41,894 nt of DNA, taken from positions 1 through 41,894 of the forward strand of contig JAGOAO010000016.1 of NCBI GenBank assembly GCA_017983845.1. The letters run 5' to 3'. Positions 1-41,894 of this stretch are shown piece after piece. The position numbers and the translations under genes are program-made. The DNA comes from Sediminibacterium sp. GTDB taxonomy: Bacteria; Bacteroidota; Bacteroidia; Chitinophagales; Chitinophagaceae. Under the pieces are notes generated by a model, which saw nothing but the letters and a program-made list of their open reading frames with translations, did no database searches and was not told the DNA's origin. How positions within the stretch are numbered: position 1 is the stretch's first letter; every line of letters starts with the position of its first letter.

Positions 1-2
1 AT

Positions 3-554
3 ACGCTATTCCAGTCCAATCAATTGACCAAACAAAATAAAGTGTTTTTACAAAGTGGTAGAGTTTCGATGGGTGTCAAACTCCCTACTGGTAAATTTGA
101 TATGGCTAACGCCAATTCAAGTAGTCAGCTTTTTACCAATGGAACCGGCACCTTGGATTTTATTTTTGGCGCTGTTTATGAGGCTAGATTGCAGAATACA
201 GGTCTCAATATTTCGGCTAACTACAAATTGAATACTGTAAATTCATCTGGGTATCAATATGGGAATAAGTTTCAAAATAGTGCACAGATGTACCAGAAGC
301 TTTTTATTGGCAAGAATTTTTCTGTTGCTCCTAATATCGGGGTGCAATTTGAACGAAACAGTAAAGACCAAAACTTAGGGAATGAGGTGGGTGTTTCTGG
401 GGGTGATTTAACAACGCTAAATTATGGTGCCGAGCTAAAGTTTAAGAAAATACTAGTAGGAGCCAATCTGCAATCGCCGATTTCACAAAATATAGCGAAT
501 CATCAAATTAAGGCGAATGACAGGTGGATGATGCATTTGTCTTATGCGTTTTAG
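3..554 (+). CDS. Outer-membrane beta-barrel protein, C-terminal part (5' end outside window)
   Basis: The reading frame is open to the left edge, so the true start is upstream and only about 183 C-terminal residues are seen. A TTG at 24 could be mistaken for a start. The protein alternates polar and hydrophobic residues in short strands separated by turns rich in Gly, Asn and Ser, has the phrase GVKLPTGKF, and ends in Ala-Phe. A terminal aromatic residue is typical of outer-membrane barrels inserted by the Bam machinery. It resembles the transporter/MetA-pathway-like barrel proteins of Bacteroidota, but the cargo cannot be told from this fragment. Its stop overlaps the stop of the convergent AraC-type gene by 4 bases. 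Barrel fold: fairly sure. Substrate: unknown. Confidence 0.6.
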   Translation, partial: TLFQSNQLTKQNKVFLQSGRVSMGVKLPTGKFDMANANSSSQLFTNGTGTLDFIFGAVYEARLQNTGLNISANYKLNTVNSSGYQYGNKFQNSAQMYQKLFIGKNFSVAPNIGVQFERNSKDQNLGNEVGVSGGDLTTLNYGAELKFKKILVGANLQSPISQNIANHQIKANDRWMMHLSYAF

Positions 555-1462
555 TTTAAATTTCTATAAGCAGAAGGGGTTTGGCCAACTTCTTGTTTGA
601 ATAAGCGTGTAAAGTGTTGTGGGTATTTGAATCCTAAATCAAATGCTATTTCGTTGACCGTTTTATCTGTTTCAAATAGAATCTTTTTCGCGTGCTCGAT
701 GGTTTTATTTTGAAGGTAATCTTTGGCTGATTGTCCTGTTTCTTTTTTGATTAAATCCCCAAAGTAGTTTGCTGATAAATGAAGCTCGCTAGCAAAATAA
801 GATACAGAAGGAATGCCAATTCTTTGAGGTTGATCTGATTCAAAATAAGTATTCAACAAGGTTTCAAATTTCTCTAAGATACCTCTGTTAACATTATCTC
901 TAGTTATAAATTGACGATCATAAAACCTTTGACAATAATCCAAGAAGAGTTCAATATTGGAAGCAATTAATTTCTTACTATGTTTGTCGATTGGTTGTTT
1001 TAATTCAAATTCAATTTTACCAAAACAATCTAGCATCATCTTTCTCTCACTATCCGATAAATGTAAAGCTTCATTGGTCTCGTAATCAAAAAATTTATAA
1101 TTGCGAATATGTTTACCCAATTCGGTGCCTAATAAAAAATCAGGATGAAAAACCAAGCCAAAGCCTGCGGGCTGATAAGGCTCTGCTGGTCTTTGCATTT
1201 CCATGACTTGTCCGGGGGCAAAAAACACCAATGTGCCAGCTTGATAATCGTAGTTGTGTCGTCCATATTTCATATCGCCACATTTAACATCTTTTAAAAA
1301 GATGCAATACATGCCATATTGGAACTTTATAGAATCAACATTGCCCCAATCCCTTAATTCAGCTTTTGAAAAGTCAATTACTGTTGCCAATGGGTGTAGG
1401 GTTTCGTTGTTGCTATCAGCATTGTATTTACTGATACTGTTTATTGGATAGATAAGCTCCAT
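551..1462 (-). CDS. AraC-family transcriptional regulator
   Basis: This is a 303-residue DNA-binding regulator. The C-terminal ~100 residues carry the double helix-turn-helix of the AraC/XylS family: the stretch around ASELHLSANYFGDLIKKETG is the first HTH, and NEIAFDLGFKYPQHFTRLFK with the closing GQTPSAYR is the family signature. The N-terminal ~170 residues (with GTLVFFAPGQVME) resemble a cupin-like sensor domain that would bind a small ligand. The gene is convergent with the barrel gene and divergent from the small NTF2-like gene. A perfect TAnnTTTG box on the minus strand (1479-1486) lies about 17 bases before the ATG and would give a very short leader. Target genes are not evident. The molybdoenzyme island 0.7 kb away is a possible but unproven target. 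Confidence 0.85.
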   Translation of the reverse strand: MELIYPINSISKYNADSNNETLHPLATVIDFSKAELRDWGNVDSIKFQYGMYCIFLKDVKCGDMKYGRHNYDYQAGTLVFFAPGQVMEMQRPAEPYQPAGFGLVFHPDFLLGTELGKHIRNYKFFDYETNEALHLSDSERKMMLDCFGKIEFELKQPIDKHSKKLIASNIELFLDYCQRFYDRQFITRDNVNRGILEKFETLLNTYFESDQPQRIGIPSVSYFASELHLSANYFGDLIKKETGQSAKDYLQNKTIEHAKKILFETDKTVNEIAFDLGFKYPQHFTRLFKQEVGQTPSAYRNLN

Positions 1463-1478
1463 GCGTTCGATTTATAGT

Positions 1479-1486
1479 CAAATTTA
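1479..1486 (-). promoter_or_regulatory. Candidate Bacteroidota -7 element for the AraC-type gene
   Basis: The minus strand reads TAAATTTG, an exact match to the Bacteroidota -7 consensus TAnnTTTG. Transcription would start about 7 bases downstream, leaving a leader of roughly 10 bases before the ATG. No TTTG is present at the ideal 19-base spacing, so the -33 half is weak. Confidence 0.4.
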
Positions 1487-1604
1487 CTAGTTCTTTATAG
1501 TTTATGAAGCAAGGCGGTGTTAAATCAGTAAAATTGGTAGAAAAAGCAGTGTTTTATATTAAATGATCGCTTTTATATGTAGGAACTTTGGTGTAAAACT
1601 ATTT

Positions 1605-2072
1605 ATGAAAATATTTTACATCCTCTTTTTATTTAACCTAATTGTATTCAATGCAAATGCACAAAATACAAATGTAAATACTGTTTCAAAAACCGAGCAA
1701 GAGATTATTCAATTGTCCAAACAAAAATGGCAATGGATGGCAGATAAAAATGTAAATGAATTAGATAAGCTTTTTGATCCAAAAAGTATGTTTGTCCATA
1801 TGGGTGGAACTTGGGGTAAAGAGCGAGAAATCAACGTCATCAAAGGGGGAAATATCTGGTATAAGCAGGCCGAGGTATATGATGTTTCGGTAAAGTTGTT
1901 TGGCAATACGGCCATCCTATTGAATGACATTGATTTAGTGGCAGTTGTGGGTGGAAATGAAGTAATTAATGCTTTTATGGTGACAGAAGTGTATGTCAAG
2001 GAAGGCGGACAATGGAAGATGGGGCAGCTCACTTTTTCAAAGTTGATGAGACCAGTAAAGCTTGCTAAGTAA
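1605..2072 (+). CDS. Exported NTF2-like (DUF4440-type) protein
   Basis: This 155-residue protein begins with a Sec signal peptide (MKIFYILFLFNLIVFNANA, probable cleavage before Gln). I chose the ATG at 1605 because it puts the signal peptide at the N terminus; an in-frame ATG at 1563 would add 14 residues ahead of it. The mature part has the cone-shaped NTF2-like layout of DUF4440 proteins: an N-terminal helix with QKWQWMADKNVNELDKLF, the strand FVHMGGTW, then paired strands ending with GQWKMGQLTFSKLM. Members of this superfamily bind small hydrophobic ligands or act as enzymes, and the particular role here is unknown. The gene is 120 bases upstream of the molybdenum hydroxylase genes and may be transcribed separately. 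Confidence 0.7.
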   Translation: MKIFYILFLFNLIVFNANAQNTNVNTVSKTEQEIIQLSKQKWQWMADKNVNELDKLFDPKSMFVHMGGTWGKEREINVIKGGNIWYKQAEVYDVSVKLFGNTAILLNDIDLVAVVGGNEVINAFMVTEVYVKEGGQWKMGQLTFSKLMRPVKLAK

Positions 2073-2116
2073 GTTAGTTAATAGTTATTTGACGCAGGAG
2101 TCAAAATGTTGACAAA

Positions 2117-2132
2117 ATGTAATGATTTACAT
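2117..2132. promoter_or_regulatory. Inverted repeat upstream of the molybdenum hydroxylase operon (candidate operator)
   Basis: ATGTAA, 4 bases TGAT, then TTACAT: a perfect 6-base inverted repeat 60 bases before the small-subunit ATG. It is shaped like the binding site of a dimeric regulator. No regulator can be assigned from sequence alone. Confidence 0.3.
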
Positions 2133-2192
2133 GCAGAAAGGCGTTAATTTTAAGAGTAGATTCAATAATAAAGTATTTAAATAGTTGGACAT

Positions 2193-2663
2193 ATGGCAAA
2201 GATAAATCTCACAGTAAACAGTAAAAAGTATGAGGTTGACGTAGACCCAAGTACACCCGTATTATGGGTATTGCGCGATCACCTTAATTTGATTGGAACC
2301 AAGTTTGGATGTGGTGTGGGTGCCTGTGGCGCTTGTACCATCCATTTAAATGGACGTGCTTTAAAGTCATGTCAATTGCCTATTTCTGCAGTAGGAGGGC
2401 AATCCATTACCACTATCGAAGGTATTGTTGCTGAAAATACAGACTTACATCCTGTGCAAAAAGCATGGTTAGAATTAGATGTAGCACAATGTGGCTATTG
2501 CCAAACTGGACAAATTATGGCTGCGGTGGCTTTACTTAAATCAAAGCCGAATCCAACAGACGATGAGATAGATACTGCAATGACTGGCAATATATGTCGT
2601 TGTGGAACCTATTTAAGGATTAAAGCAGCAATTCATCAAGCAGCAAAGTCATCAACTAAATAA
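2193..2663 (+). CDS. [2Fe-2S] subunit of a molybdenum hydroxylase (IorA/CoxS-like)
   Basis: This 156-residue electron-transfer subunit belongs to a xanthine-oxidase-family aldehyde or N-heterocycle oxidoreductase. Residues 1-75 are a plant-ferredoxin-like domain with Cys40, Cys45, Cys48 and Cys60 for the distal cluster. Residues 80-150 are the helical domain with Cys100, Cys103, Cys135 and Cys137 (CGYC ... CRC) for the cluster next to molybdopterin. All eight cluster ligands are present. The length is normal for a stand-alone small subunit. There is no signal peptide, so export would have to occur in complex with the Tat-tagged large subunit encoded 11 bases downstream. No FAD subunit is present nearby, which fits the isoquinoline oxidoreductase type of two-subunit enzyme that passes electrons to a cytochrome. 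Family: very sure. Substrate: unknown. Confidence 0.92.
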   Translation: MAKINLTVNSKKYEVDVDPSTPVLWVLRDHLNLIGTKFGCGVGACGACTIHLNGRALKSCQLPISAVGGQSITTIEGIVAENTDLHPVQKAWLELDVAQCGYCQTGQIMAAVALLKSKPNPTDDEIDTAMTGNICRCGTYLRIKAAIHQAAKSSTK

Positions 2664-2674
2664 TATTGTACAAC

Positions 2675-4927
2675 ATGGAACAGTCTCAAAATAATTATAA
2701 TCGCCGTTCATTTCTTAAAGTATCTTCTTTAACTGGTGGTGGAATGATGATCGGTTTTAGTTGGTTAGCCAATTTAGTACCTAACGAAGCACTGGCTAGC
2801 GCAGCTAATGCAAATAACTGGGTGGAATTGAATGGTTTTATTCAAATCACACCAGACAATCAAGTTAAAATATTCAACCCTAATCCAGAGTTTGGGACCA
2901 ATGTCATGACTTCATTGCCAATGATGGTGAATGAGGAATTGCAAGCAGATTGGTCTAAAGTAGTGGTGGAGATGGGAGATTACGATACGCCACGTTTTAA
3001 GACACAATTTACAGGCGGTAGTCGTGCTATGGCAATGGCTTGGACACCATTGAGAACTGCTGGTGCAACTGCAAGAATGATGTTGATGCAGGCTGCTGCG
3101 AATGAATGGAATGTACCAGTTGCGGAATTAACAGTTGCAAATGGTGTGGTAACACATAAAGCATCTAACAAAAGTTTGAATTTTGGAGCACTTGCTACTG
3201 CAGCGGCTAAATTGCCAAAGCCTGAGAAAGTGACTTTGAAAAAACATAGTGAATTTGAATTAATTGGTACGCCACAAAAAAATAAAGTAGGTAAAAATAT
3301 CGTATCGGGTGATGCATTGTTTACGATGGATTACAAGCACGAAGGCATGTTGATTGCGATGGTGATCCATCCGCCTGCATTTGGTATGACTTTGAAATCA
3401 TTTGATGCAACAGAGGCTTTAAAAATGCCAGGTATCAAATCGGTATTTGATATTCAGGTGTATAAAGATGGCTATACAAGAGCAGGTTTTGATACAAGAG
3501 CATTCAATAAGTTAATTGCAGTAGTGGGTAATTCAACATGGGAAGTAATGAATGCCAGAAAGAAAGTAGTTGCTCAGTGGATGCCAATTGAAACCACTAA
3601 GGAAATGGTGGCAGCATGGGGTGGTAAAAAAGAAGAGATCACTCCAGGAGGTCTAGAAAGTACCGACGAGCATATGAAACAAATGCAGGCAATGCAATTG
3701 AAGCCTGGGAAAATATTAAGAAAAGATGGCAATCCAGAAGCAGCTTTTGCAAGTGCAAAAAAAGTAGTAGAAAGAACTTATTATGCGCCATTCTTGTCTC
3801 ATAATCCAATGGAGCCAATTAGTTGTTTTGCTCATATCACAGAGGAGAAAGCGTTGTTTGTAGCGCCGATTCAGATCCCAGATATGATGAAACAAAATAT
3901 CATGTCCAATTTGGATATCCCAGCGGATAAAATTGAAATGAAATTAGCTAGAATGGGTGGCGGTTTTGGACGACGCGCTTATGGCCACTACATTATTGAA
4001 GCAGGACATATTTCTAAAAAAGCAAAAGCGCCTGTAAAATTAATTTATACAAGAGAGGACGATATGACCAATGGGATTTATCGACCTTCTTATATGGTTA
4101 GTTATAAAGCTGCTATTGATGAAAATAATCATGTAACAGCAATTCATATTAAAGGCGGGGGTATTCCAGAAAAAGCAATTCATGAAAATCGATTCCCAGC
4201 AGGTGCATTCGACAATTATGTTGCGGAAGGATGGGATATTCCATCTAATATAACCATTGGTGCGTATCGAGCACCTGGATCAAATTTTATTGCATCAGCA
4301 GAACAATCTTTCTTAGACGAGTTGGCAGAAACAATTGGTAAAGATCCAATTGATTATAGAATTGAGTTATTAAAGCGCGCAAAATCAAATCCTGTAGGAA
4401 CGAGAAACGATTATGATGCAGATAGATATATTGGTGTATTAGAATTGGTAAAAGAAAAATCAAATTGGTCTGCTGCCAATAATAAAAATGCCAAGCGAGG
4501 AGTAGCTGCTTATTTCTGTCATAGTTCTTATGCGGCACATGTGGTAGAAGTAACAATGAAAAATGGCCAACCGGTGGTGGAAAATGTGGTTACTGCAATG
4601 GATTGCGGTTTCGTAGTAAATCCAGAAGGCGCTAAAAATATGGTAGAGGGCGCAGTGGTCGACGGCATTGGTAATGCATTATTTAGTGGCATGCGTTTTG
4701 AAAAAGGGGTAGCGGTACAAAAAAATTTAAACCAATACCGAATTATCAGGCATAGAGAAGCACCAAATAAAATCGAAGTTCATTTTGTGAAAAACACGAT
4801 TGATCCAACTGGTTTAGGTGAACCTCCGTTCCCGCCAGTTTTTGCTGCATTAGCCAATGCATTGTATAAGGCAACAGGAAAGCGTTTATATAATCAGCCA
4901 TTTATAAATGAATTAAATAAAGCTTAA
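2675..4927 (+). CDS. Molybdopterin-binding subunit of a xanthine-oxidase-family oxidoreductase (IorB-like), Tat-exported
   Basis: This is a 750-residue catalytic subunit. The ATG at 2675 was preferred to an upstream TTG. Near the N terminus is a twin-arginine motif (RRSFLK, Arg10-Arg11) followed by a Gly/Met-rich hydrophobic stretch, so the folded enzyme is likely exported by Tat. The aldehyde-oxidase a/b hammerhead region follows (about residues 205-300), then the molybdenum-cofactor domains with the Gly-rich loop GGGFGRR and the segment GAYRAPGSNF. The conserved active-site Glu lies in GLGEPPFP (Glu716). In this family that Glu activates water for hydroxylation of aldehydes or N-heterocycles. 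The Met-rich, QMQAMQ-containing middle region is typical of IorB-like proteins. The gene is co-directional with the Fe-S subunit and ends at a strong hairpin before the cytochrome gene. The substrate cannot be read from sequence. Confidence 0.9.
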   Translation: MEQSQNNYNRRSFLKVSSLTGGGMMIGFSWLANLVPNEALASAANANNWVELNGFIQITPDNQVKIFNPNPEFGTNVMTSLPMMVNEELQADWSKVVVEMGDYDTPRFKTQFTGGSRAMAMAWTPLRTAGATARMMLMQAAANEWNVPVAELTVANGVVTHKASNKSLNFGALATAAAKLPKPEKVTLKKHSEFELIGTPQKNKVGKNIVSGDALFTMDYKHEGMLIAMVIHPPAFGMTLKSFDATEALKMPGIKSVFDIQVYKDGYTRAGFDTRAFNKLIAVVGNSTWEVMNARKKVVAQWMPIETTKEMVAAWGGKKEEITPGGLESTDEHMKQMQAMQLKPGKILRKDGNPEAAFASAKKVVERTYYAPFLSHNPMEPISCFAHITEEKALFVAPIQIPDMMKQNIMSNLDIPADKIEMKLARMGGGFGRRAYGHYIIEAGHISKKAKAPVKLIYTREDDMTNGIYRPSYMVSYKAAIDENNHVTAIHIKGGGIPEKAIHENRFPAGAFDNYVAEGWDIPSNITIGAYRAPGSNFIASAEQSFLDELAETIGKDPIDYRIELLKRAKSNPVGTRNDYDADRYIGVLELVKEKSNWSAANNKNAKRGVAAYFCHSSYAAHVVEVTMKNGQPVVENVVTAMDCGFVVNPEGAKNMVEGAVVDGIGNALFSGMRFEKGVAVQKNLNQYRIIRHREAPNKIEVHFVKNTIDPTGLGEPPFPPVFAALANALYKATGKRLYNQPFINELNKA

Positions 4928-4944
4928 TTTTTAAAAATATAATT

Positions 4945-4983
4945 CAATAAAAAAGATTGCTTAATTGGCAGTCTTTTTTATTG
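4945..4983 (+). terminator. Strong hairpin between the hydroxylase and cytochrome genes
   Basis: The arms 4945-4960 and 4968-4983 form a 16-base-pair stem with one G-U pair and a 7-base loop. The 3' arm contains six T residues, paired to an A-run, as in bidirectional intrinsic terminators. It ends only 17 bases before the cytochrome ATG, so it may act as an attenuator or processing site rather than an absolute stop. Confidence 0.7.
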
Positions 4984-5000
4984 AAACAAAATTGACTACT

Positions 5001-5423
5001 ATGAAAAAAGGTATATTTTTCTTGTCGACGGTTGTTTTGGCAATCAGTTTACAATCATTTAAGCAACAACAAGCTCCAGTGAATTTACAAAATGGCAAAG
5101 CAGTATATGAGACTTATTGTATGTCCTGCCATCAAGAAAATGGCAATGGGATAGAAGGGGCATTTCCTTCTTTAGTAAAGACAGGAAACTTAGTAGATAA
5201 GAATAGATTGGTTCAAGTCATTACAAAAGGAATGAGAGGGCCAATTGCGGTGAAGGGTGTAAAATACAATAGCGAAATGGCTGGTGTAGACTTAACAGAT
5301 AAGGAAGTAGCAGATGTAGTGAACTATATTAGAAATTCATGGGGTAATAAAGCGCCAATGATCAAAGCTACAGATGTCGTATTGGCTAAAAAAGCAGTTG
5401 TAAAAGGGTATCAACCTTATTAA
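5001..5423 (+). CDS. Exported class I c-type cytochrome, probable electron acceptor of the hydroxylase
   Basis: This 140-residue protein has a short hydrophobic signal sequence (MKKGIFFLSTVVLAISL) and one haem-attachment motif CMSCH (Cys40, Cys43, His44). A likely axial Met93 lies in the stretch NSEMAGVDL, just before the C-terminal helix DKEVADVVNYIRNSWG. This is the order expected of small cytochrome c domains. The in-frame TTG at 4965 lies inside the upstream hairpin, so the ATG at 5001 was chosen. Its place directly after a two-subunit molybdenum hydroxylase that lacks an FAD subunit suggests it takes electrons from the iron-sulfur clusters in the periplasm (inference from context). It ends 17 bases before xdhC and is probably co-transcribed with the maturation genes. 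Confidence 0.85.
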   Translation: MKKGIFFLSTVVLAISLQSFKQQQAPVNLQNGKAVYETYCMSCHQENGNGIEGAFPSLVKTGNLVDKNRLVQVITKGMRGPIAVKGVKYNSEMAGVDLTDKEVADVVNYIRNSWGNKAPMIKATDVVLAKKAVVKGYQPY

Positions 5424-5440
5424 TTATCTACCTTTATTGA

Positions 5441-6484
5441 ATGACGGAATTACGTGAAATTGTCAAAGCATATGATCTCGCTAAACAAGCGGGCAAAGCC
5501 AGTGTTTTGGCTACTGTAGTTCATGTTGAGGGTTCCTCTTACAGAAGACCTGGGGCAAGGATGTTGGTCTTAGAAGACGGCTTGATGATTGGGGCCATTA
5601 GTGGCGGTTGCTTAGAAGGGGATGCGCTTAAAAAAGCATTGCTCACATTTTCTGATCAACGTACAAGATTAATTACCTATGACACGAGTGACGAAGCCGA
5701 TGCCACTGTAGGTATACAGCTTGGATGCGAAGGTATTATTCAGGTGCTTTTTGAATTTATCAACGAATCCAATCCTTCCAATCCGATTGAGTTAATCAGA
5801 AAAGTAATTGCAAAAAGACAAAAAGCAGTCATTGTTACTTTATATGATTTAAAAAATAAGCAAGCAGCGCATTTGGGCACTTGTCAAATTTTTGAAGAAG
5901 CGGCGCTTAACCAAATGCCAGAAGCTTTGAAAGCATTTACTACAGATGTTTTGGTGCAATCTATTGAACCTGCAATTTCATTGGTGATTGTGGGCGCAGG
6001 GAATGATGCAGTTCCCTTGATGCAGTTGGCAACCATACTAGGCTGGGATGTGAAAGTGGTGGATGGCCGAAATACACACGCTAAACAAGATCGATTTATC
6101 AATGCCTGCCAGGTGTTGGTGAGTAAGCCTGAAAAAGTATTGGAGCAAATGGATATTGATAAGCGCACTTGCTTTGTATTGATGACGCATAATTATCAAT
6201 ATGATTTACAAATGATTAAAGCATTGTTGGTAATTGACACGCCGTATATTGGTTTATTAGGTCCAAAGAAAAAGTTCAATCGAATAATTGAAGATCTACA
6301 GCAGGAAGGAATTGTGCCAACTTCAGCACAATTGGCAAAAATATATGGCCCCACAGGATTAGATATTGGGGCAGAAAATGCCGAAGAAATAGCTGTAAGT
6401 ATCATTGCCGAAATACAAGCAGTGATGAATGGAAGACATGGGACAATGCTTAAATTAAAATCTACTCAAATACATTGCAAATGA
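5441..6484 (+). CDS. xdhC: XdhC/CoxI-family maturation factor
   Basis: This 347-residue protein has an N-terminal CoxI domain (about residues 10-75, with VHVEGSSYRRPGARM and ISGGCLEGD) and a C-terminal Rossmann-type XdhC_C domain (about 185-335, beginning SLVIVGAGNDAVPL). XdhC proteins bind molybdenum cofactor, take part in putting on the terminal sulfido ligand that xanthine-oxidase-family enzymes need, and hand the cofactor to the apoenzyme. Both domains are complete, and the length is usual for the fused form. The gene overlaps the next one by 4 bases (ATGA), a sign of translational coupling. The natural client is the hydroxylase encoded just upstream. The final ~15 residues (after VMNGRHGTML) look like a nonconserved tail. 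Confidence 0.9.
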   Translation: MTELREIVKAYDLAKQAGKASVLATVVHVEGSSYRRPGARMLVLEDGLMIGAISGGCLEGDALKKALLTFSDQRTRLITYDTSDEADATVGIQLGCEGIIQVLFEFINESNPSNPIELIRKVIAKRQKAVIVTLYDLKNKQAAHLGTCQIFEEAALNQMPEALKAFTTDVLVQSIEPAISLVIVGAGNDAVPLMQLATILGWDVKVVDGRNTHAKQDRFINACQVLVSKPEKVLEQMDIDKRTCFVLMTHNYQYDLQMIKALLVIDTPYIGLLGPKKKFNRIIEDLQQEGIVPTSAQLAKIYGPTGLDIGAENAEEIAVSIIAEIQAVMNGRHGTMLKLKSTQIHCK

Positions 6485-7089
6485 GTCATTTAATTGAACA
6501 TTGCGGGGTATTGATTGTAGCGGCAGGTGAAAGTAAAAGACTTGGCACACCAAAGCAATTACTTCAATTTGAAGGGCAATCTCTCATTAATAGACTTGTC
6601 AGTATAGTTAGAGATGCTGTTGAATTCCCAATCACTTTGGTATTAGGTGCAGCCGCGGATGCTATTGAAGCACAATTAACGAATACGAATTTGCGTATTG
6701 TTAAGCATGAGGAATGGAGAGAAGGCATGGGAAGTTCAATCAGGGTGGGTTTAAAACAAATGATGGAGCAAGAGGCTAACTTAGATGGCGTGCTTATTTT
6801 AGTATGTGACCAGCCTTTTTTAAAGCCAGAAAATATCCAATCACTTGTGCATTTACAACAAAGTACAGGATTGCCAATGGCTGCATGTTTTTATGAAGGC
6901 ATAGTTGGGACACCAGCACTCTTTCATCAATCGATGTTTCCTGACTTACTACAATTAACTGGAGATATAGGTGCAAAGAAAATAATGAAGGATAAGATGG
7001 TTAATGTTGCTAAATTAAATTATGAAAAAGGAGTGATAGATATAGATACCATAGAAGATTATCAAAAAATAATTCAAGGAGAAAAATAA
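6481..7089 (+). CDS. mocA: Molybdenum cofactor cytidylyltransferase-like protein (MocA family)
   Basis: This 202-residue nucleotidyltransferase has the N-terminal nucleotide-binding signature AAGESKRLGTPKQLL (about residues 15-29) and the acidic metal motif CDQPFL near residue 114. MocA links CMP to molybdopterin to make the cytosine-dinucleotide form used by xanthine-oxidase-family enzymes, while the related MobA makes the guanine form. Sequence alone does not settle CTP versus GTP, but the neighbouring xdhC and hydroxylase favour CTP. The ATG at 6481 overlaps the xdhC stop, and only one base separates this gene from moaA. Confidence 0.82.
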   Translation: MSHLIEHCGVLIVAAGESKRLGTPKQLLQFEGQSLINRLVSIVRDAVEFPITLVLGAAADAIEAQLTNTNLRIVKHEEWREGMGSSIRVGLKQMMEQEANLDGVLILVCDQPFLKPENIQSLVHLQQSTGLPMAACFYEGIVGTPALFHQSMFPDLLQLTGDIGAKKIMKDKMVNVAKLNYEKGVIDIDTIEDYQKIIQGEK

Positions 7090-7090
7090 C

Positions 7091-8071
7091 ATGATTATAG
7101 ATCAATATAATAGGGTGCATGATTATTTGCGTATTTCCTTGACGGACAATTGCGATCTAAGGTGTTTTTATTGCATGCCAGAAGAGGATTACCAATTTAC
7201 GCCAGCAAGTAAATTAATGCAGGCAGATGAAATAGAAGCGATCGCGAAAAAATTTGTCAATGAAGGCGTGACAAAAATTAGATTAACAGGGGGAGAACCC
7301 TTGGTAAGAAAAGATTTTGCTATGATACTTCAAAAACTAGCAAAATTAAATATTCAAATTACCATAACAACGAATGGAACTCGTTTACATGAATTTGTAG
7401 ATATTATAAAAGAGTCTGGTATCAAGTCGTTGAATATTAGTTTAGATACTTTACAAAGAGATCGTTTTATCTTAATGACAAAGCGCGATAAGCATGAGCA
7501 AGTGATGCGTAATATTCAGTTGATGTTGGACAATGGTATTGGCGTCAAAGTGAATGTCGTAGCCATGAAGGGGGTCAATGATGGAGAAATATTGGACTTT
7601 ATTGAATGGACAAAAAATAGTCCTGTGCATGTTCGATTTATTGAGTTCATGCCTTTTGACGGCAACAAATGGGATAAAGATAAAGTATTGACCTTGCAAG
7701 CCATTTTAGATAGAGCTAGTGATAAATATTTACTCGAACCATTGACAAGAGAGGTACATGAAACTGCAAAAAGGTTTAAAGTGCCAGGTCATCAAGGAAG
7801 TTTCGCTGTTATAAGTACCATGAGTGCCCCATTTTGTGGCGATTGCAATAGGATCCGCTTGACGGCGGATGGGAAAATGAAAAACTGTTTATTCTCTTCT
7901 TCTGAGACTGATCTTTTAACAGCTTATAGAAATGGGGAGGATATCACACCTTTGATCCACCAAAATATTGGAGACAAAAAAGAAGCCCTAGGTGGTCAGT
8001 TCACAACAGATTTAAAAAAAATTGAAGTTAATGAATTGCATAACAGAACCATGATAAGTATTGGTGGTTGA
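7091..8071 (+). CDS. moaA: GTP 3',8-cyclase MoaA
   Basis: This 326-residue radical-SAM enzyme catalyses, with MoaC, the first step of molybdenum cofactor synthesis from GTP. The N-terminal cluster motif is Cys21-x3-Cys25-x2-Cys28 (CDLRCFYC), followed by the SAM-binding segment LTGGEPLVRKD. The second, substrate-binding cluster has Cys249, Cys252 and Cys266 in the standard C-x2-C-x13-C spacing. The protein ends in Gly-Gly, as functional MoaA proteins do, because that tail reaches into the active site. All hallmarks are present at the normal length. It is part of the continuous maturation operon. Confidence 0.96.
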   Translation: MIIDQYNRVHDYLRISLTDNCDLRCFYCMPEEDYQFTPASKLMQADEIEAIAKKFVNEGVTKIRLTGGEPLVRKDFAMILQKLAKLNIQITITTNGTRLHEFVDIIKESGIKSLNISLDTLQRDRFILMTKRDKHEQVMRNIQLMLDNGIGVKVNVVAMKGVNDGEILDFIEWTKNSPVHVRFIEFMPFDGNKWDKDKVLTLQAILDRASDKYLLEPLTREVHETAKRFKVPGHQGSFAVISTMSAPFCGDCNRIRLTADGKMKNCLFSSSETDLLTAYRNGEDITPLIHQNIGDKKEALGGQFTTDLKKIEVNELHNRTMISIGG

Positions 8072-8088
8072 TGCATTAAATTCGCAAT

Positions 8089-9282
8089 ATGGAAACAATG
8101 ATTACGGTAGAGAGGGCAATTGAATTGATCAAGGAACAGGTCTTGCCTTTACCTACTGTAAATAAGCAATTAAAGGAAGCAGTTGGATTAGTCCTTGCAA
8201 AGGATATTGTTGCTCCTATCTCTATTCCTGCTTTCCCACAATCTAGTATGGATGGATATGCGTTTGCTTATGTTCCCCATTTAACTTCTTATCAATTGGT
8301 TGGATCTGTTGCAGCAGGAGACAGTAGTAAGTTCGTTTTAGAAAAAGGAACAGCTGTGCGCATTTTTACAGGGGCTGCGGTACCGATGGGTGCAGATACG
8401 GTTATGATGCAAGAAAAAGCAAAAATTGAGGACGGCAACTTGATCGTTTTACAAGAAGATTTAAAACAAGGAGATAATTATAGACCTATTGGTTCAGAAA
8501 TTAAAGAAGGCACAATAGCTGTATCAAAGGGAACTTTATTAAACCCTTCAACAATAGGTTTCCTTGCCAATATTGGCATAGCTGAAGTGGATGTTTATCC
8601 AAGACCTAAGGTTGGCATTATGGTTACCGGGAATGAATTACAAAATCCAGGTTCCCCTTTGCTGTATGGACAAGTCTATGAGTCGAATAGTTATACTTTG
8701 TTGACTGCTTTAGCACAAATCCATATTCACAAAGTGAATGTTGTAACTGCTCCTGACGATTTAAATATTTTATCATTAAAGTTGAAGGAGTTGTTAGAAA
8801 GCAACGACATTGTATTCATGACTGGTGGAGTAAGTGTTGGGGATTATGACTTCACTTTAAAAGCATTTGAAGCAAATAAGATTGAGCCCATTTTTCATAA
8901 GATAAAACAAAAGCCAGGTAAGCCATTGTTGTTTGGTAAAAAAGGAGATAAGCTTGTTTTTGGCCTGCCTGGTAATCCGGCTTCTGTTTTAACTTGTTAC
9001 TATGAATATATATTGCCTGCTATTGGTTTCATGATGTCAAAGGATCTAGCTTTAGAAAAGCGGCTGGTTCCTATAGGGCATGATTTTACAAAGTCAACAG
9101 TGTTAAAACAATTTATGAAAGCTTACTACAATGGTGAACATGTAATGCTACAATCAGGCCAGGAGTCTTATAAACTTGCTTCTTATTCAGTGGCGAATTG
9201 TTTGGCAGTATTGCCAGAAGATTGTCAGGCATTGATTAAAGGTGATTTGATAGAAATTCATATCATACCCAATTCAAATTAG
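8089..9282 (+). CDS. moeA: Molybdopterin molybdenumtransferase MoeA
   Basis: This 397-residue enzyme inserts molybdate into adenylylated molybdopterin. It has the N-terminal signature PQSSMDGYAF (about residues 48-57), the MoCF-type central domain with VTGNEL and MTGGVSVGDYDF, and GLPGNPASV near residue 290 in the nucleotide/molybdopterin pocket, followed by the C-terminal beta-barrel domain IV. Length and motif order are normal. A second in-frame ATG three codons later would serve equally well as the start. The gene begins 17 bases after moaA and ends two bases before the permease gene. Confidence 0.95.
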   Translation: METMITVERAIELIKEQVLPLPTVNKQLKEAVGLVLAKDIVAPISIPAFPQSSMDGYAFAYVPHLTSYQLVGSVAAGDSSKFVLEKGTAVRIFTGAAVPMGADTVMMQEKAKIEDGNLIVLQEDLKQGDNYRPIGSEIKEGTIAVSKGTLLNPSTIGFLANIGIAEVDVYPRPKVGIMVTGNELQNPGSPLLYGQVYESNSYTLLTALAQIHIHKVNVVTAPDDLNILSLKLKELLESNDIVFMTGGVSVGDYDFTLKAFEANKIEPIFHKIKQKPGKPLLFGKKGDKLVFGLPGNPASVLTCYYEYILPAIGFMMSKDLALEKRLVPIGHDFTKSTVLKQFMKAYYNGEHVMLQSGQESYKLASYSVANCLAVLPEDCQALIKGDLIEIHIIPNSN

Positions 9283-9284
9283 TT

Positions 9285-10010
9285 ATGGAGTTTAGTTTTT
9301 TAATCTTACTATTTATTGTAGCAATTTTATATGCATCAGTAGGGCATGGAGGCGCTAGTGGCTATTTAGCATTAATGGCAGTGTATGGATTTGCGCCAGA
9401 AATAATGAAGCCAACGGCTTTAATTTTGAATTTATTTGTTTCGCTTACTTCATTTATTATGTTTTATAAAGGGGGGCATTTTAAATGGAAATTGTTTTTG
9501 CCCTTCGCATTGGCATCTATCCCGTTTTCTTTTTTAGGAGGAACCATTGCACTTGATGCGGCTGTCTACAAAAAAGTATTAGGAATACTTTTATTGTTTC
9601 CGGTGATTCGATTTTTCTTTTATCCCAACACAGACGATAAGGATTTAAAAACATCCAATTTGATGCTCTCTATTTTAGTAGGTGCTGTGATTGGATTTTT
9701 ATCAGGCTTAATAGGCATTGGAGGAGGTATTTTATTATCGCCTATTTTATTATTATTAGGTTGGACCAATCAAAAACAAACTGCGGCTATCAGTGCCTTA
9801 TTTATCTTTGTAAATTCTATAGCAGGATTGGCAGGTCAATATTCAAAGGGGATACATTTAGAGCCGCAAATGCTTAGTTTTGTAGGAATTGCTTTTGTGG
9901 GTGGACTGATTGGGGCATGGATGGGTTCCTTGAGGTTCAATCAACAAATTTTAAAATACACTTTAGCAGTCGTTTTATTCATGGCATCGATTAAACTAAT
10001 ATTAACTTAG
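9285..10010 (+). CDS. TauE/SafE-family membrane permease
   Basis: This 241-residue integral membrane protein has about seven or eight hydrophobic segments. It has the duplicated family pattern: an N-terminal GHGGASGYLALM motif (about residues 21-32) and a second-half counterpart GLIGIGGGILLSPILL (about 144-159). TauE/SafE proteins move small anions such as sulfite, sulfoacetate or other organosulfur compounds across the inner membrane. It is embedded with 2- and 4-base gaps inside the molybdenum cofactor operon. That suggests a linked substrate, perhaps molybdate or a sulfur oxyanion, but this is inference. No modABC transporter is seen in the window. Confidence 0.85.
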   Translation: MEFSFLILLFIVAILYASVGHGGASGYLALMAVYGFAPEIMKPTALILNLFVSLTSFIMFYKGGHFKWKLFLPFALASIPFSFLGGTIALDAAVYKKVLGILLLFPVIRFFFYPNTDDKDLKTSNLMLSILVGAVIGFLSGLIGIGGGILLSPILLLLGWTNQKQTAAISALFIFVNSIAGLAGQYSKGIHLEPQMLSFVGIAFVGGLIGAWMGSLRFNQQILKYTLAVVLFMASIKLILT

Positions 10011-10014
10011 CGCT

Positions 10015-10248
10015 ATGCAAATTGAAGTGTTATTTTTTGGACAGCTGACCGACAAGGTAGGCTGTACTGTTACCAAGATGACCAATCCGGGTACAATTGC
10101 TGCATTTAAAAAAGCAATTATTGACCAGTATCCATTATTGAAACAAGCCAAATATACCATTGCCTTGAACAATAAGATAGCTGAGGATACCGAAACAATT
10201 CAAGCACTGGATAAGATCGCATTGATGCCTCCTTTTTCAGGAGGGTAG
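10015..10248 (+). CDS. moaD: Molybdopterin synthase small subunit MoaD
   Basis: This 77-residue ubiquitin-like sulfur carrier begins with IEVLFFGQLTDKVG and ends in the required Gly-Gly (PPFSGG). The C-terminal glycine is adenylated by the MoeB-like enzyme encoded 17 bases downstream and then converted to the thiocarboxylate that supplies the dithiolene sulfurs of molybdopterin. The size is normal. ThiS is the main alternative for such a short protein, but the place among moeA, moaE and moaC settles the assignment. Confidence 0.93.
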   Translation: MQIEVLFFGQLTDKVGCTVTKMTNPGTIAAFKKAIIDQYPLLKQAKYTIALNNKIAEDTETIQALDKIALMPPFSGG

Positions 10249-10265
10249 TCAAACAATTAATTAAA

Positions 10266-11063
10266 ATGAAAGAATTCCTATTAAGATATCAACGACAAAT
10301 TACTTTAGAAGGATTTGGAATTGCAGCGCAAGAGCAGCTAGCAAAAGCCAAAGTATTGGTGATTGGTGCGGGTGGATTGGGCTGTCCAATACTACAATAC
10401 CTTGCTGCGGTTGGCGTGGGACATTTGGGTATAGCAGATTTTGATACGGTGAGTTATTCCAATTTGAATAGGCAGATTTTATATGGCCAGGAAGATTTGG
10501 GCAAATTAAAAGTAGAGATCGCGGAAACTAAAGTACAGTCAATAAATCATTTGGTTCATACAAGCATCTATGCACGACAGTGGAATCAAGCATTATCGAT
10601 TGCGCATTTTCCGAATTACGACATCATTGTAGACGCCACAGATAATTTTGCAAGTAGGTATTTGATCAATGATGGCTGTGTACTTTTAAATAAGCCCCTG
10701 GTTTTTGGAGCGGTGTCAAAATTTGAAGGACAGGTTGCCGTATTCAACAAAGAAGAAGATGGTGTTGCTGTCAATTACAGAGACTTATTCCCTGAGCCGC
10801 CCAAAAATGACGAAGTAATGAATTGCGCTGAGGGTGGTGTATTAGGCGTGCTTCCGGGAATAATTGGTGTGATGCAAGCAACAGAAGTGATTAAGTTAAT
10901 TACAGGAGTGGGCGAAAATTTAGTCAATCAGTTAGTGACTTATAATGCTTTGACAAATGACTATTATAAGATACAGTTGATCAAAAATCCAATGACCTTG
11001 ACAACTATGCCTACTACGATAGAGGATTATTTACAAACAAAATACGAGCAACTATGTCAATAA
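10266..11063 (+). CDS. moeB: MoeB/ThiF-family MoaD-adenylating enzyme lacking the zinc cysteines
   Basis: This 265-residue E1-like enzyme has the nucleotide loop GAGGLGCP (about residues 35-41), DFDTVSYSNLNRQ with the catalytic Arg, and DATDNFASR in the adenylation site. The conserved cysteine of the crossover loop is kept (Cys187 in MNCAEGG). The two cysteine pairs that hold structural zinc in E. coli MoeB (CYRC and a C-terminal CxxC) are absent: the first site reads NYRD (170-173) and the second has no cysteine. There is no rhodanese domain. It should activate the MoaD C terminus with ATP. It overlaps moaE by 10 bases. Family: sure. How the fold does without zinc is an open point. Confidence 0.9.
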   Translation: MKEFLLRYQRQITLEGFGIAAQEQLAKAKVLVIGAGGLGCPILQYLAAVGVGHLGIADFDTVSYSNLNRQILYGQEDLGKLKVEIAETKVQSINHLVHTSIYARQWNQALSIAHFPNYDIIVDATDNFASRYLINDGCVLLNKPLVFGAVSKFEGQVAVFNKEEDGVAVNYRDLFPEPPKNDEVMNCAEGGVLGVLPGIIGVMQATEVIKLITGVGENLVNQLVTYNALTNDYYKIQLIKNPMTLTTMPTTIEDYLQTKYEQLCQ

Positions 11064-11488
11064 AAAATATCTTTCAAGAAGGCCCTATCGCAGCACAATT
11101 TATTGCTGATAGTATTGCGAAACATGCTACCAAGACCAATATAGGTGGACATAATATTTTCCTAGGCCAGGTAAGAGCTGACGAAATAGACGGGAACAAA
11201 GTTTCGGCAATAGAATACACAAGTCATGTTGAAATGGCCAATGAAAAGATACATGAAATAAGAGAAGCTATCATTGCGAAGTATCCCTTAACCTGTATGC
11301 ATATACATCATAGCTTAGGTGAAGTAAAAGCGGGAGAAATTTGTCTTTTTGTTTTTACATCTTCTGCCCACCGTAAAGCTGCGATTGATGCTTGTACTGA
11401 ATGCGTAGAAAGGATTAAAGCAGAGCTCCCAATATGGGGGAAAGAACTATTTGAAGGTGAAGGGTATCAGTGGAAAGAGAATAAATAA
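11054..11488 (+). CDS. moaE: Molybdopterin synthase large subunit MoaE
   Basis: This 144-residue catalytic subunit converts cyclic pyranopterin monophosphate to molybdopterin with sulfur from MoaD thiocarboxylate. The protein shows the MoaE hallmarks: FLGQVRADE near the N terminus, the central HHSLGEVKAGEI, FVFTSSAHRKAAIDAC, and the C-terminal active-site lysines in IKAELPIWGKELF. Length is typical. The start codon lies inside the 3' end of the MoeB-like gene (10-base overlap), so the two are likely translationally coupled. Confidence 0.95.
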   Translation: MSIKNIFQEGPIAAQFIADSIAKHATKTNIGGHNIFLGQVRADEIDGNKVSAIEYTSHVEMANEKIHEIREAIIAKYPLTCMHIHHSLGEVKAGEICLFVFTSSAHRKAAIDACTECVERIKAELPIWGKELFEGEGYQWKENK

Positions 11489-11514
11489 ATTATAAAAAGA
11501 AGAATCAATATATC

Positions 11515-12426
11515 ATGGTTAATATAACGCACAAATCATCTACACTTAGAATTGCAGTAGCAACTGGAATTGTAAAAGTATCCAAGCAAGAAACCATTAA
11601 TGCGATTCAAAATAAATTAGTGCCCAAAGGAGATGTATTTGAATTTAGTAGGGCAGCAGGTTTATTCGCTTGTAAAAAAACCTATGAAGTGATTCCGGAT
11701 TGTCATCCATTGCCTATAGAATACACTGCTATCACCCATGAAATAAATGGACTAGAAATTAAAATAAGGGTAGAAGTACACACAGTGTATAAAACCGGTG
11801 TAGAAGTAGAAGCGATGCATGGAGTTGCTGTGACTGCTTTAACCATGTATGATATGTTGAAGCCGATTGATCAAGAAATTGAAATTGGATCCATCAAATT
11901 AGAGGCAAAGAAAGGTGGTAAGACGGATATTAAATATGCCTATCCTGAAACCTTAAAAGTAGCCGTGATCACATGTAGTGATAGCATTAGTAAAGGAGTC
12001 GGGGTAGATAAGAGTGGTGAAATTGTAGTGGCGCATTTAAAAATGCATCATTTAACAGTAGCTAATAAAAAAATCATTGCAGATGATTTTGATACCATTC
12101 AAAACGAAGCAAAACAATTGGTGAAAGAGGGGCATCAATTAATCTTATTTACTGGGGGCACTGGATTGTCGACTAGAGATGTCACTCCAGATGCAATTAA
12201 GTCTTTGATTGAGCGTGAAGTGCCCGGTGTGATGGAAGTAGCGAGAGATTATGGACAACAAAGAATGCCCTATGCCATGTTGAGTAGAGGTATTGCTGGA
12301 TTTGTAGGGGAAAGCTTGATTATTACCTTGCCTGGTTCACCTAGAGGAGCCGAAGAGAGTATGCAAGCTATCTTTCCCTATATTTTACATGTGTTCAGGG
12401 TGAAGGAAGGAGTGAAACATGGCTAA
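11515..12426 (+). CDS. moaCB: Bifunctional MoaC-MoaB fusion
   Basis: This 303-residue protein carries two enzymes of the pathway. Residues 1 to about 143 are MoaC (cyclic pyranopterin monophosphate synthase): it opens MVNITHKSSTLRIAVA, has the active-site stretch FACKKTYEVIPDCHPLP and ends with KLEAKKGGKTDI, which contains the second catalytic lysine. Residues about 147-303 are a MoaB/MogA-type molybdopterin adenylyltransferase (VAVITCSDSISKG, then TGGTGLSTRDVTPDAI and LPGSPRGAEE). Both halves look intact. MoaC-MoaB fusions are known in Bacteroidota. It is the last gene of the operon and ends two bases from the convergent corA stop. Confidence 0.94.
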   Translation: MVNITHKSSTLRIAVATGIVKVSKQETINAIQNKLVPKGDVFEFSRAAGLFACKKTYEVIPDCHPLPIEYTAITHEINGLEIKIRVEVHTVYKTGVEVEAMHGVAVTALTMYDMLKPIDQEIEIGSIKLEAKKGGKTDIKYAYPETLKVAVITCSDSISKGVGVDKSGEIVVAHLKMHHLTVANKKIIADDFDTIQNEAKQLVKEGHQLILFTGGTGLSTRDVTPDAIKSLIEREVPGVMEVARDYGQQRMPYAMLSRGIAGFVGESLIITLPGSPRGAEESMQAIFPYILHVFRVKEGVKHG

Positions 12427-12428
12427 GT

Positions 12429-13307
12429 TTAAATAATCTTCTTCCTTCTAAACCATACATAAATCACCACAACCACAACAAGCATGAATAGTAGTGCAAA
12501 TAAATAACCCAACTTCCATTTAAGTTCAGGCATAAAATCAAAGTTCATACCATAAACCCCAACGATAAATGTAAGGGGTAAGAAAAAGGCAGAGAAAATG
12601 GTCAACAAACGAACTACTTCATTGTTACGCTGTTCGCTAATAGACAAGTAAGTGGTCATTAACTGATTGGCATTTTCAACGGACTCGTCTATGATAGTGG
12701 AATGATGAAGCAGTTGGTCTTTAATGTCTTGGTAATGGTAGGATTGATTGTATTTGTTGGATATTTGGTTCACCACATCTTGAGTTATATGTAAAACCTT
12801 ACGTAAAATTCTAGATTGTGATTTGATATAATACAATTCTTCTACCAAGATGTTTCTATGGTCTTTCAAAAAAATTGTTTTTTCAATATCTGATATTTTC
12901 AAAGCCAAATCAATGGTTGGTTTTTTATAGGTTTCAACCATCGAACTAATTATCTTTAAGAAGAGATCTTGGATGGATGAAAGCGCATCAACTTGAGTAT
13001 TTAAAAAGTCAAAATGTGCTCTGTGAATAGTAATTATTTTATTTTCTAAGATAAAAAAGGCAATCTTATTAGACATTTCTTCCACTTCGTCTATTTGTAA
13101 ATTGACGTCAGACGTGTATGCTCTGAAGATGAAAAAATCTACATTATTAGATTGCTCATATTTTGGCAAATGTCCTTTTTCAAGACTGTCTTTAATGAGG
13201 TGGTAATTTAAACTATGTTCTGTCGCAATTTTTTCTAAATCTAATTTATTAGGATGCTCAATATCGATCCATATAAAGGATTCAAATTGCTTTTCTATAA
13301 TTTTCAT
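12429..13307 (-). CDS. corA: CorA-family divalent metal ion transporter
   Basis: This 292-residue magnesium/cobalt channel subunit has a long cytoplasmic alpha/beta and helical region (residues 1 to about 230). Two C-terminal membrane helices follow: the first ends in the selectivity motif YGMNF, and the second is LGYLFALLFMLVVVVVIYVW, followed by the basic tail FRRKK. The GMN motif and the two-helix C terminus are diagnostic. At 292 residues it is at the short end of the family. It is convergent with the molybdenum cofactor operon. I see no Mg-responsive leader in the 140 bases upstream. Confidence 0.92.
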   Translation of the reverse strand: MKIIEKQFESFIWIDIEHPNKLDLEKIATEHSLNYHLIKDSLEKGHLPKYEQSNNVDFFIFRAYTSDVNLQIDEVEEMSNKIAFFILENKIITIHRAHFDFLNTQVDALSSIQDLFLKIISSMVETYKKPTIDLALKISDIEKTIFLKDHRNILVEELYYIKSQSRILRKVLHITQDVVNQISNKYNQSYHYQDIKDQLLHHSTIIDESVENANQLMTTYLSISEQRNNEVVRLLTIFSAFFLPLTFIVGVYGMNFDFMPELKWKLGYLFALLFMLVVVVVIYVWFRRKKII

Positions 13308-13451
13308 TTGCGCTTATTTGTCGATGAATCAAATGGGCAGGTCCCACTACAAATTAATCAATTTTTAATAAGATGCAAGTTTAAAATTTTGTGATTGTGT
13401 AATGCGCTTTGTTGATTGGGTTTGATCGATCAATTATGATATCTTTACAGC

Positions 13452-14702
13452 ATGAATTCAACCAAAAAGCAATCTCAATTTTATTTAATTCTTATACTTG
13501 GACTTTTGTCTGCAATTGGTCCTTTGTCTATCGATATGTATCTGTCTGCATTCCCGAGTATTGCAAAAGGTTTAAATACAACCGTGGCTTCGGTGATGTT
13601 GTCTTTGTCTTCGTTTTTTATTGGCATTTCTTTAGGGCAATTATTATATGGCCCATTGTTAGAGAGGTACGGGCGTAAAAAGCCATTGTATTTTGGTTTA
13701 GCATTGTATGCGATCTCTTCTTTAGCATGTGCTACTGCCTTGTCTGTAGAGACTTTAATTGTATTTCGATTTTTTCAAGCATTAGGTGGATGTGTGGGGA
13801 TGGTTGCGTCTAGAGCAATGGTTCGTGATTTGTTTGATGTAAAAGACAATGCAAAAGTATTTTCAACTTTAATGTTGGTGATAGCAGTTTCACCAATCAT
13901 TGCGCCTAGTTTGGGTGGGCTCATTACAACCTATATTGGTTGGAGATATATTTTCGTGATGTTGATTATTGTGATTGCTGCAATTATTGCTGGTATTTAT
14001 TTTTTATTACCAGATAGTAAGGGCCCCGATCCAAGTTATTCTTTAAAACCTACTGCAATACTATCAAGTTTTTCAAGTATTATTAAGCATCCACAATTCG
14101 CATTGTATACATTTTCTGGATCAGTAGCTTCTGCAGGGTTGTATGCTTTTATAAGTGGATCTCCCTATGTCTTTTTGGAAATATTTAAAGTAACTGAACA
14201 ACATTATGGTTGGGTCTTTGCCTTTGTGGCTTCTGGTTTAATTGGATCAAGTCAGTTAAATAGTATTTTCTTGAAAAAATACAAGTCTGAGCAAATCATT
14301 AAAGTTGCTTTGTATTTTCAAAGTTTTGTTGCAATCGTATTAGCATCCACCGCACTATTTGGATTTAGTGAATTGTATTCTACCATCTTATTGATCTTTC
14401 TTTACCTATGTTGCCAAGGGTTCATCTTTCCTAATGCTTCTGCTTTATCAATGGCCCCATTTGGACACAATGCAGGGAATGCATCAGCCTTAATGGGTTT
14501 TATTCAAATGAGTTTGGGCGCGTTGATGTCTGCAATGGTAAGTGTTTTGCATAATGAATCTACCATACCCATGACAGGTGTAATGGCATTTTGTTCCGTC
14601 CTAGCATCCCTCATTTTTGCCATCTCTAAAATACAGACTGTTAGAGCAGCTAGTGTTGAATTGGTAGAAGAGGAGGAAGTGGAGATGATAAATACATTGT
14701 AA
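13452..14702 (+). CDS. Bcr/CflA-family MFS drug exporter
   Basis: This 416-residue major facilitator protein has about twelve membrane segments. It opens with LGLLSAIGPLSIDMYLSAFP, the Bcr/CflA hallmark at the end of helix 1, followed by the MFS loop motif GPLLERYGRKK between helices 2 and 3. It also has RALMVRD-like residues (SRAMVRDLF) in helix 4. Members expel bicyclomycin, chloramphenicol, sulfonamides or other small compounds using the proton gradient; the substrate here is unknown. The C terminus is an acidic cytoplasmic tail (ELVEEEEVEM). It stands alone, with a 13-base convergent gap to the next gene. A weak TATCTTTA box lies just before the ATG. Confidence 0.9.
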   Translation: MNSTKKQSQFYLILILGLLSAIGPLSIDMYLSAFPSIAKGLNTTVASVMLSLSSFFIGISLGQLLYGPLLERYGRKKPLYFGLALYAISSLACATALSVETLIVFRFFQALGGCVGMVASRAMVRDLFDVKDNAKVFSTLMLVIAVSPIIAPSLGGLITTYIGWRYIFVMLIIVIAAIIAGIYFLLPDSKGPDPSYSLKPTAILSSFSSIIKHPQFALYTFSGSVASAGLYAFISGSPYVFLEIFKVTEQHYGWVFAFVASGLIGSSQLNSIFLKKYKSEQIIKVALYFQSFVAIVLASTALFGFSELYSTILLIFLYLCCQGFIFPNASALSMAPFGHNAGNASALMGFIQMSLGALMSAMVSVLHNESTIPMTGVMAFCSVLASLIFAISKIQTVRAASVELVEEEEVEMINTL

Positions 14703-14715
14703 CTATATTTTTAAA

Positions 14716-16134
14716 CTACATCGCAGTTACGGTAGCAATAATTAGATCTATTTTTACTAATAAAGCACTTTTTGAACTTCCTGCTTTCTGCTCTATGTAT
14801 CCTTTAGCAAAAACAAGGTCTTCAAGAGACCATTTTTTGTCATCACCAGTTACAATGGTGGATTGGTAATTTGCACTTTGTTTATCAAGTATAAATGTCA
14901 ACATGAAATCTAGGCATTTATCAAAATTGCCTGTGCTTGGTTCAATAAATCTTCCCGCTGTCTTTAAATCGTCATAGATGGCTTGTACATTACTTGGCCT
15001 ATTGATTAAAGACTTCAAGATAACGGCTTGGGTTAGGAATTGAAAGTTTTTACTTATCAGTGCTTCAGCGATATATTTACTTTCGAAATTTGCAGTCCTC
15101 CCATAGTTGCCAATCCAACCTAGATACAGCCATGTTGAACGAATATCATCTCTATCTTTTAATTGTTCTTGAATACTGCCGTTGTCTAAACTTCTGCGGG
15201 CAATATCACCTGCAAACCAAATAGGGTCTAATACCGACTCATATGTATTGTCTGAGTTAATCCCATCTACTATTATATTAAATGGACCGAACTGGCCATT
15301 TTTATACCTAATTATATGTTGTATATATGCGCCTGAAAGCCATTTCATTGTATTGTAAGATTCTTTAAAATCATTATAGCCATGCTCTCCAGGATGTTTT
15401 TCTCCAGCGGTCAAAGTATTAAATACCACTCTTTTAAATCTAACAAAGTTGGGGTCTGTTGGATTTTCCAAGTATTGATAGTATGTTGTTTTAACTGCTA
15501 AATTGTTGTTTTTTAAAAGCTGCAAAGATTTTTCTGGAAGTATATCATTCAATGTGGATGTGTCAACCCAACTCGGAAGCGTAATGGGCACTTTGATTTG
15601 TGTAAAATCCCATGCGGCAATTTGATTTAGCGTATAGCTGGAATTGGTTAGTCCAATTGAATTTGCAAATTGGGTTTCTGTGACAATTTCATTTCCAGGT
15701 TGATAAACAATCTTTGTTGTATTCCTTGGTGTGACACCATTTTTGGTTAAGCTTTTAATGTAGTTCATTACATTAATTGCATCTTCTGTAGAAACATGTT
15801 TCAGCGCTCTGTGAAAAACTCTATTCATGAAGGGTATTGAGTCAACATTATTAAATAATGCGATATCATAGCCATCTTTTGATACATGGCAATTCATGCA
15901 GGCATCATTTTTATCATCAAGAACACTTGTATAAACAATTAGACCTTTTGATATAGATTCGTTTAGTGAGATTGTACTTATGATTCTTGAATCTAATTTT
16001 TCTGTTACTACCACAACAGGATTAAATGGATTGGGTGTAGTACTAATGGGATTGGGCGTAGGGGTTGGAAGGTCAGTTTTTGAACAAGACAGAGTGAATG
16101 AAATGAGTAGTAGTAAAAATGCGGCTTGTTTCAT
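14716..16134 (-). CDS. Large lipoprotein with one haem c motif, family not recognised
   Basis: This 472-residue protein has a lipoprotein signal (hydrophobic segment, then FTLSC with Cys17 as probable lipid anchor). A Pro/Thr-rich linker of about 25 residues follows (TPTPNPISTTPNPFNP). A single haem-binding CMNCH comes next (Cys79, Cys82, His83), followed by helices ending VMNYIKSL, as in cytochrome c domains, so residues 50-120 are probably a small cytochrome domain. The remaining ~350 residues contain LPSWVDTSTLNDILPEKSL, an EKHPGEHGYNDFKESYN segment rich in His and acidic residues, and Trp-rich helical stretches. I do not recognise this part. It may be a periplasmic or surface-attached oxidoreductase partner (inference). 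The gene is divergent from the surface-protein array and convergent with the MFS gene. Confidence 0.65.
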   Translation of the reverse strand: MKQAAFLLLLISFTLSCSKTDLPTPTPNPISTTPNPFNPVVVVTEKLDSRIISTISLNESISKGLIVYTSVLDDKNDACMNCHVSKDGYDIALFNNVDSIPFMNRVFHRALKHVSTEDAINVMNYIKSLTKNGVTPRNTTKIVYQPGNEIVTETQFANSIGLTNSSYTLNQIAAWDFTQIKVPITLPSWVDTSTLNDILPEKSLQLLKNNNLAVKTTYYQYLENPTDPNFVRFKRVVFNTLTAGEKHPGEHGYNDFKESYNTMKWLSGAYIQHIIRYKNGQFGPFNIIVDGINSDNTYESVLDPIWFAGDIARRSLDNGSIQEQLKDRDDIRSTWLYLGWIGNYGRTANFESKYIAEALISKNFQFLTQAVILKSLINRPSNVQAIYDDLKTAGRFIEPSTGNFDKCLDFMLTFILDKQSANYQSTIVTGDDKKWSLEDLVFAKGYIEQKAGSSKSALLVKIDLIIATVTAM

Positions 16135-16236
16135 AATGAATAAATATAAGTAGCTTTTGTTAATTTGACTAGTTTTTTGGGTAAGGGGAAAGTTTAGGGA
16201 AGGCTATATTTCATGAATCATTTGCCTATTTTGTCT

Positions 16237-16244
16237 TAAATTTG
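16237..16244 (+). promoter_or_regulatory. Candidate Bacteroidota -7 element for the first surface-protein cassette
   Basis: TAAATTTG matches TAnnTTTG exactly, 21 bases before the chosen ATG. The nearest TTTG upstream (16221-16224) is 12 bases away, not the usual ~19. The same 12-base arrangement, with a similar CATTTGCCT context, occurs before lpdA. Confidence 0.4.
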
Positions 16245-16265
16245 AGCTCAAATCATGGGTTAATT

Positions 16266-16856
16266 ATGAATAAAAGGGTATGTCTGTTGGTTGTTTTATT
16301 TATTTCTGTTAAGGCATTTACGCAAACAGGTATAGGTACAACTACGCCCAATGCCTCGGCTAAGTTAGATGTGGCAGCTACAGACAAAGGATTCCTTCCG
16401 CCAAGAGTGGCATTAACTGCAGCAAATGCTTTTGCGCCAATCACTGGAACTTCATCTGCAGCGGCTGGTTTATTGGTGTATAATACTGCAACTGCGGGTG
16501 CTATCCCCAATAATGTAGTACCTGGATATTATTATTGGAATGGAACATCATGGGTGCAAATTGCAAGTGGATTAATAATTGAGAATAAGACGGCAGGTTT
16601 TAATTTAGCCGCAACTGATAATAATAAATTATTTTTAATTAGCTCATCAACAGCTGTAACAGTAAATGTGCCCACTTTGCCTATTGGTTTTAGTTGTCAG
16701 TTTATTCAAACTGGTGCAGGTGCCATTACTTTGGCTGTATCTAGTACTACACTGTATTCTGCAAATGGATTAACTACTAGAGCCACCAATAGTGTTGTTG
16801 GATTGGTGATGAATAGTGCAACTACGGGATACGTTTTTGGAGACACGATAAATTAA
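16266..16856 (+). CDS. Secreted SAKLEV-type surface protein, small partner of cassette 1
   Basis: This 196-residue protein has a Sec signal peptide (MNKRVCLLVVLFISVKAFT) followed by the array's common mature N terminus, [17 protein letters not shown]...KGFLPPR. The middle reads GYYYWNGTSWVQI, a motif of tail-fibre-like Bacteroidota proteins. The C-terminal ~80 residues (NNKLFLISSS...TVNVPTLPIGFSCQFIQTGAGAITL) form a small beta-rich unit also found in the small partners of cassettes 2 and 3. I started at the ATG at 16266; an upstream TTG coincides with the promoter box. The stop and the next start share a base (TAATG), so translation with the large partner is probably coupled. Function is unknown; a structural or adhesive role at the cell surface is inference. 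Confidence 0.7.
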   Translation: MNKRVCLLVVLFISVKAFTQTGIGTTTPNASAKLDVAATDKGFLPPRVALTAANAFAPITGTSSAAAGLLVYNTATAGAIPNNVVPGYYYWNGTSWVQIASGLIIENKTAGFNLAATDNNKLFLISSSTAVTVNVPTLPIGFSCQFIQTGAGAITLAVSSTTLYSANGLTTRATNSVVGLVMNSATTGYVFGDTIN

Positions 16857-19087
16857 TGCGTAAATATTTTTACATATTTCTATTTTTAGTTACTTCATTG
16901 CAATTGAATGCGCAACTGGCTACTCGTAATATTGCTATTAAGAAACCAGTTGTTCCAAATTCATATGCTTACACTTATACTGGCGCAATTCAACAATTCA
17001 TTGTTCCAAACAGAGTTACCTCCATACAGGTAAATGCAAAAGGTGCAAAAGGAGGAACGGGTGCAAGAGGACAAGTTGGTGGTGCTGGGGCAAATATCAC
17101 TACTACCTTAAATGTAACTCCTGGACAGATTTTATATATTGTTGTAGGTGGATTCCCTGGGCAATCAGCTACGGCTAAATATGGTTTTGGAGGCAATGGT
17201 GGAAGCGGCACTAATTATGGTGGAGCGGGAGGTGGATTGTCAGGTGTATTTACTTCTATAAGTCCTGCCAATGCGAATGCTTTAGTAATTGCCGGAGGTG
17301 GTGGAGGTGGTGCAGGAATTTCAACTGGTAGTGATTATACTGGAGGCAATGCAGGTAATAATATAAATGGTACTTCAAGTAACGGGAATCAACCAGTTAA
17401 TTCTGCTTTCATAACGAATGGGAAATACCAAAATGGATATGCAGCATCAACAACTGCCGTAGGTATTGGTGGAGAGCCATTTGACGTAGTCACTGGTACA
17501 AGGCCTGCAAACGGTAACGACATTTCCGGTGGAAATGGTGGAACAAATGCTGGCGTTGGGACTTGGAATGGTGGAGGGGGTGCTGGTGCTGGATTTTTTG
17601 GTGGTGGAGGAGGTGCTGGTGGTGGTTCTGCCACAGGGGGTGGTGCAGGAGGATCTACAAAAACAATTACTGGGCATCATTCATTTGGTACAGCAAATAC
17701 AACAGGAGATGGAAGTGTCTCTATAACTTGTCTAACGAATTCAAGTTTAGTATTGCATTTAGATGCAGGAAATACGGCAAGTTATAGTGGGTCAGGAACT
17801 ACATGGAATGATTTATCAGGCAACAATTCAAATGTAACGTTGACTTCTACAACTTATGATGCAGCGAATGGCGGTTCCTTAGTTTTTAATGGAACTTCTA
17901 GTTATGCCAATTTTAATGCGAATATTGGGACCACAAATGCTGTAACTGTAGAGATGTGGGTAAAGACCAATTCGCTGAATGCCCCAAACGGAGCCATGTA
18001 TTTTGGGTTTGCATCTTATAATGCATGGACTTATAATGGTAATATTGGCTATAATACTGCTAGTGGCGATCAATTTGGTATCTCAAATACTAGAGTAAAT
18101 ACTTTAGAAATAGAAGGCGCTTGGAAGCATCTAGTTTTTGTAATGTATGCAGGCGATAAAACAAACAATAAAATTTATGTAAATGGTGTGAGTGAAAGTC
18201 TGACATTGTCATTGGGTACATTTAGTACTGTAAATGCAAATTTCAATTCTGGTCAAGGAAAAATTTCGGGTTGGCGCTATGTTAATCAACCATTGTCTTG
18301 GTTAATGAATATGAATGTAGCTAGTTTTAAGTTGTATAATCGTGAACTTACCTCACAAGAAATTACCAACAACTTCAATTCAACTAAGCAAAGGTTTTAT
18401 CCAGAAAATTCGGGTTTAAGCCCTGAAACTGCATCCACTAGTGCTTATCAAATCAAACAGGATTATCCTAATTCGCCAGACGGATTTTATTGGATAAAGC
18501 ATGTCAGTATCAATGGAGGTGTTCCTACAAAAATATATGCGGACATGACCACAGAAGGTGGAGGATGGACTCTGATTTTGAAAAATTCTTCTTATGTAGG
18601 CTGGAATTATGATAATTCAATGGCGCTAAATACATCGATACCTTTTAAAACGAATGCGGAGGTAATTAGTACTGCCACTTCAAATTATTCTATTATAGGC
18701 TGGGCGGATTATATAAAAAAATCTAGCAGTGGTTTTCAATATATGATTGATGCAGGAAGTAGGAGGAATTTTGGTGGTATTTGGACCGCAAATGCATCCT
18801 ATAGTTTTATAAGTACAAGTAATACGAATACCAATCTTACTGAAAATGTAAAGTTTGGTACTTGGAATTATGTTGGAAGCAATAATGGTATGGCACTTAG
18901 AATGCCATGGAGAAGTACTGTTGTTGGTGGAGGAACTGGTTTTTTAACCATTTCCGATGGTTCAGGAAATTGGTGGGGAACCTTAGTTTCAAATAATACA
19001 TTCTATTCGCCAGCGCCTTGGATATCTGATGCAGGAGGAGGGGCTGCCAATCAAAACCCTGGGATCATATGGTATTGGGTCAAGTAA
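16856..19087 (+). CDS. Secreted glycine-rich, LamG and fibrinogen-like protein, large partner of cassette 1
   Basis: This 743-residue protein has a signal peptide (MRKYFYIFLFLVTSLQLNAQ). Residues about 40-290 are a glycine-rich beta region with many GGxGG repeats (GGGGGGAG and similar) like the Gly-rich domains of adhesins. Residues about 296-520 are a LamG/concanavalin-like lectin domain (VLHLDAGNTASYSGSGTTW, ending with the usual LTSQEITNNFNSTKQRF). Residues about 522-743 look fibrinogen-like: the core DMTTEGGGWTLIL matches the family's Gly-Gly-Gly-Trp-Thr signature, and Trp is abundant toward the end. Such domains bind carbohydrates or acetylated sugars. No type IX secretion C-terminal sorting domain is seen, so the protein may be released or held by its partner. 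Overlaps the small partner's stop by one base. Confidence 0.72.
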   Translation: MRKYFYIFLFLVTSLQLNAQLATRNIAIKKPVVPNSYAYTYTGAIQQFIVPNRVTSIQVNAKGAKGGTGARGQVGGAGANITTTLNVTPGQILYIVVGGFPGQSATAKYGFGGNGGSGTNYGGAGGGLSGVFTSISPANANALVIAGGGGGGAGISTGSDYTGGNAGNNINGTSSNGNQPVNSAFITNGKYQNGYAASTTAVGIGGEPFDVVTGTRPANGNDISGGNGGTNAGVGTWNGGGGAGAGFFGGGGGAGGGSATGGGAGGSTKTITGHHSFGTANTTGDGSVSITCLTNSSLVLHLDAGNTASYSGSGTTWNDLSGNNSNVTLTSTTYDAANGGSLVFNGTSSYANFNANIGTTNAVTVEMWVKTNSLNAPNGAMYFGFASYNAWTYNGNIGYNTASGDQFGISNTRVNTLEIEGAWKHLVFVMYAGDKTNNKIYVNGVSESLTLSLGTFSTVNANFNSGQGKISGWRYVNQPLSWLMNMNVASFKLYNRELTSQEITNNFNSTKQRFYPENSGLSPETASTSAYQIKQDYPNSPDGFYWIKHVSINGGVPTKIYADMTTEGGGWTLILKNSSYVGWNYDNSMALNTSIPFKTNAEVISTATSNYSIIGWADYIKKSSSGFQYMIDAGSRRNFGGIWTANASYSFISTSNTNTNLTENVKFGTWNYVGSNNGMALRMPWRSTVVGGGTGFLTISDGSGNWWGTLVSNNTFYSPAPWISDAGGGAANQNPGIIWYWVK

Positions 19088-19097
19088 TAATTGACAT

Positions 19098-19128
19098 TTT
19101 GTAAATACTAGGGTATAAATTACATTTG
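19098..19128 (+). promoter_or_regulatory. Consensus Bacteroidota promoter for cassette 2
   Basis: TTTG at 19098-19101, exactly 19 bases, then TACATTTG at 19121-19128: a full match to the Bacteroidota sigma-ABfr type promoter. Transcription would begin near 19135, about 15 bases before the ATG, so cassette 2 can be expressed independently of cassette 1. Confidence 0.65.
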
Positions 19129-19149
19129 TCCTACAATTTTAAGTCTAGA

Positions 19150-19812
19150 ATGACCAAAGGAATCTTATTTATAGTAGGCATGATTTTAACTTTTCAAGTT
19201 TTAGCTCAAACTGGAATTGGCACTACTACGCCCAATACATCCGCTAAATTAGAAGTGGCAGCTACAGACAAGGGTTTCTTATTGCCAAGAATGACAGCTG
19301 CCCAAAGAGCAGCAATTGTTACACCTGCCAATGGATTGTTAGTGTATCAAACTGACGGTGTTGCAGGTTTTTATGTGAATACTGGAACATCAGCAGCTGC
19401 AGTTTGGACTAGAGTAAATATGGATTGGGTTAGAACAGGAAATGATATTGCGTATACTGCTGGAAATATATCAACCACTGGAACTTTGACTGGAGGGAAT
19501 ACAAGTACATCATCTATTTCAGGATTTGCAGCCAATGTGGGTACCATTTCGGCAAATTATCCGCTTACTGCAGCTGATAATGGCAAAATAATCCAATCGA
19601 CAGCTTCGTCTGCAATTACGATCACAATACCTTCTGGATTGCCTACAGGTTTCAATTGCACTGTGGTACAATGGGGTGCTGGTCAAATCACTTTTTCTGG
19701 ATCTTATGTCAATAGAGGGGGATTCACAAAAACAGCAAGTCAATATTCAGTTGCTAGTATCATCCACTTAGGTAGTAATAATATCATTGTTTCTGGAGAA
19801 ATGAGTAACTAA
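19150..19812 (+). CDS. Secreted SAKLEV-type surface protein, small partner of cassette 2
   Basis: This 220-residue protein has a signal peptide ([19 protein letters not shown]) followed by [17 protein letters not shown] and [16 protein letters not shown]. The central part has [16 protein letters not shown]; the C-terminal ~90 residues hold ADNGKIIQS...[17 protein letters not shown] and [12 protein letters not shown], a beta-rich unit also seen in phage fibre and neck proteins. It differs from the cassette 3 small partner at only a handful of residues after the signal peptide, although the two signal peptides are unlike. The ATG at 19150 was chosen over a TTG inside the promoter box. The large partner begins one base after the stop. 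Confidence 0.72.
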
Positions 19813-20007
19813 TATGAAGAGGCACTTACTATTTTTGATACTGTTAGTTCAATCTTTTTATTCTTGGTCTCAAATTGGACTTCCAATACAACAATCAGTT
19901 TTACCCAAAAATAGTTTGGTTGTAAACTATGATTTTTCAAAATCTTCTAGTTTCACCCGAGGGGCCACTACTGTTACAAACATTGCGGGAACAGCTTCTG
20001 GCAACGC
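19207..20007 (+). repeat. Direct repeat copy A (about 800 bp)
   Basis: This segment is nearly identical to 22442-23242 (offset 3235 bases). It spans the whole mature small protein and the first ~65 residues of the large partner. Similarity falls off sharply afterwards and just before (the signal peptides differ). Confidence 0.9.
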
Positions 20008-22324
20008 AACATTAGTCAGCAGTCCAATATTCATGAATTCATTGGGGTATGTTTCATTTAATGGATCTACTCAATATTTTGTTACACCTGATTTAAGATC
20101 TTATTTCAAGCCTGCAAATGCAAGTGTGCAAAAGAGTTTTACAATGAGTTTGTGGGTTTATCCTACTCAGTTAAATGGAGTTATAGTTAGTGAATTAAAT
20201 TCGCAAACTCCTAGTGGTGGTTGGCATGCTTCCAATATTGAAATAGCCAATGGTATTTTTAAATTTCGAGTATGGGCAAGTAGTGATGCTATCTCATCTT
20301 CGAGTGTACCTTTAAATCAGTGGTATCATTTGGCTTTAGTTTATGATGGTACGAAATCAAAAGCTTATCTAAATGGGATCTTATTAGGCACTCAAACTAT
20401 TGATCGGGAATTGCCAACTTCATACCAATATTATGCAATTGCTGCCACTGAAACAACGCAGATGGGATCGGGCGGAGGTTATGGTGAATTTAATCTTGCG
20501 CAATATAAATTATATCAATTGCCATTAAGCGATGCCGATATTTTACAAGAGTATGAATTAAGAAAAAATGAATTCGATTATACCATTCATAGTCCTTCAA
20601 CCAATACAAATCCAACCTATTGGAGTGTCTCTTCGAATTGGGCCGGTGAGACAACTTTTAGTCAGGATCATTATACTCCTTGGCTAAATAATACCAGATT
20701 AGGCTGGGCAGCACTTTATAATGATGTCAATCAATGGATTACCCTAAAATATGATGAGCCTGCTTATATTAAAGGTATCGTTACGCAGGGAAGAGCCAAT
20801 AGTGGTGGACAATGGGTTACAGCAGCGAACATAGAAACGAGTATGACAGGAGATGCTCCCTGGACAAGGGTATTGTCTAATAAATCTTTGAATGTGAATT
20901 CAACGGAGGATGTTTATTCCCCTTTTGCAACGCCCGTTTTTGCCAAAGCGGTTAGAGTCCTGCCAACCACATGGATGAATCATGTCACTATGCGAATGGG
21001 GATGCTGGTGAAGCCTAATAATATTGTAACAGACGGTTTAGTGCTTCGTTTAGATGCTGCAAATATTAAATCATATCAAGGTACTGGAACTTCTTTTAAA
21101 GACTTGACGACCAATTTGTCGGATTTTACTTTAGTTAATACTCCGACTTTCAATACGAATGGTTTTTTTACTTTTAATGGCACGAATCAATATGCATCAA
21201 GAGCGAATACTAATATTATAAAGCCTACAACGGCTATATCAATAGAGCAATGGTTAAGTGCAGATAATTGGAATGCAGGCACTTCTTCCTCAAACTACAA
21301 GTGTGCTTTATCATGTACGGATGGGGGAGGGTATTCTCATAATATTTGGAGTGGAAGTTTTTATAGTTATATATATGCAGGAGGTAGATATTTAATTCCC
21401 TCTGCATCTGTGACAAATTTAAATGGATGGCATCATTTTGTGACTACCTTTGATGGACAATTTGCTAAATTATATATAGATGGTAATTTGGAAAATACTG
21501 TAGATTATGGTAGTGCTAATAAAACCATGACATACGCATCGAATAGTATTTTTTTAGGAGCTGAAGCTGGGGCAAGTACCTCTCCTACAGGTTCTTATTG
21601 GCAAGGTAAAATCGCAAACACTTCTGTTTATAATAAAGCATTGACAAGTGCCGAGATTTTACAGAATTATAATAATACAAAAACGAGGTTTAGTCTTGTA
21701 CAGGATGGACTAGTAACTAATTTAATGAATCCTCCAAGTTCAGGATCTACCTGGACGGACGCATCGGGTTATGGTAACAATGCAACATTAAATGGTTCCC
21801 CAACTTATACTTCTGCAAATGGGGGAGGGTATACTACTTCGTCGTCGTCATATATTTCAGTACCATATAATCTGCCTAATAATTTTACCGTAAGTATTGC
21901 TTGTACCATGAACCCAACTTCCTTTTGGGCCACCCTTTGGGGGAACGAATCATGGAATGCAAGCAAGGGATTTATTGCTTATTTAGGTTCAAGTAGTACA
22001 ATTAATTTTGGTAGTCCAACAGGGCTTGCTAGTATTGCTGTATCTGGTATTAATACTGTTCATATTTGGGACTTTGTAGCTAATGGTACAAGTTATACTT
22101 TGTATAAGGATGGTGTAAATGTTAGCACAGGAACATTCACTGCGCCTTCTGGTGGGCTTAGTACTACTGGTCTTTATTTTGGTGCAAGACATGGTAATGC
22201 TGGAACAGGCTATACGGATACTTGTCCAGGCACCTACTATAGTATGCGTGTGTACAATAGGGGTTTAAGTGCAGATGAAATTCAAACTAATTTTTCGGTT
22301 TTGAGGTCGAATTATGGATTGTAG
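19814..22324 (+). CDS. Secreted multi-LamG/discoidin-like lectin, large partner of cassette 2
   Basis: This 836-residue protein has a signal peptide (MKRHLLFLILLVQSFYSWS). Residues about 30-250 are a LamG-like domain (SFTMSLWVYPTQ, QWYHLALVYDGTKSKAYLNG). Residues about 258-402 resemble an F5/8 type C (discoidin) domain (GWAALYNDVNQWITLKYDEP, KGIVTQGR, AKAVRVLPTTW). Residues about 406-628 are a second LamG domain and 629-836 a third. Each LamG unit closes with the usual L(T/S)...EIL/QxN(F/Y) helix. All these folds are sugar- or ligand-binding in secreted proteins. No membrane anchor or sorting domain is visible. The first ~65 residues are nearly identical to the cassette 3 partner, the rest diverged. 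Likely role: surface or matrix lectin (inference). Confidence 0.75.
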   Translation: MKRHLLFLILLVQSFYSWSQIGLPIQQSVLPKNSLVVNYDFSKSSSFTRGATTVTNIAGTASGNATLVSSPIFMNSLGYVSFNGSTQYFVTPDLRSYFKPANASVQKSFTMSLWVYPTQLNGVIVSELNSQTPSGGWHASNIEIANGIFKFRVWASSDAISSSSVPLNQWYHLALVYDGTKSKAYLNGILLGTQTIDRELPTSYQYYAIAATETTQMGSGGGYGEFNLAQYKLYQLPLSDADILQEYELRKNEFDYTIHSPSTNTNPTYWSVSSNWAGETTFSQDHYTPWLNNTRLGWAALYNDVNQWITLKYDEPAYIKGIVTQGRANSGGQWVTAANIETSMTGDAPWTRVLSNKSLNVNSTEDVYSPFATPVFAKAVRVLPTTWMNHVTMRMGMLVKPNNIVTDGLVLRLDAANIKSYQGTGTSFKDLTTNLSDFTLVNTPTFNTNGFFTFNGTNQYASRANTNIIKPTTAISIEQWLSADNWNAGTSSSNYKCALSCTDGGGYSHNIWSGSFYSYIYAGGRYLIPSASVTNLNGWHHFVTTFDGQFAKLYIDGNLENTVDYGSANKTMTYASNSIFLGAEAGASTSPTGSYWQGKIANTSVYNKALTSAEILQNYNNTKTRFSLVQDGLVTNLMNPPSSGSTWTDASGYGNNATLNGSPTYTSANGGGYTTSSSSYISVPYNLPNNFTVSIACTMNPTSFWATLWGNESWNASKGFIAYLGSSSTINFGSPTGLASIAVSGINTVHIWDFVANGTSYTLYKDGVNVSTGTFTAPSGGLSTTGLYFGARHGNAGTGYTDTCPGTYYSMRVYNRGLSADEIQTNFSVLRSNYGL

Positions 22325-22332
22325 ATTATCAT

Positions 22333-22363
22333 TTTGTAGACAGTTCCACTTCGTTTATTTTTG
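22333..22363 (+). promoter_or_regulatory. Consensus Bacteroidota promoter for cassette 3
   Basis: TTTG at 22333-22336, exactly 19 bases, then TATTTTTG at 22356-22363, the same geometry as the cassette 2 promoter. Predicted transcription start near 22370, about 15 bases before the ATG. Confidence 0.65.
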
Positions 22364-22384
22364 TAAAAATCCAATAGGCTAGAT

Positions 22385-23047
22385 ATGATTAGGCAAGGTA
22401 TATTTTTTATTTGCATTTTGGCAACTGTAAAGTTGCATGCACAAACTGGAATTGGCACCACTACGCCCAATGCATCTGCTAAATTAGAAGTGGTAGCTAC
22501 AGACAAGGGTTTCTTATTGCCAAGAATGACAGCTGCCCAAAGAGCAGCAATTGTTACACCTGCTAATGGATTGTTAGTGTTTCAAACAGACGGTGTTACC
22601 GGTTTTTATGTCAATACAGGAACTTCAGCAGCTGCAGTTTGGACTAGAGTAAATATGGATTGGACAAGAACAGGAAATGATATTGCGTATACTGCAGGGA
22701 ATATTTCAACTGCAGGTGCTTTGACTGGAGGCAATACTAGTACATCATCTATTTCAGGATTTGCTGCCAATGTGGGTACTATTTCGGCAAATTATCCGCT
22801 TACTGCGGCTGATAATGGCAAAATTCTGCAATCAACAGCATCATCTGCAATTACGATCACAATACCTTCTGGATTGCCTACAGGTTTCAATTGTACTGTG
22901 GTACAATGGGGTGCTGGTCAAATCACTTTTTCCGGATCTTATGTCAATAGAGGGGGATTCACAAAAACAGCAAGTCAATATTCAGTTGCTAGTATCATCC
23001 ACTTAGGCAGTAATAATATCATTGTTTCTGGAGAAATGAGTAACTAA
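22385..23047 (+). CDS. Secreted SAKLEV-type surface protein, small partner of cassette 3
   Basis: This 220-residue paralog of the cassette 2 small protein has a distinct signal peptide (MIRQGIFFICILATVKLHA), then [24 protein letters not shown]. About eight conservative or small changes separate the two mature proteins, for example V/A in the KLEV-ATDKG stretch, Y/F in LVYQ/LVFQ and I/L in GKIIQS/GKILQS. It ends with the same beta-rich unit and the tail VSGEMSN. One base separates its stop from the next ATG. Near-identity of the mature protein beside a diverged lectin partner suggests a conserved shared role, such as an anchor, stalk or chaperone (inference). Confidence 0.72.
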   Translation: MIRQGIFFICILATVKLHAQTGIGTTTPNASAKLEVVATDKGFLLPRMTAAQRAAIVTPANGLLVFQTDGVTGFYVNTGTSAAAVWTRVNMDWTRTGNDIAYTAGNISTAGALTGGNTSTSSISGFAANVGTISANYPLTAADNGKILQSTASSAITITIPSGLPTGFNCTVVQWGAGQITFSGSYVNRGGFTKTASQYSVASIIHLGSNNIIVSGEMSN

Positions 23048-23242
23048 TATGAAGAGGTACTTACTATTTTTGATACTGTTAGTTCAATCTTTTTATTCTT
23101 GGTCTCAAATTGGACTTCCAATACAACAATCGGTATTACCCAAAAATAGTTTGGTTGTAAACTATGATTTTTCAAAATCTTCTAGTTTCACCCGAGGGGC
23201 AACTACTGTTACAAATATTGCAGGAACAGCTTCTGGGAATGC
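22442..23242 (+). repeat. Direct repeat copy B (about 800 bp)
   Basis: Second copy of the segment at 19207-20007. The two lie in the same orientation, so recombination between them would delete or duplicate one 3.2 kb cassette unit and join one small gene to the other lectin gene in frame. Confidence 0.9.
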
Positions 23243-24986
23243 TAGTATCGTGAACGCGCCTATATTTTTCAACTCCTTGGGCATCGCTTCATTTAATGGG
23301 ACTAATCAATATGTGGTTACGCCGAATTTAAGAACTTACTTTAAATCTCTTGATGCAAGTGTTCAAAAAAGCTTTACCATGAGCTTTTGGGTTTATCCTA
23401 CTGCAGCATCTGGCAATTTAATTTATGAGCTAGATTCGCAAACACCTGATTTTGCTTGGAATGCCTCTAATATTGAACTTGTAAATGGATATGTGAAATA
23501 CCGCACATGGAATGGTTCGGCTATGGGGCCACAGGTTACTTCATCCAAAACAGTTAACATGAACCAATGGTATCATGTTGCCATGGTTTATGACGGTACA
23601 TCAGTTAAAGGCTATTTAAATGGTGTTTTGCAAGGCACGCAAACCTATGCAAGAGTAATTCCTGCTAATGGACAATTTTATGCAATAGGGGCAGGTGGAG
23701 ACCAAAATATGGGTACTAGTGCGTATGGTAATTTTAATTTAGCTCAATTTAAATTATACAATTTGCCAATGTCTGATAATGAGATATTGCAAGACTACGA
23801 ATTAAGGAAAAGTGAATTTGATTATACCATTCATAGTCCAACTACAAATGTTAATCCAACTTATTGGAATGTATCAAGCGCATGGAATCCTACAACAGGA
23901 GCAACCGGTGCATCGGGGACATTTGGCTCACGAGCTTATGTCCCATGGTTGAATTCGAGTCTGGGCTGGATTGCACAGCAACAAAATACAAGTCAATTTA
24001 TAAGTTTAAGTTATGACGAACCAGTTTATATCAAAGGGATTGTAACTCAAGGGAGAACGATTGATTATAGCCAATGGGTTACTGAAGCGCATGTGGAAAC
24101 AAGTATGACTGGCAGTGACCCTTGGACAAGGGTATTGACAAATCAAACCTTTAATTCCAATACTACTGACGATGTTCTTTCAATGTTTCCAACGCCTGTT
24201 TATGCTAAAGCAGTAAGGGTGCTTCCAACAAATTGGTATAGTTATATAACGATGCGTATGGGGATGTTGGTAAAGCCTAATAATCCAATAACTGATGGGT
24301 TGGTACTTCATTTAGATCCTTCAAATAGTAAATCTTATGGCGGCTCGGGAAGTACTTGGTCTGACTTGTCAACGAGTAATAATCATGCAAGCTTAACGGT
24401 TACTCCAACTTACAATGGGTCTAACGGCTTGGTGTTTAATGGTACAACACATTACGGAAGTATTCCTTCTGTTAGTGGCGTTACTGATTTTACAAATTCA
24501 CAGAAATACAGTATTGAAGTATGGTTTAACCCTTCAAGTGGTCAAGTTAATTCTGGGGAAGCTGAATTACTAGAAAAATGGAATAAAAACAACGAATCTA
24601 GATATCCTTTTACCATAAGATATAATGAGGGCACAAGCAGTATGAGTGTAGCTTGTTATGACGGAACTACATATAAATACGTTACTGTTCCTGGGTTTCC
24701 TGTAAATACTTGGAAGCAATTAGTAGGAGTATTTGATTTTGTCGGTAAGACACTTACAGTATATAGGGATGGAGTTTCTGTCGGAAGTGTAAGTTTAGTT
24801 GGTATCAATCAAGTAAGTAACACAAGTCCAATTGCAATTGCAACTAGACTTACTTCAACTGGCGGACCTCAAACTGGGATTATGTTTAAAGGAACGATTG
24901 GAAAAATTAGAATCTATAATAAATCCTTAACTGCTAGTGAAATACTTCAGAATTTTAACACGAATAAAGTTTTGTATGGGTTGTAG
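23049..24986 (+). CDS. Secreted LamG/discoidin-like lectin, large partner of cassette 3
   Basis: This 645-residue protein has a signal peptide nearly identical to its cassette 2 homologue. Residues about 30-250 are LamG (SFTMSFWVYPTAA, NQWYHVAMVYDG). Residues about 259-412 are discoidin-like (SSLGWIAQQQ, ISLSYDEPVYIKGIVTQGR). Residues about 415-645 are a second LamG (DGLVLHLDPSNSKSYGGSGSTW, TWKQLVGVFDF, closing SLTASEILQNFN). It has one LamG domain fewer than the 836-residue homologue. After the first ~65 residues it is clearly related in architecture, but the sequence is well diverged, especially in the final LamG. No sorting domain or anchor is seen. Confidence 0.75.
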   Translation: MKRYLLFLILLVQSFYSWSQIGLPIQQSVLPKNSLVVNYDFSKSSSFTRGATTVTNIAGTASGNASIVNAPIFFNSLGIASFNGTNQYVVTPNLRTYFKSLDASVQKSFTMSFWVYPTAASGNLIYELDSQTPDFAWNASNIELVNGYVKYRTWNGSAMGPQVTSSKTVNMNQWYHVAMVYDGTSVKGYLNGVLQGTQTYARVIPANGQFYAIGAGGDQNMGTSAYGNFNLAQFKLYNLPMSDNEILQDYELRKSEFDYTIHSPTTNVNPTYWNVSSAWNPTTGATGASGTFGSRAYVPWLNSSLGWIAQQQNTSQFISLSYDEPVYIKGIVTQGRTIDYSQWVTEAHVETSMTGSDPWTRVLTNQTFNSNTTDDVLSMFPTPVYAKAVRVLPTNWYSYITMRMGMLVKPNNPITDGLVLHLDPSNSKSYGGSGSTWSDLSTSNNHASLTVTPTYNGSNGLVFNGTTHYGSIPSVSGVTDFTNSQKYSIEVWFNPSSGQVNSGEAELLEKWNKNNESRYPFTIRYNEGTSSMSVACYDGTTYKYVTVPGFPVNTWKQLVGVFDFVGKTLTVYRDGVSVGSVSLVGINQVSNTSPIAIATRLTSTGGPQTGIMFKGTIGKIRIYNKSLTASEILQNFNTNKVLYGL

Positions 24987-25051
24987 ACAAACATCGACAT
25001 TTTTACTATTTATATTGGTATAAAATTTGAATTACTATAATTGATTAATTT

Positions 25052-26560
25052 ATGAGGCATTTTGCAATTTATTTAATTTGTTTAATCTCTAGAGGGGTAA
25101 CTGCGCAAACTGGCATAGGAACGACAGCACCACATGCATCTGCAAAGTTGGAAGTTAATTCTACTACAAAAGGCTTTTTGCCTCCAAGAATGACCAGTGC
25201 CCAAAGAGTTGCGATATCAAGCCCAGCCGCAGGATTAATGGTTTACCAATCAGATGGCACAGATGGATTATACTATTATACTGGCAGTGCTTGGGTGTAT
25301 ATTATCAATAGCTCAAACAATGTTTTGTCTGTATCCAATGGAGGTACGGGTAGCAATTCAGGATCAATTACTGGTTCAGGCGCATTGACTTTTGCTGCAG
25401 GAGGGTCTAATCAAAGTATAACGCTAACGCCTAGTGGATCTGGATATACGATATTGAATAACAATGTGGGTTTAGGAACCACAACTCCCACTGATAAACT
25501 AGTAGTTGGCAATTCCATAGCCTTACATGATGGTGGAGATAAAGTAATAGGTATTGGTTGGAGTCCTGGTTCTTCTAAAGCTATCGTTGCTGGAAACCCT
25601 GCTGAAATTCGTTTGAATCCAAGTTCTGGAAAATTAAGTTTTGGTACAGACCCCATATCTAGAACTGTAGGTTCTAATGTAGGTATTGAGAGAAGAATGA
25701 CTATTATGTCAGATGGTAAAATTGGTCTAGGTACAGAAAATCCTGGTGCTACTTTAGAAATAGGTTCCAGCAATGGCAGTGTTCCAGGCAATGTAATTTT
25801 GAATCCTACAACAGCTGGAACAGGAGTTGAAGGCGCTGAAATAATTTTCAAACCTGCTCCAATTACTACTTCACCAGCAGCTCAAACATGGGTTATAGAT
25901 CAGGTATCTAATTCAAATAATCCTCGACTTCGTTTTTTTCCATCAACTAGTGGAGAAAATCTTGGATTCACAATTAAAGACAATGGATATTTTGGCATTG
26001 GTACCAGTTCGCCCTTTTCTAAACTTCATGTTCAATCTTCTGATGGAGTTTCAATGTATATTGAAAGTACCGCTTCGGATAACAATGGTATGGTTATATT
26101 AAATGCGAATACTTCTCAGAATTGGGCTAATAATTGGCATGAGTTCATAATTTTTCAGAAGCAAGGTAATTCTCTTGGATTCATAGGTACCAATAATTCT
26201 GGCACAAACGTGCTGTATAGTTCAACCTCCGATTATCGCCTAAAAACTGATTTGAGAAATTATAGCGGATTGGATTTAGTTAATAGGATAAAGACATATG
26301 ATTACGCTTGGAAAAAAGACAATTCACGCATGTTTGGCGTCATGGCTCATGAATTGCAAGATGTACTTCCTTATGCTGTGTCTGGAATAAAAGATGCAAT
26401 TGATAAAGAAGGTAAAATCATTCCCCAAGCGGTTGATTATAGTAAATTAACCCCGATATTAGTCAAGGCAATACAAGAGCAAGACATCAAACTAAAAGAG
26501 CAGCAACAATTGATCAATGAACTTGTCAAGCGGTTAGAGGTAATAGAAAATAAGAAGTAA
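25052..26560 (+). CDS. Secreted tail-fibre-like protein with S74 intramolecular chaperone
   Basis: This 502-residue protein has a short signal peptide (MRHFAIYLICLISRGVTA), then QTGIGTTAPHASAKLEV and KGFLPPRMTSAQRVAI. The shaft contains repeats of the form G(I/L)GTxxPxxxLxV (GLGTTTPTDKLVV, GLGTENPGATLEI, GIGTSSPFSKLHV), as in phage fibre stalks. The C-terminal 110 residues are a peptidase S74/intramolecular chaperone domain starting SDYRLKTD. Ser393 and Lys398 match the Ser-Lys pair used for self-cleavage in endosialidase tailspikes, followed by MFGVMAHELQDVLP and a coiled coil. Such domains drive trimer folding and then cut themselves off. No consensus promoter was found just upstream; TAAAATTTG at 25021 has one base too many. 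Confidence 0.8.
   Translation: MRHFAIYLICLISRGVTAQTGIGTTAPHASAKLEVNSTTKGFLPPRMTSAQRVAISSPAAGLMVYQSDGTDGLYYYTGSAWVYIINSSNNVLSVSNGGTGSNSGSITGSGALTFAAGGSNQSITLTPSGSGYTILNNNVGLGTTTPTDKLVVGNSIALHDGGDKVIGIGWSPGSSKAIVAGNPAEIRLNPSSGKLSFGTDPISRTVGSNVGIERRMTIMSDGKIGLGTENPGATLEIGSSNGSVPGNVILNPTTAGTGVEGAEIIFKPAPITTSPAAQTWVIDQVSNSNNPRLRFFPSTSGENLGFTIKDNGYFGIGTSSPFSKLHVQSSDGVSMYIESTASDNNGMVILNANTSQNWANNWHEFIIFQKQGNSLGFIGTNNSGTNVLYSSTSDYRLKTDLRNYSGLDLVNRIKTYDYAWKKDNSRMFGVMAHELQDVLPYAVSGIKDAIDKEGKIIPQAVDYSKLTPILVKAIQEQDIKLKEQQQLINELVKRLEVIENKK
25145..25438 (+). repeat. Direct repeat, 294 bp, shared by the two S74 fibre genes (copy 1)
   Basis: Nearly identical to 28134-28427 (offset 2989). It encodes the KLEV...KGFLPPRMTSAQRVAI region through TLTPSG. 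Similarity stops abruptly afterwards, where the two shafts diverge. Confidence 0.9.
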
Positions 26561-26701
26561 TCAACTTTTTTTAAATTTAAAAAGGCAGTAACAAAGAGGT
26601 TAAAAGCTTTTACAAAAGAGCGAAATTAGACGCGAAAATCAAAAGAATTAGATTTTTTGTTTTGTAAGCCACTTAATTTTTTTTTAGTAATTCATTATAA
26701 T

Positions 26702-27994
26702 ATGAAAAGACAATGTTTATTGATTGCTGGTATGTTATTGTCTATCCAAGTAATTGCGCAAACCGGCATAGGAACGACAGCACCACATGCATCTGCAAAG
26801 TTGGAAGTGAGTGCAACTAATAAAGGTTTTTTACCTCCTCGAGTTACTTTGACAAGTATAACAGACATAAGTACGATTCTTTCGCCTGCAACTGGTTTGT
26901 TTGTATATAATACTGGAGATAACAATGGGTTGTCTGCCGGGTATTATTTTTGGAATGGATATTCATGGGCAACAATTGCGACGTCTGGAGGCGGAGGAAG
27001 TGTGGCTGCGGAATTTGGATCAGAAATTTTGAATGCTGCTGTTACAATCATTTCCGCTTCACCTATTGATGTGGTTTCATTTACTTTACCAAGTGCTGGC
27101 ACATGGGAAGTGATTACATTTTTAAGAGCGCAGGGTACTGCTGGATATGCAGCAGAATATGCAATTTATGATGCTTCAAATAATGTAGTGCCTAATTCCG
27201 AAATCTTACCTGCGTATGGAGAAGCTGCATCAACAGGAACTGGTGTTGTTAGAATTACTACAAATAGTGCTAAAGTATATAAACTTAGGGCATGGGCGAC
27301 AGGAGGACCTTCGTTACCTTATAATGTGACTTCGGATAACAATGGAAGAACAGGTGTAACATGGAAAAAGATAAGTGGCAATAGTCCAATGACTGTTATC
27401 AATTATGGAGATATCAAAACAGGGATTCAGTCTGCAGATCACAATGGCTGGGTTAAATTAGATGGACGTGCAAAATCTTCATTAACTGCTACACAACAAA
27501 TACAAGCAAATGCACTTGGTATGGGTAGTAGCCTTCCCGATGCAACGAATGCTGTTTTAATGCAATCCAGTGGAAGTTTGGGTGCAGTAACAGGAAGCAT
27601 GAGTCTGACAATTTCTCAAAGTCAATTGCCAAATATTACACCAACAATTACTGTTGACAATACAACGTCTACGATGCAAAGTTCTGGAGGTCACCAACAT
27701 CCAGTTGCAGTGGTTAATAGTACTGTTGGAGGATATGCTGCTTATAACCCTACTGCCTTTAAAACAGCTATGGCTCCCACTACAGAAGCAGACGCGGATA
27801 TAACGGATCGTTCTGGAACTGCAACGCTTATTAATACAGGAATTATCGGCTCTGCAGGCGACCATACTCATACAATGAACGCGCATAATCATACTGCAAC
27901 ATCATCTAGCATAAATGGTGGAGTGGCACAACAATCTATTGACATTACACCTCGTAGATTAATAGTGAATACTTTTATTTATTTGGGGTATTAA
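26702..27994 (+). CDS. Secreted tail-collar/needle-like fibre protein with HxH motifs
   Basis: This 430-residue protein starts at the ATG at 26702, which places the signal peptide (MKRQCLLIAGMLLSIQVIA) first. After QTGIGTTAPHASAKLEV and KGFLPPRVT comes SAGYYFWNGYSWATI, then a beta-sandwich-like region (about 105-235). From about 245 the sequence resembles phage tail collar proteins: NGWVKLDGRAKSS, SLPDATNAVLMQ, ISQSQLPNITP. Three His-x-His motifs follow (331/333, 388/390, 395/397). In T4 gp12 and gp37 such motifs bind metal along the three-fold axis of a trimeric tip. The end, ITPRRLIVNTFIYLGY, is the usual collar C terminus. The 43-base gap to the next gene suggests co-transcription. A host-encoded, Sec-exported fibre is the best reading. 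Confidence 0.75.
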   Translation: MKRQCLLIAGMLLSIQVIAQTGIGTTAPHASAKLEVSATNKGFLPPRVTLTSITDISTILSPATGLFVYNTGDNNGLSAGYYFWNGYSWATIATSGGGGSVAAEFGSEILNAAVTIISASPIDVVSFTLPSAGTWEVITFLRAQGTAGYAAEYAIYDASNNVVPNSEILPAYGEAASTGTGVVRITTNSAKVYKLRAWATGGPSLPYNVTSDNNGRTGVTWKKISGNSPMTVINYGDIKTGIQSADHNGWVKLDGRAKSSLTATQQIQANALGMGSSLPDATNAVLMQSSGSLGAVTGSMSLTISQSQLPNITPTITVDNTTSTMQSSGGHQHPVAVVNSTVGGYAAYNPTAFKTAMAPTTEADADITDRSGTATLINTGIIGSAGDHTHTMNAHNHTATSSSINGGVAQQSIDITPRRLIVNTFIYLGY

Positions 27995-28037
27995 TTTTCT
28001 TAAACTGATTCACACAATCTAGTACTAAAGACTATAT

Positions 28038-29516
28038 ATGAAAAGACATTTTTTTTTAATTATTGGGTGTATATTTTCAATGCAATTAATGGCTCAAACG
28101 GGTATTGGGACTACAACACCAGATCCTTCTGCGAAGTTGGAAGTTAATTCCATTACAAAAGGCTTCTTGCCACCAAGAATGACCAGTGCCCAAAGAGTTG
28201 CGATATCAAGCCCAGCAGCAGGATTAATGGTTTACCAATCAGATGGCACAGCAGGATTATACTATTATACCGGCAGTGCTTGGGTGTATATTATCAATAG
28301 CTCAAACAATGTTTTGTCTGTATCCAATGGAGGAACGGGTAGCAATTCAGGATCAATTACTGGTTCAGGCGCATTGACATTTGCTGCAGGAGGATCTAAT
28401 CAAAGCATAACCCTAACGCCTAGTGGAACGGGCAACACAATCATTAATAACAATGTGGGCATGGGCACTACAGCTCCCATAGATCGTTTAGATGTTAGAA
28501 GTGCAATGAGTGTAAATGAAATTAAATTTAGAGGCACAGACGGCGGAGACGATTCTGATCCATATCGTTTAAGAAAGTTTAAAATCGGAACTTTAAACGA
28601 ATTACAACTTCATTTGAATGATGATTATAACGAACGATTTGCGATTTATGGTAACTCTTGTTTATTAGATGGATGTGCCGAATATAGTTCTAGTTTATAT
28701 CATTATTTTCGTTCAGACGGCAATGTATATCATGCTGGCAATGTTGGGATAGGAACTACTTCACCTGCAGCGCCTTTACATGTGGCATCATATGCTACGC
28801 AATCTGTTGGTTCATATGGATACTTAAATACGGGAGGTGCAAATACATACACCATAAATGGGAATGTAAATTATTCGATTCAAGCAGAACAAAGAATAAG
28901 AGCTCCAGAGTTTAATGCTATTTCAGATGTTAGGATAAAAACTGATATTGTTCAATTAAATACAATCAAACAGTTAGCTGAATTAAATAAATTGAACGTA
29001 GTTAATTACGCCTATATTGATAAGTTATCAAATGGCAATAAAACTAAGACTGGGTTTATTGCTCAACAAGTGGAAGATGTAAATGCACAATTTGTGAATC
29101 AATCCACTGACTTTATTCCTTCTGTTTATGCACTTGCAAAATCGGCCACTCTAAATAATGGGATGCTACAAGTTTCAACAGAAAAATCGCATGGTCTAGT
29201 GAAGGGGGATATAGTGAAACTTTATGTTGAGGGTAGGAAAGAAGTGATAAAAACAATTGAAGCAGTATTAGGCCCAGATCATTTTTCAGTGATGGGTTGG
29301 GAAGATGCTACCAATAATTTATTTGTGTACGGGAAAAAAGTAACTGATTTTAGAGCGATAGATTTTGATCAGATTACCGCATTAAGTGTTGCTGCTATTC
29401 AAGAATTAAGCAAAAAGGTAGATCAACTGGAAGTGGAGAATACCAATTTAAAGAAATCAATCACCGAGGGAATTGAAGCTAGGTTGTTGAAGTTGGAAGC
29501 TAAATTAAATCAATAG
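28038..29516 (+). CDS. Secreted tail-fibre-like protein with S74-type chaperone and coiled coil
   Basis: This 492-residue protein has a signal peptide (MKRHFFLIIGCIFSMQLMA), then [17 protein letters not shown] and a 5' region nearly identical to the first S74 gene up to TLTPSG. Shaft repeats GMGTTAPIDRLDV and GIGTTSPAAPLHV follow. The chaperone domain begins SDVRIKTD with Ser296 and Lys301 in the catalytic spacing, then GFIAQQVEDV. At ~197 residues it is longer than the usual ~100-120, because a beta-rich insertion of about 75 residues (ATLNNGMLQVSTEKSHG through VTDFRAIDF) separates the core from the final coiled coil (AAIQELSKKVDQLEVENTNL). Last gene of the array; a terminator-like hairpin follows at 29649-29680. 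Confidence 0.8.
   Translation: MKRHFFLIIGCIFSMQLMAQTGIGTTTPDPSAKLEVNSITKGFLPPRMTSAQRVAISSPAAGLMVYQSDGTAGLYYYTGSAWVYIINSSNNVLSVSNGGTGSNSGSITGSGALTFAAGGSNQSITLTPSGTGNTIINNNVGMGTTAPIDRLDVRSAMSVNEIKFRGTDGGDDSDPYRLRKFKIGTLNELQLHLNDDYNERFAIYGNSCLLDGCAEYSSSLYHYFRSDGNVYHAGNVGIGTTSPAAPLHVASYATQSVGSYGYLNTGGANTYTINGNVNYSIQAEQRIRAPEFNAISDVRIKTDIVQLNTIKQLAELNKLNVVNYAYIDKLSNGNKTKTGFIAQQVEDVNAQFVNQSTDFIPSVYALAKSATLNNGMLQVSTEKSHGLVKGDIVKLYVEGRKEVIKTIEAVLGPDHFSVMGWEDATNNLFVYGKKVTDFRAIDFDQITALSVAAIQELSKKVDQLEVENTNLKKSITEGIEARLLKLEAKLNQ
28134..28427 (+). repeat. Direct repeat, 294 bp, shared by the two S74 fibre genes (copy 2)
   Basis: Second copy of 25145-25438 in the same orientation. The sharp edge of identity after TLTPSG resembles domain swapping between fibre genes. 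Confidence 0.9.
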
Positions 29517-29522
29517 GTACTT

Positions 29523-29720
29523 TTTAGGCGTTTGTCGGCTCCACTCCGCATTGAGAGTGAATTCTCGTTTTCAATTTTCTAGATTGGATTGTCGGCTTCA
29601 CTGCGTTCCGCCGACTTCCCACCGCATTGAGCTAACTCAAAACTCTTTAACGCAACACTTCGTGCTGCGTTGGCTTTTTTGTTTCTCGTCCGTTTACGAA
29701 AGCGAGCTTTCGACACGTCC
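29523..29720. other. Structured non-coding region between the fibre array and tRNA-Lys
   Basis: This stretch is more GC-rich than its surroundings and has no convincing gene. It contains two related copies of a motif, TTGTCGGCTYCACT (near 29532 and 29589), and two copies of CCGCATTGAG (near 29546 and 29623). It also has a GTCGGC...GCCGAC hairpin (29591-29615) and the perfect inverted repeat CGAAAGC-GA-GCTTTCG (29697-29712). It looks like degenerate palindromic intergenic repeats. A 78-codon minus-strand frame here is not supported. Confidence 0.5.
29649..29680 (+). terminator. Intrinsic terminator after the fibre array
   Basis: AACGCAACAC (29649-29658) pairs with GTGCTGCGTT (29662-29671) with one mismatch and a UUC loop, followed by GGCTTTTTT. 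It is well placed to end the array transcript about 130 bases after the last stop. Confidence 0.6.
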
Positions 29721-29723
29721 TTA

Positions 29724-29756
29724 AAACAAAAAAGCCCCGACTTACGTCGGAGCTTT
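29724..29756 (-). terminator. Intrinsic terminator of tRNA-Lys
   Basis: Read on the minus strand, AAAGCTCCGAC, loop GTAA, then GTCGGGGCTTT forms an 11-base-pair stem with one G-U pair, running into a T-rich tail (TTTTTTGTTTT). It starts one base after the 3' end of the tRNA. Confidence 0.75.
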
Positions 29757-29757
29757 G

Positions 29758-29830
29758 TGATCCCGCTGGGACTCGAACCCAGGGCCCATACATTAAAAGT
29801 GTATTGCTCTACCAACTGAGCTACGGAATC
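29758..29830 (-). tRNA. tRNA-Lys (anticodon UUU)
   Basis: This 73-base minus-strand tRNA has acceptor arms GATTCCG and CGGGATC plus discriminator A. The D arm is GCTCAGTTGGTAGAGC, the anticodon arm ATACA-CTTTTAA-TGTAT with TTT at the anticodon, and the T arm CTGGG-TTCGAGT-CCCAG. All four stems pair properly; the acceptor has one G-U pair. CCA is not encoded, as is usual in Bacteroidota. Confidence 0.95.
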
Positions 29831-29948
29831 TGACCCTTTTCCCTTTTGAGGAGTGCAAAAATAAGGATAAATTGAAATAAACCAAATAAAATGTCAACTT
29901 TATTTTCGGGCAAAATTGCGTCTAAGTAATTCATCTTCAAATAACAAT

Positions 29949-29956
29949 TACTTTTG
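29949..29956 (+). promoter_or_regulatory. Candidate -7 element for the SDR gene
   Basis: TACTTTTG matches TAnnTTTG exactly and lies 15 bases before the ATG at 29972. No TTTG is seen at the usual distance upstream. Confidence 0.4.
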
Positions 29957-29971
29957 TACAAACATTTTTCT

Positions 29972-30778
29972 ATGTCAGCATTTAAAGATAAAGTAGTAGT
30001 GGTAACTGGTGGGTCGGATGGTATCGGGAAAGCCCTGGTAGCGCAGTTTTTAGCCATGGGGGCAAAAGTGGCTACCTGTGGTAGAAGCCAAGATAAACTA
30101 CAATTATTGGCGGTGGAATATCCAGGCGCCCCTTTGTTTTTAAAAGGCGTAGATGTAAGTAATGAACAAGAATGTGTACAATTTATTGCAGATGTGGAGT
30201 CGAATTGGGGGCAGATTGATGTTTTAATCAATAACGCAGGGATCAGTATGAGGGCATTAATTACAGAAACCACTACAGCTACCTTAAAACAGGTGATGGA
30301 TATTAATTTCTGGGGTACGGTGTATACCACTAAAGCTGCGTTACCAGCTATTTTGAAGCAAAAAGGGGTGATTGTTGGCGTTTCATCCATTGCAGGATAT
30401 CGTGGATTGCCGGGAAGAAGTGGCTATTCAGCGTCTAAATATGCTTTAAACGGATGGCTAGAATCCATCAAGACGGAATTATTACACACTGGAACGCATG
30501 TGATGTGGGTTTGCCCTGGTTTTACGAGTTCTAATATCCGCAACGCTGCCTTGAATAAAGATGCAAAAGCACAAGGGGAGTCGCCGATGGACGAGGGGGC
30601 GATGATGAGCTCAGAAGAATGTGCTGGTCATATTATCCACGCTATTGAAAAGCGTAAACGTACATTGGTGCTTACTTTCACAGGGAAGCGTGCTGTTTTT
30701 ATGAATAAATTTTTTCCAGGATTGGCGGATAAATTGACTTTCAATTTCTTTTTCAAAAACGGCCAACTCATTAAATAA
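29972..30778 (+). CDS. Short-chain dehydrogenase/reductase (SDR family)
   Basis: This 268-residue NAD(P)-dependent oxidoreductase has the cofactor loop TGGSDGIG (residues 12-19), the structural NNAG (87-90), the catalytic Ser in VSSIAG (138-139), and Tyr152-x3-Lys156 (YSASK): a complete classical SDR active site. The C-terminal extension with KRAVFMNKFFPGLADKL resembles DHRS7-like and lipid-acting members, so a keto-lipid or keto-acyl substrate is possible, but no substrate can be assigned. I took the ATG at 29972, which begins MSAFKDKVVVVTGG, rather than a TTG inside the promoter box. Confidence 0.88.
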   Translation: MSAFKDKVVVVTGGSDGIGKALVAQFLAMGAKVATCGRSQDKLQLLAVEYPGAPLFLKGVDVSNEQECVQFIADVESNWGQIDVLINNAGISMRALITETTTATLKQVMDINFWGTVYTTKAALPAILKQKGVIVGVSSIAGYRGLPGRSGYSASKYALNGWLESIKTELLHTGTHVMWVCPGFTSSNIRNAALNKDAKAQGESPMDEGAMMSSEECAGHIIHAIEKRKRTLVLTFTGKRAVFMNKFFPGLADKLTFNFFFKNGQLIK

Positions 30779-30865
30779 TTAGCCCTGATTTAAATCATTG
30801 ATTTTCAAATAAAAATTAGTGCCCTAGGTATAATAACACGCTCATTATTTCGTTATTGTTCTAAT

Positions 30866-31687
30866 ATGCCATTAATAACTTTAACATCCGATATTGGCCA
30901 AGAGGATTTCATCATTGGTGCTGTTAAAGGGCAACTATTGTCAACCATTCCAGGTTGTATCATTTCAGATATCACACATTATTTATCCAGTAAGAATTAC
31001 CAGCAAGGGGCGTATATCTTCAACAACGCAGCTAAGTATTATCCAGCAGGCACGGTGCATGTAGTGATGGTAAACGCGTTTCAGCATCCTGCAGATCATT
31101 TATTGTTTGCGCATTATAATGGACATTATTTTATTACCCCAGACAATGGATTCTTGACCATGATGTTGGGATTGAAGCCAAAAGAAATTGTAAGGATTGA
31201 CTGCAAAGGAGCGGGCACCTTCATTCAAATGACAGAACGTATGGTGGAAGCCATTGCCTATTTCTTCGCGTCTGGTAGTTTAGAGGAAGCAGGTGAACGT
31301 ACGGATACCATTCAGGAAATCTACCCAATGCAACCTACTTTAGGGCCAGACTGGATGGAGGGGCAAATCTTATTCATAGACCAGTTTGAGAATGTGGTAG
31401 TGAATATCCGCAAGGAAGAGTTTGATTTTCATGCCAAAGGAAGGGCCTTTAAGATTGTATTTACCCGTAATGAGACCATCGAAACCCTGAGCCATAACTA
31501 CGGGTCGGTGCCAGTGTCGGATAAGATGGCCTGGTTCAACTCGGCGGGATACCTGGAGATTGCGGTAAGAGGCGGTAATATGGCCGGATTGTTTGGCCTA
31601 AGCAAATACGATGAAAACCAGTCTAGTAAGCAACGTCCGAACGATAATAAGTGGTTTTTCCAGATGGTGCGTGTTTTCTTTGAATAG
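30866..31687 (+). CDS. S-adenosyl-L-methionine hydrolase (adenosine-forming), DUF62 family
   Basis: This 273-residue protein belongs to the SAM hydroxide adenosyltransferase/fluorinase family. N-terminal TLTSDIGQEDFIIGAVKGQL contains the conserved Asp pair of the SAM site. TPDNGFL (about residues 89-95) and the C-terminal FIDQFENVVVNI are the other family marks. Hydrolases of this family split SAM into adenosine and methionine; halogenases of the same fold are rare and would need a different loop. The housekeeping context favours hydrolase. Length is normal. No clear promoter or terminator is seen in the 87-base gap before it. Confidence 0.88.
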   Translation: MPLITLTSDIGQEDFIIGAVKGQLLSTIPGCIISDITHYLSSKNYQQGAYIFNNAAKYYPAGTVHVVMVNAFQHPADHLLFAHYNGHYFITPDNGFLTMMLGLKPKEIVRIDCKGAGTFIQMTERMVEAIAYFFASGSLEEAGERTDTIQEIYPMQPTLGPDWMEGQILFIDQFENVVVNIRKEEFDFHAKGRAFKIVFTRNETIETLSHNYGSVPVSDKMAWFNSAGYLEIAVRGGNMAGLFGLSKYDENQSSKQRPNDNKWFFQMVRVFFE

Positions 31688-31722
31688 TTGATCATTTGTT
31701 TTTTCATTTGCCTTTTTCGGGG

Positions 31723-31730
31723 TATTTTTG
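31723..31730 (+). promoter_or_regulatory. Candidate -7 element for lpdA
   Basis: TATTTTTG matches TAnnTTTG exactly, 30 bases before the lpdA ATG. TTTG at 31707-31710 lies 12 bases upstream, the same spacing as before the first surface-protein cassette. Confidence 0.45.
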
Positions 31731-31760
31731 CACCCTATTAAACACTTAAAATAGATCTAT

Positions 31761-33170
31761 ATGGCATACGACGTAATCGTTATTGGTAGTGGACCTGGTG
31801 GATACCCAGCTGCTATTCGTGCTTCTCAATTAGGCTTAAAAGTTGCTGTAATTGAAAAAGAAAGCTTGGGTGGAGTTTGTTTAAACTGGGGTTGTATCCC
31901 AACCAAAGCATTATTAAAGAGTGCACAAGTCTATGAATATGTAAAACATAGTGCCGATTATGGTGTGACTGCAACTGGTGTAAACCATGATTTTGGTGCA
32001 GTGATCAAGCGTAGCCGTGGTGTGGCAGACAAGATGAGCAAAGGTGTTCAGTTCTTGATGAAGAAGAATAAGATTGATGTGATTATGGGTTACGGTAAAG
32101 TACAATCAAAAGGCAAGGTAGAAGTAAAAGCTGCTGATGGTACTACACAAGTAATCGATACAAAATATATTGTAATTGCAACTGGTGGACGTTCAAGAGA
32201 ATTACCGAATCTAAAGCAAGACGGTAAAAAAGTAATGGGCTACAGAGAAGCAATGGTGATGGAGCAACAACCAAAGAGCATGATCATTGTAGGTAGTGGT
32301 GCGATAGGTGTTGAGTTCGCATACGTATACAATAGCATGGGTACAAAAGTGACCATCGTGGAGTTTGCTCCAAGAATTGTACCGGTAGAAGACGAAGATA
32401 TTTCTAAAGAATTAGAGAAACAATATAAGAAGCAAGGTATCGAGATCATGACGAGTGCATCTGTGGAGTCAGTGGATACATCTGGTGCTGGTGTGAAAGC
32501 ATTGGTAAAAAAAGCAGATGGTACGACTTTAACATTAGAGGCGGACGTGGTATTGAGTGCAGCTGGTGTTGTTGCGAATCTTGAAAATATTGGCTTAGAG
32601 CAAAACGGTATCAAGGTAGATAAAGGAAGAGTAGTGGTGGACAAATTCCAACAAACTGCTGTTCCAGGTATCTATGCAATTGGTGACTGTGCGCCTGGTC
32701 AAGCATTGGCACACGTGGCTGCTAAAGAAGGAATCAATTGTGCAGAGCATATTGCTTATATGGAAAAGAAGCATGCGCATATGCCAGAAGGAATTGACTA
32801 CAACAATATCCCAGGATGTACTTATTGCACACCAGAGATCTCTAGCGTAGGTTATACAGAAAAAGCAGCAAAAGAAGCTGGATACGAAATCAAAGTAGGT
32901 AAGTTCCCATTTGTAGCGAGCGGTAAAGCTTCTGCAGCGGGTGCAACAGAAGGTTTTGTAAAAGTCATCTTTGATGCGAAGTACGGTGAGTTCTTAGGAT
33001 GTCATATGATTGGAATGAATGTAACAGAAATGATTGCAGAAGCAGTAGTGGCTCGTAAATTAGAAACTACAGCGCATGAAATTTTAAATGCAATTCATCC
33101 ACACCCAACAATGAGTGAAGGTTTGAAGGAAGCAACTGCTGCAGCTTATGGCGAAGCAATTGATATCTAA
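31761..33170 (+). CDS. lpdA: Dihydrolipoyl dehydrogenase
   Basis: This 469-residue flavoprotein disulfide oxidoreductase is the E3 component of 2-oxoacid dehydrogenase complexes. The FAD loop is GSGPGGYPAA (residues 9-18), and the redox-active disulfide is Cys40-Cys45 in GGVCLNWGCIPTK. The NAD loop VGSGAIGVEFA follows in the middle, then the second FAD motif YAIGDCAPG. The C-terminal His-Glu pair is in HPHPTMSE (His448, Glu453). All catalytic parts are present at normal length. No E1 or E2 genes lie nearby, so it probably serves several complexes. A long hairpin terminator follows at 33192. Confidence 0.96.
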   Translation: MAYDVIVIGSGPGGYPAAIRASQLGLKVAVIEKESLGGVCLNWGCIPTKALLKSAQVYEYVKHSADYGVTATGVNHDFGAVIKRSRGVADKMSKGVQFLMKKNKIDVIMGYGKVQSKGKVEVKAADGTTQVIDTKYIVIATGGRSRELPNLKQDGKKVMGYREAMVMEQQPKSMIIVGSGAIGVEFAYVYNSMGTKVTIVEFAPRIVPVEDEDISKELEKQYKKQGIEIMTSASVESVDTSGAGVKALVKKADGTTLTLEADVVLSAAGVVANLENIGLEQNGIKVDKGRVVVDKFQQTAVPGIYAIGDCAPGQALAHVAAKEGINCAEHIAYMEKKHAHMPEGIDYNNIPGCTYCTPEISSVGYTEKAAKEAGYEIKVGKFPFVASGKASAAGATEGFVKVIFDAKYGEFLGCHMIGMNVTEMIAEAVVARKLETTAHEILNAIHPHPTMSEGLKEATAAAYGEAIDI

Positions 33171-33191
33171 CGAACTTGGAATAAAATATAG

Positions 33192-33233
33192 AATGGCTCG
33201 TGATTCAAAGAATTTTGAATGCGGGCCATTTTT
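33192..33233 (+). terminator. Intrinsic terminator after lpdA
   Basis: AATGGCTCG (33192-33200) pairs with CGGGCCATT (33222-33230), with one G-U pair. An inner stem ATTCAA/TTGAAT lies between the arms, and the T-run ends at 33233. It separates lpdA from prfC. Confidence 0.75.
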
Positions 33234-33293
33234 AATAAGGATTAATTTATAAGTTAAATATATAACTAGAAAGGATTTTAAGGACAACGCATA

Positions 33294-34880
33294 ATGAAGT
33301 ACGAAAAAGAAATTAATAGAAGGAAGAGCTTTGCCATCATCTCTCACCCCGATGCCGGTAAAACCACATTGACGGAGAAATTATTGTTATTCGGTGGTGC
33401 GATTCAAACCGCAGGTGCCGTTAAAAGCAATAAGATCAAGAAGCATGCGACTTCGGATTTTATGGAGATCGAACGTCAAAGAGGTATCTCGGTTGCGACT
33501 TCGGTAATGTCTTTTGAGTACAAAGGCAATTTGATCAACTTATTGGATACGCCAGGCCACAAGGACTTTGCAGAAGATACTTACAGAACATTAACTGCGG
33601 TAGACAGCGTTATCTTAGTAATTGATAGCGTAAATGGTGTGGAGCCTCAGACACGTCGTTTAATGGAAGTATGTAGTATGCGAGCAACCCCAGTGATTGT
33701 ATTCATCAATAAGATGGATCGTGATGGTAAGAACAGATTTGATTTATTAGAAGAGATAGAAGCGGAATTAAAAATTTCATTACACCCAATGACTTGGCCT
33801 ATTAATAGTGGTAAGGAGTTTAAAGGGGTATACAATTTACATGATAAGAGCTTGCGTTTGTTCACAGCTAGCACGAAGGCAGATGATGAAGATGTGGTAG
33901 CAATCGAAGATTTATCAAGTCCAGTTTTACAGCAAAAAGTGGGCGACCGTGATGCAGATTTATTAAGAGAAGATGTAGAATTAATAGACGGCGTTTATGG
34001 TGCATTGAATCCAGCAGATTATTTGTCGGGCAAGATTGCGCCAGTATTTTTTGGTTCTGCCGTGAATAATTTTGGGGTCCAAGAAATGTTAGATACGTTT
34101 ATTCAGATTGCACCAACACCAAGAGACCGTGAGACCAATGTAAGAAAGGTACAAGCAGGAGAAGATAAATTTAGCGGGTTCATTTTTAAAATCCACGCGA
34201 ACTTAGATCCAAAACACCGTGATCGTATTGCGTTCATGCGTGTATGTAGCGGCAAGTTTGAAAGAAATAAATATTACAAGCATGTGCGTTTAGACAAGGA
34301 TGTTCGTTTTACGAATCCATACACTTTCTTAGCACGTAGCAAGGATATTGTGGAAGATGCGTATCCAGGGGATGTAGTGGGTTTATTTGATACAGGTAAT
34401 TTTAAGATTGGAGATACCTTAACAGAAGGAGAGAAATTTTACTTTACGGGTATCCCTACCTTCTCACCAGAGATATTTAAAGAATTGGTGAACAAAGATC
34501 CAATGAAGACCAAGCAATTGGAGAAGGGGATACAACAGTTAACAGACGAGGGAGTAGCGCAGTTGTTTACGCAGTTTGGTGGCAATAAAAAAATCATTGG
34601 TTGTGTGGGAGATTTACAGTTCGAAGTAATCCAATATCGTTTATTGCAAGAGTATGGCGCGGCTTGTGAATTTAGAACCCTGCCTTTTTACAAAGCTTGT
34701 TGGTTGACTTCTAACGATAAAAATAAATTGAACGATTTCTTACGCTATAAGCAACAAAATGCGGCAGAAGACAAAGATGGTTCACCCGTGTATTTAGCAC
34801 AAAGTGAATGGTTCTTAAATACAGAGATCACCAACAATCCAGACATCGTATTCCACTTCACCAACGAAGTGAACAAATAA
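33294..34880 (+). CDS. prfC: Peptide chain release factor 3
   Basis: This 528-residue GTPase removes RF1 or RF2 from the ribosome after termination. The G domain is complete: [10 protein letters not shown] (G1), [10 protein letters not shown] (switch I region), DTPGHKDF (G3), NKMDRDG (G4). The N-terminal phrase [26 protein letters not shown] is typical of RF3 rather than EF-G. Domains II and III follow, with [23 protein letters not shown] and the end [12 protein letters not shown]. Length is usual for the family. The gene stands 113 bases after the lpdA terminator. A weak 8-base-pair hairpin (34887-34913) lies between it and rimO. Confidence 0.96.
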
Positions 34881-34924
34881 AAAGCCAAACGAATCAAATC
34901 AAATCATTCGTTTAAATATACTTT

Positions 34925-36235
34925 ATGAAGTCAAAAACTTTAAAACAGAACAAAGTCAATATCATCACATTAGGTTGTAGTAAAAACTTAGTAGATAGTG
35001 AAATGCTGAGTGGTCAATTGGCTGCCAATGATATAGATGTGGTGCATGAAAACAAGAAGTTGGATCACAATATCGTGGTGGTGAATACTTGTGGCTTTAT
35101 TGATAAAGCAAAAGAGGAGAGTGTGAATACTATCTTAGATCAGGTTGCCTTAAAAAATAAAGGAAAGTTAGATAAAGTATATGTTACAGGTTGTTTGAGT
35201 GAAAGATACAGAGGCGATTTGGCTGCAGAAATACCAGAAGTGGATGCTTGGTTTGGTACCATGGAATTGCCCTTGATGTTGAATCAATTGAACGCAGATT
35301 ATAAAGCAGAATTGTTAGGAGAGCGTTTATTGAGTACGCCTCAGCATTATGCCTATTTAAAAATCAGCGAAGGCTGTAATCGTACTTGTTCATTTTGTGC
35401 CATCCCTTTAATGCGTGGTCAACATGTAAGTAAGACCATCGAGCAATTGGTAGATGAAACGAAGGGCTTAGTGAAGAAGGGGGTGAAAGAGATCATGTTA
35501 ATTGCCCAAGAGTTAACTTATTACGGGTTGGATATTTATAAAGAACGTGCTTTGCCAAAATTATTAAATGCTTTGGCAGATGTAGAAGGAGTGGAGTGGA
35601 TTCGTTTGCACTATGCATATCCTTCCAAGTTTCCTTTAGACGTATTGGATGTGATGCGTGAACGCGATAATATTTGTAAGTACATCGATATTCCATTGCA
35701 GCATGCAAGTAACAATATGTTGAAAGCAATGCGTCGTAATATCACAAGAGAAGAAATGAGCGAGTTGATCCACGAAATAAGAAGTCGTGTACCAGGCATC
35801 GCCATTCGTACCACTTTGATTGCTGGTTTCCCGGGTGAAACATTGGAGGATATTGAAGAATTAAAAGCATTCTTACAAGAGCATAAATTTGACCGTGTAG
35901 GGATCTTCACCTATAGCCACGAAGAAAACACCAGTGCACATGATTTAGTGGACGACGTGCCTGCAGACGAAAAGCAACGCCGTGCCGAAGAGATCATGGA
36001 AGTACAACAAGAAATCAGTTTAGAAATCAATCAGGCTAAGGAAGGACAAATCTTAAAAGTATTGGTTGATAAAAAAGAAGCAGGTCGTTTCTTAGGCCGC
36101 ACACAATTTGATAGTGTGGAAGTAGATAACGAAGTGGTGATCAATACCAATAAAAGATTGAAGCCAGGTGATTTTGTAAACGTAAAGATTACGAAAGCGT
36201 ACGACTATGATTTAGAGGGGGAGTTGGTTGACTAG
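34925..36235 (+). CDS. rimO: Ribosomal protein S12 methylthiotransferase RimO
   Basis: This 436-residue radical-SAM enzyme adds a methylthio group to an Asp of ribosomal protein S12. The N-terminal UPF0004 domain has the three cluster cysteines Cys18, Cys56 and Cys90. The radical-SAM motif is Cys151-x3-Cys155-x2-Cys158 (CNRTCSFC), followed by AIPLMRGQHVS. A C-terminal TRAM-like domain (about 375-436) ends with ITKAYDYDLEGEL. MiaB is the close relative; LMRGQHVS and the short N terminus favour RimO. Its last 47 bases overlap, on the opposite strand, the end of the hydroxylase gene. Confidence 0.94.
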   Translation: MKSKTLKQNKVNIITLGCSKNLVDSEMLSGQLAANDIDVVHENKKLDHNIVVVNTCGFIDKAKEESVNTILDQVALKNKGKLDKVYVTGCLSERYRGDLAAEIPEVDAWFGTMELPLMLNQLNADYKAELLGERLLSTPQHYAYLKISEGCNRTCSFCAIPLMRGQHVSKTIEQLVDETKGLVKKGVKEIMLIAQELTYYGLDIYKERALPKLLNALADVEGVEWIRLHYAYPSKFPLDVLDVMRERDNICKYIDIPLQHASNNMLKAMRRNITREEMSELIHEIRSRVPGIAIRTTLIAGFPGETLEDIEELKAFLQEHKFDRVGIFTYSHEENTSAHDLVDDVPADEKQRRAEEIMEVQQEISLEINQAKEGQILKVLVDKKEAGRFLGRTQFDSVEVDNEVVINTNKRLKPGDFVNVKITKAYDYDLEGELVD

Positions 36236-37460
36236 AATAATAGGCAACAACACTTGCACTCATCGCAAAATAACCCATCATCAAATAGCTGCTTGGGCTA
36301 TAGTAATTTTGTAGTCCAAACCATCCGCCAAAATAGATAATGCCTCCAACGCAGATCATATTTTTTACTAGCTCTATATAAAGTGCATTGGGATTGCGGT
36401 CCATGAATTCTGTAAGTGCATACACTTGAGCGAATACAAATAAGCCATAGTAAAGCATATTAGGTAGTCCAATGTTGGCTACATTCCCAAACAAATAACT
36501 CACCAATAAAAGCAAGCAGAATAATTGTATCCATAGATATACCATCATGCCTCTTGGTGCAGGGGTATCATATTTTTCGAAATGGTATACATCCTCAATT
36601 TTTTCAACAGGGTATTTTTCTATCACATCTGCTGGTCTCCAACCTAATGGCATGATCCAAACACGTAATTTGTCTTTCCAACTTTGGGTGTGCCATGCGT
36701 CTTTAGCCAATAACCAAAGATGCATGAAATTGATTTTGATTGGATTCCAAGTGCGCACAGGACGCGTTACGCCGTATACTGCTGGGATGTCTGCACGCTC
36801 TTCCTGAAATGTCCCAAACATACGATCCCAGAAAATAAAGATTTGACCATAGTTCTTGTCTAGGTATTCCGGATTAATAGCATGGTGCACACGGTGATGC
36901 GCAGGAGTGACAATAATATATTCCAACCATCCCATCCTTCCAATATGTCTTGTATGGTACCAAAACTGCGCAAATAAATGCAATGGAGCGACCACTGCAA
37001 TCACTTGCTGAGGCACACCAAAAATAGCAGCAGGGATCAATAAAAAGGCATAGATCCTAAAGTAAACCGATATGCTTTGTCTTAGGGCACAAGCCAGGTT
37101 GAATTCCTCACTACTATGGTGAATGATATGGTTGTTCCAGAAAAAATTAACGGTATGTGCCAATCGGTGAACCCAATAACCAGAAAAGTCTAAGGCTAAA
37201 AAAGCAATCACATAGAGTAGCCAACTTGATTGCACTTGATAAATGGTCAGGTGCTCCACCAACCAGCCATAACTAATAATAGCAACGCTCAATCCTAAAA
37301 CATCTTTAGTTGAATTGGTCACCCCCGAGCTTAAGCTAGAGATCATATCTAGTGTCCTTACGGTGTCAAACCCTTTGCGCCAGCCATACCATTTTTCAAA
37401 TAAGACTAACAATAAAAATAGGGGCATGGCAATAATCAAAATCTTACCGTAGGTTTCCAT
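36189..37460 (-). CDS. Sterol desaturase/fatty acid hydroxylase-family membrane protein
   Basis: This 423-residue integral membrane di-iron oxygenase has the family's histidine boxes: HRLAH (HxxxH), NHIIHHSSEEFN (HxxHH) and HHRVHHAINPEYLDKNYG (HxxHH), together with FIFWDRMFGTFQEE. Several hydrophobic helices precede and follow the boxes, and the C-terminal ~120 residues add further membrane segments not present in minimal members. Members hydroxylate or desaturate lipids; Bacteroidota relatives may act on ether-, fatty- or sphingolipids, but no substrate can be assigned. The reading frame extends 47 bases into the 3' end of rimO on the other strand, so the last ~15 residues (SQPTPPLNHSRTLS) may be dispensable. 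Confidence 0.88.
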   Translation of the reverse strand: METYGKILIIAMPLFLLLVLFEKWYGWRKGFDTVRTLDMISSLSSGVTNSTKDVLGLSVAIISYGWLVEHLTIYQVQSSWLLYVIAFLALDFSGYWVHRLAHTVNFFWNNHIIHHSSEEFNLACALRQSISVYFRIYAFLLIPAAIFGVPQQVIAVVAPLHLFAQFWYHTRHIGRMGWLEYIIVTPAHHRVHHAINPEYLDKNYGQIFIFWDRMFGTFQEERADIPAVYGVTRPVRTWNPIKINFMHLWLLAKDAWHTQSWKDKLRVWIMPLGWRPADVIEKYPVEKIEDVYHFEKYDTPAPRGMMVYLWIQLFCLLLLVSYLFGNVANIGLPNMLYYGLFVFAQVYALTEFMDRNPNALYIELVKNMICVGGIIYFGGWFGLQNYYSPSSYLMMGYFAMSASVVAYYSSQPTPPLNHSRTLS

Positions 37461-37568
37461 AGGGACAGTTTTAAGCGAGCAATCATTTTGCTGTATAAAT
37501 GTATTATTTTTTGCGCATTCTTTAATAAAATGCCTATATCAAAGCATTTTTCCCGAAATTTGCTCACG

Positions 37569-39167
37569 ATGTCTTCAAGCTGTGTTCATATCCCATTTAG
37601 TTCAACCCAATTGTTCTCCAAGTTAATCAATGATTATGTGGAGGAAAAAGGCACCGCTCAAGCATTTGTGCAATATGCGCCTAATACAGAAGGGTATCAA
37701 GCAGCCATTGAAGGAAGAAAAGCAAATCCTGTAAACCGTGTATTGTTGGTGGAAGTGTTGACTGCCCAGTATGCCAATTTGCAACAGGAAGCTGCTGTGA
37801 TCGACAATATCGCTTTGCTCAAAAAGGACAATACTTTTGTGGTCACCACAGCACATCAGCCCAATTTATTTTCAGGCCCTTTATATTTCTTTTATAAAAT
37901 CATTCATGCTATCCAGTTAGCTGCAAGTTTGAAAGCGCAGTTTCCTCAGCATGATTTTGTACCCGTGTATTATATGGGTTCAGAAGATGCCGATTTGGAC
38001 GAGGTGGGTGCATTTAATATCGAAGCCACTATGTATCAATGGAACACCAAACAAACAGGTGCTATTGGAAGGATGAAAGTGGATGATGCTTTGTTGAAAT
38101 TGATTCAGCAATTAGAAGGCTACTGGGCCATCTTGCCACAGGGTCAAAATGCATTGGCTATTTTAAAAGAAGCCTATCAAAAAGGGAAGACCATCAACGA
38201 AGCGACTTTGTATTTTGTACATGCATTTTTTGGTCCAAAAGGATTGATTGTAATGCAGCCAGACGATGCAAAACTAAAAGCAGCTTTTATTCCTGTAATG
38301 GAGAAAGAATTGTTATCCCAGTTTTCGCATGAAGCGATTCAGCCTGCGATTGCGCGTTTGGCAAAGGAGTACCATGTACAAACAGAAGGTCGTAGTTTGA
38401 ATCTGTTTTATTTAAAAGACCAGACTAGAGCAAGGATAGAAAGACAAGGAGACCTATATATAGTGGTGGATACGGAGATTCGTTTTACGCAGTCCGAAAT
38501 TATAGCGGAATTGCACCAATATCCAGAACGCTTTAGCCCGAATGTGATATTAAGAGGGGTGTATCAAGAAACCATCTTGCCAGGTGTCGTATTTGTAGGG
38601 GGAGGCGGAGAATTGGCTTATTGGATGGAATTGAAAAATGTGTTTCAACAAGTGGGGGTGCATTATCCATTATTGCAGTTACGAAATTCTTTTTTATTCA
38701 TGAATCAAAAGCAAGCTGCTCAATGGAAGGAGATGCAGTTTGAGGTTCAGGATTTATTTAAGCCATTATTAGATTTGGAAATAGCGTATGTTAAAAAGCA
38801 TGCGACTGAAGCTTTGCATTTAAATGAACAGTTGGACACATTAGCTAGTTTATATGCTACAATCAAAAACGTAGTAGTGAAAGTGGATCCAACACTAGGT
38901 GCACATGCAGAAAACTTGGCACATCAAGCAAAAGCAAAGTTGGGAGAATTAGAAAAGAAGATGGTACGTGCCGAAAGACGTAAACAAGCTGTGGCCATAC
39001 AACGCATACACCGCATTAAAAAGGAATTGTTTCCTCAAGATAATTTACAAGAAAGAGTGGAGAATTTTTCTAAATGGGTAGGGCAGCATGACCTTGCATG
39101 GATCAATGCCATCATGGACAATTCAACAGGATTGAAGTCTAGATTCAGCATTATAACAATCGACTAA
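37569..39167 (+). CDS. bshC: Bacillithiol biosynthesis cysteine-adding enzyme BshC
   Basis: This 532-residue enzyme is thought to join cysteine to glucosaminyl-malate in the last step of bacillithiol synthesis. The core Rossmann region carries the family phrase TTAHQPNLFSGPLYFFYK, then YYMGSEDADLDEVG and GVVFVGGGGELAYWMELK. A C-terminal coiled coil (LAHQAKAKLGELEKKMVRAERR) is also typical. I chose the ATG at 37569 (MSSSCVHIPFSSTQLFSK) because it gives the usual family length; ATG at 37530 or further upstream would add 13-27 residues. It is divergent from the hydroxylase gene. No bshA or bshB is seen in this window. Confidence 0.9.
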   Translation: MSSSCVHIPFSSTQLFSKLINDYVEEKGTAQAFVQYAPNTEGYQAAIEGRKANPVNRVLLVEVLTAQYANLQQEAAVIDNIALLKKDNTFVVTTAHQPNLFSGPLYFFYKIIHAIQLAASLKAQFPQHDFVPVYYMGSEDADLDEVGAFNIEATMYQWNTKQTGAIGRMKVDDALLKLIQQLEGYWAILPQGQNALAILKEAYQKGKTINEATLYFVHAFFGPKGLIVMQPDDAKLKAAFIPVMEKELLSQFSHEAIQPAIARLAKEYHVQTEGRSLNLFYLKDQTRARIERQGDLYIVVDTEIRFTQSEIIAELHQYPERFSPNVILRGVYQETILPGVVFVGGGGELAYWMELKNVFQQVGVHYPLLQLRNSFLFMNQKQAAQWKEMQFEVQDLFKPLLDLEIAYVKKHATEALHLNEQLDTLASLYATIKNVVVKVDPTLGAHAENLAHQAKAKLGELEKKMVRAERRKQAVAIQRIHRIKKELFPQDNLQERVENFSKWVGQHDLAWINAIMDNSTGLKSRFSIITID

Positions 39168-39213
39168 GTAAAGTATACGAGCAATAAAATTCTCCTAATT
39201 TAAAATTCACTAT

Positions 39214-39732
39214 TTACGCGTCAAATTGGTTGTCCCAATTCGTTTTTAATTTACTTACTTTCTCCATTACTTCCGATTCCATTTGCAATTTATAATCGGC
39301 CATTGCTTTAGAAATGGTTTCGTTATGGGTGCCAATAATTTGTGCAGCCAACAAGCCTGCATTCTTGGCAGCATTCAATGCAACAGTAGCAACTGGAACA
39401 CCATTGGGCATTTGTAAAATAGATAAAACAGAATCCCATCCGTCGATAGAATTAGAAGATTTAATTGGAACCCCAATCACAGGCAAAGTCGTAATGGCTG
39501 CAACCATACCTGGTAAATGTGCAGCACCACCAGCGCCAGCAATAATCACTTTTAATCCTCTTGTTTTGGCTTGCTTAGCATAATCGACCATTCTTTCCGG
39601 CGTTCTATGTGCCGAAACCACCGTTAATTCAAAGGGGATATTGAATGTCTTTAGGATATCAGCAGCAGCTTGCATGATGTTTAAATCACTGTCACTTCCC
39701 ATGATAATTCCGACTAAAGGTTGGTTGGCCAT
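39214..39732 (-). CDS. purE: N5-carboxyaminoimidazole ribonucleotide mutase PurE
   Basis: This 172-residue enzyme of purine synthesis moves the carboxyl group from N5 to C4 of the aminoimidazole ribonucleotide. Class I PurE marks are all present: GSDSDLNIM (residues 12-20), SAHRTPERM (about 40-48), [12 protein letters not shown], and the C-terminal half with [11 protein letters not shown] and [12 protein letters not shown]. Length is normal. The gene lies 34 bases downstream of pdxJ on the same strand and may share its transcript. purK is not in the window. Confidence 0.96.
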
Positions 39733-39766
39733 AAAATGTATTTAATGCAAGTTAATTAAATTTTTG

Positions 39767-40492
39767 TTAGGACTGATCTAGTGCTCTTTTATACAACTGA
39801 ATGGTATTTTCAAGTCCAAGGTACAATGCATCACAAATAAGTGCATGACCAATGGATACTTCGTCTATAGATGGAATTTCTTTCACCAAATAAGCTAAGT
39901 TAAAACGATCCAAGTCATGACCTGCATTGATCCCTAGTCCAAGTTCCTTAGCGGCAGCTGCGGCCAATTTATACTCCAGTATGGCAGTTTCTCTCTCTCC
40001 TTTAGCAAAGGCTTTCGCATACCCTTCTGTGTATAATTCAATTCGGTCAGTGCCTGTTTTTGCGGCGCCTTTCACCATTTCAATACTCGGATTCACAAAG
40101 ATAGATACGCGAATGCCTGCAGCTTTAAACACCGCAATGATTTCTGTTAAATAAGCTTTCTCTGTAATGGTGTCCCAGCCATGGTCGCTGGTCAATTGAT
40201 TGAGTGCATCAGGTACCAAAGTCACTTGTGCGGGTTTTGTAGCCAATACTAAGTCTACAAATTTTTGTTCCTTAGGATTGCCTTCTATGTTGAACTCTGT
40301 ATGTATGTTTTCCTTTAAATCATAAACATCTTGATAGCGAATATGTCTTTCATCTGGTCTAGGATGCACTGTGATGCCTTGTGCACCAAATCGCTCGCAA
40401 TCTAAAGCTACTTTTAACAAATCTGGATTGTTGCCGCCACGACTATTTCTTAGGGTCGCTATCTTATTTATGTTTACACTTAAATGAGTCAT
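39767..40492 (-). CDS. pdxJ: Pyridoxine 5'-phosphate synthase PdxJ
   Basis: This 241-residue TIM-barrel enzyme condenses deoxyxylulose 5-phosphate with aminoacetone phosphate derivatives to form pyridoxine phosphate. The ATG at 40492 gives [20 protein letters not shown], the standard start; a TTG further upstream would add ten residues. [33 protein letters not shown] and GINAGHDLD are the family motifs around the phosphate and catalytic sites. Length is normal. It is divergent from the UbiD-family gene, with 40 bases between the two ATGs, so both promoters must be compact or overlapping. Confidence 0.96.
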
Positions 40493-40506
40493 GAGCAAAT
40501 TTAAGT

Positions 40507-40514
40507 TAATTTTG
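40507..40514 (+). promoter_or_regulatory. Candidate -7 element for the UbiD-family gene
   Basis: TAATTTTG matches TAnnTTTG exactly, within the 40-base gap between the divergent pdxJ and UbiD-family starts. Transcription would start near 40521, leaving a ~12-base leader. The -33 box would fall inside pdxJ and is not clear. Confidence 0.4.
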
Positions 40515-40532
40515 CATCTCAATTATCACCTC

Positions 40533-41894
40533 ATGGCTTATTCTAATTTAGAAGCTTGTTTATTGGATTTAGAGCGTAATGGACAACTACTCCGTATTAA
40601 AGAGGAAGTAGATCCGCATCTAGAAATGGCTGCGATACATTTACGTATTCATGAACAAAAAGGACCAGCTATTTTATTTGAAAAAGTAAAAGGTTCTAAG
40701 TTCAGGGCTGCGTCCAATATTTTTGGCACATTAGAAAGAAGTGAATTTATTTTTAGAGATACATTGCCACAAGTAAAAAAATTAATTGAAATTAAAATTG
40801 ATCCAGCTGCTGCGATCAAAAATCCATTGGCTGCATTAAGTGCACTGCCTGCGGCGATCAATGCATTGCCGAAAAAAAATCCAATTAGTCAACCAGTTAC
40901 TTACGAAGAAATTAAAATTAGTGACCTGCCTTTAATCAAGCATTGGTCCATGGACGGAGGCGCTTATGTGACACTGCCTCAAGTGTATACAGAAGACGCA
41001 GATAAGCCAGGCATTGCCAATAGTAATTTAGGCATGTATCGTATCCAGTTAACAGGCAATGAATATGAGTTGGATAAGGAGATTGGATTGCATTATCAGT
41101 TACATAGGGGGATAGGAGTGCATCAAACCAAGGCGAATAAAAAAGGGATGCCATTAAAAGTGAGTTGTTTTGTGGGCGGTCCTCCAGCACATAGTGTGGC
41201 TGCGGTGATGCCACTTCCGGAAGGATTAAGTGAAATGAATTTTGCAGGGGTACTTGCTGGTAAAAGATTTGGCTACACCTATAAGGATGGATATTGTTTA
41301 AGTACAGATGCAGATTTTGTAATCACTGGTGAAGTGTATCCAGGGGAAAATAAACCAGAAGGGCCTTTTGGAGACCATTTGGGTTATTATAGTTTACAAC
41401 ATACATTTCCTTTAATGCGTGTGCACAAAGTATACGCGCGTAAAAATGCGATCTGGGCATTCACAGTGGTGGGACGTCCTCCACAGGAAGACACTAGTTT
41501 TGGTCAGTTGATCCATGCCATGACAGGTGCTGCTGTGTCCAATGAAATTCCTGGATTAAAAGAAGTGCATGCAGTAGATGCTGCAGGGGTACATCCTTTA
41601 TTATTAGCAATAGGTAGTGAGCGTTACACGCCTTATTTAACGAATAAACAACCTGCAGAAATATTAACCATTGCGAACCATATACTAGGTACAGGTCAAT
41701 TGAGTTTGGCTAAATTTGTATTCATCACTGCAGATGATACCAATCAATTATCAACCCATCATGTACGGGAATATTTTGAATACATTTTGTCGAGACTTGA
41801 TTTAGCAAATGATATTCACTTTTATACCAAGACCACCATGGATACTTTAGATTATTCTGGTGATGGTTTGAATACTGGATCCAAAGTAGTGATT
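40533..41894 (+). CDS. UbiD-family decarboxylase, N-terminal part (3' end outside window)
   Basis: The open frame runs 454 codons to the right edge with no stop. It is a UbiD-type decarboxylase, which uses prenylated FMN made by a UbiX partner. Visible family marks are NSNLGMYRIQ, HYQLHRGIGVHQ with the conserved Arg, SCFVGGPPAHSVAAVMPLPEG, and EGPFGDHLGYYS with the acidic residues of the active site. In the ubiquinone or menaquinone setting it removes a carboxyl group from the ring precursor; Bacteroidota make menaquinone, and UbiD homologues there often belong to the menaquinone or futalosine routes, so the exact substrate is open. UbiX is not in the window. The start at 40533 follows the promoter candidate by 18 bases. 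Confidence 0.9.
   Translation, partial: MAYSNLEACLLDLERNGQLLRIKEEVDPHLEMAAIHLRIHEQKGPAILFEKVKGSKFRAASNIFGTLERSEFIFRDTLPQVKKLIEIKIDPAAAIKNPLAALSALPAAINALPKKNPISQPVTYEEIKISDLPLIKHWSMDGGAYVTLPQVYTEDADKPGIANSNLGMYRIQLTGNEYELDKEIGLHYQLHRGIGVHQTKANKKGMPLKVSCFVGGPPAHSVAAVMPLPEGLSEMNFAGVLAGKRFGYTYKDGYCLSTDADFVITGEVYPGENKPEGPFGDHLGYYSLQHTFPLMRVHKVYARKNAIWAFTVVGRPPQEDTSFGQLIHAMTGAAVSNEIPGLKEVHAVDAAGVHPLLLAIGSERYTPYLTNKQPAEILTIANHILGTGQLSLAKFVFITADDTNQLSTHHVREYFEYILSRLDLANDIHFYTKTTMDTLDYSGDGLNTGSKVVI

Follow-up and report, generated by a model that had tools for sequence, protein, structure and literature searches.

Paired genes in a Sediminibacterium array as candidate two-piece surface fibres with a phage-type plug and socket

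In this study, which was based on a 41.9 kb contig of a Sediminibacterium genome (the window, taken over its whole length of 41,894 nucleotides) and on a comparison with related bacterial and phage loci, we analysed an array of nine genes encoding fibre-like and lectin-like proteins. Our preferred reading, which we hold with moderate confidence, is that the pairs g1-g2, g3-g4 and g5-g6 are two-piece surface fibres in which a plug docks physically in a socket. In such a fibre, a small protein with a Sec signal would end in a phage-type socket, and the protein encoded beside it would dock there by the plug that signal-peptidase cleavage leaves at its N terminus. The socket would be trimeric, plug and socket would bind each other, the fibre would reach the cell exterior and its exchangeable distal parts would bind the glycans of other cells or particles. 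The products of g7-g9 would be one-piece fibres that have the same N-terminal module and built-in ends (S74, HxH and S74, respectively). We infer, in short, a phage-type two-piece fibre tip that is exported by a cell.

Genes of the array and their surroundings

The source genome comprises 2.03 Mb in 55 contigs and is 97.6% complete. The array (16266-29516, plus strand, all reading frames complete) is located between housekeeping genes and a tRNA-Lys gene (Table 1); the start codons of g3 and g8 were revised, as both read better from 19150 and 26702, respectively. An earlier note on this DNA had described nine consecutive plus-strand genes with Sec signals, six of them sharing a mature N terminus, and both points were borne out. 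By sequence patterns, all nine proteins have a Sec-type signal peptide (18-19 residues, with Gln as the next residue) and no lipobox, and QTGIGTT.P..SAK is the mature N terminus common to g1, g3, g5, g7, g8 and g9. The signals agree with the Gln rule published for signal peptidase I substrates of Bacteroidota (PMC5837995). The tight junctions of the three small and large pairs were likewise found: g1 and g2 overlap by one base, one spacer base separates g3 from g4 and g5 from g6, and stop and start are closely spaced as TAATATG.

The large proteins had been described as lectins, which corresponds to the Pfam matches for LamG and F5/8C in g4 and g6 and to the NCBIfam match for the GGGW domain in g2; the Gly-rich part of g2 was recognised by eye, and its PHROGs match covers a LamG-like part. 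As for the phage-fibre tips that had been attributed to the last three genes, Pfam matched S74 in g7 and g9, and the HxH end of g8 was seen by eye, this protein having no Pfam or PHROGs match and only weak matches among solved structures (E 0.12 and above). Foldseek/VIA rows that named MinC, methyltransferases and others had low scores and were discarded, and a search for defence genes gave no PADLOC match in the four of the nine array proteins that were tested. The small proteins carry the precomputed Pfam tag PF26696, of which no mention was found in the literature searched.

PHROGs tail or virion matches were obtained for eight of the nine array proteins, and these, along with the recurrence of the pair arrangement across genomes, set the array above chance. 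Tail matches of this kind would also suit the fibre region of a prophage, a tailocin or a contractile injection system, a reading that we consider highly improbable. The flanking genes include molybdopterin, CorA, MFS, SDR, LpdA-type and RF3 genes, and a scan of 26 flanking proteins on this bacterial contig (eight by Pfam, 20 by PHROGs, two by both) yielded no match to tail, head, connector or baseplate families, nor to any other virion family, as the earlier note had stated for tail and baseplate parts. Divergently from the array, the minus strand at 14716-16134 encodes a protein that resembles a lipoprotein and has a haem-type motif, CxNCH.

Table 1. Features of the array in the window.
Feature	Position	Strand	Description	Remark
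g1	16266..16856	+	Small fibre protein, Sec signal, QTGIG N terminus, C-terminal class 8 socket	
g2	16856..19087	+	Partner of g1, Sec signal, N terminus of class 8 (QLATRNIAIKKP), fibrinogen-like GGGW domain	
Promoter-like TTTG-N-TAnnTTTG	19098..19128	+	Upstream of g3	Exact pattern match
g3	19150..19812	+	Small fibre protein, Sec signal, class 3 socket	
g4	19814..22324	+	Partner of g3, Sec signal, plug QIGLPIQQSVLPKN; Pfam: LamG (three stretches), F5/8C (one)	
Promoter-like TTTG-N-TAnnTTTG	22333..22363	+	Upstream of g5	Exact pattern match
g5	22385..23047	+	Small fibre protein, Sec signal, class 3 socket	92% identity with g3
Socket domain of g5	22766..23044	+	About 95 residues	Predicted fold resembles Pa223 capsid spike, T4 gp9/gp10 XD1
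g6	23049..24986	+	Partner of g5, Sec signal, plug QIGLPIQQSVLPKN; Pfam: LamG (two stretches), F5/8C (one)	
Plug peptide of g6	23106..23147	+	Mature residues 1-14	Conserved; low model confidence
g7	25052..26560	+	Fibre, Sec signal, S74 domain (Pfam), without socket	
g8	26702..27994	+	Fibre, Sec signal, HxH collar-type end (by eye), without socket	
g9	28038..29516	+	Fibre, Sec signal, S74 domain (Pfam), without socket	
tRNA-Lys(TTT)	29757..29830	-	Adjoins the array	

The socket domain and its neighbours across Bacteroidota

The C-terminal ends of g1, g3 and g5 are a related domain of about 95 residues, which we termed the socket and which the earlier note did not single out. That note had proposed a modular system with interchangeable tips, and this is supported, with the correction that the organiser is the socket combined with the partner's N-terminal peptide, and not the QTGIG module alone. 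The predicted fold of the g5 socket is that of the Pa223 capsid spike (9ny6) and of XD1 of T4 gp9/gp10. The structure matches cover XD1 (residues 78-184 of TSP4, 49-149 of gp10 and 66-165 of gp9), and the beta-jellyroll docking folds XD2/XD3 were absent among the matches listed for the socket.

Using a profile built in this analysis, we found the socket at 51 places in 29 of the 147 same-genus genomes and in seven of 392 genomes sampled across the phylum, the source genome being included in both counts. Five further genomes, including Flavobacterium ammonificans GENT11 and Aquirufa antheringensis, were reached by similarity to g5 and added 13 places. Neighbourhoods were read at the 64 places of the same-genus and g5-similarity sets, in 34 Bacteroidota genomes; L177, a sixth genome reached through g5, was taken as G007 again and counted once. 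The socket ended at most two residues from the C terminus in all 64 proteins, 42 of which are shorter than 420 residues, while the other 22 are longer and reach 3,572 residues. The median gap from the socket gene to the next gene was two bases, and in 59 places the product of that next gene has a Sec signal and is related to another partner. The five exceptions were a lipoprotein 97 bases downstream (L065), a signal-peptide protein of another kind (L220) and phage-like sequence in which the next genes lack a signal peptide (L230, L231 and L232). The last three are phage-like contigs within genomes of the genus (G097, G125) that carry the socket, and they are a possible source of the domain.

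The domains found in the 64 next genes were LamG (33), GGGW fibrinogen-like (20), PA14 (13), F5/8C (11), GLEYA (10) and Gly-rich (5), counts that overlap, several domains being possible in one protein. These are lectin-type domains with putative sugar binding. A second explanation of the socket starts from StcE and CpaA, domains of which have the same fold: the socket would itself serve as a tip that binds glycans or as a trimerising cap, and the large protein would be an additional adhesin. We regard this as improbable, as it leaves unexplained both why the adjacent protein has a class-matched N terminus and why the socket also ends giant fibres that are themselves followed by partner genes.

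As a control, we collected 31 fibre genes that have the same N-terminal modules and no socket, 22 of which are followed by another gene at a distance of 100 bases or less. This next gene matched the partner set in only four of the 22, compared to 59 of 64 for the socket genes (Fisher p 1.2e-10, uncorrected for relatedness). The comparison bears on a further alternative, which we consider unlikely, namely that the pairing of small and large genes reflects nothing more than co-expression, their products being surface lectins and fibres that work separately and the cassettes moving as operons. The TAATATG spacing and the promoter-like sites before g3 and g5 would suffice for co-expression, and the cassettes do appear mobile; the rarity of partner-type neighbours beside fibres without a socket speaks against it.

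The promoter-like sites follow TTTG-N-TAnnTTTG, the promoter consensus of Bacteroidota. This pattern was present upstream of six of the 38 small socket genes (g3 and g5 included), compared to 0.8% of 1,920 random stretches, and was missing upstream of g1, g7, g8 and g9; over the whole window it occurred three times, which is not above the 3.7 occurrences expected by chance. A sigma-70 scan gave 47 promoter-like sites versus 51.9 expected from shuffles, and a terminator scan gave six terminator-like sites versus 8.9. The sites before g3 and g5 suggest that some pairs may be transcribed alone.

Other gene arrangements were observed near these loci. In several genomes (L049:4263-8848, L055, L057 and L059), a giant fibre and the LamG-type protein paired with it are followed by proteins in tandem (NNLVIGTP...RGVRSY), each about 500 residues long, whose C-terminal ends resemble the C-type-lectin fold by eye. 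At L063:3301-7416 (G024:C97), signal-peptide proteins of the LamG type stand in a row of five, four of them starting QRTMF...NNY; the contig lacks a socket gene, which makes this a row of tips without a fibre. Another pair recurs at L050:307-2990, L234:10886-13164 and L235:7038-8911 and consists of a socket-less fibre that is S74-like by eye and a protein of 305-447 residues with partial similarity to the socket partners.

Plug peptides, chimeras and phage counterparts

The plug is a short, class-specific peptide at the mature N terminus of the partner, and its types include QIGLPIQQSVLPKN, QVTLPNLQSLQY, QIVMPSFQPTNY, QFLTPYQGTQIQPK and QLLPNYYPVLESN. Partners of class 8 begin with forms like QIVARNLALRKP, an N terminus (RKP) unlike the P-containing plugs of the other classes. 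The rule used for signal peptides missed L055, L210 and L237, which were called by eye. In g6, the plug stands before the first LamG domain, and eight of its 14 positions were invariant compared to 105 of the 377 positions downstream (in eight relatives, p 0.023); residues 17-29 of g6 have a pLDDT under 50 and no predicted structure, in a model based on an alignment of only eight rows.

When the sockets were clustered and the plugs were compared by eye, each socket subgroup had one kind of plug. The socket and plug distances were also correlated in a Mantel test (n = 59, rho 0.35, with none of 2000 permutations as high), from which, as from the chimera comparison, L065, L220 and L230-L232 were left out. 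Such matching may reflect the co-inheritance of neighbours, and co-inheritance can itself yield a Mantel correlation, which would also suit mere co-expression. Natural chimeras are more telling in this respect. At L058:2917 (G002) and L212:1519 (G152), a class 8 socket is found beside a class 8 partner N terminus, but the last 220 residues of the partner are 70-71% identical to those of g6, a class 3 partner. Conversely, at L238:751 in a Flavobacterium MAG, a class 3 socket and a class 3 plug are combined with a distal end of 220 residues that is 76% identical to g2 of class 8. In the three clear chimeras the plug stays with its socket and the distal part is exchanged, which speaks against co-expression as the whole explanation. 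A fourth and weaker case is L061:2872 (class 4), the end of which is 52-55% identical to class 8 partners; plugs of class 4 are of the QIVMPSFQPTNY type, and the one found here, QFFSSPYQGTNF, is a variant.

The socket is also common in viral contigs, in which one scan gave 198 relatives; 80 of these loci were kept and, together with five named phage records, made up a phage set of 85. It contained 77 socket matches in 76 loci, and 76 of the 77 end at most two residues from the C terminus. Named phages with the domain (177 records) have Gordonia, Ruegeria, Arthrobacter, Variovorax and others as hosts. Some next genes of the phage set start with MTFILPSFGASAISAVP or close variants (L068, L071-L083), and others start with MIIPSQHASRV, MRIPSFHASRV or MFSIPTMHGS. 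Among nine phage next genes scanned with Pfam, L077 and L088 matched LamG, L184 F5/8C and L137 a beta-propeller, L187 had a weak CBM6/35 match (here the reading frame after the similarity match was used, the socket reading frame being unresolved), and L086, L095, L142 and L183 had no match. Many phage next genes are not lectin-like, as in the large podophage group (MAVNLSPIGG...), L100, L130 and others.

By eye, the LamG-type phage partners begin directly with the peptide and lack a signal sequence, so that the peptide takes the position of the N terminus that signal cleavage would create in the bacterial partners; the L184 next gene begins with a hydrophobic stretch. A plug profile was trained on 23 bacterial sequences, leaving out L065, class 8 and the rows without a rule-called signal peptide. 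The 26 non-redundant phage next genes scored above 190 controls (p 1.3e-5), though only six of the 26 exceeded the 95th percentile of the controls. The abundance of the socket in viral contigs would agree with a prophage, tailocin or injection-system origin of the array, whereas the Sec-type signals in all nine array proteins set it apart from those phage partners. One phage, L123, has collagen repeats, the socket and F5/8C domains in one chain and is a natural fusion of the fibre half and the tip half, which is a further point against co-expression only; one scan for a second such fusion returned only L123 itself.

Comparison with known fibres, exchange of cassettes and export

The pairs resemble the branched receptor-binding protein (RBP) complexes of G7C, K1-5 and KP32. 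In these complexes a fibre protein has a domain of the gp9/gp10 kind, and a second RBP was proposed to attach to the T4gp10-like domain by a conserved N-terminal peptide of 7 to 29 residues, its distal part being variable (PMC6872550). The array partners also bear a short conserved N-terminal peptide. In contrast to the phage complexes, both proteins of an array pair carry Sec signals and are encoded in a bacterial chromosome, the partners are lectin-type and not depolymerases, and the socket is C-terminal and matches XD1, which apparently is a spacer in TSP4/gp10, where XD2/XD3 dock the partners (PMC8825819). A similar likeness exists to gp37-gp38 of the T2/S16 type, where a separate tip protein ends a trimeric fibre and its N terminus sets compatibility; in T2-type phages the gp38 N terminus contacts gp37 and must match the fibre (PMC12892980). 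However, gp38 sits on a phage fibre and folds as a polyglycine-II sandwich that bears recognition loops, whereas the array partners match LamG, F5/8C or GGGW and belong to a cell. The array pairs belong to neither system, as they are found outside a virion and have export signals on both halves. The Pa223 spike differs in the same manner, as it sits on the virion capsid.

With fibrillar adhesins and the SprB-type adhesins of the type IX secretion system (T9SS), the pairs share a stalk and an adhesive domain on the cell surface. Such adhesins combine stalk and tip in a single chain. In the array a separate gene encodes each, and neither g1-g6 nor any of the 64 next genes matched the T9SS sorting domain. 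Among the top-ranked titles and abstract openings of the open-access literature searched, no paper on host-encoded two-piece fibre tips was found.

It is possible, and we suggest it tentatively, that Bacteroidota took over the two-piece tip of phages, with a Sec signal on both halves, cleavage exposing the plug and lectin tips exchanged across genera and orders, and that it serves short connectors and giant fibres alike. If true, this would be a cell-surface recognition system whose parts are exported separately and joined through a plug and socket of phage type, and it would show phage receptor-binding parts turning into cellular adhesins. The socket class and the plug would form a code that can be read from sequence and that predicts the assignment of lectins to fibres within a genome. 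Many unnamed proteins would gain a role (g5 alone has 1,882 relatives in the protein collection), and plug-socket pairs would be usable for protein display.

The exchange of cassettes between orders is suggested by the identities of the array proteins when set against those of RimO across the relatives. For RimO, the window shares 62-63% identity with F. ammonificans and Aquirufa, while the identities with these two are 76% and 65% for g2, 77% and 74% for g3 and 62% and 53% for g4. In G007, which belongs to the same genus, RimO is 94% identical (measured as L177/G170) but g4 only 65%, and g2 is nearer to F. ammonificans (76%) than to the same-genus G157 and G166 (69-71%). The ordered arrangement of cassettes that the earlier note had emphasised did not hold, as the cassette types stand in other orders in F. 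ammonificans and Aquirufa; across relatives the cassettes are scattered and reordered, yet the pairs stay together in 59 of the 64 places, and it is the pair that is conserved. Three relatives that were examined (G014, G005 and G171) also have the tRNA-Lys and the SDR gene, with fibre or LamG-type genes no more than about 3 kb away. Within the array, parts of g3-g4 and g5-g6 form a direct repeat of 1.9 kb with 78% identity (19204-21076 and 22439-24338), and g7 and g9 are 90% identical over 388 bases; through these repeats recombination between tips would be possible. Differing fibre and lectin cassettes were also seen at a second site in L050, L054, L058, L062, L208 and L210, all from genomes of the genus, beside a TonB-type receptor, a protein of 177-198 residues or a MarC-like gene (names by eye).

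As the earlier note had reported, the nine array proteins have no T9SS sorting domain (TIGR04183, NCBIfam). The translocon protein SprA and six TIGR04183 matches are found elsewhere in the source genome, and two of the six belong to small proteins whose genes immediately precede those of giant fibres; one of these fibres ends in a socket (C6), while the other lacks it and is followed by a small socket protein (C27). Signal-peptide proteins of about 165-190 residues occupy the same position at L048:16796-17338, L051:7809-8354, L055:3370-3867, L057:955-1452 and L059:10677-11168, and those of L048 and L051, two of the five, exceed the cut-off for the T9SS sorting domain. These small proteins could be a T9SS-exported base of the giant fibres.
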